DNA of 64,000 nt. Origin: Dehalobacterium formicoaceticum. Lineage in GTDB: Bacteria; Bacillota; Dehalobacteriia; Dehalobacteriales; Dehalobacteriaceae. Below the pieces are notes generated by a model. The model ran no database searches, was not told the origin of the DNA, and was given only the letters and a program-made list of their open reading frames with translations. Of the stretch, positions 1 through 64,000 are shown in pieces. The stretch's first letter is position 1; every line of letters begins with the position of its first letter. The DNA lies in NCBI RefSeq assembly GCF_002224645.1, contig NZ_CP022121.1:1054001-1118000 (forward strand). The letters are read 5' to 3'. A program made the translations under genes and the position numbers.

Positions 1-1
1 T

Positions 2-625
2 GATGAAAAAGATATGTATAAATTATGTGAGGAGTTGGGAGACTTACTACTACAGATTACCTTTCATGCCAGGATGGCCGAGGAAAATGGTCATTTTAAT
101 ATCAATGATGTCATTAAAGGGATCGTTGATAAAATGATCCGACGCCACCCCCATGTTTTTGGCAGTGAAGACTTGGAAACATCAGAGCAAGTCCTGGTGA
201 AATGGGAAGAAATCAAAGATGAAGAACGTGATCAGCCTCGACCGGTGTTGGATGTACCAAAAAACTTTCCCGCATTATACAGGGCAGAAAAGCTTCAACA
301 GAAAGCTGCCCGGGTTGGTTTTGATTGGCCTGACATTCAGGGTGCTTGGGATAAGGTGTCGGAAGAGTTAGGAGAGTTGCGGGAGGCGGAAGGGACAGGT
401 GTTGGTATCAAAGAAGAATTGGGCGATCTTCTTTTTGCTGTGGTAAATGCAGCCCGATTTTTAGGTGTTGATGCAGAAGAAGCGTTGCAGGATGCTAATC
501 GGAAATTTATCCAACGTTTTTCTTATATCGAATCACAGGCCAAGGCGCAGAAGGTTCCCTTACAGGAGTTATCTTTAGAAGAAATGGATCAATATTGGAA
601 TCAAGCAAAAAAAATTAACAAATAA
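2..625 (+). CDS. mazG: MazG nucleoside triphosphate pyrophosphohydrolase, 5' end outside window
   Basis: House-cleaning enzyme that hydrolyses (d)NTPs to monophosphate and pyrophosphate. The reading frame is open to the left edge, so the first ATG at position 14 is internal and the N-terminal part (in YabN-type proteins often a methylase domain) lies outside. Two MazG repeats are visible: the end of the first with the metal-binding EELGDLLLQ helix followed by RMAEENGHF and the MIRRHPHVFG stretch, and the second with KVSEELGELREA and EELGDLLFAVVNAARF. The EExxD acidic clusters that bind Mg2+ are intact. It stands just upstream of hup and rqcP, the order known from Bacillota. The family call is firm; only the 5' end is missing. 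Confidence 0.93.
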   Translation, partial: DEKDMYKLCEELGDLLLQITFHARMAEENGHFNINDVIKGIVDKMIRRHPHVFGSEDLETSEQVLVKWEEIKDEERDQPRPVLDVPKNFPALYRAEKLQQKAARVGFDWPDIQGAWDKVSEELGELREAEGTGVGIKEELGDLLFAVVNAARFLGVDAEEALQDANRKFIQRFSYIESQAKAQKVPLQELSLEEMDQYWNQAKKINK

Positions 626-711
626 CAAGAAAAAAACGGAACAAAGGCAGGAATATCTTGGGTTGTAACGAATTGTTATCTAGTATCAACTTTTAGTAGG
701 AGGGATTTGTT

Positions 712-987
712 TTGAATAAAACCGATCTGATTAACAGTGTATCGGAAAAAACAGAAGTGACCAAAAAAGATGCAGAGAAACTGATTAATGCCGTTTTATC
801 CAGTATCGAAGAAGCGCTGGCAGCTAATGAAAAGGTTCAATTGGTGGGATTTGGAACATTTGAGGTCAAAGAAAGAGCTGCTCGAGTCGGGCGGAATCCT
901 CAATCGGGAGAAACCATTAACATAGCAGCGGCAAGGGTCCCTACCTTTAAAGCGGGTAAAGGTTTAAAGGATGCAGTGGCAAAATAA
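712..987 (+). CDS. hup: HU-family DNA-binding protein
   Basis: Histone-like dimeric protein that bends and compacts DNA. It has 91 residues, the usual family length. The N-terminal helices read [19 protein letters not shown] and the beta-arm carries [18 protein letters not shown], the HU/IHF signature with the intercalating-proline region. The start is a TTG at 712, supported by AGGAGGG at about 698-704; no ATG fits. It lies alone between mazG and rqcP and is closed by a terminator at 999-1027, so it is probably its own transcription unit. Confidence 0.96.
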
Positions 988-998
988 ATCATTTTAAG

Positions 999-1027
999 AG
1001 TCGGGTCCTTTAGGGACCTGACTTTTA
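999..1027 (+). terminator. Rho-independent terminator after hup
   Basis: AGTCGGGTCC pairs with GGACCTGACT (one G-U pair) around a short loop, followed by a T-rich tract. It separates hup from rqcP. Confidence 0.8.
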
Positions 1028-1044
1028 ATTTTAAAGGAGAGAAC

Positions 1045-1314
1045 ATGAGATTAGATAAATTTTTAAAAGTATCCCGTTTAATTAAAAGGCGTACGGTGGC
1101 CAAGGAGGTCTGCGACGGCGGCAAGGTGTCGGTCAATGGCAGGTCTGCCAAAGCCGGTACGGAGGTTAAGGTGGGGGATATTTTGGAATTGGGCTTTGGT
1201 TCCCGCATGTTGAAGGTGGAAATTCTGGCGATTGCGGATACGGTGCGGGCAGACCAGGCGAGAGATTTGTACAAGGTATTGCAGGACGTCAAAATCACCC
1301 AGGAATGGTTCTAA
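1045..1314 (+). CDS. rqcP: S4-domain RNA-binding protein, RqcP-like
   Basis: Small S4-fold protein (89 residues) of the Hsp15/YabO/RqcP group. In Bacillota, RqcP binds the 50S subunit with RqcH in ribosome-associated quality control, where it assists alanine tailing. The S4 motif starts at residue 1 (MRLDKFLKVSRLIKRRTVA) and continues with the KVSVNGR turn. The ATG at 1045 follows AAAGGAGAG. Gene position downstream of mazG and upstream of yabP/yabQ/divIC matches B. subtilis yabO. The function is inferred from family and synteny. Confidence 0.9.
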   Translation: MRLDKFLKVSRLIKRRTVAKEVCDGGKVSVNGRSAKAGTEVKVGDILELGFGSRMLKVEILAIADTVRADQARDLYKVLQDVKITQEWF

Positions 1315-1385
1315 AGAATAAATTGGTCTCCTCTCGGAAAGGATAAAAAAGCAAGATCAATAAGGAAAAACCGGGAGGAATCAGA

Positions 1386-2351
1386 ATGCAAAAAGCAGCT
1401 TCGCGTATTTTAATGATTTTGGCGATGATTTTACTTGGACTCACCCTGGTAAGTTGTTCTAACCCGGAACAGAAGCCCCAGGTTAAAGGGAACAAGGATG
1501 ATTCTCAGGCATATCAAACCGAACCTACCATATCCTTATATATCAATGAAACGAAACAAACGGAGAAAATCAAGCTGGAAAAATATCTCGAGGGTGTAGT
1601 TGCTGCGGAAATGGACCCTGCCTGGCCCCAAAACAGTCTGGCTGCTCAGGCCATTTTAGCCCGAACCTTTACCCTGAAAAAGATTCAAGACGGAGGGGTG
1701 AAAGCTTATGGCACGGATGCCTCTACCAGTGTAGAGGAATTTCAGGCTTATGATCCTTCCCGGATTAATGACCGGGTGCGTAAGGCGGTACGGGATACGC
1801 GAGGAGAGGTTCTAACCTATCAGGGAGCATATATCAACGGATGGTTCTTTGCTGATGGAGGAGGGCAGACCGCATCTTCCGCCGTTGAAGGTCTGGAATT
1901 TCGCAAAGAAAAGGCGCCCTATATTACCAGTGTCAAAGATCCCGGAGAAACTATCACGGAGCCGGAGAATAAATCCTGGACCGCCAGCTTTGACTTAGCC
2001 ACAGTGCGGAAAAAAGTTAAAGAAACAGCCGGTAATGATCCCGGACCGGTTCAGTCAGCGGCGATTTTAGAGAAGGGTCCCTCGGGACGAGCTATGAAAG
2101 TCAAAATCAACGATGTCACCCTTAGTGCCCCGGCTTTACGTCTGGCCCTGGGTAATGATCAAATGAGATCCAGCTTAATTGATAAATTTGCTATCGAGAA
2201 CGGGAAGCTTGTGATTCACGGCAAAGGTTACGGTCATGGTGTAGGTATGAGTCAGTGGGGGGCAAGAGCTTTGGCGGAACAAGGAAAAAGTGCGCAAGAA
2301 ATAGTTCAGTATTGGTTTAAGGATGTAGAACTAAAAAAGGCGTGGAAGTGA
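1386..2351 (+). CDS. SpoIID/LytB-domain lipoprotein
   Basis: A 321-residue exported protein with a signal peptide and lipobox (LVSCS, Cys at about residue 24), so probably a membrane-anchored lipoprotein. The body is a SpoIID/LytB domain: LEKYLEGVVAAEMDPAWP carries the conserved glutamate of the lytic transglycosylase active site, and the C-terminus has the GYGHGVGMSQWGA signature. SpoIID itself degrades peptidoglycan during engulfment and is usually membrane-spanning, so this paralogue is better called SpoIID-like. GGGAGG precedes the ATG at 1386. It is transcribed with or just after rqcP and closed by a terminator at 2399-2421. Confidence 0.9.
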   Translation: MQKAASRILMILAMILLGLTLVSCSNPEQKPQVKGNKDDSQAYQTEPTISLYINETKQTEKIKLEKYLEGVVAAEMDPAWPQNSLAAQAILARTFTLKKIQDGGVKAYGTDASTSVEEFQAYDPSRINDRVRKAVRDTRGEVLTYQGAYINGWFFADGGGQTASSAVEGLEFRKEKAPYITSVKDPGETITEPENKSWTASFDLATVRKKVKETAGNDPGPVQSAAILEKGPSGRAMKVKINDVTLSAPALRLALGNDQMRSSLIDKFAIENGKLVIHGKGYGHGVGMSQWGARALAEQGKSAQEIVQYWFKDVELKKAWK

Positions 2352-2398
2352 ACTCCTTCATTTAAATAAAAATATCAAAATGGATTATGAAATCTACG

Positions 2399-2421
2399 AA
2401 TGCCCCTTGGGGCATTTTTTT
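2399..2421 (+). terminator. Terminator after SpoIID-like gene
   Basis: AATGCCCC pairs with GGGGCATT over a two-base loop and runs into a T tract. Confidence 0.85.
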
Positions 2422-2753
2422 ATATTTTCACACGTATAACTTATAAAAGTTGAAAGTATAAGTGCAACTAAGGCTTACGCCAAGTTTTCTTTTTTCCTTA
2501 ATATAAATTGGCATAAAATCCTAAAAAAATTATTAAGATTAGATAAAAAGGGTATTCTTATATATCCAATAAAGGATTTTTGACTGCTTTTGTCGAAGGG
2601 TTACACATCGTAAATACTTATCATTAAAATAAGTATTTACGTAACTAGATTTTCCTTTAAGGGGGTGTAATAGATGTAAAATGATAGATTGACAAAAAAT
2701 ATAAATCCTGGTGGGGATGAAAACGACATTCTAACAATGAGGAGGTCATGTAA
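2422..2753. promoter_or_regulatory. Regulatory gap with 12-bp perfect palindrome at 2610-2640
   Basis: About 330 AT-rich bases without a gene. At 2610-2621 GTAAATACTTAT is repeated in perfect inverse at 2629-2640, with seven bases between. No T tract follows, so it is more like a repressor or activator operator, or an mRNA hairpin, than a terminator. It lies 113 bases before the exporter gene at 2754. No riboswitch was recognised. Confidence 0.55.
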
Positions 2754-4496
2754 GTGTCAAGTGAAAAACGAGGTCTTTCCTTTTTATTAAAACACGAAGA
2801 TTATTGGGCCATTTGGCTCGGTGCATTTATTTTGTTATTAGGATTAGTTCTCTTTTTTGCCAATCCTCCCGCAGATATGAATCAAATTATTGCGGACAGT
2901 AATGCTGCTATGGAGGCTGAAGCAGATCGGGCACCTTTTAAAACAGTGGCTTGGTATGATGCCAACAGTGCCAAGGCCGGTTTGAAAGGGAGCAGTGCCC
3001 CTGTTGCCAAAACCATTAATAATTATTTAAAGACTCCCGGTTCCTGGGATTCCAGTAATCCTGGAAAATCATTTATCTTGAGTGAGAATGCTGCCGAAGC
3101 AAAAAGAACGTCTGCAGCTGCCGATTACGAAGCAGCCAAAGCAGCAACAACGGAAGCTAAAGAAACTGCTCTTCTGGCGGAAGAAGCTGCCGCAGCAGCA
3201 GGTTTTGCGGATGACGCCCTGAATCAGGAAGCTACAACTCAAATTGCTGCCTGGCAGGATGCTAAAGCAGCTGAATCCAAGGCCAAAACTGCCGCGGATA
3301 CGAAATCATACAATTATATTCTGACGATGATTGTCTTAATGGTATTCTTAGGGCTGCTTTTCAGCATTGGAAGATATTTTATCGGTGACTCTGCAAGGAA
3401 ATTCTTAATAGCCTTCCCCGCCGTGTTTTTGGTAGCGGTATTGTCCTTCTTCCTGGGCAATCATGAGTTTTCTAAGGCCTGGGGTATTGAATACGTGTTG
3501 TGGGCCATTCTCCTTGGTATTTTGGTCAGTAACACCATCGGTACGCCAAAATGGATTATGCCCGCCGTGCAAACGGAATATTATATTAAAACAGGTTTGG
3601 TCATGTTGGGGGCCACTATTCTCATGAATAAAATCATGCTGATCGGACCTCCCGGAATTATTGTGACCTGGGGTGTAACTCCCTTTGTTTTGATTCTTAC
3701 TTTTATTTTTGGACAGAAAGTTTTGAAAATGGAATCGGCTACCCTCAATATGGTTATTTCCGCAGATATGTCTGTGAGCGGTGTTTCCGCAGCTATTGCC
3801 GCTTCTGCTGCTTGCCGGGCAAAGAAAGAAGAACTGGCCCTGGCCATCGGTATTTCCATGGTCTTTACCGCCATCATGATGGTGTTGATGCCTTTATTTA
3901 TTAAGGCGGTAGGTCTTAACCAAGTGGTGGGCGGCGCCTGGTTAGGCGGAACCATTGACTCCACCGGTGCTGTGGTAGCGGCCGGTGAATTACTTGGCCC
4001 CGTGGCCCGTGATGTGGCAGCCACCATCAAAATGATTCAAAATATCTTGATCGGGGTTATGGCTTTTGGGATTGCAGCCTACTGGACGCTAGTCGTGGAT
4101 AAAGGCAAAGGAACAGAATCCGCGGTAGAGTTATCAGCTAAAGGAGCTCTTAGGGAAATTTGGATCCGTTTCCCCAAATTTGTCCTTGGTTTCTTAGGAG
4201 CATCCATCTTGTTCTCCATTGTTTATGCCATCGTAGGTACCGATACTGCCACCGTGATTATCGATAACGGTCTGGTTTCTACCATCGGCAGTCTGCAGAA
4301 ATGGTTCTTCGCCCTGGCCTTTGCCAGCATCGGCTTATCGACGAATTTCCGCGAATTCGGTCAGTACTTAAAGGGCGGAAAGCCGTTAATCCTTTACGTT
4401 GTCGGTCAAACCTTCAGCTTAGGTGCTTCCTTAACCATGTGTTATCTGATGTTTACGAAAGTATTCCCCCACGTAACAGAAGCATTGCTGAGATAA
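2754..4496 (+). CDS. YeiH/UPF0324-family putative anion (sulfate) exporter with extra N-terminal domain
   Basis: Polytopic membrane protein of 580 residues; YeiH-family members are about 330-430. Residues ~15-37 form a first membrane helix. Residues ~40-185 are an Ala/Glu/Lys-rich stretch (for example ADYEAAKAATTEAKE and AEEAAAAAGFADDA) predicted to be helical and outside the membrane. From ~187 on there are about ten further membrane helices with the conserved SADMSVSGVSAAIAAS and GGTIDSTGAVVAAGE segments of the family. The start is GTG at 2754 with GAGGAGG eight bases before. It is followed at 33 bases by a single-span small protein. The substrate is not shown by sequence; 'sulfate exporter' is a family label. 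Confidence 0.85.
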   Translation: MSSEKRGLSFLLKHEDYWAIWLGAFILLLGLVLFFANPPADMNQIIADSNAAMEAEADRAPFKTVAWYDANSAKAGLKGSSAPVAKTINNYLKTPGSWDSSNPGKSFILSENAAEAKRTSAAADYEAAKAATTEAKETALLAEEAAAAAGFADDALNQEATTQIAAWQDAKAAESKAKTAADTKSYNYILTMIVLMVFLGLLFSIGRYFIGDSARKFLIAFPAVFLVAVLSFFLGNHEFSKAWGIEYVLWAILLGILVSNTIGTPKWIMPAVQTEYYIKTGLVMLGATILMNKIMLIGPPGIIVTWGVTPFVLILTFIFGQKVLKMESATLNMVISADMSVSGVSAAIAASAACRAKKEELALAIGISMVFTAIMMVLMPLFIKAVGLNQVVGGAWLGGTIDSTGAVVAAGELLGPVARDVAATIKMIQNILIGVMAFGIAAYWTLVVDKGKGTESAVELSAKGALREIWIRFPKFVLGFLGASILFSIVYAIVGTDTATVIIDNGLVSTIGSLQKWFFALAFASIGLSTNFREFGQYLKGGKPLILYVVGQTFSLGASLTMCYLMFTKVFPHVTEALLR

Positions 4497-4529
4497 TAAG
4501 AACATATCTTTTGGGATGGGAGGTGAAGC

Positions 4530-4799
4530 ATGATAGCCTTAGCAGAGTCTGTGCCCCAAAAAGCTAAGCACAAATTATTGCCCAGGTGGATCCTGCTAAT
4601 TGGCGGTTTCATATTGATGTATCTCTTTGTCTCAGTGGCAATGCCCTTTCTCTCACAAGTGGCAGGCTTCACGGAGCAGCATCAGCAGATCATCGATGAA
4701 GACATCCATGCCGGAGAATGGTTTTACATTTTTGTCGATCAGATTTATGAGATTGTGCCTCGTATTGATAACACGATGAGATATACTCCCGGTATGTAA
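4530..4799 (+). CDS. Small single-span membrane protein, partner of the exporter
   Basis: An 89-residue protein I do not recognise. One clear membrane helix at residues ~20-43 (WILLIGGFILMYLFVSVAM) is followed by an acidic outer segment (IIDEDIHAGEWFYIFVDQIYE). GGGAGGTG stands before the ATG. It starts 33 bases after the exporter gene and shares its terminator (4838-4868), so it is probably co-transcribed and possibly an accessory subunit; this is inference from context. Confidence 0.75.
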   Translation: MIALAESVPQKAKHKLLPRWILLIGGFILMYLFVSVAMPFLSQVAGFTEQHQQIIDEDIHAGEWFYIFVDQIYEIVPRIDNTMRYTPGM

Positions 4800-4837
4800 A
4801 AAACCCGTCATTAACAGAGCAATCCAGAAATAAAAAG

Positions 4838-4868
4838 ACTCTCCCAGGTTCTTGGGAGAGTTTTTTTC
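4838..4868 (+). terminator. Terminator after exporter operon
   Basis: ACTCTCCCA pairs perfectly with TGGGAGAGT, loop of six bases, followed by seven T. Confidence 0.9.
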
Positions 4869-4898
4869 AAAAAAGTTTCGATCAGAAAGGGGTCAAAG

Positions 4899-5528
4899 AT
4901 GAAAATACCGGCAGGTCAACAATCAGCTGAAAACTATAACAGTATTTTAGCCTATGAAAATAAATTTGCCCGGGAAATTGCTGCGCAGGTGATGGATAAA
5001 CCGGTGCTGTCGGCTTGGATGATTTTAATTCCCATTGTTTTCGTGCCATATTATATCCAGCTTCAAAGATATAAAGAAGGCAGCAAAATGTTTCGTGAGG
5101 GTTATTTGTATACCAAAAGAATTGCCATGGATACGGCTTATCGCATTGCAACTAAAGAGCTTATTACCACAGACGCTCACGCTGCCATTGCCGGCCTGGT
5201 GGAAAAGAATCCTGAGGCAAACCCCATCATAGCAAAGATCCAAGAGAAACAGATTCTGGAAATTGAAATCCTTTGTAGCCATTATGGATCATTGTTAGCA
5301 ACAGAAAAAATAAAATATCAGGATATGGTGCGCTCCTATTATCAGACCAAGAGCAATTATTTGAATTATATCCATAGCATCACCCGAGCGGAACAGGAAG
5401 TAACAAAAGCAAGCACCGCTGCTTATCAGGGTGATGCCGAAGAGGCTAAGGGGATCATGGAGAAAATGAACACCTATCTTTCAGCATTAAGATGGGAAGA
5501 AGCCGCTTTAATTTTTCCTGACGAATAA
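4899..5528 (+). CDS. Conserved protein of unknown function, one membrane segment
   Basis: A 209-residue protein I cannot assign. Residues ~35-56 (SAWMILIPIVFVPYYIQLQ) look like a membrane anchor; the rest is mainly helical and charged (RYKEGSKMFREGYLYTKRIA and a Glu/Lys-rich C-terminus), with no enzymatic motif seen. The ATG follows GAAAGGGG. It begins 31 bases after the terminator of the exporter operon, so read-through or a promoter within the terminator region would be needed. Proximity to the exporter suggests, but does not prove, a shared role. Confidence 0.7.
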   Translation: MKIPAGQQSAENYNSILAYENKFAREIAAQVMDKPVLSAWMILIPIVFVPYYIQLQRYKEGSKMFREGYLYTKRIAMDTAYRIATKELITTDAHAAIAGLVEKNPEANPIIAKIQEKQILEIEILCSHYGSLLATEKIKYQDMVRSYYQTKSNYLNYIHSITRAEQEVTKASTAAYQGDAEEAKGIMEKMNTYLSALRWEEAALIFPDE

Positions 5529-5615
5529 GGGGAAACTTTCTCTGTCCATGTGGCATATCCGGCCTTTTTTTTTCATACTTATTTGGTAGGTGTGATCAAG
5601 AAAGGAGACCAAAAA

Positions 5616-5900
5616 ATGTCTGTGGGCAAAGTACATCAATTTTCTTTAATTAATAAAGAAGATTTTAAGCTAAAAGGCGTGACCAAGGTAGAAACCTTTG
5701 ATGATTCAGAAATCGTCTTAGCAACGAACGGAGGGCCGTTGGTACTGAAAGGGGAAAATTTGCATATTAATAATCTCGATTTGGAAACGGGAGATCTCTC
5801 CGTTTTGGGATTGATCAAGTCCATTCAATATCTGGATGCAGAAGGCTATCAATCCCTGAAAGGAAAGGGTAAAGGAATTATTCAGCGACTGCTTAAATAA
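5616..5900 (+). CDS. yabP: Sporulation protein YabP
   Basis: A 94-residue protein of the YabP/YqfC family, required for normal spore formation in B. subtilis and probably membrane-peripheral with YabQ. The frame is open from 5550, but the ATG at 5616 is preceded by AAAGGAGACC and gives the family's normal length. Recognisable parts are the HQFSLINKEDFKLKGVTKV start and GENLHINNLDLETGDLSV. It lies 14 bases before yabQ. Known dependence on the mother-cell factor sigma-E in Bacillus is family knowledge; no promoter was identified here. Confidence 0.93.
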   Translation: MSVGKVHQFSLINKEDFKLKGVTKVETFDDSEIVLATNGGPLVLKGENLHINNLDLETGDLSVLGLIKSIQYLDAEGYQSLKGKGKGIIQRLLK

Positions 5901-5914
5901 GCAGGGAGGTTCCT

Positions 5915-6448
5915 ATGGATTTTTTTCACAGTCAGTTTTTTTTCTTTTTAGGTGCGGTAGGGATTGGCTTTCTCGTTGGGGTTTTATGGGGTATTTATTG
6001 CGGCATAGGAATAAAATGGTTTCCAAATGCCCGATCTATTCCAATCTGGGATGTGCTTTGGTGGCTCGCGATTACGTCAGTAGTTTTTATACTGTTAGTG
6101 CAGCTTAATGGGGGGGAATTGAGGGTCTATTTATTTTTAGGCCTGGTCTCCGGTTTTCTTTTTTACTATAAGAAGTTCAGTGCTCATTTTTTAAAATTTT
6201 TCGGTGACTTTTTATTTTGGGCGGAAAAAACAGTAAAAACAGTGGTGCGGATTCTGGTCATGCCCTTCAGAATTATGAAAAAAATTTTGGTATGGCCCAT
6301 TTGGCTTTTGCTCTTACTTTTTAATAAAATCAAGAGCGGGATCATTCAGTCTGGAAAAGTAGTTTACTTTTTACTGAAAGTTATCCCCAGGAAAGGTAAG
6401 ATCATGATCAAGAAAATTATTATCCCCAGAGGCAGGAAAAAGAAATAA
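5915..6448 (+). CDS. yabQ: Spore cortex biosynthesis protein YabQ
   Basis: Membrane protein of 177 residues with about four to five hydrophobic segments (N-terminal FFFFLGAVGIGFLVGVLWG, then two further helices before residue 85, and hydrophobic stretches near 110-140) and a very basic tail ending RGRKKK. YabQ is needed for spore cortex formation in Bacillus. Start ATG at 5915 with GGAGG. Primary sequence is poorly conserved in this family, so the call leans on position between yabP and divIC and on topology. Confidence 0.85.
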   Translation: MDFFHSQFFFFLGAVGIGFLVGVLWGIYCGIGIKWFPNARSIPIWDVLWWLAITSVVFILLVQLNGGELRVYLFLGLVSGFLFYYKKFSAHFLKFFGDFLFWAEKTVKTVVRILVMPFRIMKKILVWPIWLLLLLFNKIKSGIIQSGKVVYFLLKVIPRKGKIMIKKIIIPRGRKKK

Positions 6449-6572
6449 AATATAGAATATATTTTGTAGCAAAAACGTAGCAATTTTGTCCACAGTTGTG
6501 GATAAGCGGTGGATAACTTGTGGAAAATCTGTGGCTAGATTGAGGACAAGATTCAGGTGAGGGATAATATTT

Positions 6573-6821
6573 GTGAAGATCGAAATCCGCGGCGTGGAAA
6601 AACTAAGCTTCCGGGAGCGACAAGTGGTCGCCATGAAGGAAATGGGTAAAACCGGTGAGGAAATAGCAAAGAGATTATCCTTAAGCGCCAGCACTGTGGC
6701 CACCCTTTATAATCGTGCGAAAAATAAGGGCTATGAAGTCGTGATTATTTTGCCGGGAGACAGCCTGGGTATTTTTGATTTAGATCAGGATGAAGGAGAA
6801 TTGAACCGTGAAAATGAATGA
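6573..6821 (+). CDS. Small helix-turn-helix protein (sigma-70 region 4 / LuxR-type HTH)
   Basis: An 82-residue protein starting at GTG 6573. Residues ~10-48 (LSFRERQVVAMKEMGKTGEE, then IAKRLSLSASTVATLYNRAK) form a four-helix HTH like sigma-70 region 4. The tail is acidic (LDQDEGELNRENE). No other domain is present, so it is a stand-alone DNA-binding module. Its last codons overlap the start of the divIC-like gene (6808), indicating translational coupling. It is not part of the classical yabQ-divIC arrangement of B. subtilis. Target unknown. Confidence 0.75.
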   Translation: MKIEIRGVEKLSFRERQVVAMKEMGKTGEEIAKRLSLSASTVATLYNRAKNKGYEVVIILPGDSLGIFDLDQDEGELNRENE

Positions 6822-7224
6822 AAAGAGAACCCCATTTAATGTGGCAGGGATGACTGAACCTGTATTCGAGATGAACAAGATGCACCCCAAAAAGAAAAAA
6901 CCAAAATTTCGTGTCAAAAGGAGATTCTTCCTGTTTGTGGGACTGATTGTCTATGTGAGCTTTTCTTTTGGGCAGCAATATTATGCCATGCATCAAATGG
7001 ATCAAGAAATAGCAGGATATGCTCAAATTAAAAATGAACTCCTGCAGGAACAAAAAGGCCTGGAGGCGGAGATGGCTTTATTGGAGAACCGATCCCATAT
7101 TGAGCGCATTGCCCGGGAAGATTTAGGTCTGATTAAGCCCGGAGAGATTCTTTTGGTGCCGGGTGAGCCGGGAAAATTGCCGGAAGTGAAATCCATCAAG
7201 GAGCTTTCCAACAATATTCATTGA
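6808..7224 (+). CDS. divIC: Septum formation initiator, DivIC/FtsL family
   Basis: Bitopic division protein of 138 residues: basic cytoplasmic N-terminus (MHPKKKKPKFRVKRR), one membrane helix at ~43-60, then an outer coiled coil (LEAEMALLENRSHIERIARE) ending in the DivIC-type EDLGLIKPGEILLV motif. It would act with FtsL and DivIB at the division septum. The GTG start at 6808 has AAGGAG seven to eight bases upstream, inside the preceding HTH gene, with 14 bases of overlap. Confidence 0.9.
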   Translation: MKMNEKRTPFNVAGMTEPVFEMNKMHPKKKKPKFRVKRRFFLFVGLIVYVSFSFGQQYYAMHQMDQEIAGYAQIKNELLQEQKGLEAEMALLENRSHIERIAREDLGLIKPGEILLVPGEPGKLPEVKSIKELSNNIH

Positions 7225-7330
7225 TCATGAAAGAAATAAGCTGGAAAATGTAATTTTGTCATTGACATAAGGTTTTTACTTGGATATACTAAATATACAT
7301 GGGAAATTTATAGGGAGGAATTATTGTTTT

Positions 7331-7708
7331 ATGGAGCTGGCTGTGGGGAATATCATTGAAGGAACGGTTACCGGTATTACAAAATTTGGCGCATTTGTCG
7401 AATTGCCCGGAGGAGTCACCGGATTGGTTCATATTTCGGAAGTGGCAGATGCTTATGTGAAGGATGTAAAAGATTACTTAAAGGAAGCTGACAAGGTGAC
7501 CGTGAAAGTCGTCAACATTGACGAAAAAGGCAAAATTGGTCTTTCCATTAAACAGGCGCGACCGAAGCCGGCAGCACCACCACCGCAGCAGCGTAATTTT
7601 AAAAATGAGGTTCCTTTTGAAGATAAGCTGAGCAAGTTTCTAAAGGACAGCAATGAAAAATTAACCGCTTTAAAGCGCCATCAGGAAGGCAAGAAGAGCG
7701 GCAGATAA
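7331..7708 (+). CDS. yabR: S1-domain RNA-binding protein (YabR-like)
   Basis: A 125-residue protein with one S1 OB-fold at residues ~3-72 (VGNIIEGTVTGITKFGAFVE, then GLVHISEVADAYVKDV and DEKGKIGLSIKQA), followed by a Pro/Lys-rich tail. It is probably a ribosome- or RNA-associated factor. The ATG at 7331 follows GGGAGGA; upstream in-frame codons lack support. In B. subtilis the next genes are tRNA-Met, tRNA-Glu and spoIIE; here those lie 15 kb further on. Closed by a terminator at 7716. Confidence 0.92.
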   Translation: MELAVGNIIEGTVTGITKFGAFVELPGGVTGLVHISEVADAYVKDVKDYLKEADKVTVKVVNIDEKGKIGLSIKQARPKPAAPPPQQRNFKNEVPFEDKLSKFLKDSNEKLTALKRHQEGKKSGR

Positions 7709-7715
7709 GATCACA

Positions 7716-7743
7716 AACATTCCCTTTTGGGAGTGTTTTTTTT
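7716..7743 (+). terminator. Terminator after S1-domain gene
   Basis: ACATTCCC pairs with GGGAGTGT (one G-U), four-base loop, then eight T. Confidence 0.85.
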
Positions 7744-7806
7744 ACACTTCGGGGGCTCTCGGTGCATAGAGATAAGATAGATGAATGACACTGGGAGGTG
7801 CTTGAG

Positions 7807-8889
7807 GTGGTGCCTGTCTTCGCTGTGATCATGGCGGGGGGCGCGGGAACGCGCTTTTGGCCGAAGAGCCGTTTGAAGAATCCGAAGCAATTCCTTCAGT
7901 TGCTGGGGAAGGCCAGCTTATTGGGAGATACGGTGCGCAGAGTCTCGATGTTGGTGGAACCGGAGCATTGTTTTGTCCTTACCCAGCTGCAATATCAGGA
8001 TCAGGTTCATGAAAGTATTCCGGAAATACCTCCGGAAAATGTTATCCTGGAACCGGCCAATCGGGATACAGCATCCTGTATCGGACTGGCCGCAATTAAA
8101 TTAGCCCGTATCAATTCGGAAGGTATCATGATGATTCTTCCTTCCGACCATTACATCGGTTATGAAACCGCCTTTATTAAAACACTGGAAAGTGCCATTT
8201 CCTATGTGGAAAAACAGAATTGCCTGATGACCTTGGGCATCAAGCCTGATTCTCCCAAAACAGGTTATGGCTATATTTGCTGCGGCAGGCAGCTGGACAC
8301 GGAAAAGGGATACCCTATTTATCACGTCCAAAAATTTACGGAGAAACCTGATCCGGTGACAGCAAGGAATTTTCTGAAACAGGGCAACTATCTTTGGAAC
8401 AGCGGAATCTTTGTCTGGAAAATATCCAGGATTCTTAAGGAAATTGAAGAGCATTTACCGGAACTTTATCAAAAACTACAGGAAATTGAGCCCTATTTAA
8501 ATACCCCTGAGGAAAAAAAAGTGCTGGATAAAGTATATCCTCAGTTCCCGAAAGTATCCATTGATTATGGGATTATGGAGAAAGCTCAGAACATCGCTAC
8601 TGTGACGGGAGATTTTATTTGGGATGATGTGGGAAGCTGGTCGGCTCTGGAAAAATATCTGCCCAAAGATGAAAGAAACAATACCCTGAATGGAGGAAAA
8701 CATATTGCTATTGACTCCCGGGGCTGCATTATTGATAGTGAGGCAAAATTAATCGCCACCATTGGGGTGGAAAATTTAATTATTATTCAATTTGAAGATG
8801 TCATGCTGGTCTGTCCCAAGGAACGGGATCAGGAAGTGAAACAGCTGGTAGAAAAGGTAAAAGGGCTGGACCTGGATGAATATTTATAG
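7807..8889 (+). CDS. manC: Mannose-1-phosphate guanylyltransferase
   Basis: Makes GDP-mannose from GTP and mannose-1-phosphate. The ~360-residue protein opens with the nucleotidyltransferase signature VIMAGGAGTRFWPKSR, then KQFLQLLG, ILPSDHYIG, FTEKPD and WNSGIFVWK, all typical of the family; the isomerase domain of bifunctional ManC/AlgA is absent. Several GTG codons are possible (7798, 7807, 7810); GGGAGG at 7793 favours 7807. It heads the spore-surface island, so GDP-mannose for the two glycosyltransferases nearby is a reasonable inference. Confidence 0.92.
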   Translation: MVPVFAVIMAGGAGTRFWPKSRLKNPKQFLQLLGKASLLGDTVRRVSMLVEPEHCFVLTQLQYQDQVHESIPEIPPENVILEPANRDTASCIGLAAIKLARINSEGIMMILPSDHYIGYETAFIKTLESAISYVEKQNCLMTLGIKPDSPKTGYGYICCGRQLDTEKGYPIYHVQKFTEKPDPVTARNFLKQGNYLWNSGIFVWKISRILKEIEEHLPELYQKLQEIEPYLNTPEEKKVLDKVYPQFPKVSIDYGIMEKAQNIATVTGDFIWDDVGSWSALEKYLPKDERNNTLNGGKHIAIDSRGCIIDSEAKLIATIGVENLIIIQFEDVMLVCPKERDQEVKQLVEKVKGLDLDEYL

Positions 8890-8989
8890 GGGCGATCCCC
8901 TTACTTTCTCATACTTGGAACAATGTACGAGCCGATGGGATATTATGATTACGAATAAGGCGTTTTACTTAAAGTCAGGGGTGAAGCCG

Positions 8990-9981
8990 ATGGGGCTAAG
9001 TCGCTTTCCCAGGTTCTTGCGCATTACGAAATAAAAGGACGAAAAATCACCACCCATAAGAATGTCAATAAAGTTTTTACGCCCCCCATGAATTATGCTT
9101 TAAAAAGGGTGAAAGGTAAGCCGGAAAGTTTATTATTCTATTTATCTGCCATGGAATATTTGTGGCAAAAAGGTTTCCATCATATTTCCCGGATCTGTCG
9201 GAATCAAGAAGGCGGCTTATATGTGGCAGAAGGTGAGGAGCTTTACTTTCTGACAGAATGGATCGAAGGGCCCTGTCTTGATTTCTCTCAAAGTGAACAA
9301 TTGGATTTAGCCGCTGATGTTTTGGGTTCTTTCCATCGTCAGGGGGCTGGTTTTATTCCTCCTGCAGATTGCCTCCCCAGAAATGATATCGGTCGCTGGC
9401 CTGACAAATGGCAGCTGCGCATCATGGACTTAAAAATCATGGGTAGTTTGTCCCGCGGGGGTAAAAATGATTTTGATCATCTGTTTCATCAAATGCTGCC
9501 TCAGGGGTTAAGGGATGCAGAGCAATCATTAAGCATGCTCCAAGGAGGGGAATACCGGTCATATTGCCGCACCTTGGAGGAGCGGAAACCCCTTTGTCAT
9601 CGGGATTTTGTTTACCATAACCTGATTCTTCATCAGGGAGAAGTCTTTATCATTGATTTTGAATACTGTGTGCAGGACTCTCCTCTGGTTGATTTAGCCC
9701 GGTTCCTGAGAACCTCTTTTGTGGAGCAGCCTTGGGAGATCAAAACCGGGGGGCGCATCTTAGCCCGCTACCAGGATCAGGCTCCCTTATCGCCTGCAGA
9801 GCAAACATTACTGCTGGCTCTGCTGGTTTTCCCTCATGAGTTATGGAGAGCCGGGCATAATTGGTATTTATCCGGGCAGAGGAAAAAAAACGCTTATCAA
9901 CTTTTATGCTGCTATGGAGAAATTTACCACCGTAAAGTACAATTCTGGAGAAAAATGGAACAAGGATTCCTCTCCCTTTAA
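8990..9981 (+). CDS. CotS-family spore coat kinase-like protein, frame interrupted near the start
   Basis: Aminoglycoside/choline-kinase-fold protein of the CotS family. Catalytic residues are present: CHRDFVYHNLI (His-x-Asp....Asn) and IIDFEYC. The first ATG in this frame (9088) cuts off a CotS-like N-terminus (LSQVLAHYEIKGRKITTHKN) encoded from about 8993 with no start codon. One extra G in the GGGG at 8992-8995 would join the ATG at 8990 to that frame. As written the gene lacks its proper start; a sequence error or true frameshift are both possible. Stops at 9981, 12 bases before the next CotS-like gene. Confidence 0.75.
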
Positions 9982-9993
9982 GGAGTTGAAAGC

Positions 9994-11001
9994 ATGGGAG
10001 AAAAGGATTTATTGCCGGAAGATTTTATTGGTATTTTAGATCGGTATGAATTACAGGCCCTGCACATTGAACCTTATAAGATGGTCTACCGGGTAGAAGG
10101 GCGTGATGGTTTTTTTGCCTTAAAGGAAATAAAGTTTCCGGAAGATGAATTTTGTTATATTTATGGGGCGATGGAGCACCTGGCAGCCCACGGTTTTTCT
10201 GCCATCAACCGTACGATACCCACCAGGGATGGTTACCCTTATGCCTTATGGAAGGGTAAACGATATGCCCTTTCCCGGTGGATCGGGGGCAGAGAAGCGG
10301 ATTACAGCCGGAGAGGCGACTTAAAAACCGCCGCCCGCACACTGGCAGCTCTGCATCAAGCCTCTGAGGGTTATTTTCCTCCTCCCTGGGAGGGACGCAT
10401 CAAATGGGGGACCTGGCAATCCTCCATGGAGGACAAAATGAATCAGCTCCTTGATTTTAAACATGGGGTGCGGCGCATCAAACGAAAAAGCAATTTTGAT
10501 CTCATTTTTTTATCATCAGTGGACTATTATATATCAGAATGTATCAAAGCACTGGAACTCCTGGATAAAAGCGCCTATGATCAAATTAATCAGAAAGAAG
10601 CGGCCAGACAATTTTTTTGTCATCATGATTTTGCCCATCACAATGTCATCATTGATGAACAGGGGCAGGGCTATGTCATCGATTTTGATTATTGTATCAG
10701 CGATCTTCGTTGCCATGATTTGGGCAGTCTGATGCTGCGCGTCTTAAAGAGAAGCGGCTGGGATCAGAATCAGGCTCTTCTGGCCTTAAAATATTATCGG
10801 CAGGTACGTAAGGTTTCCTCCAAGGAACGAGATGTATTACAGAGTTTTTTAAGGTTTCCCCAAGATTTTTGGCAGGTGGCCTTTGCCTGTTATGTAGAAC
10901 AAAACCAATCTGAAGAACGGCTGCTGAGAAAGCTGCAAACCTGGGTCTTAGATAAACCACTGCGGGAAAAAGGTCTTCACAAACTGGCTAAACTGATATA
11001 A
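9994..11001 (+). CDS. CotS-family spore coat kinase-like protein
   Basis: A 335-residue CotS-family protein, full length. N-lobe: RYELQALHIEPYKMVYRVEG and FFALKEIKF (ATP lysine region). Catalytic loop CHHDFAHHNVII and metal-binding VIDFDYC are intact. CotS proteins are found in the Bacillus spore coat and resemble small-molecule kinases, but substrates are not established. AAGGAG precedes the ATG. It is tightly linked to the CotS-like gene before it and the glycosyltransferase after it (17 bases), so a mother-cell operon is likely. Confidence 0.9.
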   Translation: MGEKDLLPEDFIGILDRYELQALHIEPYKMVYRVEGRDGFFALKEIKFPEDEFCYIYGAMEHLAAHGFSAINRTIPTRDGYPYALWKGKRYALSRWIGGREADYSRRGDLKTAARTLAALHQASEGYFPPPWEGRIKWGTWQSSMEDKMNQLLDFKHGVRRIKRKSNFDLIFLSSVDYYISECIKALELLDKSAYDQINQKEAARQFFCHHDFAHHNVIIDEQGQGYVIDFDYCISDLRCHDLGSLMLRVLKRSGWDQNQALLALKYYRQVRKVSSKERDVLQSFLRFPQDFWQVAFACYVEQNQSEERLLRKLQTWVLDKPLREKGLHKLAKLI

Positions 11002-11017
11002 TGGGGTGAAAGAGAGG

Positions 11018-12139
11018 ATGAAAGTTGGCATAGACAGCCGCGCGGCGATCTGGTATCGGGGAACCGGCATGGGGACTTACACTTATCAATTAATCCGCAA
11101 TATTTATTTGATTGACAAGAAAAATGAATACCATTTCTTTTTACCCAATGAAAAATTTCAGGGGACGGATCCCCTTACCAGCGGGGTCTTTCAAAGCATT
11201 GCCCAAAACACAGATGCCTTTTGGGAAACAGTCATTGCCCAGGAAACCATTACCCCGGACGCCATTGATATTTATCATGTTCCCCAAAATGGCATCGGTT
11301 TACCGCCGAAAAAAGACTATCCCACGGTAGTCACCGTTCATGATTTAATCCCCTATGTTCTGCCGGAGGTGGCAGGACCCGGATACCTGAAGATTTTTCA
11401 AAAGGAGATGCCCCGGATCCTGGAAGAAACAGATCATGTGATTACGGTTTCCGAACATTCAAAAAAAGATTTAATGACGGTCATGGGGGTGCCGGAAAAG
11501 ATGATTTCGGTCATCTATGAGGCACCAGAGTCCACGTATAAACCTATCAAACGGGAAGTGGCCAAAGCACGGATTAAAAACAAATATGGGATCAAGGGTC
11601 GGTTTATTCTTTATATCGGCGGCTTTAATCCCCGGAAAAATATTAAGGGCTTAATTCAAGCCTATCATAAAATCTATAAGGATTTAAAAACTCCCTGCCA
11701 ATTGGTGATTCTGGGGAAACCCTCCCGAGACTATCCATCTTTGATCAAGTTAGTGGAAAGTCTTGATTTAGAAGAATGGGTGCTCTTTCCGGGATTTATC
11801 CCCATGCAGGATTTGCCTTTTTTCTATAATGCAGGGGATTTATTTGCCTATCCTTCCTTTTACGAAGGATTTGGCTTACCTCCCATTGAAGCTTTGGCCT
11901 GCGGCACGCCCACCATCGTTTCCAATGTCTCTTCTCTCCCGGAGGTAGTAGGAGATGCAGCCCTTTTGGTCAATCCCCATGATTTGCTGGCTTTAGCGGG
12001 AGCCATGCATCGGGTGCTGACGGAGCCGGTCTTGGAGCAGGAATTAAGAAAAAAGGGGTTAAGAAGGGCGGAAAGCTTTTCCTGGACGAAAACAGCAGCT
12101 CAAACCATCAAGGTTTATCAGGAGGTCCTGGGATGCTGA
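11018..12139 (+). CDS. Glycosyltransferase family 4-like (GT-B)
   Basis: A 373-residue GT-B enzyme. The N-terminal domain begins MKVGIDSRAAIWYRGTGMGT; the C-terminal donor domain has YIGGFNPRKNIKGLIQA, FPGFIPMQDLPFFYNAGD and YEGFGLPPIEALACGTP with the E-x7-E nucleotide-sugar motif. The frame starts at GTG 11006, but ATG 11018 aligns with the paralogue at 20051 and has a GGGGTG site. With manC nearby a GDP-mannose donor is plausible. Probably modifies the spore surface; acceptor unknown. Closed by the hairpin at 12154. Confidence 0.92.
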   Translation: MKVGIDSRAAIWYRGTGMGTYTYQLIRNIYLIDKKNEYHFFLPNEKFQGTDPLTSGVFQSIAQNTDAFWETVIAQETITPDAIDIYHVPQNGIGLPPKKDYPTVVTVHDLIPYVLPEVAGPGYLKIFQKEMPRILEETDHVITVSEHSKKDLMTVMGVPEKMISVIYEAPESTYKPIKREVAKARIKNKYGIKGRFILYIGGFNPRKNIKGLIQAYHKIYKDLKTPCQLVILGKPSRDYPSLIKLVESLDLEEWVLFPGFIPMQDLPFFYNAGDLFAYPSFYEGFGLPPIEALACGTPTIVSNVSSLPEVVGDAALLVNPHDLLALAGAMHRVLTEPVLEQELRKKGLRRAESFSWTKTAAQTIKVYQEVLGC

Positions 12140-12153
12140 GCAACAAATAAGAA

Positions 12154-12182
12154 GCAGATGCCATTTGACATCTGCCTTTTTA
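12154..12182. terminator. Terminator between convergent genes
   Basis: GCAGATG pairs with CATCTGC around eight bases, followed by CTTTTTAAT on the plus strand; it may serve both the glycosyltransferase and the convergent ppiB. Confidence 0.75.
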
Positions 12183-12205
12183 ATACTTTCAGAAAGAATA
12201 TCCTG

Positions 12206-12706
12206 TTATTCCTGATCAAAGAGTTCCACAGTGACCTTTTTCATTTTTTGATCTTGGAGAGGCTTGTCCATATGATTTCTCTCACTTTGGACGATCTCAT
12301 CCACGGTTTCCATACCGGAAATAACTTTACCGAAGGATGCATATTGCCCGTCTAAGTGGGGGGAATCGGCAACCATAATAAAAAACTGGGAACCGGCGGA
12401 ATTGGGATCCATCGCCCGGGCCATGGACAGTACTCCTCGGGTATGCTTCAGATTGTTAGGAAAACCATTGGCGGCAAATTCTCCTTTGATGGTCTTTCCC
12501 GGGCCGCCCATGCCGGAACCTTGAGGACAACCTCCTTGAATCATAAAGCCGGGGATGACGCGATGAAAAATCAATCCGTCATAAAAGCCTTCTTGGACAA
12601 GGGAAATAAAATTCTGAACCGAGATCGGGGCAACTTCTTGATATAATTCAATTTCGATTTTTTGGCCCTTTTCCATTTCGATGGTGACCAATGGGTTTTT
12701 TGACAT
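12206..12706 (-). CDS. ppiB: Peptidyl-prolyl cis-trans isomerase, cyclophilin type
   Basis: Cytosolic cyclophilin of 166 residues without signal peptide. It contains FHRVIPGFMIQGGCPQG (catalytic Arg), MARAMDPNSAGSQFFI and the C-terminal FGKVISGMETVDEI. It would catalyse proline isomerisation in protein folding. It is encoded opposite to the surrounding spore genes, with AAGGAGATG just before the start, and looks like an independent housekeeping gene inside the island. Confidence 0.96.
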   Translation of the reverse strand: MSKNPLVTIEMEKGQKIEIELYQEVAPISVQNFISLVQEGFYDGLIFHRVIPGFMIQGGCPQGSGMGGPGKTIKGEFAANGFPNNLKHTRGVLSMARAMDPNSAGSQFFIMVADSPHLDGQYASFGKVISGMETVDEIVQSERNHMDKPLQDQKMKKVTVELFDQE

Positions 12707-12836
12707 GATACATCTCCTTATTTTTTATAGCATTGCTATTAATATACCAAAATTTCCTGATCATTAGTATAGAATTTAGTCATATTAAAAGGATGCATGC
12801 ATATCTTTTTGTAGAGGAAAACCGGGAGGAGATGCT

Positions 12837-14021
12837 ATGGTTAAGGATGTTTTTGCACCGGTGGTTAAAACACTGTTTATTCCGGAAGGTAATCCCGGTG
12901 TACAGGAAATTAAGGAGATTCGGGCTGTGCCCCGTATGACCCAGGCTGAGGGAGATGATCAGGAAATCACTATTTCCGGGGAAATGGATCTAAAAATCCG
13001 TTATCTTCCCATCGATGATATGGATGAGGATATTCCCTGGAGAAGCATACAATTAACGGAAAATGAAACCTGGAGTGCTGCTGAAAACGAAGAACAGGTG
13101 ATTGCCCGCCTGAAATCTGCCCTGAAAGATGAAGAAGAAGAGACGGTCCAAGAAAGGCTTAAAGATGATGAGACAAGGGAACTGGAAATATGCGTTCCTT
13201 TTACTTTAGCCATTGATACGGAAGGACTTTGCCGGGATCATCCCATGACCATGAATCCCTCTGTTCATAGCAGCAACTGGTTTTTGGTTAATCCCAAGGC
13301 AATTGAGTATGAGGCGGTATTACAGCTGATCACGGAGGAAAATGCAGAACCTGTTTTTAGAGCGGAGGAGCCGATTCCTTTGGATGAGGAGTTCAGGGAA
13401 GCTTCAAATACAGAGCCCATATCTGTGGCAGAAGAGTACAGAGAGATTCCAAGTACCAAGTCCATTCTATTAGAAGAGGAGTACAGAGAGATTCCAAGTA
13501 CCGAGCCCATTCTATTAGAAGAGGAGTCCAGAGAGATTTCAAGTGCTGAACCCATTCTATTAGAAGAGGAGTCCGGGGAAGTTCCAAAGGCCGAGCCAAT
13601 TTTGACGGAAGAAGTATATTATGAGGCGGAAAATTATCGGACTGAAGAAAATGAAGAGATTCCGGAATTGTACGCTCAGACAAATGACTGGGAAGAGATC
13701 CCAACAGAGACAGCAAGTAAAGATTCATTTAGCGAAAGAGAAATCCCGCAATTCCGGGAAGTGGTGCCACTGGAAAATCAGGTACCCTTGCCCTTGCCTC
13801 AAAAATTGATTAAAGTGGCAGCTAAAGAAAAGGAGGTCAGGTCTGAATCTTCCGGCAGACAAAGCTATTTTCAAATGAAATTTTATCGGGTTCAGGCAGG
13901 AGAGGATTTAGACGCCATTGCCGATAAATTCGGGATTTCCAGAGAACGAATCAGCACCTTCAATGCCATCCATGAAGAAGAGATCAGAACCGGCTTGCTG
14001 TTGTCTATTCCCGGAAGCTGA
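12837..14021 (+). CDS. SipL/SpoVID-like spore coat morphogenesis protein with LysM domain
   Basis: A 394-residue cytoplasmic protein, very acidic. Residues ~1-165 resemble a DUF3794/SPOCS region (TLFIPEGNPGVQEIKEIRAV ... ISGEMDLKIRYLP ... EICVPFTLAID). Residues ~179-268 are six tandem 15-residue units. Residues ~347-392 are a LysM domain (FYRVQAGEDLDAIADKFGIS). This layout matches SipL/SpoVID, which bind SpoIVA through LysM and attach the coat to the forespore; assignment is by architecture. GGGAGGAG precedes the ATG. It ends in a terminator at 14041 and is followed by two pseudokinase-like CotS genes. Confidence 0.82.
   Translation: MVKDVFAPVVKTLFIPEGNPGVQEIKEIRAVPRMTQAEGDDQEITISGEMDLKIRYLPIDDMDEDIPWRSIQLTENETWSAAENEEQVIARLKSALKDEEEETVQERLKDDETRELEICVPFTLAIDTEGLCRDHPMTMNPSVHSSNWFLVNPKAIEYEAVLQLITEENAEPVFRAEEPIPLDEEFREASNTEPISVAEEYREIPSTKSILLEEEYREIPSTEPILLEEESREISSAEPILLEEESGEVPKAEPILTEEVYYEAENYRTEENEEIPELYAQTNDWEEIPTETASKDSFSEREIPQFREVVPLENQVPLPLPQKLIKVAAKEKEVRSESSGRQSYFQMKFYRVQAGEDLDAIADKFGISRERISTFNAIHEEEIRTGLLLSIPGS
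13371..13640 (+). repeat. Six tandem 45-bp units coding acidic 15-residue repeats
   Basis: Units begin at 13371, 13416, 13461, 13506, 13551 and 13596. The core unit reads PILLEEESREISSAE with variants; the third and fourth are almost identical in DNA, pointing to recent duplication. They form the linker between the N-terminal domain and LysM. Confidence 0.9.
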
Positions 14022-14040
14022 AGATAAGATGTACAGCGAT

Positions 14041-14070
14041 AAGCACAACTGCAAATGTTGTGCTTTTTAA
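14041..14070 (+). terminator. Terminator after SipL-like gene
   Basis: AGCACAAC pairs with GTTGTGCT, followed by TTTTAA. The hairpin contains the upstream in-frame ATG at 14055 of the next gene, which therefore is not used as start. Confidence 0.85.
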
Positions 14071-14093
14071 AGTTATTAAAGGAGTGGAGAAAG

Positions 14094-15092
14094 GTGGCAA
14101 GAGGAGATCGATATCAGCGCACCATTGCTAAGCTGCATCTGGATAGGCACACGATCGAACAATGGGAATTTAAAATCTTCGACGGATCATTTCAACGAGG
14201 GGTTATTAAGCTGGAAACGGAAGTAGGTGCTAAATGTTTACAAATCAGAAGGGCTTTTCCCGACCAGATATTTCATTATTATTTATTGATGGAGCATTTG
14301 GCGCACCAGGGATTTAAAAATATTCCCCGTTTGATTCGGACAAAATTCGGAGCGCCTTATTTAGAAGCAGCAGGAAACTTTTACTGTGTTTCTGATTGGA
14401 TTTCCGGAAATCCTGTAAATTTCCGGGATGACCAAGATGTGCTTCAAACGGCGCAAGGTCTGGGTAAATTACATCTGGCCTCCAGAGGTTTTTATTTCAC
14501 GGGCGAAAAATGGGAGCAAACAGATGCAAATCCCTGGGCAGCAGATTTCTTAAGGACTGCTTCTCAAATTGTCCGTCTGAAGGGGCAGATCAAAAAACCG
14601 CTTTTCTTTAAAGAAAGTCTAGAGCGTATGGCGGACCAGGCAGTTACTGCCGCAAAATTCTTCACCGGACCGGAATATAAGTTCCTCAAAGAACAAGTGG
14701 CCCAGGATTTAAGCATCTGTCATAGCGCCTTGACTCAGGAGCATCTGATTATGGGTTGGTCCCAGGAAGTATCTTTCACCGGTCTGATGCATTGGAAGAG
14801 GGATCTGCCCCTGCGGGATTTAATTGATTTTTTATTTATTGTCGGCAGGGAAAACCAATGGGATGAAACTTTGTGTCAAAAGGTGGTCACCCAATATGAT
14901 CAAATCCTTCATCTAGAGCCCCGGGAACTTCGTCTGCTGAGAGGAATCATGATGTTTCCGCGGGGTTATTGGGAACTGCTTCATGAAATGGCCGGTCAAA
15001 ATTCTAAGGGGAAAGATGCCAAAAAGCGCCTGGAAGATTTTTGGAGCCAGGAAGAAAAAAAAGAAGGATTTCTTTCATGTTTGTTTGCCTAA
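14094..15092 (+). CDS. CotS-family protein with lost catalytic residues (pseudokinase)
   Basis: About 332 residues with the CotS layout (YLLMEHLAHQGFKNIPRLIR, FYCVSDWISGNPVNF, GLGKLHLASRGFYF). The catalytic loop reads CHSALTQEHLIM where active relatives have CHRDFVYHNLIL, so Asp and Asn are gone; the IDFDY motif is replaced by GLMHWKRD. I infer a non-catalytic structural or binding role. The start is GTG 14094 with AAAGGAG nine bases upstream; the earlier ATG lies in a terminator hairpin. It follows the SipL-like gene and is followed at 28 bases by a second degenerate copy. Confidence 0.85.
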   Translation: MARGDRYQRTIAKLHLDRHTIEQWEFKIFDGSFQRGVIKLETEVGAKCLQIRRAFPDQIFHYYLLMEHLAHQGFKNIPRLIRTKFGAPYLEAAGNFYCVSDWISGNPVNFRDDQDVLQTAQGLGKLHLASRGFYFTGEKWEQTDANPWAADFLRTASQIVRLKGQIKKPLFFKESLERMADQAVTAAKFFTGPEYKFLKEQVAQDLSICHSALTQEHLIMGWSQEVSFTGLMHWKRDLPLRDLIDFLFIVGRENQWDETLCQKVVTQYDQILHLEPRELRLLRGIMMFPRGYWELLHEMAGQNSKGKDAKKRLEDFWSQEEKKEGFLSCLFA

Positions 15093-15120
15093 GGGGTTTG
15101 CGGAGAAAGGGGGAAGGTTT

Positions 15121-16176
15121 TTGGCTCGTAAGCGCAGGTCTTTGGTCAAAAGAGAAACCAAGTTGATGCAGGAGTTTTTAGATAAAGGAGAGATTTTGCA
15201 GGAATGGGATCTTTCCATTAAAAGAATGAAAAAAATAAATAACGATTATAAAATTAAAACCCATAAAGGAGAAAAAATACTGAAAATTGCCTTTCAGGAA
15301 GATCGGGTGATGTTTATGCACCTGGCTTTGGAGCACTTGGCCGGACAGGGTTGTTTTCAGGGGATACCCCGCTTAATTCCCACCAAGTATGGTGACTTTT
15401 ATGTCAAAAGCGATTTAGGCATTTATTATTTGACGGACTGGGTGGGGGGGAAACAAGGAAAAAGGGATGAATTAGATCAAGTACTGGCTTTTGCCAGGTA
15501 CCTGGGGGAAATCCATTTATCGGCCATGTTTTTCCATGCAGTTCCTCCCTGGGCCATCAGGGAACGTTGGGATGATATTGCACAAGGGATGACGGAAAAA
15601 ACATCCTGGGCGGAAGAAAACCTGAATCATTTACCACCGGAGGTTCAGACAGCTTGGGCGTCTTATGAAATCATCGCCCACAAGGCAGCAAATTTATTAA
15701 AGCTCGCCGGATATCCTGCTTTGGTGGAGGCGGCCAAGGAGAATAAAACCTTTTGCCATCGCCGCTTCGAACCTGGGCAGGGGATTATTGCCAAAGGAGT
15801 CACCCATATCCGTCATTGGGAACATTGCGCTTACGGTGTACAGGTAGGAGATCTGGTCTATTTTATGCAGCAGGTCATGCCATATTTCCAATGGAATCAG
15901 CAAATTGGGGAACAGATTATTACTTCCTATCATCGCACCAAACATCTTTCCCGAGAAGAGGTCATGACCTTGGAGGCTGCCTTAATGTACCCGGATACTT
16001 TTGTCAGGTTCATGAAAAAGTGCCGCTTGAGTAAATTTCCCCCCGATGAATTCTCCAAGAAGTTTGCCCAGGCACATTTAGAAGAGCAGGAGAAGCACCG
16101 GTTTATCGAAGCAGCCTTCGGTGGGATCCGGGGAAAGGAAGGGAAGTCTCTCCCGGAAGATGATGAAGAAGCTTAG
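15121..16176 (+). CDS. CotS-family protein with lost catalytic residues (pseudokinase)
   Basis: Second degenerate CotS paralogue, ~351 residues. Family landmarks are LALEHLAGQGCFQGIPRLIP, IYYLTDWVGG and ARYLGEIHLS. The catalytic loop is FCHRRFEPGQGII (Asp replaced by Arg, Asn lost) and the metal motif is IRHWEHC instead of IDFDYC; both degenerate copies have His-Trp at this place. The C-terminal tail is acidic (SLPEDDEEA). The open frame reaches 14983, but TTG 15121 with GGGGGAAGG upstream avoids overlap with the gene before. It ends near a hairpin at 16192. Confidence 0.82.
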   Translation: MARKRRSLVKRETKLMQEFLDKGEILQEWDLSIKRMKKINNDYKIKTHKGEKILKIAFQEDRVMFMHLALEHLAGQGCFQGIPRLIPTKYGDFYVKSDLGIYYLTDWVGGKQGKRDELDQVLAFARYLGEIHLSAMFFHAVPPWAIRERWDDIAQGMTEKTSWAEENLNHLPPEVQTAWASYEIIAHKAANLLKLAGYPALVEAAKENKTFCHRRFEPGQGIIAKGVTHIRHWEHCAYGVQVGDLVYFMQQVMPYFQWNQQIGEQIITSYHRTKHLSREEVMTLEAALMYPDTFVRFMKKCRLSKFPPDEFSKKFAQAHLEEQEKHRFIEAAFGGIRGKEGKSLPEDDEEA

Positions 16177-16191
16177 AAAGGTGCCGAAACC

Positions 16192-16245
16192 AAAGGGACG
16201 GGATCGTGGCATCATCTGCGATGGTGTCAACAGTCCCGTCCCTTT
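16192..16245. terminator. Long hairpin between convergent CotS-like gene and gdhA
   Basis: AAAGGGACGGGA at 16192-16203 pairs perfectly with TCCCGTCCCTTT at 16234-16245 around a 30-base loop. There is no clear T run on either side, so it may be a bidirectional terminator or a REP-like palindrome. Confidence 0.6.
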
Positions 16246-16286
16246 ACTTAATTTATGTCTTTCCCGTCTTTTGTGTAGTTTTACTT

Positions 16287-17624
16287 TTACAGAATTCCCT
16301 GAGCCAGCATCGCGTCGGCAACCTTGATAAAGCCGGCAATGTTCGCACCCACCATTAAATTGCCTTCATAACCATATTCCAGGGCCGCTTTTTTCGTGTT
16401 GTGATAGATGTTCACCATAATGCTGTTTAATCTTTGGTCTACTTCTTCGAAGCTCCAGGAGAAACGCATGCTGTTTTGGGCCATTTCCAGTCCTGAGGTG
16501 GCAACACCACCGGCATTGGCTGCTTTCGCCGGTCCGAAGAGGATCTTGTTTTCCAGTAAGAGTTTCACTGCCTTAGCGGAGCAAGGCATATTGGAACCCT
16601 CAACCAGTGCTTTAACACCATTTTCAATGAGCGTTGCCGCTTCAGCTTCAGTAATTTCATTTTGAGTAGCACAGGGAATTGCGATATCACATTTGGAAGT
16701 CCAAAGACCTTTGCAATTTTCACAATATGTTGCATCGCTGTCATATTTCAGATATTCACTGATTCTGGCTCGATCCACTTCCTCGACTTTTTGCATGGCT
16801 TCGAAATTGATTCCGTTAGGATTATATACATAGCCGCAGGAATCGGACATTGCCACCACGTTGGCGCCTAATTGCTGAGCTTTTTGACAAGCGTAAAGCG
16901 CCACGTTTCCAGAGCCGGAAATAATAATCGTTTTTCCCTTTAAATCCACCTGCCGATCCTTCAGCATTTCTTCCAGGAAATAAATCGTGCCATATCCTGT
17001 TGCTTGGGTACGGGCTAAACTACCACCGGAAGTAATGCCTTTTCCTGTCAATGCTCCGGCGGGATAGCCTCTTTTGATTTTTTTATATTGGCCGAACATA
17101 TAACCGATTTCCCGGGTGCCAACGCCGATATCACCGGCAGGAACGTCCATGTCTGCTCCGATCAGGTAAGCCAATTCATTGGTGAAGCTCTGACAAAAGC
17201 GCATAATTTCTTTTTCGGATTTACCTTTCGGGTCAAAATCAGAACCGCCTTTGGCGCCTCCCATGGGCAGGCCGGTCAGAGAATTTTTAAAAATTTGTTC
17301 AAAACCTAAAAACTTTAAAATACTGAGATTGACGGAGGGATGAAAGCGGAGGCCGCCCTTATAGGGTCCGATGGCACAGTTATATTGGACACGAAAACCT
17401 CGGTTAATATGGATATTTCCCTGATCATCCTCCCAGGGTACCCGAAAAACAATGGATCGGTCCGGTTCCACAATTCTTTCCAAAATGGCAGCTTCCTGAT
17501 ATTCAGGTTTTTTTTCCATGACCGGCTCCAGACAAGTCAGTACTTCTTCTACGGTCTGATGGAATTCCGGTTCCCGGGGGGTGCTTTTAATCGTACTCTC
17601 AATAACATCTGTTACATAAGACAT
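16287..17624 (-). CDS. gdhA: Glutamate dehydrogenase, NADP-type hexameric
   Basis: Reversible reductive amination of 2-oxoglutarate to glutamate; enters ammonia into metabolism. 445 residues, the normal length for the hexameric 450-residue class. Motifs: GPYKGGLRFHPSVNLS (substrate Lys), MGGAKGGSDFDPKGKS, VPAGDIGVGTREIGYM and the nucleotide fold IIISGSGNVALYACQKA. The open frame reaches GTG 17633, but ATG 17624 has TAAGGAGTGG eight bases upstream. It is transcribed opposite to the spore genes; a 9-bp inverted repeat at 17732-17759 lies upstream. Confidence 0.96.
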   Translation of the reverse strand: MSYVTDVIESTIKSTPREPEFHQTVEEVLTCLEPVMEKKPEYQEAAILERIVEPDRSIVFRVPWEDDQGNIHINRGFRVQYNCAIGPYKGGLRFHPSVNLSILKFLGFEQIFKNSLTGLPMGGAKGGSDFDPKGKSEKEIMRFCQSFTNELAYLIGADMDVPAGDIGVGTREIGYMFGQYKKIKRGYPAGALTGKGITSGGSLARTQATGYGTIYFLEEMLKDRQVDLKGKTIIISGSGNVALYACQKAQQLGANVVAMSDSCGYVYNPNGINFEAMQKVEEVDRARISEYLKYDSDATYCENCKGLWTSKCDIAIPCATQNEITEAEAATLIENGVKALVEGSNMPCSAKAVKLLLENKILFGPAKAANAGGVATSGLEMAQNSMRFSWSFEEVDQRLNSIMVNIYHNTKKAALEYGYEGNLMVGANIAGFIKVADAMLAQGIL

Positions 17625-17901
17625 CTTTACCACTCCTTATTGATTTATCGGGAAGAATCCCTTACTTAGTAAATTAATAACCTGAATTATATCAAAAAAT
17701 GGCGCGAAAGCAAGAGGTAACCCCCAGGAATATTGTATACATTATTTTTTGTATACAATCATATTTAGTATCATACTTATTTTACACAAGGTAAATTGTG
17801 CAAAATCAAAGGAAAAATTTTAGCAACATGGATAAGCAAGAGCAATAGTTTATAATAGGGTGCCCTGAGGGGACAGCAAATATCGGTAGGTGGTGATAGT
17901 A
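17625..17901. promoter_or_regulatory. Divergent promoter region with inverted repeat at 17732-17759
   Basis: ATTGTATAC at 17732-17740 is repeated inverted as GTATACAAT at 17751-17759, spacer ten bases. It sits 108 bases upstream of gdhA and 143 upstream of the divergent CotS-like gene. The symmetric GTATAC half-sites suit a dimeric repressor; which gene it controls is not shown. Confidence 0.6.
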
Positions 17902-18918
17902 TTGAAAGGTATTTTATCCGTGCTCAGTCATTATGATTTTTCCATTCATGGCATCATACCAATTCAGGATGATGTTTATCGTGTGGAAACAAGCAGGGGT
18001 GTTTATTGCCTTAAATGCGCCAATAAAGGAGAGCATAAAATGCTCTTTATTTATTCTATATTAAAACACTTAGAGGAACAAGGTTTTACCAAAGTGTCTT
18101 TTCCGGTGCCGGCGAAAGATGGATCTCCTTTGGTACACCAGGATCATAAAATTTATTTCATGACTCATTGGATTTCGGGAATCCCTTGCGATTTTAAACG
18201 GGAAGATCATTTAACAGCGGCAGCCGAGACCCTGGCCGAATTCCATCAGCATGCCAAAGGAGCAAAGCTTCTGGAGGGAGCCAAAGCACGGGCCATGTAT
18301 CGGAAATGGCCGCATGTTTTGCAAAAAAGGACTGAGGATTTACAAAAATTCAAGTCCCTGACGCAAAAGAAAAGCTCTTTAACGCCCTTCGAAAAAAAAT
18401 ATCTGGCCATTGCAGATCAGGTCATTGCTCAGGGTGAAAAAGCTTGTGCCACCCTGCAGTCCTCGGAGTATCGTAAGATCGCAAAAAAAGCAGAAAAAGA
18501 GCAGTCCTTTACCCATCGGGATGTGGCCGCCCGAAATTTCATCATTGAGGACGATAAAAAGGCTGCTCTCATCGATTTTGATTATGCCCGCTATGATATC
18601 AGAGCAGCGGATGTGGTACGTTTGCTTGAGCGGTCTTTGCGGGATCAGCATTGGCATGAAGAAAAAGGAGATCTGATCCTGAAGTCCTATCAAAAGGTTT
18701 ACCCTCTGGAAAAGGAACAGTATCAGGTCATGCTGGCATTCTTACAATTTCCGCAAAAGATCTGGCGCATCTCAGAGAGATATTTTGAAGGGAAGGTTTC
18801 CTGGCAGGATGAAGGCTTTCTTAAGAAATTATCCTCAGCTCTGCGTAAAATGTCTTATCAGGAGAAATTCTGTCATTCTTTTGAAAATAAATATTGTCAA
18901 GCGCGTAAGGGGGGATGA
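17902..18918 (+). CDS. CotS-family spore coat kinase-like protein
   Basis: A ~338-residue CotS-family protein with an intact active site: FTHRDVAARNFII and ALIDFDYARYDI. N-lobe parts are VLSHYDFSIHGIIPIQDDVY and YCLKCANKG; a Lys-rich insert (QKKSSLTPFEKKYLAI) precedes the catalytic loop. Frame is open from GTG 17890; TTG 17902 with AGGTGGTG upstream gives a normal N-terminus. It is followed after one base by another CotS gene, so the two are translationally linked. Substrate unknown. Confidence 0.9.
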   Translation: MKGILSVLSHYDFSIHGIIPIQDDVYRVETSRGVYCLKCANKGEHKMLFIYSILKHLEEQGFTKVSFPVPAKDGSPLVHQDHKIYFMTHWISGIPCDFKREDHLTAAAETLAEFHQHAKGAKLLEGAKARAMYRKWPHVLQKRTEDLQKFKSLTQKKSSLTPFEKKYLAIADQVIAQGEKACATLQSSEYRKIAKKAEKEQSFTHRDVAARNFIIEDDKKAALIDFDYARYDIRAADVVRLLERSLRDQHWHEEKGDLILKSYQKVYPLEKEQYQVMLAFLQFPQKIWRISERYFEGKVSWQDEGFLKKLSSALRKMSYQEKFCHSFENKYCQARKGG

Positions 18919-18919
18919 T

Positions 18920-19912
18920 ATGGATCATCATGATATCAAATGTATTTTATCTAACTGGGGAGAGTCTCCTTTGGAAATGAGTCAGGTGCGCGGTGTCTAT
19001 CGGATTAAGACGGGGCAAGGGATGAGATGCCTGAAAGAAGGAAGAAAAAGTTTACAGCGGGCACAGTTTATGATGGAGGGCATGGCATTTGTTCAGAAAC
19101 GGGGCTTTGCCCAGTTGGCCAATTGTGTGCCCACGCCGGAGGGCAGCTTGGTCGTGCCCTACCAAGGTTCTTATTATTACCTCCAGGAGTGGGTAGAAGG
19201 GAGGGAATTGGATTACCTGAACCGGGAGGATCTTCTGGGCGCGGCAAAGACCCTGGGCTGTTTTCATCGGGCCAGTATTGGTTTTACTCCCCAAAAAGGA
19301 TATGAGGCCAAGAACAAACTGGGCAAATGGCCAAAAAAACTCCAGGATAAATGCAAAGATTTGGAAAGATACCTTAATGTTGCCCGTACCAAAGCAAATC
19401 CCGATGGTTTTGATCGCAAAGTAATGCTTTTTGGCGAATGGATGCTGAATCATGCCCGGGTGAGTGTGAAAAATTTGGCTGATTCCCATTATGCTGATTT
19501 GGTGGATGAAGCACGGGATTGGGGTTCCTTGGCCCATGGGGATGCTGCGGCCCGGAATTTTATCCGTCAGGGCCGGGAGTTGGTGCTGATCGATTTTGAT
19601 GCCATCGCCATGGATGTGAATATCACAGATTTGTGGCGCCTGATGCGGCGGGCATTATCCAGAAACAATTGGGAAATGGAGCTGGCAACAGAAATCATGG
19701 ACAGCTATGATCAATTTGTGCCTCTGGAATCAAGACACAAAGAGGTATTGGGCGCTTTTCTCCAATTTCCTGAGATTCCCTGGCGCCTGCTCCGGGAATA
19801 TTATGAAAAGGAAAATCGGACACCTCAACATGACCTTTATCTGACAGAAAGATTGGAGAATTGTTTGGATCAACATCGCGCCATTGATAAATTTCTCAAG
19901 AATTTCGTCTAA
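18920..19912 (+). CDS. CotS-family spore coat kinase-like protein
   Basis: A 330-residue CotS-family protein with active-site residues intact: LAHGDAAARNFIRQG and LVLIDFDAIAMDVN. N-terminal portion RGVYRIKTGQGMRCLKEG corresponds to the glycine-loop and lysine region. Start ATG 18920 has AAGGGGGG directly upstream; the longer in-frame start at 18785 would lie deep inside the preceding gene. It is followed by a 36-codon frame and a glycosyltransferase, mirroring the kinase-kinase-glycosyltransferase order at 8990-12139. Confidence 0.9.
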   Translation: MDHHDIKCILSNWGESPLEMSQVRGVYRIKTGQGMRCLKEGRKSLQRAQFMMEGMAFVQKRGFAQLANCVPTPEGSLVVPYQGSYYYLQEWVEGRELDYLNREDLLGAAKTLGCFHRASIGFTPQKGYEAKNKLGKWPKKLQDKCKDLERYLNVARTKANPDGFDRKVMLFGEWMLNHARVSVKNLADSHYADLVDEARDWGSLAHGDAAARNFIRQGRELVLIDFDAIAMDVNITDLWRLMRRALSRNNWEMELATEIMDSYDQFVPLESRHKEVLGAFLQFPEIPWRLLREYYEKENRTPQHDLYLTERLENCLDQHRAIDKFLKNFV

Positions 19913-19943
19913 CGGAAATGGGTATCATGAAAGAGGTGAGATT

Positions 19944-20054
19944 TTGAAAATTGCTGTGATATCTGATACCTATGCGCCCAATAAATTTGAAAGCTTATCT
20001 CAGAATATGAAAGCAGGACTGGAAGGTGAAATAAAACAGGAGGAGCTATCATGA
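19944..20054 (+). CDS. 36-residue peptide resembling a glycosyltransferase N-terminus
   Basis: A TTG-started frame (TTG at 19944, AGAGGTGAG upstream) encodes MKIAVISDTYAPNKFESLSQ and 16 more residues, and stops at 20052-20054, overlapping the ATG of the next glycosyltransferase by ATGA. The first ten residues look like the start of many family 4 glycosyltransferases. It may be a remnant of a truncated enzyme kept as a translation-coupling leader, or a true small protein. Whether it is translated is unknown. Confidence 0.4.
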   Translation: MKIAVISDTYAPNKFESLSQNMKAGLEGEIKQEELS

Positions 20055-21172
20055 ACATTGGCATTGATGCCCGAGGGGCGATTTGGTATCGGGGTACGGG
20101 TATTGGCACTTATACTTATCAATTAATTTATCAATTAAAACAAAGAGAGGATGGGGCTTGTTACCGGCCTTTCTGGCCCGGAGAGGAATATCGGGAGTTG
20201 GATATCACCGATGAAAAGGAATTTAATAATGTAGAAATCGGTAATGAATACTGGGAACAGTTTTTTTTGCCCCGGGCTTTGACCAGGGAACACTTTGACC
20301 TTTATCACGTACCCCAAAACGGGATTGGTCTGCCTAAAACCAAAAAGTGTCCCCAGGTGGTAACGATTCATGATTTGATCCCCTATATTTATCCGGAGAC
20401 GGTGGGGAAAGGTTATTTAAAAACCTTTTTTACGGAGATGCCCCGCATCATGGAAGAATCGGATCGCATCATCACCGTATCTCATTGGTCGAAAAAGGAT
20501 ATTACCCAGATCTTCGCTTATCCGGCAGAAAAGATTGATGTTATTTGGGAAGCCCCTGAGCCGGTCTATCGGCCTTTGGAAAAATCCCTGTGCCGCAAAT
20601 TATTGGGTGAAAAATATCGGCTGGAGGAAGACTATATCCTGTATGTGGGCGGATTCAGCCCCCGCAAAAATATTAAGCTCTTGTTGACGGCCTTTGCAAA
20701 AATCAGCAAGGAAATTGAAAAGCCCATCTATTTGGTCCTGCCGGGGAAAAAGCAAAAGGAACCGGATTATCTGGATGCCTTAATCGCCGCCTTGGGTATC
20801 AGTGACCGGGTCCTCTTTCCCGGCTTTGTCCCCGTGGGTGATTTGCCTTATTTCTATGCCGGGGCAGAACTTTTTGTTTACCCTTCTTATTATGAAGGCT
20901 TCGGACTGCCTCCCCTCGAAGCCATGGCCTGCGGTACTCCCACCTTGGCGGCCCGTGCTTCTTCTCTGCCGGAGGTGTTGGAGAGGGGTGCCGCCTGGTT
21001 TGATCCTTATAATTATATGGAACTGGCGGAAAGTCTGTTCTTCTTTTTGACTCATCCCGAAGCATCAAAGAATTTAGGGGCAAATGGTTATCACCAGGCT
21101 CAGAAATTTTCCTGGGCCAAGACCGCTCAAGAAACTGTTAAGACCTATCAAAAAACTATCTCCGGATGCTGA
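20051..21172 (+). CDS. Glycosyltransferase family 4-like (GT-B)
   Basis: A 373-residue paralogue of the enzyme at 11018 with the same landmarks: MNIGIDARGAIWYRGTGIGT, YVGGFSPRKNIKLLLTAFAK, FPGFVPVGDLPYFYAGAEL and YEGFGLPPLEAMACGTP. AGGAGG precedes ATG 20051. It closes the second kinase-kinase-glycosyltransferase set. Role in spore-surface glycosylation is inferred from neighbours; donor and acceptor are not shown by sequence. Confidence 0.92.
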   Translation: MNIGIDARGAIWYRGTGIGTYTYQLIYQLKQREDGACYRPFWPGEEYRELDITDEKEFNNVEIGNEYWEQFFLPRALTREHFDLYHVPQNGIGLPKTKKCPQVVTIHDLIPYIYPETVGKGYLKTFFTEMPRIMEESDRIITVSHWSKKDITQIFAYPAEKIDVIWEAPEPVYRPLEKSLCRKLLGEKYRLEEDYILYVGGFSPRKNIKLLLTAFAKISKEIEKPIYLVLPGKKQKEPDYLDALIAALGISDRVLFPGFVPVGDLPYFYAGAELFVYPSYYEGFGLPPLEAMACGTPTLAARASSLPEVLERGAAWFDPYNYMELAESLFFFLTHPEASKNLGANGYHQAQKFSWAKTAQETVKTYQKTISGC

Positions 21173-21179
21173 TAGGCTC

Positions 21180-21293
21180 TTTATCAAATTCCAAGACTCC
21201 CAATTCTATAAGTGGGAGCTCATATTTTCACTTCAGGTGGGGTAGATTCCCCATCTGAAACCCCGATGTTCAGCTTTAGCTGAACGAGTTCAC
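21180..21293 (-). repeat. Three-hairpin repeat element, copy A
   Basis: Near-identical in reverse complement to 55996-56109. Read from the stop codon of the DUF421 gene it contains GTTCAGCT/AGCTGAAC (8-bp stem, two-base loop), TTTCAG or CTTCAG paired with CTGAAG around a ~18-base loop, and a third stem at the distal end formed by a CTCCCACTT-like arm and its complement. It carries no gene. The size, palindromes and placement resemble non-autonomous ends of IS200/IS605-like elements; this is inference. Confidence 0.8.
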
Positions 21294-21946
21294 TGCTGTT
21301 TTTTTGTCAGAGCAATATGACCGTCGGGGGTGATCACTATCGATTCTAACTGGTTTAAATCATCGATATGAAAACTTTCCAGGATCTCGGCCAATTCTGC
21401 TGCCGTGACACCGGATTGGGTCAGTTGATCGGCAAAAATTTCGCCGTTTTCCATAATCGTCTTGGATGTTTTTTTTCCTAAGTATCGGGGGGTGATGGGC
21501 TCTACTTCTTTCTTGCGGATAATACTGAAGCGACCGCTGGGTTCTAGATAGGCAAATTCTACATCCAGATAGTTGCTCAGTCCCTGGACCCGCAATTCTT
21601 CCATTAAGTCGGAACGGTTAACCCGGGCTTTGCGCATATTTTTCTCCAGGATTTTTCCGTTTTGGATTACGGGAATGGGTTTGCCGTCCATCAGCTGTAA
21701 CAGGAAAGTGCTTTTTAAACCGGTCCAGGAAAACAAAATTTGCAGTATGGTCAGGGTACTGACCGCAATAATCGTATTGGTAAGGGAGAGGCTTTCGTCC
21801 GCCAGAGGAGTACCTAATGTTTCCGCAATTACCAGCATGATGACAAAATCCGTAGGTTCCATATCCCCCATAGAACGATAGCCCATGAGGCGATAGCAGA
21901 TAAAGCCAAAAGCCAACAACCCGACAGTCCGTAAAACTGTTTCCAT
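21290..21946 (-). CDS. DUF421 membrane protein (YetF/YrbG-like)
   Basis: A 218-residue protein with three N-terminal membrane helices (LLAFGFICYRLMGYRSMGDM; DFVIMLVIAETLGTPLAD; TNTIIAVSTLTILQILFSW) and a soluble DUF421 domain (LLQLMDGKPIPVIQNGK, RSDLMEELRVQG, FSIIRKKEVEPI). Some relatives in spore formers affect germination, but the biochemical role is unknown. AGGTGAATC stands upstream of the start. The stop codon TGA coincides with the first bases of repeat copy A. Confidence 0.9.
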   Translation of the reverse strand: METVLRTVGLLAFGFICYRLMGYRSMGDMEPTDFVIMLVIAETLGTPLADESLSLTNTIIAVSTLTILQILFSWTGLKSTFLLQLMDGKPIPVIQNGKILEKNMRKARVNRSDLMEELRVQGLSNYLDVEFAYLEPSGRFSIIRKKEVEPITPRYLGKKTSKTIMENGEIFADQLTQSGVTAAELAEILESFHIDDLNQLESIVITPDGHIALTKKQQ

Positions 21947-22071
21947 CTTTGATTCACCTCCGTTTTAGTTTGCCATTTTTTTTGCAACTTATTATATTGA
22001 AATAAGGCATACATTCCTTGGCTCAGGGAAGAATAATACAGGTTTCTACATTGATACCGGGAGGATGAAAG

Positions 22072-22515
22072 ATGGAAATAATGTTGCCTTTATTAATTGC
22101 GGCTCTTTCCGGAGTAGCCATGGCGCTCCAGGGAACGGTGAATTCATTTATGTCTAAAACTATCGGCCAAATGGAGACGACCTTTATCGTCCATCTTATT
22201 GGCGTAGTGACGGCGGCCTTGGTCTTGTTTGTTTTTCATTTGGGTCGGGGGCAGTTATCAAGGTTGGGAGAGGTGCCCTGGTATGGCTATTTGGGCGGCA
22301 TCATCTCGGTGCTGATTATTTACGGTGTCGTAGCTAGCATGACCAAGGTCGGCGTGGCCAACGCCACCACCGCCATCATTGTGGGACAGGTTACAGCGGC
22401 TTTAGTGATTGACTGTACCGGATTTTTGGGCATGGAAAAATTCCCTTTCACCTGGTTAAAAGGGTTTGGGATCCTGCTCTTAGCCTTTGGTGCCAGACTG
22501 ATGCTGCCCAAATAG
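22072..22515 (+). CDS. DMT-type transporter, YdcZ/DUF606 family
   Basis: A 147-residue membrane protein with five hydrophobic segments, half the length of standard EamA transporters, as is usual for the DUF606 group that functions as dimers. Recognisable are LPLLIAALSGVAMALQGTVN and the conserved GQVTAALVIDC near residue 110. GGGAGG precedes the ATG. Substrate unknown. It ends 87 bases before the tRNA pair. Confidence 0.88.
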   Translation: MEIMLPLLIAALSGVAMALQGTVNSFMSKTIGQMETTFIVHLIGVVTAALVLFVFHLGRGQLSRLGEVPWYGYLGGIISVLIIYGVVASMTKVGVANATTAIIVGQVTAALVIDCTGFLGMEKFPFTWLKGFGILLLAFGARLMLPK

Positions 22516-22555
22516 CTTTGGGAACCATCTTCTTTCCTGAAAAGAAATTTTATGC

Positions 22556-22584
22556 TTGACATTTAATCAAGGTTCAGGCATAAT
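22556..22584 (+). promoter_or_regulatory. Sigma-A type promoter of the tRNA pair
   Basis: TTGACA at 22556, 17-base spacer, CATAAT at 22579; the tRNA-Met gene begins 18 bases later. Confidence 0.75.
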
Positions 22585-22602
22585 CTAAAAGTAGCGAATT
22601 GC

Positions 22603-22679
22603 GGCGGTGTAGCTCAGTTGGTCAGAGCACACGGTTCATACCCGTGGTGTCACTGGTTCAAATCCAGTCACCGCTACCA
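22603..22679 (+). tRNA. tRNA-Met (anticodon CAT)
   Basis: Full cloverleaf with encoded CCA. Acceptor GGCGGTG pairs with CACCGCT (first pair G-U). Anticodon stem CACGG/CCGTG encloses TTCATAC, anticodon CAT. T-arm GGTTCAAATCC. The first acceptor pair differs from initiator tRNA; elongator Met is most likely, although a TilS-modified Ile(CAT) cannot be excluded by eye. Confidence 0.93.
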
Positions 22680-22683
22680 ACTT

Positions 22684-22762
22684 GGCCCGTTGGAGAAGCG
22701 GCTTAACTCACCAGCCTTTCACGCTGGCAGTTTCAGGGGTTCGAATCCCCTACGGGTCACCA
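22684..22762 (+). tRNA. tRNA-Glu (anticodon TTC)
   Basis: Acceptor GGCCCGT pairs with ACGGGTC (one G-U), anticodon stem CCAGC/GCTGG with loop CTTTCAC, anticodon TTC, T-arm GGGGTTCGAATCCCC and encoded CCA. Four bases after tRNA-Met, so one transcript. The same Met-Glu pair precedes spoIIE in B. subtilis. Confidence 0.95.
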
Positions 22763-22771
22763 AAGGTTTTT

Positions 22772-22813
22772 AAAGCGTGCAGCAGGTATTACATCTTGCC
22801 GCATGCTTTTTTA
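22772..22813 (+). terminator. Terminator after tRNA pair
   Basis: AAAGCGTGC and GCATGCTTT form the base of a hairpin with an inner GCAGG/CTTGC-like part, followed by six T. Confidence 0.7.
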
Positions 22814-22955
22814 TTTTCTTTTTATTTTAATGAAAAAGTTGTAGAAAACTAAAAAGATGGTCGCAATGTTCCCAGTCTCATCTTATCAAAACCGACAAGT
22901 TTTTCTTCGCCCTCATCCTATAATGTTAAGGAATAATAGTTAAGGGTGTGGTGCT

Positions 22956-25463
22956 GTGTCGGGAAACCCTCATGTCAACATTGATTATCAACGAAAAAAA
23001 AGGCGCTCCAAATTTAAGTACAAGTACGACTGGCCTGTCAAGCTAAAAATGCGCACCAAAAAAATGGCTGCCAAGTTTGTACCGCCGGCTAAATATAAAA
23101 TTCCCCGCTGGTCCTGGGATGATTTGGTTCTGGTGCTGCCGGAAATCATGATCTTTGCAGTCATGGGTTTTTTTCTGAGCAGAGCAGAGGTTCTGGGCAG
23201 TCTCCTGCCCTTTGGCCCCGCTTTTTACGCTGCTTTAGCCTGCAGTGACAGAAGACAGGCCTTCCTCCAGGCCCTGCCCATTATGGTCGGTTTGTTAACC
23301 GTTTTTCAGGGACAGGCTTATCTTTATAATATGGGTGTGATTCTGCTTCTGGCCATTGTTTTTTTCTTTCATTCCATCGATCTGGATCGGCAATGGACCC
23401 AGGTGCCGGCCTTGGTTTTCAGTGCCGTCCTTGTCGTGAAGGGCATCGGACTTTTCCTGGGACATGCTTCAGAATACCAAATCATCTCCCTTGTCTTTGA
23501 AGGTGCTTTCGCTGCCGGGTTATCCCTGGTCTTTTTGGTGGTACAAAGGTTGATCCTGAATCGGAAAGCCATCAACCGCTTTTCTGCCGATGAGATGATC
23601 TGTATTTTTATCGCCGTCATTGGAATGATCATGGGGCTGGGCAGCTGGAGCGTGGCCGGTATGGAAATTGCCAGTATGGTGAGTCGTTTGATCGTAATTT
23701 TAGCTGCATTCCTGGGCGGAGGCGGTGCCGGTGCCGCCATGGGAGCCCTGGTTGGGGTAGTGCCCAGCCTCTCCTCCATGATTGCCCCCTCGATCATCGG
23801 CATGTATGCCTTCTCCGGATTGTTGGCCGGATCATTTAACGGCTTTGGCCGCTTGGGCGTGGTAATGGGATTTTTTTTAGGCAATCTCCTCCTGGCCCTA
23901 TATCTGCTGGATACGCAGCTGATTATTTCTTCCCTCACCGCCTCCGCTGCTGCCGGTATTTTGTTTTTCTTGATACCCAAAGCGGGGCTGCATAAGATGG
24001 GCAGGATCTTTAATTACAGCCTGGCTGATGGGGATCAGACTCAAAAAGAAGATCGTATTCGACGTTTAGCCCTTGGCAAATTAAATACCATGAGCCATGT
24101 CTTTCATGAATTGGCCGCCACCATGGAGCAAATCGCCGGGGAACAGGATTTTGCCGATGATTATAATATTAATTCTGTGCTGCACCGTATTTCTGCCCGG
24201 GTATGTCAGGATTGCACCTTGCAGAAGCTATGCTGGGAAAAGGATTTTTATCAAACCTACCGTTCTATTATTTCCTTATTTACCACCATTGAGCAGAACG
24301 GCGCTGTCAGTGTCAAGGATATGCCGGCCACTCTGCGCAAAAGATGTTCCCATGCCCAGGAAATGCTCACCGCCATTAATTGTTTGTTTGAATTGTATCA
24401 GAAAAATCATTATTGGCAGCTGCATATGGAAAATACCCGCAGCCTGATGGCCAATCAATTGACCGGATCCGCGCAGATCATTGACAAGATCACCAAAGAA
24501 ATCAAAAACAGCAGTAATGCCCGGGATTATTTGGAGGCCCATCTAAAAAAGATGTTAGCCGGCCGAGGGTTTTTTGTGGACAGGGTCAACATCCAGCAAA
24601 TGGGGGAAAAGACCTTGGATTTATCTTTGGAGGTAACCTCCTGCCCCGGGGTTGACAATTGCCGTCAAGTCCTGCTGCCTGCTTTATCCCGTTTGACGGG
24701 GATGGAATATCAGATCCTCCATTCCAATTGTTCCTATGATACCGGCATTAAAAATTGCTGTTTCAGAATGATGGATGCCAAGGCTTATCGGCTGAATATC
24801 GGCCAATATAAAATTGCCAAATATGAAGAGGAAGTGTGCGGTGACAGCACCAATACCATCTTACTTCCCGAGGGAAAACAGATTCTCATGCTCAGCGACG
24901 GTATGGGTGTAGGAGCAAGCGCAGCCGCGGAATCCGGGACTTCCCTTCAGCTTCTGGAAAAATTACTGGAAACCGGCTTTGATGAATACAGCGCCATCCA
25001 CACTATTAATTCGGTCCTCATGTTTCGGGCCAAGGAAGATACTTTTGCCACCATGGATATTTGCATCATCGATTTATTTTCCGGTGAGGCAGATTTCATT
25101 AAAATCGGCGCCGGGCCCAGCTTTGTTAAGAATAAGGAAGGGGTAAAAGTCATTCGGGCCTCCAGCCTGCCCATCGGAATTTTGCATCATGTGGAAATGG
25201 AAACCATCAAAGAGACCATCCGCCCTGGGGATGTGATCGTTCTATCCTCCGATGGTTTATTGGATACAGGGCATAAGCTGGAGGATGCGGAACGCTGGAT
25301 TGCCGGGATCATTGAAAATAGTCTGGAAAAGAACCCCAATAAATTGGCAGAATCCTTGGCAAAAAACGCAGTCAACCTGGGCGGAGGAAGACCCCGGGAT
25401 GATATCTCCGTCATCGTGGCCGTTGTGGAAGATGTTGCAGAAATTGAAGATTACGAGAGATAA
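22956..25463 (+). CDS. spoIIE: Stage II sporulation protein E, PP2C-type phosphatase
   Basis: An 835-residue protein: basic N-terminus, about ten membrane helices between residues ~50 and ~345, a central regulatory region, and a C-terminal PP2C/SpoIIE phosphatase domain (residues ~610-825) with MLSDGMGVGASAAAES, MDICIIDLFSG and DDISVIV metal sites. SpoIIE dephosphorylates SpoIIAA at the polar septum and so activates sigma-F in the forespore. The GTG at 22956 is chosen because the sequence begins there in frame. A TATAAT lies at ~22918; only a weak Spo0A-box-like match (ACCGACAA) is seen near 22890. It ends in a terminator at 25505. Confidence 0.96.
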   Translation: MSGNPHVNIDYQRKKRRSKFKYKYDWPVKLKMRTKKMAAKFVPPAKYKIPRWSWDDLVLVLPEIMIFAVMGFFLSRAEVLGSLLPFGPAFYAALACSDRRQAFLQALPIMVGLLTVFQGQAYLYNMGVILLLAIVFFFHSIDLDRQWTQVPALVFSAVLVVKGIGLFLGHASEYQIISLVFEGAFAAGLSLVFLVVQRLILNRKAINRFSADEMICIFIAVIGMIMGLGSWSVAGMEIASMVSRLIVILAAFLGGGGAGAAMGALVGVVPSLSSMIAPSIIGMYAFSGLLAGSFNGFGRLGVVMGFFLGNLLLALYLLDTQLIISSLTASAAAGILFFLIPKAGLHKMGRIFNYSLADGDQTQKEDRIRRLALGKLNTMSHVFHELAATMEQIAGEQDFADDYNINSVLHRISARVCQDCTLQKLCWEKDFYQTYRSIISLFTTIEQNGAVSVKDMPATLRKRCSHAQEMLTAINCLFELYQKNHYWQLHMENTRSLMANQLTGSAQIIDKITKEIKNSSNARDYLEAHLKKMLAGRGFFVDRVNIQQMGEKTLDLSLEVTSCPGVDNCRQVLLPALSRLTGMEYQILHSNCSYDTGIKNCCFRMMDAKAYRLNIGQYKIAKYEEEVCGDSTNTILLPEGKQILMLSDGMGVGASAAAESGTSLQLLEKLLETGFDEYSAIHTINSVLMFRAKEDTFATMDICIIDLFSGEADFIKIGAGPSFVKNKEGVKVIRASSLPIGILHHVEMETIKETIRPGDVIVLSSDGLLDTGHKLEDAERWIAGIIENSLEKNPNKLAESLAKNAVNLGGGRPRDDISVIVAVVEDVAEIEDYER

Positions 25464-25504
25464 AATTTGGTCATAATAAAGGGAAAAGAGCAATGGATCG
25501 CGAA

Positions 25505-25530
25505 AACACGGTAAGGACCGTGTTTTTTTG
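25505..25530 (+). terminator. Terminator after spoIIE
   Basis: AACACGGT pairs perfectly with ACCGTGTT, loop AAGG, then T7. Confidence 0.9.
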
Positions 25531-25572
25531 CATAAAAATTGATTTATTTTTAGAGGGTAGGAAAAGGAAAAG

Positions 25573-26960
25573 ATGATCAAAAGGAAAATTCTCACCGCCA
25601 TCGAAAAATATCACCTGATTGCCCCGGGAAACACCCTGGTTCTTGCTGTTTCCGGGGGGCCTGATTCTATGGCTTTGCTCTATGTATTGGGTCAAATCGC
25701 TTCTGATTGGCAGCTGAAGCTTTATGCGGCCCATTTGAATCATATGATGCGGGGCACCCAGGGAGAGGAAGAAGCCGCTTTTGTTGCCGCAAAGGCTCAG
25801 GAGATGGGCTTTCCCTGCAGGGTAGCCAGAGTAGATGTACCCCGCTATCTTCAAGAGACAGGTTTGTCCCCGGAGGAAGGCGCCCGCATCCTGCGTTATC
25901 AATTTTTGCATCGGGCAGCACAGGAGATCCAGGCTGATGGGATCGTGACTGCCCATCATGGGGATGACCAGGCAGAGACGGTACTACTTCATCTCCTGCG
26001 TGGTACCGGGCCGGAAGGATTAGCGGCCATGTCCCCCGTGAAGGTGCTCTGATTCGGCCAATGCTTGGCCTTACCAAGGAGGAAATCCTGGTTTATTGCC
26101 ATGAGCAGGGGATCGCCTATTGTCTCGATCCCACCAATCAGGAAGAGATTTATACCCGCAACCGGATTCGGTTAGGGTTGATCCCCCACCTGAAACAATT
26201 TAATCCCCGCATCATTCCTTCCCTGGTGAAAACGGCTGATATTTTACGGGAAGAAAATGATTTATTGCAAGAATTAACCCGGTCGGCGGGAGAAAAAATC
26301 AAGGTCCCCCTTGGGTCTGGGCATACAGGGCTGGATTTTGATCAAATGAAATCCTTTCATCCGGCCATCCAGCGGCGGCTGATCCGTCAGATCATGGATG
26401 ATTATACCGGTAAGCAGGGCACATTGACCTTTGATCATACGGAAGCCTTGCTGAACCTTGCCCCGGGACAGGAGTTGTTTTTACCGGGTCCGATCTATGC
26501 CTATCGGGAAGGCAGCACCCTGATTTTCTCCCCGGAAAAAAGGAAAGCTCCGGCAGCACCGGTTTTAGCTCCCGTGGAGCTCACAGCACCGGGAACCACC
26601 TATCTGCCCCGGCTGGCACGGGCGGTAACCGTATCACTAATCTCCTGGCCGGAGCCGGGATTAACTCCGGACAGGGAGACCCAGGTTTTCAGCTTGGACA
26701 TTTTGCAGAAAACCTTAACGATCAGAAATCGCCGTGGGGGAGATTATTTTTATCCCCGGGGGATGAGGGGCAAAAAGAAAATAAAGGATTTCTTTATTGA
26801 TGAAAAAATCCCCCAATCCCAGAGAGCAACCGTCCCCCTCCTCCTGGCGGGAGATCAGATTGTCTGGGTGGCGGGATACCGCCGGAGCAGGCTTTTTGAA
26901 GCGGGGCGAGATGATCACAAAGCAGTATTGGTTCGGTTAAAAAAGAGTTGCCCGTCATAA
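25573..26960 (+). pseudogene. tilS: tRNA(Ile)-lysidine synthase, frameshifted
   Basis: TilS converts C34 of tRNA-Ile(CAU) to lysidine and is essential in most bacteria. The first part (25573-26052) has the PP-loop LAVSGGPDSMALLYVL, AHLNHMMRG and TAHHGDDQAETVLLHLLRG; it then stops after AAMSPVKVL. The second part continues in another frame from about 26043 (GALIRPMLGLTKEEI, NRIRLGLIPHL, and the C-terminal FYPRGMRGKKKIKDFFIDEK). One additional C in the run CCCCC at 26033-26037 gives SPREGALIRP and restores a ~463-residue protein of normal length. Because the gene should be essential, a base-calling error is the simplest reading. It sits between spoIIE and ftsH as usual, but hpt is missing. Confidence 0.9.
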
Positions 26961-27084
26961 ATACCATAGTTTGAAAATAGAAATAAAATATGGTACAATC
27001 ACATAGTAAAATTGCATATATATTGAAAAAAAGGATTGGTGCGAGCCAAGTTTTCTTTTCATTGTGTCGAGAGGAGTGTAACGT

Positions 27085-28983
27085 TTGAACCGAGTTTTTA
27101 AAAACCTTGCCATTTATGTGCTGATTGTCTTAATCGCCGTTTCTTTTTATCAAATGACAGCTCCCCCTGCGGAAGAGGTCGGGAAATTAACTTATGACGA
27201 ATTTATGGCTAAGGTAGGAAATGGGGAAGTAAAAGAGGTCAGTATTCTGGCCGGTGAGCATCGGTATGCCATCGAAGGTATCCTGAAAAATGAGGAGAAA
27301 TTTACCACTACGGCGGCCCCTGCCCCTGAATTATTAGGGATTCTCGAGGGTCAGGGCGTTAAGGTGAAATTTGATGAAGAGCCGGGACCTCCATGGTGGA
27401 CCGGCATCCTTTCCGCTTTGCTGCCCATCTTGCTTTTGGTTGGTTTATTCTTTTTTATGATGCAGCAAACCCAGGGCGGCGGGAACCGGGTGATGCAATT
27501 TGGCAAAAGCCGAGCCAAGCTGCATACCGATGAAAAAAAGAAAGTGACCTTTGCTGATGTGGCCGGGGTTGATGAGGTGAAGGAAGAGCTGGAAGAAATC
27601 GTGGAGTTTTTAAAGTCTCCCCGCAAATTCAGCCAGCTGGGGGCGAAAATTCCCAAAGGCGTATTATTATTCGGACCTCCCGGCACCGGGAAAACCTTGC
27701 TGGCCCGGGCAGTGGCCGGAGAAGCCGGGGTGCCCTTCTTCAGCATCAGCGGCTCAGATTTTGTCGAAATGTTTGTGGGTGTGGGCGCCTCCCGGGTACG
27801 TGATTTATTTGAACAAGCCAAAAAGAACGCCCCGTGTATTGTTTTTATTGATGAAATTGATGCTGTCGGCCGACAGAGAGGTGCCGGCTTAGGGGGCGGC
27901 CATGATGAAAGAGAACAAACCCTGAACCAGCTTTTAGTAGAGATGGACGGTTTTGCCGCCAATGAAGGCATTATTGTGGTAGCAGCCACCAACAGACCGG
28001 ATATTCTCGATCCAGCTTTGCTCCGCCCGGGACGTTTCGACCGGCAGATTACGGTTAATGTTCCCGATATCTTGGGCCGTAAAGAAATTCTTCAGGTCCA
28101 CGTCAAGGGAAAACCTTTAGGCAAGGATGTTGATCTTGAGGTATTGGCCCGGCGCACGCCCGGCTTTACCGGGGCGGATTTGGCCAATCTTTTGAATGAA
28201 GCGGCCTTACTTGCCGCCCGCCGTAATAAAAATGAAATTAATATGAAGGATATGGAAGATGCCGTGGAAAGAGTGATTGCCGGACCGGAGAAAAAATCCC
28301 GTGTCATCAGCGATTATGAACGGAAACTGGTGGCTTATCATGAAGCCGGGCATGCTGTCATTGCCTACTTATTACCTAATGCAGATCCTTTGCATAAAGT
28401 GTCCATTATTCCTCGGGGCGGCGCAGGAGGATATACCCTGCTTCTGCCCAAAGAAGACCGGAATTATATGACCAAATCTCAAATGAAGGATCAGGTGGTG
28501 ATGCTCTTAGGAGGTCGGATGGCGGAAGCGCTGGTCTTAAAGGAAGTTAGCACCGGTGCCCAAAACGACCTGGAAAGAGCTACAGAAACCGTGCGCAGAA
28601 TGATTACCCGCTACGGAATGTCTGAGGAGCTGGGGCCCTTGACCTTTGGTAATCGTCATGATCAGGTCTTCCTGGGTCGGGATATTTCCCAGGAACGCAA
28701 TTACTCGGAGGCTGTCGCCTATTCCATCGATAAAGAAGCCCGGCGCATGATTGATGAAGCTTATAATAAAGCCAAAAAAATGCTCACGGATAATATGGAT
28801 CGCTTAAAGGCTGTGGCACAAACTCTAATGGATAAGGAGACCCTAGAGGCAGAGGAATTCGCAGCTTTGATGAAGTCCTTTGATGATCCCAAGGAGCCTC
28901 CGGCAAAAGAAGGGGACAGCACTCCGGGGGAACCTCTTCCGGTGATGTTTAAATTAAATTTTACTTGGGGTAATAAGGAGTGA
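27085..28983 (+). CDS. ftsH: ATP-dependent zinc metalloprotease FtsH
   Basis: Membrane-bound AAA+ protease of 632 residues. Two membrane helices ([16 protein letters not shown] near residue 10 and [14 protein letters not shown] near 115) flank a small outer domain. AAA module: Walker [13 protein letters not shown] at ~196-207, Walker [15 protein letters not shown], second region of homology [20 protein letters not shown]. Protease: HEAGH zinc site at ~418-422 with the third ligand near [16 protein letters not shown] start at 27085 with GAGAGGAG upstream. It degrades unneeded membrane and regulatory proteins. Confidence 0.97.
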
Positions 28984-28988
28984 TGGTG

Positions 28989-29438
28989 ATGGAAAAAACT
29001 TATGTGATGATCAAGCCCGATGGGGTGCAGCGTAATCTCACGGGGGAGATTATCAATCGCTTTGAAAAAAAAGGGCTGAAGCTGACCGCCATGAAATTTT
29101 TACGTTTGTCCCCGGAGCAGGCGGAGGCCCATTACCAGGAACATGTGGGCAAGAAGTTTTATGATGGGTTGATCTCTTTCATTACCTCCGGACCGGTAGT
29201 GGCCATGGTTTGGGAAGGAGAGAATGCGGTATCCGCCGCCCGCAAGCTGATGGGCTCCACCAATCCTGCTGAAGCTGATCCTGCCTCCATTCGGGGCATG
29301 TATGGTTTGGATTTGGGCCGGAATATCATCCATGGGGCAGATTCTGTTGAAAGTGCCGGGCGGGAGATAGCCATATACTTTCAGACGGGGGAATTAATCT
29401 CCTACGAAAAGAACATCGATCAATGGATCTATGAATAA
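28989..29438 (+). CDS. ndk: Nucleoside diphosphate kinase
   Basis: Transfers the gamma phosphate between nucleoside triphosphates and diphosphates through a phosphohistidine. About 149 residues with MIKPDGVQRNLTGEII, SFITSGPVVAMVWEGE and the active-site segment NIIHGADSVESAGREI. Start ATG 28989 is six bases after the ftsH stop with AAGGAG inside the ftsH end; the frame also has upstream GTG/ATG codons. Likely co-transcribed with ftsH; terminator at 29468. Confidence 0.96.
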   Translation: MEKTYVMIKPDGVQRNLTGEIINRFEKKGLKLTAMKFLRLSPEQAEAHYQEHVGKKFYDGLISFITSGPVVAMVWEGENAVSAARKLMGSTNPAEADPASIRGMYGLDLGRNIIHGADSVESAGREIAIYFQTGELISYEKNIDQWIYE

Positions 29439-29467
29439 TTTAATATCAGTAAGCCTAAGCCTGACCA

Positions 29468-29503
29468 GATGGAACGAATACATCCTTCGTTCCATCTTTT
29501 TTT
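29468..29503 (+). terminator. Terminator after ndk
   Basis: GATGGAACGA pairs perfectly with TCGTTCCATC, nine-base loop, then T7. Confidence 0.9.
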
Positions 29504-29529
29504 ATCCCCGGTGGTACTCTCCTGCCCGG

Positions 29530-29560
29530 GATGGGGGAGAATTCTCCTCCCCCATCTCCT
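29530..29560. repeat. Second hairpin downstream of ndk
   Basis: GATGGGGG at 29530-29537 pairs with CCCCCATC at 29549-29556 around GAATTC-containing bases; followed by TCCTTTT. Could be a back-up terminator. Confidence 0.5.
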
Positions 29561-29765
29561 TTTCCTTGATCAAAGTATAGGCTCAGAACTTGAGATGATT
29601 ATTATAATCTATTCAATATAAAATTATGACAAAATGCCATATTTTTTTTACCAAATATTGCAGGACTTTTAATAAATATGAAGAAAGTATGATATGGATA
29701 GGGAAATATTCCCTATCATCGGAGGGAAAAGCATATCCGAACTACAACTGATGGGGGATGATGAT

Positions 29766-30482
29766 ATGGAAGAGATCCGGATGATGGTTTTAAGTGAGAA
29801 TTCCTCTTCCCGGCAGGGACTAGCCGCTATTTTTGCTCAAGAGGATACTTTTGAAATGGTAGGAACTTATGCTATTGAAGAAGGTCTACGCCGAGCGATC
29901 TCCATTCAACCTGATGTGGTTTTGCTGGATATTGAGGATCGGATCACTCCCCAGCAGCTTGAGCGATTGGATCAATTAAATGAAGCCTGCCCCTGCAGTA
30001 TGATCCTTTCCATCGTGACGGAGGAACAAAATGATATTATTTCTGCGCTCCTTGCCCATGGCATCGACGGTTGTATCCCTCGAGGCATGATGCGGGGCAG
30101 CCTGGTCAAGACCATTGAACTGGTCTGCCGGTGCGGTGTCCTTTGCCTCCCCGGCTCGATAAAAAGCAAGGTAGCTCTGAACGGTGCCGCTCCTTCCGCC
30201 GCCGGGAATATAAAAAAATTTGTTCTGGACGGTAATGAAGTTCTCACCAAAAGAGAGTATGAAGTACTGCAATTAATGGCTGAAAACTTATCTAACCGGC
30301 AAATTTCCGAAACATTATTTATTGGCGAAGCAACTGTGAAAACCCATGTGAGCAATATTCTGCGCAAATTAAAGCAGAATAACAGAGCACAAGCCGTTGT
30401 TTACTCTTATCAGGCAGGATTGATTTCCGCTCTCATCCTTTTCCATGGCAGTCTGGCTGCCCTCCTAAAATCATTCTTTTAA
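29766..30482 (+). CDS. LuxR/NarL-type response regulator with atypical receiver
   Basis: About 238 residues from ATG 29766 (GGGGG site upstream; the frame extends to ATG 29694). Residues ~4-118 form a CheY-like receiver: the phospho-acceptor Asp is kept (PDVVLLDIED), but the usual Asp pair after strand 1 is reduced (VLSENS) and the conserved Lys is not evident (CIPRGMM). Residues ~155-215 are a LuxR HTH (LTKREYEVLQLMAENLSNRQ, TVKTHVSNILRKL). No histidine kinase is adjacent. It stands upstream of the surface-protein island and may regulate it; that is inference. Confidence 0.88.
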   Translation: MEEIRMMVLSENSSSRQGLAAIFAQEDTFEMVGTYAIEEGLRRAISIQPDVVLLDIEDRITPQQLERLDQLNEACPCSMILSIVTEEQNDIISALLAHGIDGCIPRGMMRGSLVKTIELVCRCGVLCLPGSIKSKVALNGAAPSAAGNIKKFVLDGNEVLTKREYEVLQLMAENLSNRQISETLFIGEATVKTHVSNILRKLKQNNRAQAVVYSYQAGLISALILFHGSLAALLKSFF

Positions 30483-30639
30483 AATTGTCGGTAAAAATAT
30501 CATACTTTAGGCTGATTGCAAAGATCTACCAAATATCTTAACCTTAAGGAGGACATATCTTAATGATACGTTCTCCTTTCTTTAGTCATTCAAATTTTTC
30601 AGATTAATCGGATCCGGTCGAATGGGAGGGGAAAGCATA

Positions 30640-31071
30640 ATGCAAAAAGTTCGGGGAATGGTTTCCTCTAAAGAAAAAGTAACCCGAAAAGGAATTGCCT
30701 TAATCCTCAACGGCATCAAAAACTTTGAGATCGTTGGCCGGGACAGCTCCGATATCTTACAAGAAGCTTTTGAAATACAGCCTGATTTTATCCTTTTTGA
30801 ACTGAATGGCGCTGATGTGCAAGAATACGAGGAGATTCTGCATCAGTTGAGAATAAATTGCAGCTGGACCAAAATTATTCTTTATAGCTGCAACAACCTG
30901 AATATCCAGAAAATCAACAAGTTTTCCCAACTGTGTGATGGTTATATCCAGGGTCCTTTAATGCCGGGGTTTCTTCAAAAAGCGATTGAACTGGTCTGTT
31001 ATTCAGGGCGTTTTTTCTTTTTAGGGGCACCAAAAGATCTGGAGGTCTTTGCCAACAACGGTCAGGCATGA
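30640..31071 (+). CDS. Stand-alone receiver-like protein without phospho-acceptor
   Basis: A ~143-residue CheY-like fold with no output domain. It parallels the receiver of the preceding gene (EAFEIQPDFILFELNG against SIQPDVVLLDIED; KAIELVCYSGRFFFLG against KTIELVCRCGVLCLPG), but the Asp is replaced by Glu in ILFEL. Loss of the DNA-binding part and Asp-to-Glu change suggest a decoy or constitutive interaction partner; inference only. ATG 30640 has GGGAGGGG eight bases upstream; an in-frame ATG at 30622 lies on that site itself. Confidence 0.75.
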   Translation: MQKVRGMVSSKEKVTRKGIALILNGIKNFEIVGRDSSDILQEAFEIQPDFILFELNGADVQEYEEILHQLRINCSWTKIILYSCNNLNIQKINKFSQLCDGYIQGPLMPGFLQKAIELVCYSGRFFFLGAPKDLEVFANNGQA

Positions 31072-31259
31072 AACTTAGATCACCGCAAAATTATGGAAAA
31101 TCATCCGTCGCTCCACCTGACGGCGGACGTAATAATTTAGGAATCATGATATATTTGTTATAGGAAGTTGTAGTGTCCGTGCTGGCCTTTTTTCTTCCAG
31201 GATTGATGATCAGGATTATGATTATCAAGAGCTAATAAAGCAGACAGGGGACGTGATTT

Positions 31260-32045
31260 ATGAAAAAGACAAAAGTTTTTTTAGCAGGAGTCATCGTCGC
31301 AGGAGCCGTGTTATTTTCAACCGTGGCATATCCTTCCATTGCTGACAGTACAATCAGGATTATTATGAACGGTTCCGTTATCCCCAGTGATGTATCACCT
31401 CTCCTTACTCAGGGGCGTACCCTGGTGCCCATCCGGGTCATTTCCGAGGGATTGGGTGCAAAGGTTCAGTGGGATCAAAAGAATAATGCTGTCGTTGTAA
31501 CCGGGGAGGGCAAGGGAAGCCAAGGTGATGGCGGAAGTTCCTATTTAAAGGGAGAAAATTTTGCTCAAGGTGATAAGGGCATCAGCAACAATATGATTTC
31601 GGCGCGGGATCTGAAAAATCTGCTCGATGACGATGCAGACAATGATATTGCTGATTATAGGTCGGGACATAACGGCGGCGACTCCGTTAAGAATGATCCT
31701 CTGGTGGTGGACGTGCGTGGTGAGGCGGAATATCTTGCTACCCATATCCCCAGTGCCACCTGGATAGCAGCCGCACCCGAGATGGGGGATCAGGAAAACA
31801 TCAACCAATTGAAAAAGCTCTTAAAGGAACATGTAGCTCTGGGCGGCAAGAATGAAATCGTCCTCTATTGCTACACCGGTAATCAATCCGGCCTGCTGGC
31901 CGGGGTTCTGGGTGTTCAGGGACTGCCGGTTAAGAACATGATGTACGGTTTTGATATCGCTTGGCAGGGTACCAAAACTGCGGATCGAGCCATTAAAGCA
32001 CCTATGGAAAACAGCGGCGGAGAAAAAGTAGAATGTAAGACCTGA
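31260..32045 (+). CDS. Secreted protein: copper-amine-oxidase-like N domain plus rhodanese domain
   Basis: A 261-residue protein with a signal peptide (residues 1-28). Residues ~30-82 match the copper amine oxidase N-terminal-like domain, a cell-surface stalk module (IRIIMNGSVIPSDVSPLL, GRTLVPIRVISEGLGAKV). Residues ~110-245 form a rhodanese domain with VVDVRGEAEYLATHIPSA and the active-site loop LYCYTGNQSGLLAG with Cys present. It could handle sulfane sulfur outside the membrane. GGGGACGTG precedes the ATG. It opens the surface island. Confidence 0.85.
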   Translation: MKKTKVFLAGVIVAGAVLFSTVAYPSIADSTIRIIMNGSVIPSDVSPLLTQGRTLVPIRVISEGLGAKVQWDQKNNAVVVTGEGKGSQGDGGSSYLKGENFAQGDKGISNNMISARDLKNLLDDDADNDIADYRSGHNGGDSVKNDPLVVDVRGEAEYLATHIPSATWIAAAPEMGDQENINQLKKLLKEHVALGGKNEIVLYCYTGNQSGLLAGVLGVQGLPVKNMMYGFDIAWQGTKTADRAIKAPMENSGGEKVECKT

Positions 32046-32329
32046 GGGAATTAATTCCTGCTCGTGGAGCGGGAGAAAAAATATACATAATTTGTTTTTT
32101 CAAATCATAGGATCATCATTGGATTCAGTTTGACGGCCTGGGTGAAAACCCTTGCTATAAAAAAAGTTGGAAAGCAATAAAAAGCAAGGCGAAGGGAGGG
32201 GTTGCGGAGAGGACACGATAACTTAGACTAAGGAGGTGGTTGGGACAAGGCAAGATGATACTGTTGATACCATCAGCAGGGTCAGAACAAAACTGTATTT
32301 CTATTTTAAATTTTAAGGAGGAATAGAGT
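32046..32329. other. Leader region before the 858-residue surface protein
   Basis: 284 bases, purine-rich from ~32160 on. It includes a strong AAGGAGG at 32230 followed by a possible 27-codon frame (TTG 32240, stop at 32321-32323) that ends inside the ribosome site of the next gene. No riboswitch class could be recognised. Confidence 0.35.
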
Positions 32330-34906
32330 ATGCAAAAATCAAAATTAGCGCTAGTTTTGACGATTGTAGCGATCTTATGCCTGGCCTTTGGCGGATCTGC
32401 TTTGGCAGCAGCCGGATATTTAGATGTTACAATCAGTGATAATAACGGTGCATATGATGACTTTGGTTATACCGGCTGTGAAGCCTCATATGTCCTGGAT
32501 GCCACCGGCATTGAATATTTTACGACTGATTGTTTAAATAATGACAAGGGCTTTGATATCATTCTGAACTTTGAATGTGATGAAGAATCTTATTCAGTAG
32601 AATTAGATGGGGATTATTCTCTGCCGGTTAAGGTATGGGCTCAAGATAAACCCTACGGCACTGCCGGTGCCCAAGGTGCTTGGTATACTGCTCAGCCTAC
32701 CGTTCCGGGAGGTCCTGGATTTGCAGCTCAAAGCACGATTACTCTGAAGGTTGAAGATCTGCAGATTGACAGCAAGTACAAATACATCACTGAGGTTGTT
32801 GTAGGGGATGAAAATCAAGATCTCAGAGTTATCAATCCCTGTGAAGCTGATGAATATTGCATTGAGATGATTATTGATGGAACTTGTGAAGATCTCGTGC
32901 TCAAGGATTATTTTGAGATTAAATCTGCTCCTGCCGCAGAAGGTCTTGTTCATTTGGCGATAACCCCAGCTGAAACACCTCCTGGCGATTGCGTACGTTG
33001 CTATACTGTAACAGGCAGACTTCTCAACTGTGCTGATGAACCAGTTCTCAACTGGCCGTTATCTGCTTATTTAAACGGTACAGACGTAACACCGCCAAGT
33101 GGCGCTGTAACTGATGCCAACGGAAACTTTAGCTTTAACATTAGAGGAGAATGGGAACCGGGTGAATACACAGTAAAGGTAGAAGCAGACGGTCCCTGCG
33201 AAGATGCCTCAGCAACCGTTCCTTTAACCATTGAAAAGACATTTGCCACCAACATGGAAATTTATGTTGAAAGCGCTGATGGGGTAGAAGATGAACTGCG
33301 GTACAACAAATGTAACGATGTTCAATTTTGTCTCTTCGATGATTGTGACTGGGATGCAACCGTAACTGCACCTACCACGATTTATTTCACAGCAACTCAG
33401 GAACGACCAGGGCAGGATCCCATCGTAGCCGGTCATTTCTATGAAGTATGTCCTGAAATAGTTGATTGTGGTTGCGAATATGATAGCATCATTAATGGTC
33501 AATGTACACATTGGGATCGGAATTATGGCCAAATCAACTCCATGGTCATTAATCCGGATGATTCTTGTGTAAATGTTCAAATGGTTCCTTTGGTTGAAGG
33601 TGAAATCACCATTACCGCTACTATTAAGATTGGTAATCGTGAAATTACCCAAAGTAAAACAGTGACTTCTTTTGCTCCAGGAGAAGTAATGATGGATCTC
33701 CACCCCTTGGCTACCGATGATCAAGGTAACGTTAGAGCTGGCTGGCCCATCGTTGCCGCTGTCGCTTTAGACAGAACTGCCGGTGCCAACTATAATGTCA
33801 GCTTCACCATCAACGGCAAACCTGTGCTCGTAGCCGATCAATTAGTAAATGGCTATACAGGTCCGGATTACATTCCTCCTATGAATTATGATGAGTTTGT
33901 TGCTGCTTTTGGTGTTGCTGCATCCGAATGCGAAGGTGACTATGAAGCGATCTTCCCTTATTGCACCGATAAATGGTACTTCATGCTTTATCCCTGCGAA
34001 GATTTAAGAGGTGATTTTGAGGTTGAAGTAACCGTTGACAGCGTTGGTACCGCATCGGCAGATTTCTTCACCAATAACAAAGGCGTAGATATTCCTTTGA
34101 ACTTTGTTACCCCTGTTGAATTAACAAGAGAATTGGCTCCTGATTCCTGGCAGACCTTCTCCACACCGAAGCTTTTAGCTGCCCGCTGTGAAGAAACTCC
34201 GCAATACGGAAAGGTTTATGAGTTGCTTTGGCCGTTAGCCGAAGAAATGCTTGATGGCGGACCTTTCATGTATGATGAACTTGAATTGTTTGTCTTGGGT
34301 TATGAAAATGGTGCATGGCGTGTAGTAATGCCTGATGAAGAAGTTCAGCCATTGGCCGGTTATTATGTCAGAACCCCTCAACGGGAAAAAGGCGATTGGA
34401 ATATGAGAAAAGTTCCTTTCCAAATTGAATATGTATTTGCCCGGGCAACTACGCCCACTTTGTCCATGCCTTACACAATGACTTATCCGCCGCTTCCTGC
34501 AGATGCAGCTAACTTGGCTCCTTTCTACTGGAACAGCGTTGGTGTAGGCGTAGATGATACCAAAGCATCAGATGATCCGATGACCATGCAGTCTGATACG
34601 GCAGCACAAGCTTTAGGTGCCTTGATCAAAAATAAAGATTCGATCATGGTTTGGAATCCTGGTGAAAAATTAGCCAACGTCAATGATCAATTTACCAGCC
34701 TTGCCTTAGGCGGCAATGCAACACCGAACACTTCTGTTGATCCTTGGGCTACGGTGTATAACGGCGACGTATACTGGGTCTTCAGCTCCGGTATCCTTGG
34801 GCCAAATATTAATACCACTAATGTTGGTTTGGATATGATTGAGTGGATCGGCGGCAACTATAAGCCCATTGCTCAACCTCCGTATTGGCCAGCACCTCTT
34901 AATTAG
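32330..34906 (+). CDS. Large exported Cys-rich surface protein of unknown family
   Basis: An 858-residue protein with a signal peptide ending at GGSALAAAGYLDV. No SLH, sortase, dockerin or enzyme motif seen. The first ~600 residues contain some 30 cysteines, often in acidic surroundings (FECDEESYSVELDG, VCPEIVDCGCEYD). Residues ~215-310 look like an Ig-like or carboxypeptidase-regulatory module (VTDANGNFSFNIRGEWEPGE). The last ~260 residues lack Cys and end in aromatic, Pro-rich sequence. AAGGAGG precedes the ATG and a strong terminator follows (34998), so it is probably a monocistronic, well-expressed gene; an S-layer or exosporium-like component is one possibility. Confidence 0.8.
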   Translation: MQKSKLALVLTIVAILCLAFGGSALAAAGYLDVTISDNNGAYDDFGYTGCEASYVLDATGIEYFTTDCLNNDKGFDIILNFECDEESYSVELDGDYSLPVKVWAQDKPYGTAGAQGAWYTAQPTVPGGPGFAAQSTITLKVEDLQIDSKYKYITEVVVGDENQDLRVINPCEADEYCIEMIIDGTCEDLVLKDYFEIKSAPAAEGLVHLAITPAETPPGDCVRCYTVTGRLLNCADEPVLNWPLSAYLNGTDVTPPSGAVTDANGNFSFNIRGEWEPGEYTVKVEADGPCEDASATVPLTIEKTFATNMEIYVESADGVEDELRYNKCNDVQFCLFDDCDWDATVTAPTTIYFTATQERPGQDPIVAGHFYEVCPEIVDCGCEYDSIINGQCTHWDRNYGQINSMVINPDDSCVNVQMVPLVEGEITITATIKIGNREITQSKTVTSFAPGEVMMDLHPLATDDQGNVRAGWPIVAAVALDRTAGANYNVSFTINGKPVLVADQLVNGYTGPDYIPPMNYDEFVAAFGVAASECEGDYEAIFPYCTDKWYFMLYPCEDLRGDFEVEVTVDSVGTASADFFTNNKGVDIPLNFVTPVELTRELAPDSWQTFSTPKLLAARCEETPQYGKVYELLWPLAEEMLDGGPFMYDELELFVLGYENGAWRVVMPDEEVQPLAGYYVRTPQREKGDWNMRKVPFQIEYVFARATTPTLSMPYTMTYPPLPADAANLAPFYWNSVGVGVDDTKASDDPMTMQSDTAAQALGALIKNKDSIMVWNPGEKLANVNDQFTSLALGGNATPNTSVDPWATVYNGDVYWVFSSGILGPNINTTNVGLDMIEWIGGNYKPIAQPPYWPAPLN

Positions 34907-34997
34907 TACTTTAAAAATATGCTTAACTGGATTTAACTCAGTTTAGCATAAATAACCCATTTATTTAAATGAACAGCTTCGATGTATTAAGGTAATG

Positions 34998-35030
34998 GGG
35001 GAAGGGTTAACCTTAACCCTTCCCCTTTCC
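34998..35030 (+). terminator. Terminator after the 858-residue protein
   Basis: GGGGAAGGGTTAA pairs perfectly with TTAACCCTTCCCC (13 bp, two-base gap), followed by TTTCC. Confidence 0.8.
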
Positions 35031-35093
35031 TGATGTATATCAGATGCACCATACAATGGAAAATAAAAAACAAAATTTGCTGTAAGGAGGGAG

Positions 35094-36752
35094 ATGATGA
35101 ACTTGCAGCCTAAAAAAACGAGAAAAAAATATGCTTTAGTCATAACTTTAGTGATGATCCTGTGTTTATGCTTTGCCGGTACGGCTTTTGGCGTACCAGG
35201 ATATGTTGAATTTGTATCATCCAATCCAATGAATGGAGCAATCAATGTTGATCCTGGTTTATCTGCCATCACTGTGGATTGGGATGAGAACATTACATTA
35301 GTACCTGAAATGGAAAGACAATTTAATGATGATCTGACTCTTAAGGAAAAAGTATCAGGGGTGGATGTTCCATTCACGCTTACTGCCAGCGGGACCCAAA
35401 TGAGCATGGCACTTAATGCTTCTTTAAAGGAAGACACCCAATATCAATTGAATATTCCTGAAAACTTAGTAAGAGCAAACAACTATGGATTCGCTTATGA
35501 GAATATTAGCAGTAGAATGATTACCTTCACTACCGGTGAAGCCGATGCCGAAGATCCGGTTGTGACGATCGATCCTATCAGTGACTTAACCCTGAAGTTT
35601 GGTGCTGCGGAATCTGCTACACTGGCGGTCGTTACTGATCCTGAAGATGCTGCCGTGACCTTTGAATCTGCTAATGATGGCATTGCTACCGTTAATACCA
35701 GCGGCCTTGTGCAAGCTGTTGCCCCCGGTACAACTACGATCACCGTTAATGCCAGTGCAGATGATTACACAGATGCAGCTGCTACCGTTAATGTAACGGT
35801 TCAGAAAGGTGATTTGACTATTACTGGACTCCCCGCATCCCTTAATCTTTTAGTGGACGGATCTAGCCAACAGTTGAATCCCGCAGCCCCGGGTGCCGCT
35901 TTTAGTTATGCATCCACTAATGCCGGTGTAGCTACTGTTACAAATGGTTTAGTGGCTCCTGTTGCAGTGGGGAATGCTACCATTACCGTAACTGCGACAA
36001 GAGCGAATTATAATGATGCCACGGCTCAGGTTACCGTTTATGTAACAACGGAAGCCATGGAACAAGTAGCTCTCACAGTCAGCCCCTTGGATGTAACCCT
36101 GGAAGAGGATGCCACAAGCACGCTCTCTGTTAATGCTACGGAAGGTGCTTCTATCGCATATGAATCCGTAGATCCAACGGTTGCTACAGTAGCTGGCGGC
36201 GTAATCACTGCCGTAGCTCCAGGAAGCACCACGATTAAAGTTACAGCTTCCCTCACCGGTTATTTACCAAAAACAGTAACTGTGAATGTTACCGTTACTG
36301 AAGCCGAACCTGGTGAATTACAGCTAACAGTAACACCGGCTGAAGTAACCCTTTATCTGGGTGAAACCGGTCAAAGTTTTGATTTGACGGTTGCTGTTGT
36401 TCCGACTGATGCTGTTCTTACTTACGAGACTTCAAATGCAGGAGTTGTGACGGTGGCTAATGGCAAGCTTACTGCGGTAGCAGTTGGTGGAGCGACCATC
36501 ACCGTAACAGCCTCCAAGGAAGGCTATGATGATGTGCAAGAAACAGTGGCAGTTACTGTAGCTCCTATAATTTCCGGTGATGTGAATTTAGATGGTGAAG
36601 TGAACACTCTTGATATTCAGACTGCGATCAATATTGCCATCGGGCGAACTGTTCCTACGGCATTACAAATTGAAGCGGCAGATTTGAATAATGATGGCAA
36701 GGTAAATATTTTAGACGTAGTAAAAATCATCAATCTGGTGATGGAAGCTTAG
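35094..36752 (+). CDS. Exported multi-Ig protein with C-terminal type I dockerin
   Basis: A 552-residue protein: signal peptide 1-33; an SbsA-like Ig domain ~36-148 (SSNPMNGAINVDPGLSAITV); four BIG2 Ig-like repeats ~155-237, 239-318, 324-402 and 408-490 (each with a VATV...V.AVAPGTTTITV pattern); and a dockerin at 493-552 with two Ca2+ loops, DVNLDGEVNTLD and DLNNDGKVNILD. It has no catalytic domain. The dockerin should bind the cohesins of the adjacent scaffoldin at 36860. TAAGGAGGGAG precedes the ATG pair at 35094/35097. Confidence 0.93.
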   Translation: MMNLQPKKTRKKYALVITLVMILCLCFAGTAFGVPGYVEFVSSNPMNGAINVDPGLSAITVDWDENITLVPEMERQFNDDLTLKEKVSGVDVPFTLTASGTQMSMALNASLKEDTQYQLNIPENLVRANNYGFAYENISSRMITFTTGEADAEDPVVTIDPISDLTLKFGAAESATLAVVTDPEDAAVTFESANDGIATVNTSGLVQAVAPGTTTITVNASADDYTDAAATVNVTVQKGDLTITGLPASLNLLVDGSSQQLNPAAPGAAFSYASTNAGVATVTNGLVAPVAVGNATITVTATRANYNDATAQVTVYVTTEAMEQVALTVSPLDVTLEEDATSTLSVNATEGASIAYESVDPTVATVAGGVITAVAPGSTTIKVTASLTGYLPKTVTVNVTVTEAEPGELQLTVTPAEVTLYLGETGQSFDLTVAVVPTDAVLTYETSNAGVVTVANGKLTAVAVGGATITVTASKEGYDDVQETVAVTVAPIISGDVNLDGEVNTLDIQTAINIAIGRTVPTALQIEAADLNNDGKVNILDVVKIINLVMEA

Positions 36753-36783
36753 TATTAGTTTACCTTTATCAAACATGGTTAAA

Positions 36784-36814
36784 ACGCTCCCCTTGGACGA
36801 GCCGAGGGGAGTGT
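36784..36814 (+). terminator. Hairpin between dockerin protein and scaffoldin
   Basis: ACGCTCCCCT pairs with AGGGGAGTGT (one G-U), loop 11 bases. No T run, so it may be a partial terminator or an mRNA processing hairpin that sets expression of the scaffoldin. Confidence 0.5.
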
Positions 36815-36859
36815 GTATATTAGACAATTCATGATGAGCGATCAGGAGGGAGGAGCTAC

Positions 36860-39124
36860 ATGAAGAATTGGAAAAACAATCATAAGAGCTTAATGCGCCT
36901 GCTGACCTTCTCTCTGGTGTTATTGTTAAGCTTCGGGGCGATCTCGTTAAGCGCCTTAGGGGCAAGTGGAGAGAACGGATTGACCATAAGTGTCGGAAAC
37001 AAGACGGCCGATCCGGGTGCAACGATTTCTGTCCCTGTTGTCTTTACCAGTGATGGTGAGGCTGCTGGGATGCAGTTTGATTTAAAGTATGATACATCAT
37101 TACTGACACCCATTGAGGTTAAGAACAGTCAAGATAAGTTGGTGTTGGATTTTACGGCTGGTAACTTACCCGCTGGGTTTTCTGTAGCTGGAAGTAAGTT
37201 AGGGAATAATGATATCAGGGTAATCGTTTATCATTCGCTGGGTGAAAGCATTCCGGCGGGAAGCTTTACCGTTATTAACTTGAAATTTAAGGTTAACGCG
37301 GCTGCCGCTCCGGCTCAGGAAAGTAATTTAGATCTGACTGATGTTTTGATCTCCGATCCATCGGCGGAAACATTAACGCCGGATGCCATTAACGACGGCA
37401 TTTTCACTATTGCCGGGGATATGATAATCACCGGACTGCCTGCTGCCCTTAATCTTGTAGTTGGTGCTTCCGGCGAACAGTTGTCACCTGTGGCGGCTGG
37501 TGCAGCTTTCACTTACGAGTCCGATGATGATGATGTTGCGACAGTATCCGCAACCGGTTTGGTGACTCCGGTGGCAGCCGGTAACACAACGATTACTGTG
37601 ACTGCGAATAAAGAAAATCATATTGCAGTCACTTCTACCGTCCCCGTAACTGTCATCGACAGTCAGGCTCTGTCTATTCCTAACGTGACCGGGGATCCGG
37701 GTACGACGGTTGAAGTTCCTGTGATGCTGAACACCGTGGGACTTGTTGCCGGGATGCAATTTACCCTAAACTATGATCCTGAAATCCTTTCTTATCAGGG
37801 GATTAGTGATGGTGCGCTGACTTCCGGGTTTACAGTGGATGCAGAACCGGTTCAGGATGGGAAGGTTAATATCCTGATCGTTGATATACCGGTGGCTGCA
37901 ATCCCGGTAGGCAGCGGCTCCGTGGCAGTTCTGGAATTTAATGTCCTAAATTCAGCTCAGCCTGGGGCAACAAGCCCCTTGGCTCTCAGCGACATCATCT
38001 TCGCAGATGTAGAGGGGGAAGCATTGCCGGATAATGGTTCCACGAACGGATTATTTACCGTGACAGGAACAGCTGCTTCCGATAAGCTGGTTTTGACGGC
38101 TGGAACAGTTACCGGGAGAGCCGGATCAAATGTTTCTGTGCCTATTACCTTACTCAGCGAAGGAAATGTGGCCGGCATTCAGTTTGCCTTGTCTTATGAT
38201 CCCGCATTGCTTAGCTTCAAGAGTATCGATAAGGGAGCTTTAACTGCGGGCTTTGAAGTCGAGGCCGAACCTGCAGCCGGCGCTGTGAATGTCCTACTGG
38301 TGAAAATACCGGTAACTGCTATTGCGGCTGGGGAAGGCACCGTGGCCAAGATCAACTTTACCGTTGTTTCCGGAGCACGAACCGGAAATTCCTGTAACCT
38401 TAATTTAAACGATGTTGTTTTCTCTGACGATGAAGGAGAACCCTTAATTGCAGACAAATTGAATAATGGTAAGTTCACAGTCGCTTCCAGCGGTGGCGGC
38501 GGCGGCGGTGGAGGCGGCGGCAGCTACAAGGATAAGGATGATGATAAAGAAGAAACTCCATCCAAGCCGGATTGCTCCTTCACTGATCTGACCGCAAACC
38601 ACTGGGCTTACAAGGATATCATTGAACTCTGTGAAGCAGGGATCATCAATGGTTATCCCGATGGCACCTTCGGCCCGGAAAGAAGTATTACCCGTGCTGA
38701 GTTTGCCAAGATTATTGTAGGCGTTAAAGGAACAACTTTGGTTAATCCTGCTCAGCCCACATATCAGGATGCAGCCAGAAGCAATTGGTACTACCAATAT
38801 GTGGAAACTGCAACTCAGGCAGGGCTGGTCATGGGCGACGGCAAAGGTAAGTTCCGTCCTAATGATCAAATTTCCCGTCAGGAAATCGCTATTATCTTAG
38901 TGCGAGCGATGGGTATGCAAAATGAAGCCGCAGCCAAAGCACAAGAAATGACTTCCTTTAGTGATGATGCTCAAATTGCAGCATGGGCTAAAGGTCATGT
39001 GGTGATTGCTGTTGAGCAAGGCTTGATCAATGGCTATCCCGGAAATCCGCCTACTTTCAAGGCGAAGAATACGGCAACCAGAGCAGAAGCTGCTACGATG
39101 CTGAACCGGTATCGTAACCAGTAA
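36860..39124 (+). CDS. Scaffoldin: three cohesin domains, BIG2 and three SLH domains
   Basis: A 754-residue surface scaffold. Signal peptide 1-35. Cohesin 1 ~41-186 (VGNKTADPGATISVPVVF, GMQFDLKYD); BIG2 ~188-266; cohesin 2 ~268-403 (VTGDPGTTVEVPVML, GMQFTLNYDPEIL); cohesin 3 ~408-542 (VTGRAGSNVSVPITL, GIQFALSYDPALL). A poly-Gly and charged linker (~544-571) leads to three SLH repeats ~573-752 (HWAYKDIIELCEAGIINGYP, ITRAEFAKI). SLH binds pyruvylated wall polymer, cohesins bind dockerins. It stands between two dockerin genes. GGAGGGAGG precedes ATG. Cohesins 2 and 3 are closest to each other. Confidence 0.95.
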   Translation: MKNWKNNHKSLMRLLTFSLVLLLSFGAISLSALGASGENGLTISVGNKTADPGATISVPVVFTSDGEAAGMQFDLKYDTSLLTPIEVKNSQDKLVLDFTAGNLPAGFSVAGSKLGNNDIRVIVYHSLGESIPAGSFTVINLKFKVNAAAAPAQESNLDLTDVLISDPSAETLTPDAINDGIFTIAGDMIITGLPAALNLVVGASGEQLSPVAAGAAFTYESDDDDVATVSATGLVTPVAAGNTTITVTANKENHIAVTSTVPVTVIDSQALSIPNVTGDPGTTVEVPVMLNTVGLVAGMQFTLNYDPEILSYQGISDGALTSGFTVDAEPVQDGKVNILIVDIPVAAIPVGSGSVAVLEFNVLNSAQPGATSPLALSDIIFADVEGEALPDNGSTNGLFTVTGTAASDKLVLTAGTVTGRAGSNVSVPITLLSEGNVAGIQFALSYDPALLSFKSIDKGALTAGFEVEAEPAAGAVNVLLVKIPVTAIAAGEGTVAKINFTVVSGARTGNSCNLNLNDVVFSDDEGEPLIADKLNNGKFTVASSGGGGGGGGGGSYKDKDDDKEETPSKPDCSFTDLTANHWAYKDIIELCEAGIINGYPDGTFGPERSITRAEFAKIIVGVKGTTLVNPAQPTYQDAARSNWYYQYVETATQAGLVMGDGKGKFRPNDQISRQEIAIILVRAMGMQNEAAAKAQEMTSFSDDAQIAAWAKGHVVIAVEQGLINGYPGNPPTFKAKNTATRAEAATMLNRYRNQ

Positions 39125-39157
39125 TATCTCTTAAGCAGATGGGGAATACATGAACCA

Positions 39158-39199
39158 AAAGACACTCTTCCTGGATTCAATCGGGGGAGTGTCTTTATT
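39158..39199 (+). terminator. Terminator after scaffoldin
   Basis: AAAGACACTC pairs with GAGTGTCTTT around a 19-base loop containing a further CC/GG pairing, followed by ATTCC. T tract is weak. Confidence 0.65.
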
Positions 39200-39276
39200 C
39201 CATAGAAAGTCACCATGAAGCGCATTCCCTTTCCTTCAGTCAGAAAATACATATTTTTGAAAGGTGGCCAATTTAT

Positions 39277-39852
39277 ATGTACCGTAAAATCCTGGTGCTG
39301 GTTCTGCTGCTCCTAACCTTTGTTTTTCCGTTAACCGCGCTGGCAGATGATTTTCCGGCGATACCTTCCATCTATAAGGGGACGGTCAAGGATCAAAATG
39401 GAAACCCTGTTGCCTCTGGAACTGTGAAAGCTTATACCAATGATATCCTGCGCGGTAGCGTAGGGTTTACCGGAGGTAGATATGAAGATCTTATAGTTTC
39501 CGGAGATATAAATTCCATGTTAAAAATCGTAAAATTTACGGTGACGGTGCGGAATGTGGAATTAGATGCCGTGCCCGCTTCCCCGGTCAAATGGCGGGAA
39601 GGAAAAATTAGCGGTTTGGATATGGATGACGTGAATCTTACCGTGGACGTAAGCTCTCTCCCTCCTTTATTACCGGGAGACGTTAATCAGGATGGAGTAG
39701 TTAACATTTTTGATGTCCAATTGACGATCAATTTTGTCATGGAGAAATCTGTACCTAGCGCGGTGCAGCGTGAATCTAGTGATATGGATGGAAATGGATC
39801 CTTGAATATATTTGATGTGGTGCGCATCATTAACATTATCATGGAGCGCTGA
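39277..39852 (+). CDS. Small exported protein with type I dockerin
   Basis: A 191-residue protein: signal peptide 1-23; a ~105-residue domain (residues ~26-130) beginning IPSIYKGTVKDQNGNPVASG and ending VKWREGKISGLDMDDVNLTVD, likely a carboxypeptidase-regulatory-like beta-sandwich; and a dockerin at ~133-190 with DVNQDGVVNIFD and DMDGNGSLNIFD loops. The same N-terminal domain occurs in the SLH protein at 40075. AAAGGTGG precedes the ATG. Probably loaded on the scaffoldin encoded just upstream. Confidence 0.92.
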   Translation: MYRKILVLVLLLLTFVFPLTALADDFPAIPSIYKGTVKDQNGNPVASGTVKAYTNDILRGSVGFTGGRYEDLIVSGDINSMLKIVKFTVTVRNVELDAVPASPVKWREGKISGLDMDDVNLTVDVSSLPPLLPGDVNQDGVVNIFDVQLTINFVMEKSVPSAVQRESSDMDGNGSLNIFDVVRIINIIMER

Positions 39853-40074
39853 GATCTTTCATGATCTAAGCCTTGAGGAAGTATCATCTCCTCCGATAGG
39901 AGGAAAAAAATCCATCATTGGATGGAGAATATAATAGAATGAACTTTGAAGATCATATTTATCTCCATCTGAATGAGGATGAATTTAATGGTGCTGTAAA
40001 GTACAATTAGTGATAAGAAGGTAGCATCTTCATCTCGAAGGTATTGCCACAAACTTGAAAGGTGGTAAGATTCA

Positions 40075-41595
40075 ATGAAGCGAAAAACCCTGATTGTTTT
40101 AACTTTAATACTTGCTTTAATCTTTCCCATGACGGCTCTGGCAGAGGACATGCCTCCAATCCCGTCTATTTACAAAGGGACCGTGGTTGACCAAGATGGT
40201 AAAGCCGTCTCCGCCGGTACAATTAATGCTTATACCAAGGATACTTTGAGAGGCAGTATTGATTTAAAAGATGGTAAGTTCAGTAAATTCTTAGTGACTG
40301 GAGATGTTGATACGATCAATATTCCCGTTGCTTTTACCATTGAAATTAATGGCGTAGAAGCAGATGCTACAGCTGACCCTGAGGTAAAATGGCAGGAAGG
40401 TAAAATTAGCGGCCTGGATATTCCGGAGATCAAGCTGACCGTTGATACTTCGAAGCTTCCCGATGTGTCGGGTCAAGTATCCGTTGAGGCTGCTAATGAT
40501 AATTTTACCGTGAAGGTTGGGAATACAAGACAGATCCGCGTTACAACCACACCCGACAATGCTGCCCTTAGTTATCAGAGCGATAAAACCGGTGTTGCCA
40601 CTGTGAATTCCAGCGGTGTTGTCACCGCTAAAGGAGAAGGTACGGCTGTAATAACTGTCACTGCTTCCAGTTCGGGTATGCTTGACGGAAAAGCGACGAT
40701 ACGGGTACGCGTCAGTGAAAATCCCATTGAGATCACCGTAACCCCAGAATCCGTTAAATTGGACGCGGGCAAGACCCAGCAATTAAGCGTAACCACAGAT
40801 CCTACCGGTACAACGAAATCCTATAAATCCAGCGATACAAAGGTAGCAACGGTTAATTCTTCCGGCATCATTACCGCAGTTGCCCAAGGCACAGCTACCA
40901 TCACTATTACGGCGGCAAAAGATAATTATGAAGACGGTGAAGATACTGTAAAAGTAACGGTGACCTCCGCCGGCAGCGGCAGCACCGGTAATAATCCCGG
41001 AACGAACCCTGGCACCACACCGGGAACCAATCCTCCCGGCCCTACCTCTTTCTCTGATGTTCCGCAAAATCATTGGGCTTACGGAAACATTGCTCTCTTA
41101 GCCAAGAGTGGTATTGTGGGCGGTTATGTCGATGGCACTTTCCAACCGGCGAAGAATGTTACCCGGGCGGAATTCACCAAGATGCTGGCCATTGCTGTCG
41201 GCTTGGCCGAAGAAAAACCTGCCCAGCCTAAATTCAGTGATGTCCCCGGCACCCTATGGAGTTATGGCTTTATTGAAGCCGCAGCTAAGGCAGGCTTGGT
41301 GACTGGTGATGCCGCAGGCACCTTCCGGCCGAATGATAATATCACCCGTCAGGAAATGGCTGCCATTTTGGTACGGGCGATGGGCAAAATAGATGCCGGT
41401 ACTACCAATGCCAGCTTGGCTACTGCTTTCACAGATGACAAATCTATTGCTCCTTGGGCCAGAGGCTTTGTCGTCAGTGCAGTTCAGGACGGTTTAGTGG
41501 GCGGCTACAGTGTGGATAATACCTTCCGTCCGGCACAAAATGCTACCAGGGCAGAATCATGTGCCATGATCGCCCGCTTATTGGAAAAAATTTAA
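40075..41595 (+). CDS. SLH-anchored surface protein with BIG2 domains
   Basis: A 506-residue protein: signal peptide 1-23; the same ~105-residue domain as the preceding dockerin protein (IPSIYKGTVVDQDGKAVSAG ... VKWQEGKISGLDIPEIKLTV); two BIG2 repeats ~133-213 and ~217-297; a Gly/Pro/Thr linker (~300-323); and three SLH repeats ~325-505 (HWAYGNIALLAKSGIVGGYV, VTRAEFTKM). It is attached to the wall directly instead of through cohesin-dockerin pairing. GAAAGGTGG precedes the ATG. A terminator at 41614 closes the island. Confidence 0.93.
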   Translation: MKRKTLIVLTLILALIFPMTALAEDMPPIPSIYKGTVVDQDGKAVSAGTINAYTKDTLRGSIDLKDGKFSKFLVTGDVDTINIPVAFTIEINGVEADATADPEVKWQEGKISGLDIPEIKLTVDTSKLPDVSGQVSVEAANDNFTVKVGNTRQIRVTTTPDNAALSYQSDKTGVATVNSSGVVTAKGEGTAVITVTASSSGMLDGKATIRVRVSENPIEITVTPESVKLDAGKTQQLSVTTDPTGTTKSYKSSDTKVATVNSSGIITAVAQGTATITITAAKDNYEDGEDTVKVTVTSAGSGSTGNNPGTNPGTTPGTNPPGPTSFSDVPQNHWAYGNIALLAKSGIVGGYVDGTFQPAKNVTRAEFTKMLAIAVGLAEEKPAQPKFSDVPGTLWSYGFIEAAAKAGLVTGDAAGTFRPNDNITRQEMAAILVRAMGKIDAGTTNASLATAFTDDKSIAPWARGFVVSAVQDGLVGGYSVDNTFRPAQNATRAESCAMIARLLEKI

Positions 41596-41613
41596 GAAGC
41601 ATCGAATCAGATC

Positions 41614-41650
41614 AGCCGGTACCTTGATTAGGGTATCGGCTTTCCTTTTC
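41614..41650 (+). terminator. Terminator closing the surface island
   Basis: AGCCGGTACC pairs with GGGTATCGGCT (one G-U or bulge), followed by TTCCTTTTC. Confidence 0.75.
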
Positions 41651-41753
41651 TCTTGAAATCCGGGGCAAAGTACCATATAATTTTAATGATGAAATGATTG
41701 ATTGCGGGAATCAGCGTAAAAGCCTGATCAAGGGGAGTAGAGGGGGCTATCTT

Positions 41754-42269
41754 ATGGAGCGGGTGCAGAGAGTGTTGTCACACCCGGATTTTGACGCCTA
41801 TATGTTCCTGAATAAGCAGCAGGAAACCGGGCGGGAGTTTTGCTGCCATCAGTTGGAGCATGCTCTCGATGTGGCCCGGATCTTTTATATTTTGTGTTTG
41901 GAAGGGGATAGGGCAGGGAGCTTGCCGGACTTGAAGGAACTGTCCGGGCAAGAGACTAAAGAACTGGTTTATGCCATAGCTCTCCTCCATGATATCGGTC
42001 GCTGGAAACAATATCTGGACCGAAGTTTGGACCATGCCTCGGAAGGGGCGGTATTGGCCAGACCCATCCTGCAGGATGCCGGATTTAATGACCGGGAAAT
42101 TGACCTGGCGCTGAAAGCGATTGCCGCTCATCGGGATAGTCAGGCCTCGGGACTGGGCAGCTTCTTATATCGGGCGGACAAGCTGTCCCGTAATTGCCAT
42201 CACTGTCCGGCTCAGGATAAGTGTTATAAATTTAACCGCATGGAAACAAGAGATAAGCTGCTCTATTAG
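41754..42269 (+). CDS. HD-domain phosphohydrolase upstream of folate genes
   Basis: About 171 residues from ATG 41754 (GGGGG upstream; frame open from 41694). HD-superfamily metal ligands: HQLEHALDVARIF, ALLHDIGRWKQY and IAAHRDS. The C-terminal part carries CHHCPAQDKCYK, four Cys/His residues that could hold zinc. It lies 45 bases before folP. HD enzymes act as phosphodiesterases in archaeal pterin synthesis (MptB), and folE/folQ are absent here, so a pterin phosphohydrolase role is conceivable; not proven. The alternative is a general nucleotide phosphohydrolase. Confidence 0.8.
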   Translation: MERVQRVLSHPDFDAYMFLNKQQETGREFCCHQLEHALDVARIFYILCLEGDRAGSLPDLKELSGQETKELVYAIALLHDIGRWKQYLDRSLDHASEGAVLARPILQDAGFNDREIDLALKAIAAHRDSQASGLGSFLYRADKLSRNCHHCPAQDKCYKFNRMETRDKLLY

Positions 42270-42314
42270 CCTGTTGGCAGCAGCACAATTTTTTCTTATA
42301 AGGGGTGAAATGAT

Positions 42315-43520
42315 ATGGATTTTAACACCAGGATTGTGGGCGTGCATAATTATGCCACCGCGAAAAAATTTTTTGCCGAGGTGGGCTCAAGTCAAGGAGG
42401 AAGCGGCGTCATGACGCCCAAGTCCTTATTTTACACAATTGTTGCGGAGAATCTTTCCGATCCTGCGGCCAACATTTTAAAACAGGAAATGCTATCCAAG
42501 GGCGGGGAGTGTGCTATTCATCGGGATGCCCTGACCCATAAAACAGGGAGATCCTCGGTGATGATGATGGGTACGGTGAAACAATTCAAGGGGGTAGCCC
42601 TTAAGCTGAAAGGCCAGGTCTTTAAACTGTCCCAATTGGGTCAGGAAATAGCAACCCTCCTGGAGCATCTGACTCGGGAAGGATCCTGGGAGATGGGTTG
42701 CAAAAATGGTCCTTTGACCTTTGGAGAACGGACCTTAGTCATGGGGATTTTAAATATCACCCCTAATTCTTTTTCTGACGGGGGTCGGTTCAATCAGATG
42801 GATTTGGCCCTGGAACACGCCTCTCAGATGGTGGCAGAGGGCGCGGATATTATTGATGTGGGCGGGGAATCCACTCATCCCGGTTATCAAATGATTGATA
42901 CCCAGGAAGAGATTGAGCGCATTGTCCCGGTGATTGAAGCCCTGGTAAAAAAAATCAAGGTGCCTATTTCCATTGATACCTATAAGGCAGAGGTGGCAGA
43001 GCAGGCCTTGGCTGCGGGTGCGGGGATGCTCAATGATATTTGGGGTTTTCAATTTCAAGGGGATCAACAGGGTGGGCCGAAAATGGCACAGCTGGCGGCA
43101 GAGTATGATTGCCCGGTGATTTTGATGCACAATCAAGACGGCACTGCCTACGAAAATCTCATGGGTGAGGTGCTTCTTTTCCTGCGCAAAAGTATTGAGA
43201 TTGCCGAAAATGCCGGGGTGCAGCCGGACAAAATCATTATCGATCCCGGCATTGGTTTTGGCAAGGATCTGGATCAGAATCTGGAGGTCATGAGCCGCCT
43301 GGAGGAATTTAAGTCCTTAGGCAAACCGGTTCTTTTGGGCACCTCCCGTAAAGGGATGATCGGGAAAGTGCTGGATGTGCCGGTGACGGAACGGGTAGAA
43401 GGAACCGGGGCCACCTGCGCCATTGGAATTGCCAAAGGGGTGGACATTGTCCGGGTGCATGATGTCAAGGAAATGGTTCGGGTTGTGAAAATGACCGATG
43501 CCATGGTAAGGAGAAACTAA
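42315..43520 (+). CDS. folP: Dihydropteroate synthase with N-terminal extension
   Basis: Condenses 6-hydroxymethyl-dihydropterin pyrophosphate with p-aminobenzoate. The 401-residue protein has a 140-residue N-terminal region not found in the ~280-residue standard enzyme, then the TIM barrel: LVMGILNITPNSFSDGGRF, IIDVGGESTHPG, ISIDTYKAEVAEQAL, IIIDPGIGFGKDLDQN and GTSRKGMIG. All substrate-binding motifs are intact. The role of the extension is unknown. GGGGTGAAATGAT precedes the ATG; one base separates it from folB. Confidence 0.95.
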   Translation: MDFNTRIVGVHNYATAKKFFAEVGSSQGGSGVMTPKSLFYTIVAENLSDPAANILKQEMLSKGGECAIHRDALTHKTGRSSVMMMGTVKQFKGVALKLKGQVFKLSQLGQEIATLLEHLTREGSWEMGCKNGPLTFGERTLVMGILNITPNSFSDGGRFNQMDLALEHASQMVAEGADIIDVGGESTHPGYQMIDTQEEIERIVPVIEALVKKIKVPISIDTYKAEVAEQALAAGAGMLNDIWGFQFQGDQQGGPKMAQLAAEYDCPVILMHNQDGTAYENLMGEVLLFLRKSIEIAENAGVQPDKIIIDPGIGFGKDLDQNLEVMSRLEEFKSLGKPVLLGTSRKGMIGKVLDVPVTERVEGTGATCAIGIAKGVDIVRVHDVKEMVRVVKMTDAMVRRN

Positions 43521-43521
43521 T

Positions 43522-43878
43522 ATGGATAAAATTATCTTGTCCGGGATGGAGTTTTATGGCTATCACGGGGTCTTAAAGGAAGAAAAGAGGGTTGGCCAAC
43601 CCTTTATTATAGGGGTGGAAATGTTTTTGGATTTATTGCCTGCCGGAGTCTCGGATGATTTGACGAAAACGGTGCATTATGGAGAAGCATATCTGGCCAT
43701 TAAAAAAATTGTGGAAGAGGAAAATTTTGATCTGATTGAAGCCCTGGCCCAGCGTATTGGGGAGATGCTGCTGCAAGAGTATCCCCTCCAAAAGGTCAGG
43801 GTCATTGTGGATAAGCCTTTGGCCCCTGTGCCGGGAGGCAATTTAGCCGCCCGGATCGAAATAGAACGGGAGAAATAA
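43522..43878 (+). CDS. folB: Dihydroneopterin aldolase
   Basis: A 118-residue enzyme splitting dihydroneopterin to 6-hydroxymethyl-dihydropterin and glycolaldehyde. Motifs: SGMEFYGYHGVLKEEKR at the N-terminus, VHYGEAYLAIKKIVEEENFD with LIEALAQRIGEMLL, and VDKPLAPVPGG. The gene starts one base after folP and ends three bases before folK, so it is part of a tight operon. Confidence 0.96.
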   Translation: MDKIILSGMEFYGYHGVLKEEKRVGQPFIIGVEMFLDLLPAGVSDDLTKTVHYGEAYLAIKKIVEEENFDLIEALAQRIGEMLLQEYPLQKVRVIVDKPLAPVPGGNLAARIEIEREK

Positions 43879-43881
43879 GAG

Positions 43882-44385
43882 ATGACGGAAAATATCGCTT
43901 ATCTAAGTTTGGGCAGTAATCTGGGGAATAGGGAAGACTATTTAAAACAAGCGCTGGATCTTTTGAAGGAAGTACCTGGGATTAAGGTAACCGGCAAGTC
44001 TTCTCTCTATCAGACAGATCCTGTGGGATATACGGAACAGGATTGTTTTTTAAATGCTGTGGTCTCAATCAGCACCACTTTTTCTCCCCAAGAGCTGTTG
44101 GCGAAGACTCAGGAAATTGAGAGACTTCTAGGCCGGGAAAGAATCATCCATTGGGGACCGCGCACTATGGACATTGATATTTTGCTCTTTAATGAGGAAG
44201 TCCTCCAGGAACCGGATCTGATCATTCCTCATCCCGAAATGTCCCATCGGCGATTTGTTCTGGTGCCTTTAGCAGAATTAGATCAAGGCCTGATGATTCC
44301 GGGAGTAGGTCCGGTGGACCGGACTCTGGAATCATGTGAGGACTCAGGTATGGTCTCCCTCTTTAAAAAATCAAATAAGTGGTAA
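43882..44385 (+). CDS. folK: 2-amino-4-hydroxy-6-hydroxymethyldihydropteridine pyrophosphokinase
   Basis: A 167-residue HPPK that pyrophosphorylates 6-hydroxymethyl-dihydropterin with ATP, supplying FolP. Motifs: LSLGSNLGNREDYL, YQTDPVGYTEQDCFLNAVV and the signature WGPRTMDIDILLF with HPEMSHRRFVLVPLAE. Third gene of the fol operon; AAGAG-type site in the 3' end of folB. Confidence 0.96.
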   Translation: MTENIAYLSLGSNLGNREDYLKQALDLLKEVPGIKVTGKSSLYQTDPVGYTEQDCFLNAVVSISTTFSPQELLAKTQEIERLLGRERIIHWGPRTMDIDILLFNEEVLQEPDLIIPHPEMSHRRFVLVPLAELDQGLMIPGVGPVDRTLESCEDSGMVSLFKKSNKW

Positions 44386-44408
44386 ATGGTTGGAAAGGAA
44401 ATTTACAT

Positions 44409-45572
44409 ATGCAGCAGCGAGGTGTGAATAATCACGTTAATTTAGTCCTGTTTTTATTAGGTACAATTTGTACCTTTGCCTGTTTCTATTCTTCTATGAC
44501 GGTATTGCCTTTGTATGTAAGTGAATTGGGGGGCACTGAGTTTGATACCGGGGTGCAGATCACTTTGTATTATATTGCATCGGTTTTACTGCGCTTTTAT
44601 TTTGGCCCCCTTAGTGACCGCAAAGGTCGGAAACTGCCCCTGATGATTGGTGCCTTTGTTTTTGCCACTTCCTCCCTTTTGTTTATGTTTTGTGACACCA
44701 TCTTAGAGGTGACCCTGGCACGGCTTTATCAAGCGGTGGGGCTGGCTGCCTTCTTCTCCAGCGGAGGTTCCCTGATCGCAGATTTGGCGCCGGCAAAGCG
44801 CATTGGATTATATGTCAGTCTGTTCCGTATGTCCACTGTCTCGGCCCTTTTATCCGGTCCTTTTTTGGCAATGCTGGTCATCGATAACTATCATTATAGT
44901 ACATGGTTTATCATCAGTACCATTCTTGGCTTTTTGTCGTTGCTGTTTATTTCACTGGTCAAAGCTCCTCCCCTGGAAAACGAGGAGGAAAGCGAATTCC
45001 TGGGGAAATTCGTCATTGTCCTGAAGGAAAAAGTCACCCATCAAGTCTTGTATGGGATTAGCCTCGTTTCATTATCTTATGGGCTGCTCCTGACTTTTGT
45101 GGTTCTGTTTATTGTTCAGGATGGAAAGATTGCTAATCCGGGTCTTTATTTTACCTATTTCAGCATCGTCAGCTTGGCAGGGACTTTTTTATCAGGTAAT
45201 CTTTCCGACCGTATCGGGCGGCAGGCAATTGTCTGGCCGGCAATTACGCTCTTAGGTATAGGGGTGGGGATGCTGTACTTTGTCCCCCTTATGCCGGCTC
45301 TCCTTTGGGTCAGCTCTGTGCTGGCCGGTATCGGTTATTCCGCAAGCATGGCATCTTTGGCGGCTTGGCTGGTAGAGGTAGTCCCTACAGAGCACCGGGG
45401 TACCGCCGTGGCCATGCAGGAAAGTACCATTGATATCAGTATTGGGATCGCCTCCTTTATTTTTGGCTGGATTAGCGGTTTCACCGGCATGGGAGGGGCT
45501 TTTGCCCTCATTGGTGGATTTGTGTTTTTGTCGGCCTTGGTGAAAATGTGGTCTTTTTGTCAAGCTGCCTGA
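44409..45572 (+). CDS. Major facilitator superfamily transporter
   Basis: About 387 residues with twelve predicted membrane helices. The MFS motif A appears between helices 2 and 3 (FGPLSDRKGRKLPLMIG) and again in the second half (GNLSDRIGRQAIVWPA). Start ATG 44409 with GGAAAGGA; the open frame starts at 44379, overlapping folK. It resembles drug/proton antiporters of the YfkF-like type; substrate cannot be told. It may be transcribed by read-through from the fol operon. Confidence 0.9.
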   Translation: MQQRGVNNHVNLVLFLLGTICTFACFYSSMTVLPLYVSELGGTEFDTGVQITLYYIASVLLRFYFGPLSDRKGRKLPLMIGAFVFATSSLLFMFCDTILEVTLARLYQAVGLAAFFSSGGSLIADLAPAKRIGLYVSLFRMSTVSALLSGPFLAMLVIDNYHYSTWFIISTILGFLSLLFISLVKAPPLENEEESEFLGKFVIVLKEKVTHQVLYGISLVSLSYGLLLTFVVLFIVQDGKIANPGLYFTYFSIVSLAGTFLSGNLSDRIGRQAIVWPAITLLGIGVGMLYFVPLMPALLWVSSVLAGIGYSASMASLAAWLVEVVPTEHRGTAVAMQESTIDISIGIASFIFGWISGFTGMGGAFALIGGFVFLSALVKMWSFCQAA

Positions 45573-45613
45573 CATAAATCTTAGTAGTAGTGCTATTCTA
45601 AGGAGTGGCCATA

Positions 45614-45757
45614 ATGATGACCATGGGAAGTGCAGCCGCCGCCTTAAAAACCATTGTTACTTGGGGAGGCGGCATTTTTTTCCTCCTTGTCTCTCGCGAA
45701 ATGTGGAAAATTAAGCAAGAGAGCAAAGTTGATCCTCCCTGGGATGAAGATCCTTAA
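45614..45757 (+). CDS. 47-residue membrane peptide, unknown
   Basis: A short frame with a good start: AAGGAGTGG nine bases before ATG 45614. The peptide has one membrane helix (LKTIVTWGGGIFFLLVS) followed by a charged tail (KIKQESKVDPPWDEDP). It lies alone between the MFS gene and the amidohydrolase. Not recognised; conservation in relatives would decide. Confidence 0.55.
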   Translation: MMTMGSAAAALKTIVTWGGGIFFLLVSREMWKIKQESKVDPPWDEDP

Positions 45758-45825
45758 GCAGGACATTAGGTGTTTCATGTCGAATTTCATCTATTTAACG
45801 CCGAAGTAAGAAATGAGATGATGAC

Positions 45826-47201
45826 ATGAAACTCCTGAAAAGAAGGGAATTTTTATTGGGATTAGGGTCCCTGGGTCTTTTAGGCTTTTTAAATTGGGAC
45901 TATGTATATGGAGCCTTGACCGAAGTCACCTCCCCCGGAGGAGCTAAAAAGGACGGGGCAGAAGAATTGATACCATGCGATTTTGTCCTGGAAAACGGAT
46001 TGATTGTGGACGGTAGCGGAAGAACGGGTTACCCGGGCCGTGTGGGGATTAAAGGAGACCGGATTGTTGCCCTGGGGGATTTTAACTACGGGGAAGGGGC
46101 TCAGGTCATTTCCGCCCAGGGATTGGTGATCACACCGGGTTTTATTGATCTTCATACCCATACCGAGAGTTATTGGCTGGCCGGGGGGCGGGGGAAATGG
46201 TTTTGAAGCAAGGGGTCACCACCCAGATTGGGGGCAATTGCGGCACCTCTGTTCCCTCCATCGAGAATTATTTTCTATCCCTTCCTCCTACGCCGATTAA
46301 TGTAGGTTTGTTTGTGGGCTACAAGAACCTGCGTAACCAGGCGGGAGCAGTTCCAGAGGACCTGATCGATGAGGCTGGACTGAAAATAATAGAGGAAAAC
46401 CTGGCCCGAGGACTGATGGAGGGAGCCTTTGGTTTATCCGTGGGCTTGGAATATTATCCTCAGGCTAAAGGAACTAAGGAAGAAATGATTGCCCTTTGCC
46501 GGGTGGTGAGGGAAAAGGGAGGTTTTTATTCCACCCATATCAGAAACGAAAACGATAGTGTCATACCCGCCCTAAGGGAAGCTATCGCCATTGGTTTGAC
46601 AGCTGGGGTACCGGTGCAGTATTCCCATGTGAAAGCATCCCGTCAGGAGAATTGGGGCAAGATGCCCCAACTGCTTACCTTGATGGAAGATGCCGCCTCC
46701 ATCGGCTTGGATATTACGGGAGATGTTTACCCCTATACATTTTCCAGCTTAGATGTGGACAATAATAATATCACGGAATCTATGAACGAAGAGGACATGC
46801 TGCAGGCGATGCAGCACCCATTGATCATGATTGGCAGTGATTCAGGATTATCCAAGGAGGGGATGGCGATTCATCCCCGAGCATATGGAAATTATCCCCG
46901 GGTTCTTTCTCTCTATACCGGTGGGGGAAAAGCCCTCTCTTTGGAGCAGGCTGTGCATAAAATGACCGGGATGCCGGCAAAACGATTAAATTTTAAGGAT
47001 CGGGGCATCATTGCTGTGGACATGAAAGCGGATTTGGCCGTTTTTAACCTTGCTGGGATCCAGGAACTGGCCACCCGGGACAACCCTAATCAGCTGTCCA
47101 TGGGCATGAAATATGTTTTTGTCAACGGCCGAAAGGTATTGGAACAAGGAAAGGTAACAGGAGAAAAAGGAGGTGGTCCCCTAAGGTATCAACATTCTTA
47201 A
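45826..47201 (+). pseudogene. N-acyl-D-amino-acid deacylase-like amidohydrolase, frameshifted
   Basis: Part one (45826-46206) starts with a twin-arginine-like signal (LLKRREFLLGLGSLGLLGF), then VLENGLIVDGSGRTGYPGRV and the metal site GFIDLHTHTES, and stops soon after. Part two (46173-47201 frame) resumes GEMVLKQGVTTQIGGNCG, YSTHIRNENDS, YSHVKASRQENWG, IMIGSDSGLSKEG, DMKADLAVFN. One extra G in the G6 run at 46183-46188 (or the following G5) would fuse them to a ~458-residue enzyme, though shorter than typical D-aminoacylases (~480-530). Exported location is inferred from the RR signal. Missing base or true mutation is undecided. Confidence 0.85.
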
Positions 47202-47255
47202 CCTGCTGCCTGAAGCAGGAATGAAAATCAGTTGATTAAGAAAGGAGAAAAAATT

Positions 47256-47744
47256 ATGGAGCAAAAAGAACGAGAAATTTTAAAAAAAGCGATATTAAAC
47301 GAAAATGAAGGCTACCAATTTTATCAGTTGGCAGCGGAACAAACCAAAGATCCGGATGTAAAGCTGGTCTTTCTCTCCCTGGCGGAAGATGAGAAGAAAC
47401 ATGAATCCTGGCTGCGCAATCTATATCAGGAAATACTGGACCAAAAATCATCAGAAGGGACTGACTTTACACCTTCCGAGACCGATTCCCCCGGTATTTT
47501 TACTCCTGATAAGATGAAAAAATTCGGTGCTCTGGAGGTTTCTGCCTTGCATATCGGCATTTTAATGGAAAAGGAATCCATGGATTATTACCGGACTGCA
47601 GGAAAGGAGACCAAGCTTCCCGGTGCAAAAGAATTGTATGAAAAACTGGCTGTTTGGGAACAGGATCATTTAGACCGTTTGGAAGCGGCTTATGATGCAG
47701 CCCGGGAAGAATGGTGGGCGCAGCAAGGCTTTTCTCCGGCGTAA
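47256..47744 (+). CDS. Ferritin-like / rubrerythrin-type diiron protein
   Basis: A 162-residue four-helix protein. Iron ligands fit the ferritin-like pattern: NENEGYQFYQLAAE and LAEDEKKHESWL in the first half, LMEKESMDYYRTAG and WEQDHLDRLEAAYD in the second. No rubredoxin-type CxxC tail, so it is not a full rubrerythrin. Probably handles peroxide or iron in this anaerobe. ATG 47256 follows AAAGGAG. Confidence 0.88.
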   Translation: MEQKEREILKKAILNENEGYQFYQLAAEQTKDPDVKLVFLSLAEDEKKHESWLRNLYQEILDQKSSEGTDFTPSETDSPGIFTPDKMKKFGALEVSALHIGILMEKESMDYYRTAGKETKLPGAKELYEKLAVWEQDHLDRLEAAYDAAREEWWAQQGFSPA

Positions 47745-47775
47745 ACAGAGTTTCTTGAACAAACAAAAAAATTCC

Positions 47776-47833
47776 TTGATTTATAATACCGGCTTTGCTA
47801 CAATGTTAACCAGATCAATAAAAGAGGTTAACG
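47776..47833 (+). promoter_or_regulatory. birA promoter with overlapping BirA operator
   Basis: Promoter TTGATT (47776) - 17 bases - TACAAT (47799). Directly after it TGTTAACC (47804-47811) and GGTTAACG (47826-47833) form an inverted repeat with a 14-base spacer, the spacing of known BirA operators. The site overlaps the -10 box, so binding should block initiation. Confidence 0.8.
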
Positions 47834-47839
47834 AATGAA

Positions 47840-48802
47840 ATGAAAAATGAGGTATTAAGGTTTTTAAGGGAGCAGGAGGAATATTTATCCGGTGAAGAAA
47901 TCAGCCGACGTTTGGGAATATCCCGTACGGCCGTATGGAAACAGATCAACACCCTGAAAAAAGAAGGCTACGAGATTGCATCCCAAACCCGAATCGGTTA
48001 TCGCCTCCTCTCCGTGCCGGATCGTTTGTACCCGGAAGAAATTCAGAAGCAGCTCCGGACGAATCTGGTCGGAAGAAATATGATCTATCGGGAAAGGGTG
48101 GATTCCACCAATATTTTGGCCAGGCAAACCGGGGAAACCGGCTTTGCGGATGGTACGGTCATTTTGGCAGAAGAACAGACCGCCGGTAAGGGCAGATTAG
48201 GACGATCATGGCACTCCCCTATGGGTACTGGGATCAACATGTCCCTCCTTTTGCGGCCTGCCATCCCGGTGTCTGATGCCGCCAAGATCACCTTGCTGAC
48301 CGGGGCAGCTGTGGCCAGAGGCCTGGAGGAGATTACCGGATTGAAAATCGGGATCAAATGGCCCAATGACCTTCAGATCCATGGGAAAAAGGTTTCGGGA
48401 ATTCTTACAGAAATCAAGGCGGATATGGATCAGATCCACTATCTGATTGTAGGGATCGGCATCAATGTCAATGAGCGGGATTTTCCCGAAGAATTAAGGG
48501 AAACGGCGACCTCACTGCACATGGAAGTCGGCCGTCAGGTGTCACGGGTACATACGGCGGCGGCTGTTTTGAATCATTGGGAAGAAATTTATCAAAGGTT
48601 CCTGACCCAGGGATTCACTGTCGTAAGAGAAGAATGGAAACAATATGCCGTCACCCTGGGAAAAGAAGTTCGAGTACGCACCATTAATGAGACGATTTAT
48701 GGCCTAGCCTTGGATATTGATGAAGATGGTCTGCTCCTGGTCCAGGATGAAGATCATCAAATCCACAGGATTATGGCCGGCGATGTCACCCTTAGGACAT
48801 AA
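47840..48802 (+). CDS. birA: Bifunctional biotin-protein ligase / biotin operon repressor
   Basis: A 320-residue BirA. N-terminal winged helix (~1-60: LSGEEISRRLGISRTAVWKQ), central ligase with the biotinyl-AMP loop GKGRLGRSWHSPMGTG and KWPNDLQIHGKKVSGILTE, and the small C-terminal SH3-like domain (GKEVRVRTINETIYGLALD). It biotinylates carboxylase subunits and, as biotinyl-AMP complex, represses biotin genes. Operators at its own promoter and before bioY support autoregulation and control of uptake. Confidence 0.96.
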   Translation: MKNEVLRFLREQEEYLSGEEISRRLGISRTAVWKQINTLKKEGYEIASQTRIGYRLLSVPDRLYPEEIQKQLRTNLVGRNMIYRERVDSTNILARQTGETGFADGTVILAEEQTAGKGRLGRSWHSPMGTGINMSLLLRPAIPVSDAAKITLLTGAAVARGLEEITGLKIGIKWPNDLQIHGKKVSGILTEIKADMDQIHYLIVGIGINVNERDFPEELRETATSLHMEVGRQVSRVHTAAAVLNHWEEIYQRFLTQGFTVVREEWKQYAVTLGKEVRVRTINETIYGLALDIDEDGLLLVQDEDHQIHRIMAGDVTLRT

Positions 48803-48862
48803 TAGATTCCTGTCAGAAAAGTTATTTGGGAACTTATTGTCCGAGGGTGATTTTATCCTTTG

Positions 48863-48895
48863 ATTGTCAACCAAAAAAATAATTTAGTTTACAAT
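48863..48895 (+). promoter_or_regulatory. Probable BirA operator upstream of bioY
   Basis: ATTGTCAACC (48863-48872) and AGTTTACAAT (48886-48895) are imperfect inverted repeats 13 bases apart, close to the TTGTAAACC/GGTTTACAA type BirA box. It lies 147 bases before bioY. Confidence 0.7.
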
Positions 48896-48901
48896 AACCC
48901 T

Positions 48902-48963
48902 TGTCATCCTGAGCGTAGCGCAGGATCTTGTCTGTCGGGATTCTGCACGATGCTAGAGATGAC
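48902..48963. repeat. REP-like intergenic element
   Basis: About 62 bases beginning TGTCATCCTGAGCGTAGCGC and ending in AGAGATGACC; the ends are roughly complementary (GTCATC/GATGAC) with an inner ATCCTG/CAGGAT pairing. Very similar sequences are dispersed in many unrelated bacterial genomes. It lies between the bioY operator and gene. Confidence 0.6.
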
Positions 48964-49042
48964 CACCTTTAGATGTTGTAAGCTAATCGTCATATAAAAA
49001 GTTAAACAGATAGTCAAATAAACATAATGAAAGGAAAACATA

Positions 49043-49591
49043 ATGATGAAAATCAATGAAATGTCTCAGATTGCCATGTTTACCGCATTGATCGCTGTTT
49101 TGTCACAAATATCCTTGCCCTTGCCCTTTTCTCCGGTGCCCATGACATTGCAAACCTTTGCTGTTTTTTTTACTGCCATGGTGTTAGGAAGCAGAAAAGG
49201 CGCCTTAGTCATGATCCTTTATACCTTTATCGGCGCAGCAGGATTTCCTGTTTTTTCCCAGGGTAAAGCAGGGCTGCCGGTTTTATTGGGACCTACGGGA
49301 GGGTATATTTTCGGTTTTATTCTGGCTGCCTGGATCATCGGTAAAATCATAGAAGGGGCGGAACAACCTTCACTCCGCCGAAGTTTGATCGCTCTCCTTT
49401 GCGGAGTAACAGTTATTTATCTGTTGGGCATGGGCCAGTTAAAGCTGCTCCTTGACCTGAGTATCAAGGAAGCCTTTGTGATGGGTGTCCTGCCTTACTT
49501 AGCTTTGGAATTAATTAAGGTGACGCTGGCCGCATATTTAGGATGCGCTGTACGCAAAGCGGTGGTTAAGGCTTTCCCCGAAACGGTATGA
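49043..49591 (+). CDS. bioY: Biotin transporter BioY (ECF S component)
   Basis: A 182-residue membrane protein with six hydrophobic segments. BioY hallmarks: SLPLPFSPVPMTLQTFAVF near the start and GLPVLLGPTGGYIFGF in the middle. It binds biotin and works with an energy-coupling module encoded elsewhere. GAAAGGA precedes the start at 49043/49046. The presence of bioY and birA but no bio synthesis genes here fits biotin scavenging. Confidence 0.95.
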   Translation: MMKINEMSQIAMFTALIAVLSQISLPLPFSPVPMTLQTFAVFFTAMVLGSRKGALVMILYTFIGAAGFPVFSQGKAGLPVLLGPTGGYIFGFILAAWIIGKIIEGAEQPSLRRSLIALLCGVTVIYLLGMGQLKLLLDLSIKEAFVMGVLPYLALELIKVTLAAYLGCAVRKAVVKAFPETV

Positions 49592-49597
49592 TCAACA

Positions 49598-49625
49598 GAC
49601 AGGGAAATTTTCCTGTCCGTTTTTC
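49598..49625 (+). terminator. Terminator after bioY
   Basis: GACAGG pairs with CCTGTC around GAAATTTT, followed by CGTTTTT. Confidence 0.75.
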
Positions 49626-49709
49626 TGCTTGAAGGGATAGAAAGGAATACCCCCATTTACCTTTTTTATGATATAATTGTCCCCAGATTAAAATTTTTTG
49701 GAGGAAGCA

Positions 49710-50402
49710 ATGCAGGTTCAGATTGATCAGGTTAAGTTGGGCGTAAAAAAAGCGATGCCCATCGGTATGGGCTATTTACCTTTAGGGCTTGCTTTTGGTG
49801 TCATTGCGCAAAGTACCGGTCTCTCGCCGGTTCAGGTAGGCCTCATGTCCTTATTCCTTTTTTCCGGTTCCGGCCAATTCATTGCTGTTGCTTTAATGGC
49901 TGCCGGGGCCGGTTTTAATGTCATCATTCTTACTGTTCTCCTGGTAAATTCTAGGTATTTCTTATTCAGTGCCACTCTTTCCCGCTATGTCAAAAAGCTG
50001 CCTTTGTGGTGCACAGCTCTTATTTCCCAAGGCATAACAGATGAGAATTTTGTCGTTGCGACCGCCCATTTTCGTGATCATCCGGTGCGGGTCGATTTTT
50101 GGCTCGCCCTTCATATCACCTCCCATCTGGTATGGGTCTCCAGCACAGTCCTGGGTTCCCTTGTGGGCAATTTTATCCCTGATATGGAACGTTTCGGCCT
50201 GAACTTTGCCTTACCGGCGATGTTTATTGCTTTATTTTTTATGACCGCGTCTAATTTAAAAGGTATTTTTTGTGGTGTCGTTGCTGGGATTCTCTCCTTG
50301 GTGATACTTTATGGAGGTTTTTCCGATGTGAATGTGATTCTGGCCACAATCATATCAGCGACGGTAGGGGTGGTGATAAATAAATGGATTCCGGGGTCAT
50401 AA
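49710..50402 (+). CDS. azlC: Branched-chain amino acid exporter large subunit AzlC
   Basis: A 230-residue membrane protein of the AzlC family (KAMPIGMGYLPLGLAFGVIA, SLFLFSGSGQFIAVALMAAG, LLVNSRYFLFSATLS). Exports branched-chain amino acids or analogues with AzlD. ATG 49710 has GGAGG six bases upstream, which excludes the in-frame TTG at 49698. It overlaps azlD by 19 bases. Confidence 0.94.
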   Translation: MQVQIDQVKLGVKKAMPIGMGYLPLGLAFGVIAQSTGLSPVQVGLMSLFLFSGSGQFIAVALMAAGAGFNVIILTVLLVNSRYFLFSATLSRYVKKLPLWCTALISQGITDENFVVATAHFRDHPVRVDFWLALHITSHLVWVSSTVLGSLVGNFIPDMERFGLNFALPAMFIALFFMTASNLKGIFCGVVAGILSLVILYGGFSDVNVILATIISATVGVVINKWIPGS

Positions 50403-50710
50403 TCCTTATTCTGGCATTAGGGGGCACAAATTTTTTAATCCGTTTTTTGCCGGCCGCTTTTCTCAATAAGATTACGCTGCCTAAGGTAGTGGAGGAATGG
50501 CTTTCTTATGTGCCTGTGGCTACCATGGCAGCTCTGGTTGTACCGGAGATCTTCCATGGGAATGGTCAGGTGATTTATTTTTCACTCCAAAATTTTAATC
50601 TTCTGAGCGCGCTGCCGACGATTTTTGTAGCGGCAAAAACGAAAAATTTGGGATATACTTTAGGTGTGGGGATTGGCACCATGGCCCTTTTGAATATGTT
50701 TGCCCGCTAA
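50384..50710 (+). CDS. azlD: Branched-chain amino acid exporter small subunit AzlD
   Basis: A 108-residue protein with three to four membrane helices; family parts ALGGTNFLIRFLPAAFLNKI and VEEWLSYVPVATMAALVVPE. Overlaps the end of azlC, so translation is coupled. Partner of AzlC. Confidence 0.93.
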   Translation: MDSGVIILILALGGTNFLIRFLPAAFLNKITLPKVVEEWLSYVPVATMAALVVPEIFHGNGQVIYFSLQNFNLLSALPTIFVAAKTKNLGYTLGVGIGTMALLNMFAR

Positions 50711-50774
50711 CGAACTGCCGCTGATACTCCGCCTTTAAACGATTGAGATTTTGTATGAAAGAGGGTACGTAAGA

Positions 50775-51551
50775 ATGCTTTTAGCGATTGATGCAGGGAA
50801 TACCAACATTGTCATCGGAATCTATCAGGAGCATACGCTGATTTCTCATTGGCGTGTTTCTACCGACCGGTTGAGAACGGCTGATGAATATGGGATTATG
50901 CTGCGCAACCTTTTTGACTGTCATGGACATACTTTTTCAGATATTACTGCCGTGGCCATATCTTCTGTGGTACCTCCTCTGATGGCCGCTTTGGAAGATA
51001 TGTCCCAAGACTATTTTCAAATCACGCCGCTGGTGATTGGGCCCGGGGTGCGGACGGGGATGCCCATCAAGTTTGATAATCCCAAGGAAATTGGGGCAGA
51101 CCGCATTGTTAATGCCGTGGCCGCATATGAAAAATACGGCGGTCCTTTGGTCATTGTGGATTTTGGCACGGCGACCACTTTTGATGTCGTCACGAAGCAG
51201 GGAGTCTATATTGGCGGGGCCATTGCTCCCGGGATTGGAATTTCTACCGAAGCCTTATTTATGCGGGCAGCAAAGCTGCCCCGGGTGGAATTGATTAAGC
51301 CAAACAATGTAATCACCAAAAATACCGTCAATGGGATTCAGGCAGGGATCATTTTTGGCTTTGCCGGGCAGGTGGATGGGATTGTGAACCGGATGAAAAA
51401 AGAACTGGGCGAGGATGCTTTTGTGGTGGCAACAGGGGGCTTGGCGGAATTGATCCAATCGGAATCGGAAACGATTCAGAAGGTAGATCCCTGGCTGACC
51501 CTGGAAGGATTGCGCCTCATTTACTTAAGAAATCTCTCCCCCGGAAAGTAA
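50775..51551 (+). CDS. coaX: Type III pantothenate kinase
   Basis: First step of coenzyme A synthesis, phosphorylating pantothenate. 258 residues of ASKHA fold: phosphate loop [46 protein letters not shown] and [18 protein letters not shown] 50775 is chosen over the upstream in-frame start at 50751 because the family begins M-L-L-A-I-D. In Bacillus coaX is just after ftsH; here it is with dusB. Confidence 0.96.
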
Positions 51552-51576
51552 GATCGGGAATGTGGTGATCAAATAG

Positions 51577-52530
51577 ATGAAAATTGGCAGTCTGGTCCTG
51601 GCAAATCCCGTCATCTCTGCACCCATGGCGGGGATTACGGACAAAGCTTTCAGAGAAATATTAAAATCCATGGGTGCAGGCATGGTTTCTGCCGAGATGG
51701 TCAGTGATAAAGCCTTGACTTATGGCAACAGAAACACGCTGGAGCTGCTGGATATTCAGGGAGAAGCATCTCCTTTGTGCGTGCAAATCTTCGGGTCAGA
51801 ACCTGATGTGATGGCTGAAGCAGCCGTCATCGTGGCGGAAATGGGAGCCCATGTGATTGATATCAATATGGGCTGCCCGGCACCGAAGATTGTGCGTAAT
51901 GGGGAAGGCAGTGCTTTAATGCGTCATCCCATTTTAGCAGGGGAAATCATTCAAGCTGTGGTCCAGGCGGTACAGGTGCCGGTAACTGTAAAAATGCGCA
52001 AAGGATGGGATGAAAGTTCCGTCAATGCGCTGGAAATAGCTCAAATCGCAGAAAAGATGGGTGCCGCTGCGATCACTGTTCATGGCCGTACTCGGGATCA
52101 ATTCTATTCCGGTCAGGCTGATTGGTCCATTATTCGCAGGGTGAAGCAGGCCGTGGCCATTCCTGTGCTTGGCAACGGTGACATTTGGTCGGCAGAAGAC
52201 GGGCTGCGTATGATGGAAGCTACCGGTTGTGACGGCGTTATGATTGCTCGGGGCATGCTGGGCAATCCCTGGCTGGTTCAAAACACAGTTGCCATGCTCA
52301 AAGACGGTGGTGAAACTGCCGCCCCTGATCTTGAAGTGCGCATGGCTTTGGCCAGGGCACATTTAGCCAGGGTGGTGGAATTAAAAGGAGAGGTTCAGGG
52401 CATCAAACAAATGAGAAAGCACTTGGCGTGGTACATTCGGGGTATTCGGGATGCCTCCCGGATTCGGACAGAGATTAACCGGATTACGAGACAGGCAGAT
52501 TTGGATCGATTATTGCTTTCTCTTGTGTAA
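51577..52530 (+). CDS. dusB: tRNA-dihydrouridine synthase
   Basis: A 317-residue FMN-dependent TIM-barrel enzyme reducing uridines in the tRNA D-loop. Motifs: SAPMAGITDKAFREI, INMGCPAPKIVRNGEGSALM (catalytic Cys), VTVKMRKGWDE, ITVHGRTRDQFYSG, VLGNGDIWS and GVMIARGMLGNPWL. It lies 25 bases after coaX, probably the same operon; terminator at 52562. Confidence 0.95.
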   Translation: MKIGSLVLANPVISAPMAGITDKAFREILKSMGAGMVSAEMVSDKALTYGNRNTLELLDIQGEASPLCVQIFGSEPDVMAEAAVIVAEMGAHVIDINMGCPAPKIVRNGEGSALMRHPILAGEIIQAVVQAVQVPVTVKMRKGWDESSVNALEIAQIAEKMGAAAITVHGRTRDQFYSGQADWSIIRRVKQAVAIPVLGNGDIWSAEDGLRMMEATGCDGVMIARGMLGNPWLVQNTVAMLKDGGETAAPDLEVRMALARAHLARVVELKGEVQGIKQMRKHLAWYIRGIRDASRIRTEINRITRQADLDRLLLSLV

Positions 52531-52561
52531 TAAAAACTTAAAACCTAGTATCTTGTTAAAG

Positions 52562-52583
52562 AAGTCCCGCGAGGACTTTTTTT
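52562..52583 (+). terminator. Terminator after dusB
   Basis: AAGTCC pairs with GGACTT, loop CGCGA, followed by seven T. Confidence 0.85.
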
Positions 52584-52601
52584 CTATATCCGTCGATTGT
52601 C

Positions 52602-52661
52602 TTGAATAATTAAGAAGAATTTGGTAATATTATTTTATTGTTAGTGCACAGAACTGTGCAC
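52602..52661 (+). promoter_or_regulatory. Promoter with palindromic operator before HTH gene
   Basis: TTGAAT (52602) - 17 bases - TAATAT (52625) is a good sigma-A promoter. At 52644-52661, just after the expected start point, GTGCACAG-AA-CTGTGCAC is a perfect 8-bp inverted repeat. Likely an operator of the following regulator. Confidence 0.75.
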
Positions 52662-52703
52662 ATAAATTCCAATTTCATTTCGTATTATATAAGGGTGAAG
52701 AAT

Positions 52704-53252
52704 ATGGATTTTATCCGCATTGGTGAGAAAGTCATCAGCAAAAATAAATTATGGTCCCAAATTGAAAAGATCCTGGAGTATAGAGTTAAAGGACTTTCCC
52801 AGCAGGAGGCTGCGCGCCGCATGTCCTTAGATCGGGCCTTCATTTCCCACTTGGAGAGACTGGGAGAAGTGCACAAGGGTCATCGCATCGCTGTCATTGG
52901 TTTTCCGGTCAAGAATAAAGCAGAGCTGCTGCAGATGTTGGAGCAGGAAGGTGTGGAATTTACTTTGATTCTTTCGGAAGAGGAGCGATGGGCCTATGTG
53001 GGGGAGGGGAAAGGCGTTGATTTATTCAATAAGGTTATGGATGTTATCACCCAGCTGCAGGGCTTTGATTACTTGATTGTACTCGCTTCCAATAAAAGAA
53101 TAAAGCTGTTTCAGGGCATTTTTAATCTAGAGGTTGTTGGCATTGAAATTGGCCGCTCTCCCATTGAAGAAGATCGCATGGTAGATATTGAGCAGGTTAA
53201 AAAAGTCATTCAAACTCTGAAAAAGTCAGGTAAGCAGGAGGCAAAAGCATGA
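52704..53252 (+). CDS. HTH transcriptional regulator of the dehydrogenase-like pair
   Basis: About 182 residues from ATG 52704 (frame open from 52638, where the palindrome lies). Residues ~13-52 are an HTH (IEKILEYRVKGLSQQEAARR, SLDRAFISHLERLG). The rest is an alpha/beta ligand-like domain (HRIAVIGFPVKNKAELLQML, FDYLIVLASNKRIKLFQGIF). I do not recognise a named family. It overlaps the next gene by four bases (ATGA), so the three genes form an operon, probably autoregulated through the palindrome. Confidence 0.8.
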   Translation: MDFIRIGEKVISKNKLWSQIEKILEYRVKGLSQQEAARRMSLDRAFISHLERLGEVHKGHRIAVIGFPVKNKAELLQMLEQEGVEFTLILSEEERWAYVGEGKGVDLFNKVMDVITQLQGFDYLIVLASNKRIKLFQGIFNLEVVGIEIGRSPIEEDRMVDIEQVKKVIQTLKKSGKQEAKA

Positions 53253-54172
53253 AACGAGTTGTCAGCGTATCCTTAGGATCATCAAAGCGTAATCATACTG
53301 TTCAGATAGAAATCTTAGGTCAAATGTTTTCCATTGAACGGGTGGGCACTGACGGAGACGTAAAAAAAGCCATGGAGATAATTGCTTCCCTAGATGGTAA
53401 GGTAAATGCTATTGGGTTAGGTGGGACAGACCTTTACATATATGCCGGCGGTAAAAGATACACCTTTCGCGAATCCTTGAAACTAAAAAACTGTGCCCCC
53501 CATACACCGGTGGTGGATGGGAGCAGTTTAAAGAACACCTTGGAACGAAGAGTGATTGAGTATTTAGCCCGGGGAAAAGGCTGGGATTTTACGGGGAAAA
53601 AAGTGCTTTTAGTCTCGGGAGCGGATCGTTTTGGCATGGCGGAAGCTTTACAGGAGGCTGGGGCGGAATTGATTTTAGGAGATTTGATTTTTGGGCTGGG
53701 CATTCCTGTCCCCTTACATTCCTTGACCTCTCTTAGCAAGGCGGCTCGGCTCCTTGCCCCTGTGATTGTTCAATTACCCATCCGCTTTATCTATCCGACA
53801 GGTGCTAAACAAGAGGTTTCATTATCTAAGTTTGAGAAGTTTTATCAGGAGGCGGATATTATTGCCGGAGACTATCATTTTATCAAAAGATATATGCCCC
53901 AAAGTTTGACGGGAAAGATGATTATCACCAATACGGTGACCATGGATGATGTGGCGGAAATGCGTCGCAGGAATGCGAACTTACTGGTAACCACTACCCC
54001 TGAATTTGGAGGGCGTTCCTTCGGAACTAATGTGATGGAAGGAATTTTAGTCTCTCTTGCTCCTGAAAAAGGAGGAGAATTGACCCGGGAGGATTTTGAA
54101 GATTTACTGGACCGGATTCATTTTGAACCACGCATCATTGATCTGCAAGAAGAAAGCAGGTTAAGCAGTTGA
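53249..54172 (+). CDS. Conserved protein, quinate-dehydrogenase-like label, function unknown
   Basis: A 307-residue protein. Residues ~1-95 form a first domain (VVSVSLGSSKRNHTVQIEIL, GLGGTDLYIYAGGKRYTFRE). Residues ~120-210 suggest a Rossmann-like fold (GKKVLLVSGADRFGMAEALQ). The end has a striking conserved-looking part, IITNTVTMDDVAEMRRRNAN followed by TTPEFGGRSFGTNVMEG. From memory such proteins are often labelled quinate 5-dehydrogenase, but no catalytic Lys-Asp pair of that family is evident, so the label is doubtful. Translationally coupled to the HTH gene and followed at 26 bases by an acyl-ACP-reductase-like gene. Confidence 0.7.
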   Translation: MKRVVSVSLGSSKRNHTVQIEILGQMFSIERVGTDGDVKKAMEIIASLDGKVNAIGLGGTDLYIYAGGKRYTFRESLKLKNCAPHTPVVDGSSLKNTLERRVIEYLARGKGWDFTGKKVLLVSGADRFGMAEALQEAGAELILGDLIFGLGIPVPLHSLTSLSKAARLLAPVIVQLPIRFIYPTGAKQEVSLSKFEKFYQEADIIAGDYHFIKRYMPQSLTGKMIITNTVTMDDVAEMRRRNANLLVTTTPEFGGRSFGTNVMEGILVSLAPEKGGELTREDFEDLLDRIHFEPRIIDLQEESRLSS

Positions 54173-54198
54173 AAGATTCGTGAAAGGAGCGGAGCACT

Positions 54199-55284
54199 TT
54201 GCATGATTTTGCTTTTATGATCCATCCTTTGGATGTTAATGATATCTACCGAAAATTTCCTAAGGCCAGGATCATGCCGGATAAACTAATAGAAAAAGCC
54301 ATGTCCCTTTGTCCCCCGTTTTTTGTTTCTGATATTACAGGTATTAAGTCCCAATATAACGAAACGGGAGGTATGTTCGTCGCTTGTCCTCTAACTGCCC
54401 GGCAAATGGTGGAAATGCCGGAACAGACAGTGCTGAATAAAATAATTCAGACGGGAAAATATGCAGAAAAAATGGGCGCTAAGGTATTAGGCTTGGGGGC
54501 GATGACCTCGGTGGTAGGCGATGCCGGTATCACCGTTGCCAAAAATCTCAATATCCCTGTGACCACAGGCAATAGCTATACGGTTTATACTGCCTTGGAA
54601 GGGATGAAAAGGGCGGCGGAACTGGTTGGTATCAAGTGGCAGCAGGCAGAGATCGTCGTGATCGGAGCCACGGGATCCATCGGCAGTGTGTGCACACGCA
54701 TCCTTTCCAAGGAATGTAAATACCTTACCTTGGTGGCCAGAGATGAGGCAAAATTAGAAAAGCTGGCCGGTAAAATCTATTATGAAGACGGACTGGCTGT
54801 CCGTACGTCCACCCAAATAGATCAGGTCTTGAGTCAGGCAGATCTTGTTTTAGCGGTATCTTCTGCTGTGACGGAAATCATTGACCCTCAAAAACTTAAA
54901 ACCGGTGCCGTCGTCTGCGATGTAGCCCGCCCCAGAAGTATTTCTAAAACCGTTGCCCGGGAAAGGGAGGATGTACTGGTTATTGAAGGGGGACTGATTG
55001 AGCTTCCCGGGGATGTGGATTTTCATTTTAACTTTGGTTATCCCCCTAAGCTCGCCTTAGCCTGTATGGCGGAAACGATTCTGTTAGCCATGGAAAACCT
55101 GTTTGAATCATATACTCTGGGTCGGGAATTGACGATTGGCCAGGTAAACAGGATCGGAGAGCTGGCCCAAAAGCATGGTTTTAAGCTGGCCGGCTTGCGC
55201 AGTTTTGAACGACCGGTGGAAGAGGGGAAAATAGCTCGCGTGCGGGCTTGCCGCATGAATGATCTCAATGCTCGAGCTATTTAG
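54199..55284 (+). CDS. Acyl-ACP-reductase-like / predicted dehydrogenase (COG5322 type)
   Basis: A 361-residue NAD(P)-dependent enzyme. The layout follows cyanobacterial long-chain acyl-ACP reductase: N-terminal alpha/beta part (FMIHPLDVNDIYRKFPKARI), a stretch GAKVLGLGAMTSVVGDAG and VTTGNSYTVYTALEGMKRAA that matches the region preceding the cofactor fold, then the Rossmann motif IVVIGATGSIGSVCTRILS and LVARDEAKLEKL. It may reduce an acyl thioester to aldehyde, or be a shikimate-dehydrogenase relative; substrate is unknown. The reactive Cys of AAR is not certain by eye. TTG start at 54199 with AAGGAG upstream. Third gene of the HTH operon. Confidence 0.75.
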   Translation: MHDFAFMIHPLDVNDIYRKFPKARIMPDKLIEKAMSLCPPFFVSDITGIKSQYNETGGMFVACPLTARQMVEMPEQTVLNKIIQTGKYAEKMGAKVLGLGAMTSVVGDAGITVAKNLNIPVTTGNSYTVYTALEGMKRAAELVGIKWQQAEIVVIGATGSIGSVCTRILSKECKYLTLVARDEAKLEKLAGKIYYEDGLAVRTSTQIDQVLSQADLVLAVSSAVTEIIDPQKLKTGAVVCDVARPRSISKTVAREREDVLVIEGGLIELPGDVDFHFNFGYPPKLALACMAETILLAMENLFESYTLGRELTIGQVNRIGELAQKHGFKLAGLRSFERPVEEGKIARVRACRMNDLNARAI

Positions 55285-55384
55285 CAAAAAGAACCAAGGA
55301 ATGACGGACACCTTTCCCTTGACATTTTTTAGCACCAGGAATATAATATCCCTTAATGATAAATGCCTTTAAATTGATTACCTC

Positions 55385-55418
55385 CAAGCACTGCCATATT
55401 TTTAATTGGTAGTGCTTG
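55385..55418 (+). terminator. Hairpin downstream of the dehydrogenase-like operon
   Basis: CAAGCACTGCCA (55385-55396) pairs with TGGTAGTGCTTG (55407-55418), 12 bp with one G-U. T tract is poor (TTGTAG), so a terminator is probable but not certain. Confidence 0.6.
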
Positions 55419-55522
55419 TTGTAGTAGTTATGGACATTATTTAGTTTCTGCGCATAAATAATGGCTGTCTTTCATAATGATAATAAAACTAAAACGTAAC
55501 CTTACATAAGAGGAGAGAAATT

Positions 55523-55999
55523 ATGCCTAATAAAGAAGTCATTTTAACCGTTGAGGGCTTGAAGAAATTAGAAGATGAACTGGAGCAATTAAAATCTGTG
55601 CGCCGCAGAGAAGTGGCCCTTCGTATTAAGCAGGCGATTGAGTTTGGCGATATCAGCGAGAATTCGGAGTATGAGGATGCCAAAAACGAGCAAGCCTTTA
55701 TTGAAGGCACGATTATGAACCTGGAAAAGAAATTGCGCAATGCCCGGGTGATTGATGCCAATGATGTGGATGTGGCTACTGTATCTGTAGGCGCAACCGT
55801 GCAGATTGAAGAGGTGGATTCCGGAGATAAACTGGAATATTCCATTGTGGGCTCAGTGGAAGCTGATCCTGTAAAAAACAAGATTTCTAATGAATCTCCG
55901 GTAGGAAAGGCCTTGCTGGGCCATAGTGTCGGCGACATTGTTGCTATTGATGTTCCCATTGGGGTGATTAAATATCGGGTTTTGAATATCAGCAAGTGA
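55523..55999 (+). CDS. greA: Transcription elongation factor GreA
   Basis: A 158-residue protein. The N-terminal coiled coil ([20 protein letters not shown]) has the acidic tip [15 protein letters not shown] that reaches into RNA polymerase to stimulate cleavage of backtracked RNA; the C-terminal domain carries [13 protein letters not shown] and [23 protein letters not shown] precedes the ATG. Its stop codon TGA is shared with the first bases of repeat copy B. Confidence 0.97.
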
Positions 56000-56109
56000 A
56001 CTCGTTCAGCTAAAGCTGAACATCGGGGCTTCAGATAGGGAATCTACCCCACCTGAAGTGAAAATAGGAGCTCCCACTTATAGAAGTGTGAGTCTTGGAA
56101 TTTGATAAA
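55996..56109 (+). repeat. Three-hairpin repeat element, copy B
   Basis: Reverse complement of 21180-21293 with only a few differences. Order from the greA stop codon: GTTCAGCTAAAGCTGAAC hairpin, CTTCAG...CTGAAG hairpin, CTCCCACTTATAGAAGTGTG hairpin. No coding capacity. It lies between greA and lysS. Confidence 0.8.
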
Positions 56110-56149
56110 AAACAGCTTAATTTGTCTGCTTGTTACGGGGAGTGAATGA

Positions 56150-57616
<1,467 letters not shown>

Positions 57617-57650
57617 TTCGTTGAATAATCAATAGACTTTTTTATGAGAT

Positions 57651-57687
57651 AAGGGACACCCTGAAGAGGGTTGTCTCTTGTTTTTTA
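57651..57687 (+). terminator. Terminator after lysS
   Basis: AAGGGACACCCT pairs with AGGGTTGTCTCTT (G-U pairs, one bulge), loop GAAG, then TTGTTTTTT. Confidence 0.8.
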
Positions 57688-57716
57688 GGAGTGGCAAATA
57701 AAATTTTTATTGACCG

Positions 57717-57999
57717 TTGACAATAAGGAGGTTTTATTATATATTTATTTTGTTGTTGAACAAAGGTGTTCATCAGATGATGCATAGGTTAGTTGTCGAC
57801 GGTTTATAAATCGGTGGATGGCTACCCTCTAAAGGCGTCATGTGATGAGCACCTTTTTCAATTTCGGCTGACTGCTTGGCAGCATGAACCTCATTCGATT
57901 GAAATCATGAAAGGAAAACAGCTCATGCCCAGGGTCGTGGGCTTAAATGAAAAAGAGCTTGAAACTTTGGACATATTAAGTATGCGGGGGAATAAAATT
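57717..57999 (+). promoter_or_regulatory. Promoter and long leader of the pur/gln operon
   Basis: TTGACA (57717) - 17 bases - TATATT (57740) is a near-consensus promoter, giving a ~250-base leader before purC. Near its 5' end TGAAC-AAAGGT-GTTCA (57757-57772) is a hairpin with a six-base loop having A at 1 and G at 4, as in ANTAR targets. At ~57831-57862 AAAGG...TCAT-GTG-ATGA...CCTTTTT could be an attenuating terminator. A reading frame in phase with purC is open from 57793 but has no known similarity. Confidence 0.55.
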
Positions 58000-58704
58000 A
58001 TGAGTGATATCTTGTATGAGGGTAAATCAAAAATTATCTACCGCGGGCCGAATAACGAAAGCCTGATCATCCGTTATAAGGACACCGCCACTGCTTTTAA
58101 TGGTGAAAAAAAGGCGGAGCTTTCGGGCAAGGGTAAGCTGAACGCCGCAATCTCAAGCTTGATTTACGGCTATCTTGCGGAACATGGCGTCGAAACGCAT
58201 TTGATTGAAGTTATTGACGATGCTACCGCACTCGTGAAAAAAGCGGAGATCGTTATGATTGAGGTTATTGTCAGAAACGTCGCGGCCGGAAGCTTCTCCA
58301 AAAAGTACGGTGTCCCGGAGGGAACAGCTCTTAAAAACACAGTGATCGAGTTCAGTTTAAAGAGTGATGAACTTGGTGACCCCATGATAAACGAAAGCCA
58401 GATTACCGCTATCGGGCTCGCGACCGAGGAGGAACTCAAGGAAATGACCCGGCAGGCCTTTCGGATTAATGAACTATTGTGCGCATTATTTGCGAAAACC
58501 GGTATCAGGCTGATAGATTTCAAACTGGAATTTGGCAGGTATGACGGGAAGCTCATTCTCTGCGACGAGATATCACCCGACTCCTGTCGGCTCTGGGATA
58601 TTGATACGGATAAAAAACTCGACAAAGACCGCTTTCGGCGGGACTTGGGAGATGTGCTTGACAGTTATCAAGATGTACTCAGGAGGCTTCAAAATGTCCG
58701 ATAA
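58000..58704 (+). CDS. purC: SAICAR synthetase
   Basis: Purine synthesis: joins CAIR with aspartate using ATP. 234 residues, normal length, with YEGKSKIIYR at the N-terminus, IEVIVRNVAAGSFSKKYG and IDFKLEFGRYDGKLILCDEI, then SPDSCRLWD. The open frame extends 69 codons upstream, but ATG 58000 gives the standard N-terminus MSDILYEGK. Codon choice in this gene and those that follow appears more GC-rich in third positions than the preceding genes. Confidence 0.95.
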   Translation: MSDILYEGKSKIIYRGPNNESLIIRYKDTATAFNGEKKAELSGKGKLNAAISSLIYGYLAEHGVETHLIEVIDDATALVKKAEIVMIEVIVRNVAAGSFSKKYGVPEGTALKNTVIEFSLKSDELGDPMINESQITAIGLATEEELKEMTRQAFRINELLCALFAKTGIRLIDFKLEFGRYDGKLILCDEISPDSCRLWDIDTDKKLDKDRFRRDLGDVLDSYQDVLRRLQNVR

Positions 58705-58811
58705 ATATAAAACCTGGAGTTTGCCGGGTATTTCGGCATAGATGTGGAGTCACTCACGGAAGATAGGTTTTATTTAAACGGTTATATACCGTAAATTGAA
58801 GGAGTGATACC

Positions 58812-60623
58812 ATGTGCGGTATTATCGGTTATGTAGGTAGTGAGAACGCTGTTCCCATTATTGTCGAGGGACTGAAGAAGCTGGAATATCGGGGATATGA
58901 TTCGGCAGGTATCGCGATTTATGGTACAGACGGTTTTAATGTGGTAAAGCAAAAGGGGCGTCTTGCAGCGCTGGAGTCACGCCTTGATGGCTGCCCGATT
59001 GCCGGAACCATGGGCATCGGACATACCCGGTGGGCTACCCATGGAGAGCCGTCGGACATAAACTCTCATCCTCATGTGGGAAGCCAGAGTAAAATCGCCG
59101 TCGTTCATAACGGTATCATAGAAAATTATAAGCAGTTAAAGCTGCGCTTGGAGCGAAAAGGCATACCCTTTGCTTCGCAAACCGACAGCGAGGTCATCGC
59201 ACAGCTTGCCGAGTATTACTATAACGGCGATTTGCTGGATACGGTCATCCGGGTTTCCGGTGCGTTGGAAGGTTCTTACGCCCTAGGTATCATGTGCCTT
59301 GATGAACCTGATACGCTCATTGCGGTCAAAAAAGACAATCCTCTGATTATCGGCGTATCCGATCACGGGCATTTCATTGCCTCTGATGTGCCCGCTGTAT
59401 TGAAGCATACCAACAAGGTCTATTATCTTAACGATAAAGAAATAGCCGTGCTGCAAAAGGGATGTGTACAGTTTTTCAATCTTGACAAAGAGCCCCTCCA
59501 AAAACAGCTGGAAACCATAACATGGAGCTTTGACAGTGCGGAAAAAGGCGGATATCCCCATTTTATGCTGAAAGAAATCATGGAACAGCCCAAGGTTTTA
59601 AAAGACACCATCCAATCGGCCATAAATAACGGTGATAATAAAAAGGTAATTGACAATCTTGATATTACACGTTTTAACAAGATCGTGATCACGGCCTGCG
59701 GATCGGCATATAATGCCGGCGTGGTGGCGAAATATGTGTTTGAGCGGCTGTGCAGGATCTTGGTTGAGGTTGAGCTTGCCAGTGAGTTCCGGTATAAGGA
59801 CGCTATTATAGATGAAAAAACACTTGTCATTTTAATCAGTCAGTCGGGTGAGACTGCTGATACCATCGCGGCGATGCGTGAGGCGAAAGTCAAAGGCGCG
59901 GTCACTTTATCGATTGTCAACGTTGTCGGCAGTACCATCGCCAAGGAGGCGGACTTTTGTATCTACACAGCCGCCGGACCCGAGATTGCTGTGGCGACGA
60001 CTAAGGCTTTTTCCGCGCAGCTTGTGTTATTGTATATTTTGGCTGTGGGGTTTGCCGTTAAATTGGGAAAAATATCGGGAGAACAGGAACAGGAGTTGCT
60101 GTCGCAAATCGCTGCACTGCCGGCAAAGTTGTCGGCGTTGCTCACGCAGGTCGACATGATCCAAAAATACGCTTCCACATGCGTCGGATACAAAAGCATT
60201 TTCTTCATCGGCAGGAATATCGATTACGCCATCGCCTTAGAGGGTTCACTCAAGCTTAAGGAGATATCCTATATTCACTCCGAAGCATATGCGGGGGGTG
60301 AATTGAAGCACGGTACCATCTCTCTTATCGAGGAGAATACACTGGTGGTTGCAATTTCAAACTGCAAGCAGTTATTCGGCAAGATTATGAGCAATGTGGA
60401 ACAAGTGATCAGCCGGGGTGCCAAGGTGCTGCTGATCGGTAACTGCTTAGACGTGGAACAAAACGACAAATTGTCGTCGATCAGTTTACCTGAAAGCAAC
60501 GAATTGTTCTCGCCGTCCTTGTCCGTTATTGTTTTACAACTATTCAGTTACTATGTAGCTGCAAATAAGGGCCTTGACATCGATAAACCCCGCAATTTAG
60601 CCAAAAGTGTCACAGTAGAATAG
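58812..60623 (+). CDS. glmS: Glucosamine-6-phosphate synthase (isomerizing)
   Basis: A 603-residue enzyme making glucosamine-6-phosphate from fructose-6-phosphate and glutamine. N-terminal Ntn amidotransferase with catalytic Cys2 (MCGIIGYVGSENAVPIIVEG), GHTRWATHGEPSDINSHPH; then two SIS sugar-isomerase domains (TACGSAYNAGVVAKY, LISQSGETADTIAAM) and the C-terminal DKPRNLAKSVTVE. GAAGGAGTG precedes ATG. No glmS ribozyme seen in the short upstream gap. In this context it may be a second copy serving nitrogen metabolism. Confidence 0.96.
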   Translation: MCGIIGYVGSENAVPIIVEGLKKLEYRGYDSAGIAIYGTDGFNVVKQKGRLAALESRLDGCPIAGTMGIGHTRWATHGEPSDINSHPHVGSQSKIAVVHNGIIENYKQLKLRLERKGIPFASQTDSEVIAQLAEYYYNGDLLDTVIRVSGALEGSYALGIMCLDEPDTLIAVKKDNPLIIGVSDHGHFIASDVPAVLKHTNKVYYLNDKEIAVLQKGCVQFFNLDKEPLQKQLETITWSFDSAEKGGYPHFMLKEIMEQPKVLKDTIQSAINNGDNKKVIDNLDITRFNKIVITACGSAYNAGVVAKYVFERLCRILVEVELASEFRYKDAIIDEKTLVILISQSGETADTIAAMREAKVKGAVTLSIVNVVGSTIAKEADFCIYTAAGPEIAVATTKAFSAQLVLLYILAVGFAVKLGKISGEQEQELLSQIAALPAKLSALLTQVDMIQKYASTCVGYKSIFFIGRNIDYAIALEGSLKLKEISYIHSEAYAGGELKHGTISLIEENTLVVAISNCKQLFGKIMSNVEQVISRGAKVLLIGNCLDVEQNDKLSSISLPESNELFSPSLSVIVLQLFSYYVAANKGLDIDKPRNLAKSVTVE

Positions 60624-60635
60624 GAGGCATGACCT

Positions 60636-61955
60636 ATGAACAGCAGCGTATGTGAAGTCTTGGAGTTTGTGAAGGAGAACGACGTCAAATTTGTCCGGCT
60701 TGGTTTTTGTGACCCCTTTGGCTTTCAAAAAAACATTTCGATCATGGCGGATGAATTATCCTTCGCATTTGAAAACGGCGTCTCATTTGACGCCCACGCG
60801 ATCAAAGGTTTTCGCGATGTCATGCGCTCGGATTTGCTGCTGTTCCCCGATCCTGCCACGTTTATGGTGTTGCCATGGCGGCCGGGTCCGGGCAGAGTCG
60901 CGCGTTTTTATTGTGATATTAAAAATCCGGATGGCTCCGTATTTCCCCATGACGGTAGATATTTATTAAAGCGTGTTATCGAGGGGTGCGAAAAAATGGG
61001 CTACACTTGTATGATCGGTGCGGAATGTGAGTTTTACCTTTTCAAGATCGGCGAGGATGGGGAACCGACCGGTGTAACCCTTGACAAAGGCGGGTATCTG
61101 GATATTTCGCCCCTGGACCGGGGAGAGGATATTCGCCGGGAAATATGCCTGACCCTTGAGGAAATGGGAATCAAACCGGAATCCTCCCACCATGAGCAAG
61201 GGCCGGGGCAAAACGAGATAGATTTTAAGTTCGGCAACGCCTTGGAAAGCGCCGATAATCTGTTGACGTTTAAGTCCGTAGTCAAATCGGTCGCCGCGCG
61301 CAACGGATTGTTCGCGTCTTTCATGCCGAAACCGATACCGACCGCTGCCGGGAGCGGATTGCACATCAATCTCTCTCTTGCCCAAAATGGGATAAATATT
61401 TTCAAAAACGTAAGCGAGGGACACTCCAATATCGTAGAGAGCTTTATTGCCGGAATACTCTCAAAAACAGCCGAGATAACCCTGTTTCTCAATCCTCTTG
61501 CCAATTCTTACGAACGCTTTGGAGCGTTTGAAGCTCCGAAGTATCTGTCCTGGTCACATCAAAACCGCTCCCAGCTGGTAAGGATTCCAGCCGCAATCGG
61601 TGAAAAGGTTAGAATGGAATTGCGTTCACCGGACCCGTCAATCAATCCCCATCTCGCCTTTGCCTTGATTTTAGCCGCCGGGTTGGAGGGGATTGAAAAA
61701 GGCTTGATTCTGCCCCCCGCCGTTGACGCGGATTTATATACAGCACCGGAAAGCGTGATAAGTAATCTTACTCTGCTGCCGGACAGTCTTGATCAGGCCA
61801 TTCATCTTGCGCGGGACAGCAAGTTTGTGCATAGCGTGATGGGCGAGGAAATGCTCACAAAATATCTAGCTATTAAGGAAACCGAGGCGGCAGATTTTGC
61901 CGCCGCCGAGGATAAAGAGAGGTTTTACAAGGAGAGATACTTTAATTTAATATAA
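60636..61955 (+). CDS. glnA: Glutamine synthetase, type I
   Basis: A 439-residue GS that condenses glutamate with ammonia. Catalytic motifs: IGAECEFYLF, HHEQGPGQNEIDFKFG, MPKPIPTAAGSGLHINLSL and the ATP-site stretch with NRSQLVRIPA. The C-terminal region lacks the NLYDLPPEE-type adenylylation site, so it belongs to the short, non-adenylylated group. It begins 12 bases after glmS with AGGAGG and is followed by an ANTAR regulator, a pairing seen in Clostridia. Confidence 0.95.
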   Translation: MNSSVCEVLEFVKENDVKFVRLGFCDPFGFQKNISIMADELSFAFENGVSFDAHAIKGFRDVMRSDLLLFPDPATFMVLPWRPGPGRVARFYCDIKNPDGSVFPHDGRYLLKRVIEGCEKMGYTCMIGAECEFYLFKIGEDGEPTGVTLDKGGYLDISPLDRGEDIRREICLTLEEMGIKPESSHHEQGPGQNEIDFKFGNALESADNLLTFKSVVKSVAARNGLFASFMPKPIPTAAGSGLHINLSLAQNGINIFKNVSEGHSNIVESFIAGILSKTAEITLFLNPLANSYERFGAFEAPKYLSWSHQNRSQLVRIPAAIGEKVRMELRSPDPSINPHLAFALILAAGLEGIEKGLILPPAVDADLYTAPESVISNLTLLPDSLDQAIHLARDSKFVHSVMGEEMLTKYLAIKETEAADFAAAEDKERFYKERYFNLI

Positions 61956-61985
61956 GGGCTTAAGAGTATTTGGAAAGGCGGCGAA

Positions 61986-62558
61986 ATGATGGAAAGCGCT
62001 TTGATAATTTCAAACACGGAAAAAAGCATTACTTATTTTACCGAAATGTTAAGTGCGGCTTCTATCAATCAAATCGTTGCCTTACAATCATGCGCTGAAG
62101 CGCGGCGGCGGCGTTTAGAACAGGATTTCGATTTGATAATCATAAACGCGCCCCTTCGGGATGAATCTGGTGAGAGCTTATCAAGGCATTTTGCATCCAT
62201 AGGGATCAGTCAAGTTATTCTTGTTGTGGCAAATGAGCATTTTGAGGCTGTATCCGCGATCTGCGAAAATGACGGTGTGCTGACAATTTCCAAACCAATC
62301 AACAAGGCTGTATTTTGGTCGGCGTTGAAACTTGCGAGAGCGGCACAAAGCAGATTAAAGCGGATGCAAGATGAAAACAGCAGCTTGAAAAAGAAAATTG
62401 AAGATGTACGCATAGTTGGTCGGGCAAAATGCATATTGATTTCCCACCTCAATATGAGTGAACAAGAAGCGCACCGATATATAGAAAAACAAGCGATGGA
62501 TATGCGCACAACAAAAAGGGCGATTGCTGAGGGGATACTAAAAAATTATGAGAATTGA
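61986..62558 (+). CDS. ANTAR-domain RNA-binding antiterminator with pseudo-receiver
   Basis: A 190-residue regulator. Residues ~5-115 form a receiver-like fold in which the phospho-acceptor Asp appears replaced (DFDLIIINAPLRDESG). A coiled linker (~118-135) leads to the ANTAR domain ~140-188 (CILISHLNMSEQEAHRYIEK, MDMRTTKRAIAEGIL). ANTAR proteins bind paired hexaloop hairpins in leaders and prevent termination, typically in nitrogen genes. It overlaps purF by 11 bases. The operon leader at 57746-57999 is the obvious candidate target. Confidence 0.9.
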   Translation: MMESALIISNTEKSITYFTEMLSAASINQIVALQSCAEARRRRLEQDFDLIIINAPLRDESGESLSRHFASIGISQVILVVANEHFEAVSAICENDGVLTISKPINKAVFWSALKLARAAQSRLKRMQDENSSLKKKIEDVRIVGRAKCILISHLNMSEQEAHRYIEKQAMDMRTTKRAIAEGILKNYEN

Positions 62559-63957
62559 AGATAAATTAAACGAGGAATGTGCAGTTTTTGGGGTTAGTTT
62601 AACTACAGATGAGGCGGTGGGTCTTACCTATAACGGCTTGCTGTCGCTACAGCATCGCGGTCAGGAAGGGGCGGGCATCGCCGTAGTAGATGATAACAAT
62701 ATCCTGTATCACAAGGATGTGGGCCTTGTTAGTGAGGTATTTTGCGGCGGTGAGTTTAAAAATCTGTCTAAGGGAAGAATTGCTGTTGGACATACCCGCT
62801 ATTCGACAACCGGCAACAATAAAAGAGAAAACGTGGGACCATTCATAACAGAGTATTTGACAGGACGGATCGCGACTGCGCACAACGGCAATATCACAAA
62901 CGCGCTGGATTTACGGCATCAACTAAAAGAGAATGGACTTTATTTCCACGCGACCAGTGACAGCGAGGTTGTGTCATCATTGATCGCATATTGTATAACC
63001 AAAGAACAAAATACAGTGTTGGGTGTGGTCAAGGCGGCTGATTTCTTACAGGGAGCGTTTTCCCTTGTCATTGCAAGCGGTGATAATAAGCTTATTGCCG
63101 TGCGCGATCCAAACGGTTTCCGGCCCCTTTGTATTGGGCAAAATGGGATTGGTTATGCCATCGCGTCGGAGAGCTGCGCTTTGGAAGCTTGCGGGTTTGA
63201 GTTCATAAGGGATGTATTGCCAGGTGAGATCATTGTTGTAGAAAACGGCAGCCTGACCCATCAAGGAGTAAGGCTGGGTAACAAAGATGATGGGCACGGG
63301 CTATGTATTTTTGAGTATGTGTACTTTGCCAGACCCGATTCGGTAATCGACGGGCTAAGTATCTATGAAGCTCGTCACAATATGGGTACTGTTTTAGCTG
63401 AGGAATATCCCGTGGAGGCCGATATTGTCTGCGGCGTACCGGACAGTGGGCTGGAAGCCGCGAGCGGATACAGTGCACAAAGCGGGATACCGCTGGTGTC
63501 AGGTTTTGTTAAGAACCGTTATATCGGTAGGAGTTTTATCTATCCGACACAATCACAGCGAGATAGCGCTGTCCGGTTGAAACTCAATCCCCTTACAACA
63601 AATATCCAAGGGAAAAGAATTGTGCTTGTTGACGATTCTATCGTGCGCGGTACAACCAGCGAAAAGATTGTCAGGAGCTTAAAGAACGCGGGTGCGAAAG
63701 AGGTGCATGTGAGGATTTCGTCACCGCCCTTTCGCCATACCTGTCATTACGGAACAGATATCGACAGTGAGGAAAACCTGATCGCAAATCATATGGACAT
63801 CAATGAAATCCGTCATAAAATCGGCGCGGACAGTTTGGGATATATCAGCATAGAAGGATTAAAAAGAGCGTGCGGGAAGTGCGTGTTACCATTTTGCACA
63901 TCATGTTTCACTGGACACGGCGAAAGTATGCCCAGGAAAAAAGATATTTTTGAGTGA
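62548..63957 (+). CDS. purF: Amidophosphoribosyltransferase
   Basis: First committed step of purine synthesis: PRPP plus glutamine gives phosphoribosylamine. 469 residues. A short propeptide (MRIEDKLNEE) precedes catalytic Cys11 (CAVFGVSLTTDE), then GHTRYSTTGNN and the PRPP motif IVLVDDSIVRGTTSEKI. C-terminal cysteines (RACGKCVLPFCTSCF and the HTCHYGTD site) fit the 4Fe-4S cluster of the Bacillus-type enzyme. ATG 62548 lies in the end of the ANTAR gene. Confidence 0.96.
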   Translation: MRIEDKLNEECAVFGVSLTTDEAVGLTYNGLLSLQHRGQEGAGIAVVDDNNILYHKDVGLVSEVFCGGEFKNLSKGRIAVGHTRYSTTGNNKRENVGPFITEYLTGRIATAHNGNITNALDLRHQLKENGLYFHATSDSEVVSSLIAYCITKEQNTVLGVVKAADFLQGAFSLVIASGDNKLIAVRDPNGFRPLCIGQNGIGYAIASESCALEACGFEFIRDVLPGEIIVVENGSLTHQGVRLGNKDDGHGLCIFEYVYFARPDSVIDGLSIYEARHNMGTVLAEEYPVEADIVCGVPDSGLEAASGYSAQSGIPLVSGFVKNRYIGRSFIYPTQSQRDSAVRLKLNPLTTNIQGKRIVLVDDSIVRGTTSEKIVRSLKNAGAKEVHVRISSPPFRHTCHYGTDIDSEENLIANHMDINEIRHKIGADSLGYISIEGLKRACGKCVLPFCTSCFTGHGESMPRKKDIFE

Positions 63958-63974
63958 GGGAGTATGGTGGAGAT

Positions 63975-64000
63975 ATGAGTCAGCTTGTATTGGTGCTTGA
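63975..64000 (+). CDS. guaA: Start of next gene, probably GMP synthase, cut by window edge
   Basis: ATG 63975 with GGTGGAG upstream starts MSQLVLVL and runs off the edge. Clostridial GuaA proteins begin with a very similar stretch leading into VLDFGGQYNQ. Only eight residues are visible, so the name is a guess supported by the purine/glutamine context. Confidence 0.5.

What the first reader, a model, noticed from the sequence alone, without database searches (positions are those of the whole stretch)
35094..41595. Compact cohesin-dockerin-SLH surface complex without any glycoside hydrolase
One scaffoldin with three cohesins and three SLH domains is flanked by two dockerin proteins, and a further SLH protein follows. 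In cellulosomes the dockerin proteins are mainly enzymes; here they carry only Ig-like or carboxypeptidase-regulatory-like modules. The set may be a self-assembling, non-cellulolytic wall lattice for adhesion or a surface coat. Domain calls are read from sequence; the assembly is inferred from known cohesin-dockerin pairing.
Basis: partly seen in the sequence, partly recalled or inferred. Interest (0 to 1): 0.85.

Follow-up and report, generated by a model that had tools for sequence, protein, structure and literature searches.

The report
Non-cellulolytic cohesin-dockerin surface anchoring cluster
This dichloromethane-eating bacterium appears to use the clip-together parts of a cellulosome, with no cellulose enzymes, to hang a protease and a few structural proteins on its surface layer: a variant of a known design, not a new kind of machine.

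Summary
ORF 36860-39124 carries 3 cohesins, one Big_2 and 3 SLH domains. It is flanked by two single-dockerin proteins, and a fourth ORF carries SLH domains.

The genome length (3,766,545 bp) equals that published for Dehalobacterium formicoaceticum DMC. Genome-wide there are only 3 cohesins, all here, and 4 intact dockerins plus one truncated remnant. None is on a glycoside hydrolase. One is on a subtilase (S8) and one on an 886-aa protein of unknown function.

The best clue is module swapping. The head of dockerin ORF 39277 recurs (51% identity) in SLH-bearing ORF 40075. The 886-aa dockerin protein shares a module (52%) with an N-terminally SLH-anchored protein. So a dockerin seems to substitute for SLH, with ORF 36860 as adaptor.

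The proposed self-assembling lattice is not supported: each partner has one dockerin and the scaffold has none, so cohesin-dockerin pairing alone gives a capped complex.

The scaffold was already reported as an abundant S-layer protein with cohesins; its dockerin partners were not mentioned in that paper. Class relatives have similar non-glycosidase systems (phosphatase, peptidases). Verdict: a variant of the known SLH-anchoring-scaffoldin/noncellulosomal cohesin-dockerin kind. Binding is inferred, not shown.

The parts
35094..36752 (+). Secreted 552-aa protein: signal peptide, N-terminal Ig-like region, four Big_2 domains, C-terminal dockerin
36576..36737 (+). Dockerin of ORF 35094; two canonical calcium loops DVNLDGEVNTLD and DLNNDGKVNILD
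36860..39124 (+). SLH-anchored adaptor scaffoldin, 754 aa: Coh1 - Big_2 - Coh2 - Coh3 - Gly-rich/charged linker - three SLH; almost certainly WP_089609413.1 of PMC10327494
36983..37405 (+). Cohesin 1 (most divergent, 32-35% to the other two)
37502..37621 (+). Big_2 spacer between cohesins 1 and 2
37670..38050 (+). Cohesin 2
38093..38482 (+). Cohesin 3
38576..39094 (+). Three SLH repeats (38576-38707, 38768-38890, 38954-39094), aligning to the solved Sap SLH domain
39277..39852 (+). Secreted 191-aa protein: head module plus C-terminal dockerin
39673..39840 (+). Dockerin of ORF 39277; loops DVNQDGVVNIFD and DMDGNGSLNIFD
40075..41595 (+). 506-aa protein: same head as ORF 39277 (51% identity), two Big_2, three SLH; directly anchored counterpart
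41047..41556 (+). Three SLH repeats of ORF 40075

Best explanation
The cluster encodes a minimal surface-anchoring (display) system. ORF 36860 is a secreted adaptor. Its C-terminal SLH trimer binds the cell-wall polymer and its three cohesins bind calcium-dependent dockerins. Up to three dockerin-tagged secreted proteins per adaptor are held in the S-layer: the Big_2 protein (ORF 35094), the small head protein (ORF 39277), a subtilase, and an 886-aa S-layer-like protein. Dockerin is thus an indirect, exchangeable alternative to carrying one's own SLH domains. The organism builds modules both ways, for example the head on ORF 39277 (dockerin) and on ORF 40075 (SLH). It is not a cellulosome and not a cohesin-dockerin polymer. 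Shown by sequence: domains, calcium loops, complete genome inventory, module swaps, co-localisation. Shown by others: abundance of the cohesin-SLH protein during growth on dichloromethane. Inferred: that these cohesins bind these dockerins, the stoichiometry, and the role of the displayed proteins (peptide scavenging or processing, surface structure).
For: Domains. Complete single-contig genome with only 3 cohesins and 4 intact dockerins, also with profiles made from its own domains. All eight dockerin repeats have the D-x-N/D-x-D/N-G-x-x-N/D-x-x-D loop and nearly one code (I/T-F/L at 10-11, I/V-N at 17-18), as expected for one shared partner type. The nearest solved relatives of the cohesins and of the dockerins are the two chains of the same crystal complexes (5NRM/5NRK; also 6KGC, 4UYP, 1OHZ, 2CCL). 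Module swaps: ORF 39277/ORF 40075, and 886-aa dockerin protein / N-terminal SLH protein L138:2405-4993. A pyruvyl-transferase homologue, the enzyme type that makes the SLH ligand in other bacteria, is present. Gene neighbourhood: both flanks. In the class, every genome found with a cohesin also has dockerins, often in the next gene. The only cohesin-SLH protein of D. [quoted passage not shown]
Against: No binding shown. Structure predictions were of too low confidence to use (pLDDT 38 and 34), and complexes cannot be modelled with the tool. Proteomic detection of the dockerin proteins is not known to me (supplements could not be read). Cohesin 1 differs from cohesins 2 and 3 (32-35% identity) and could have other partners. 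Two of the four dockerin genes are far from the cluster. The subtilase has only a distant SLH-bearing S8 relative (34% over 164 aa; amidase-S8-SLH, no evident signal peptide), so the swap is firm for only two of four.
Confidence: 0.75

Rival explanations
1. Self-assembling two-dimensional coat or adhesion lattice made of scaffoldin and dockerin proteins.
For: The scaffold is abundant and SLH-anchored; Big_2 domains are common in adhesins; the 886-aa partner shares a module with an SLH protein.
Against: One dockerin per partner and no dockerin on the scaffold, so cohesin-dockerin pairing cannot propagate. No adhesin-specific domain was found. One partner is a protease.
Confidence: 0.08
2. Peptide-scavenging complex: the true cargo is the subtilase, and the Big_2 and head proteins are spacers or substrate binders; a minimal version of peptidase-rich cohesin-dockerin systems of the class.
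For: Subtilase with dockerin in this genome. In relative G035, 21 of 66 dockerin proteins are S15 X-Pro peptidases, with S8, M28, M64 and M6 examples. M64-dockerin in G024. The class is inferred to live on amino acids, and D. formicoaceticum grows on serine (PMC10327494).
Against: Only one of four partners here is a peptidase and its gene is about 1.4 Mb away. In G003, G016 and G020 the clustered enzyme is a phosphoesterase, so peptidase cargo is not the common denominator.
Confidence: 0.2
3. Decaying remnant of a cellulosome whose enzymes were lost.
For: One dockerin is a truncated remnant; domains are of the cellulosomal type I class by best structural matches.
Against: No CBM in the analysed proteins and no GH9 in the genome; all other domains intact; scaffold abundantly expressed; class relatives also have non-glycosidase dockerins, so there is no sign of a cellulolytic ancestor.
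Confidence: 0.04
4. Cohesins and dockerins here do not pair with each other; the cohesins bind something else, or the dockerins bind scaffoldins of other species.
For: Published work notes cohesin and dockerin modules outside cellulosomes, some without partners (Peer et al. 2009, known to me, text not held).
Against: Both occur together in all class genomes examined that have cohesins, adjacent genes, uniform dockerin code.
Confidence: 0.08

Closest known systems
SLH-anchoring scaffoldins of Acetivibrio/Clostridium thermocellum type (cohesin + SLH; PMC11557425)
   Same: Secreted protein with one or more cohesins and an SLH anchor that holds dockerin proteins at the surface
   Different: No primary scaffoldin, no CBM, no dockerin-borne glycoside hydrolase; only four intact dockerin proteins
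C. thermocellum S8 protease with double dockerin (dDoc_0689), which prefers the cell-bound scaffoldin ScaD (Chen et al. 2024, as described in PMC12484212; 8X39/8X3A 'serine protease' matched)
   Same: Subtilase anchored to the cell surface by a dockerin
   Different: Here a single dockerin, and in an organism without a cellulosome
Noncellulosomal cohesin/dockerin modules (Peer et al. 2009, FEMS Microbiol Lett; not held)
   Same: Few cohesins and dockerins in a non-cellulolytic bacterium
   Different: Here the complete set is known, clustered, SLH-linked and with SLH-swapped paralogues
Mucinolysome of Limousia (PMC12997984) and C. perfringens Coh-Doc glycosidase complexes
   Same: Cellulosome-like logic for something other than cellulose; dockerin peptidases included
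   Different: Those carry glycoside hydrolases; this one carries none
D. formicoaceticum S-layer protein WP_089609413.1 (PMC10327494)
   Same: Almost certainly this scaffold: SLH, several cohesins, one pfam02368; abundant in the proteome
   Different: That paper does not mention dockerins and labels the cohesins type II (cd08547); here the solved best matches are mostly type I cellulosomal cohesins

Membership tests
Cohesin-dockerin complex (general) | Cohesin modules on a scaffold and dockerins on secreted proteins of the same genome | tested here: met
Cohesin-dockerin complex (general) | Dockerins with two intact calcium-binding loops | tested here: met
   All four intact dockerins; the fifth keeps only the first loop
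Cohesin-dockerin complex (general) | Physical binding of these pairs | not testable with these tools
   Only single chains can be predicted, and these were of low confidence
Cellulosome | Dockerin-bearing glycoside hydrolases | tested here: not met
   None of the dockerin ORFs has a GH domain; GH9 absent from the genome
Cellulosome | Carbohydrate-binding module on the scaffoldin (typical of primary scaffoldins) | tested here: not met
   Pfam finds only Cohesin, Big_2/Big-like and SLH
SLH-anchoring scaffoldin | At least one cohesin with SLH domains in one secreted protein | tested here: met
   definition as in PMC11557425
SLH-anchoring scaffoldin | SLH domains bind a pyruvylated wall polymer | tested here: inconclusive
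   Pyruvyl-transferase homologue present; binding not tested
Type I versus type II cohesin/dockerin | Sequence closer to type I or type II | tested here: inconclusive
   Profiles score type I complexes best (5NRM, 2VN5, 6KGC, 1OHZ) and the ScaB adaptor cohesins (1QZN, 3L8Q, which I take to be type II) lower; the published label is type II; no tree was made
Polymerising surface lattice | Components with at least two complementary binding modules so that assembly can propagate | tested here: not met
   Single dockerin per partner, none on the scaffold; other contacts not excluded

The most novel reading that the evidence does not exclude
Dehalobacteriia use cohesin-dockerin pairing as a general non-glycosidase surface-display system (peptidases, a phosphoesterase, rubrerythrin, structural proteins), in which dockerin and SLH are interchangeable anchors. 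D. formicoaceticum keeps a minimal one-scaffold version, and the MAG G035 a large peptidase-rich one in which many proteins carry both a cohesin and a dockerin.
Probability: 0.35. Interest if true: 0.65.

Novelty: new variant of a known kind. Interest (0 to 1): 0.45.

Why it matters
It is a complete, very small cohesin-dockerin inventory (one scaffold, four intact partners, no carbohydrate enzymes) in a pure-culture organism of bioremediation interest. That makes it a clean case for asking what cohesin-dockerin pairing is for outside cellulosomes. The paired paralogues, same module with dockerin or with SLH, give a natural comparison for why a cell would anchor a protein indirectly. The relatives suggest peptidases and phosphoesterases as cargo across the class.

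Tried and rejected
AlphaFold runs of the scaffold (754 aa, pLDDT 34) and of ORF 39277 (pLDDT 38) were too poor to use, so no fold search was made. A protein scan of genome contigs with the scaffold gave only one weak Chitinophagaceae hit. A weak extra cohesin-profile hit at G000:C1:3726602 (E 0.12) lies in a 435-aa ORF that, with the ORF after it, resembles SecD/SecF by reading, and was discarded. Rfam found only the two tRNAs. Promoter- and terminator-like sites in the cluster are no more frequent than in shuffles, so operon structure is left open. GC content gives no sign of foreign origin (0.466 against 0.456 for the window). The S8-amidase-SLH protein (L141:771-2273) was considered as a third swap and judged too distant and without an evident signal peptide. 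An ordinary cellulosome was rejected on the dockerin inventory; a lattice on valency.
Full report
WHAT IS THERE. The four ORFs and their domains are confirmed at the stated coordinates. The middle gene (36860-39124, 754 aa) has a signal peptide, three cohesins (36983-37405, 37670-38050, 38093-38482), one Big_2 and three SLH repeats. ORF 35094 has four Big_2 domains and a C-terminal dockerin. ORF 39277 has a small head and a C-terminal dockerin. ORF 40075 has the same head (51% identity over 129 aa), two Big_2 and three SLH, but no dockerin. The carboxypeptidase-regulatory-like call for the head is weak (E 0.15, below cut-off). Signal peptides are read by eye from the translations.

WHOSE GENOME. 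The window is bases 1,054,001-1,118,000 of a single 3,766,545-base contig. That is exactly the published size of Dehalobacterium formicoaceticum DMC (PMC10344839). The family neighbour G003 (6,441,270 bases) fits 'Ca. Formimonas warabiya' DCMF, 6.44 Mb (PMC8163858).

COMPLETE INVENTORY. Pfam cohesin finds three matches in the genome, all in ORF 36860. A profile of these three finds only one further, non-credible hit. Pfam dockerin finds five and a profile from these finds the same five: ORF 35094; ORF 39277; an S8 subtilase with an Ig-like domain and C-terminal dockerin (L011:7008-8849); an 886-aa secreted protein with an N-terminal dockerin and no other known domain (L009:3887-6547 minus); and a 71-aa remnant with only the first half of a dockerin (L010:8633-8848). 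None is a glycoside hydrolase, and GH9 is absent from the genome. But an enzyme, the subtilase, does carry a dockerin.

DOCKERIN CODE. All eight repeats of the four intact dockerins keep the canonical calcium loop. They share nearly the same residues at the classical contact positions (I/T-F/L at 10-11, I/V-N at 17-18), in both repeats; which positions make contact is from my knowledge of solved type I complexes. That fits one common partner class and either-way binding; it is inference. The best solved matches of the cohesins and of the dockerins are the two chains of the same crystal complexes (5NRM/5NRK, 6KGC, 4UYP, 1OHZ, 2CCL).

THE KEY CLUE: ANCHOR SWAPPING. Two of the four dockerin proteins have a counterpart in the same genome that carries SLH instead. 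The head of ORF 39277 recurs on ORF 40075. Residues 541-885 of the 886-aa dockerin protein are 52% identical to an 863-aa protein with N-terminal SLH domains (G000:C1:960485-961486; L138:2405-4993). The Big_2 repeats of ORF 35094 also match those of ORF 40075 and the scaffold (37-58%), but Big_2 is too common to weigh much. An S8-amidase-SLH protein exists (L141:771-2273) but is a distant relative of the subtilase (34% over 164 aa). The simplest reading is that dockerin replaces SLH as the anchor, and that ORF 36860, the only cohesin protein and itself SLH-anchored, is the adaptor. A pyruvyl-transferase homologue, the enzyme type that modifies the wall polymer bound by SLH domains in other bacteria, is present.

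WHY NOT A LATTICE. Each partner has one dockerin and the scaffold has none, so cohesin-dockerin contacts give at most one scaffold with three capped partners. A coat could still form through SLH proteins in general (the genome has 34 SLH repeats), but this pairing would not drive it.

RELATIVES. In Formimonas (L061) and in two class-level MAGs (G016 L065; G020 L076) a similar cluster holds a purple-acid-phosphatase-like phosphoesterase with a dockerin, a second dockerin protein, a giant cohesin protein and SLH proteins. G024 has an M64 peptidase with a dockerin near an SLH and a cohesin gene; G011 has an LRR-dockerin protein next to a cohesin-SLH protein. G035 has about 75 dockerin matches. 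Of 66 dockerin ORFs scanned, 21 are S15 X-Pro peptidases; 32 of the 66 carry a cohesin as well; there are also S8, M28, M64 and M6 members and a rubrerythrin, and no GH family appears among the families listed (the lists show only the first 25 families of each half, so single GHs could be hidden, and G035 is an 85% complete MAG). Of the class genomes examined, all with cohesins also have dockerins; the two family members without cohesins have none. Two more distant genomes (G043, G054) have one weak cohesin and no dockerin, so co-occurrence is not universal.

EXPRESSION AND LITERATURE. [quoted passage not shown] formicoaceticum grown on dichloromethane. With one cohesin protein in the genome, this must be ORF 36860. 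The paper does not mention dockerins, and a search for papers naming the class and dockerin found none in the library. Close precedents are SLH-anchoring scaffoldins (PMC11557425) and the C. thermocellum S8 protease whose dockerin prefers the cell-bound scaffoldin ScaD (PMC12484212).

LIMITS. No interaction was measured or modelled: structure predictions failed (pLDDT 34-38). The function of the head, of the 886-aa protein and of the Big_2 protein is unknown; their display at the surface is the claim, not what they do there.

Noticed in passing
G035 (class-level relative), e.g. L078:2036-5263, L079:8111-11365, L063:3583-8124: A MAG with about 75 dockerins and 35 cohesins in which many S15 X-Pro peptidases (21 of 66 dockerin ORFs scanned) carry both a cohesin and a C-terminal dockerin, which would allow head-to-tail polymers; also a rubrerythrin with a dockerin. 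It may deserve its own study.
   Followed up: partly
L061:11546-12979, L065:18642-19940, L076:2362-3786: Purple-acid-phosphatase-like phosphoesterase with C-terminal dockerin in a conserved gene order with a giant cohesin protein and SLH proteins, in Formimonas and two MAGs.
   Followed up: partly
L010:8633-8848 (G000:C1:2448632-2448847): Truncated dockerin remnant (first repeat only) between an aldo/keto reductase-like gene and FAD/molybdopterin oxidoreductase-like genes (named by reading).
   Followed up: yes
L011:1429-4943 (G000:C1:2495428-2498942): Large CRISPR-like array (repeat about 30 bases, GCGGAACCTCCACATTGGATGTATTGAAAT, about 50 copies) about 2 kb upstream of the dockerin subtilase gene.
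   Followed up: partly
window 32330-34906: Large secreted 858-aa protein just upstream, Cys-rich N-terminal region, with no dockerin, cohesin or SLH; anchoring unknown.
   Followed up: no
window 36786-36815 and 39162-39195: GC-rich inverted repeats, each followed by a short T-containing stretch, after the first dockerin gene and after the scaffold gene; possible terminators between genes of the cluster (seen by reading; the scan finds no excess over shuffles).
   Followed up: partly
L141:771-2273: Protein with subtilase, N-acetylmuramoyl-L-alanine amidase and SLH domains and no evident signal peptide.
   Followed up: partly
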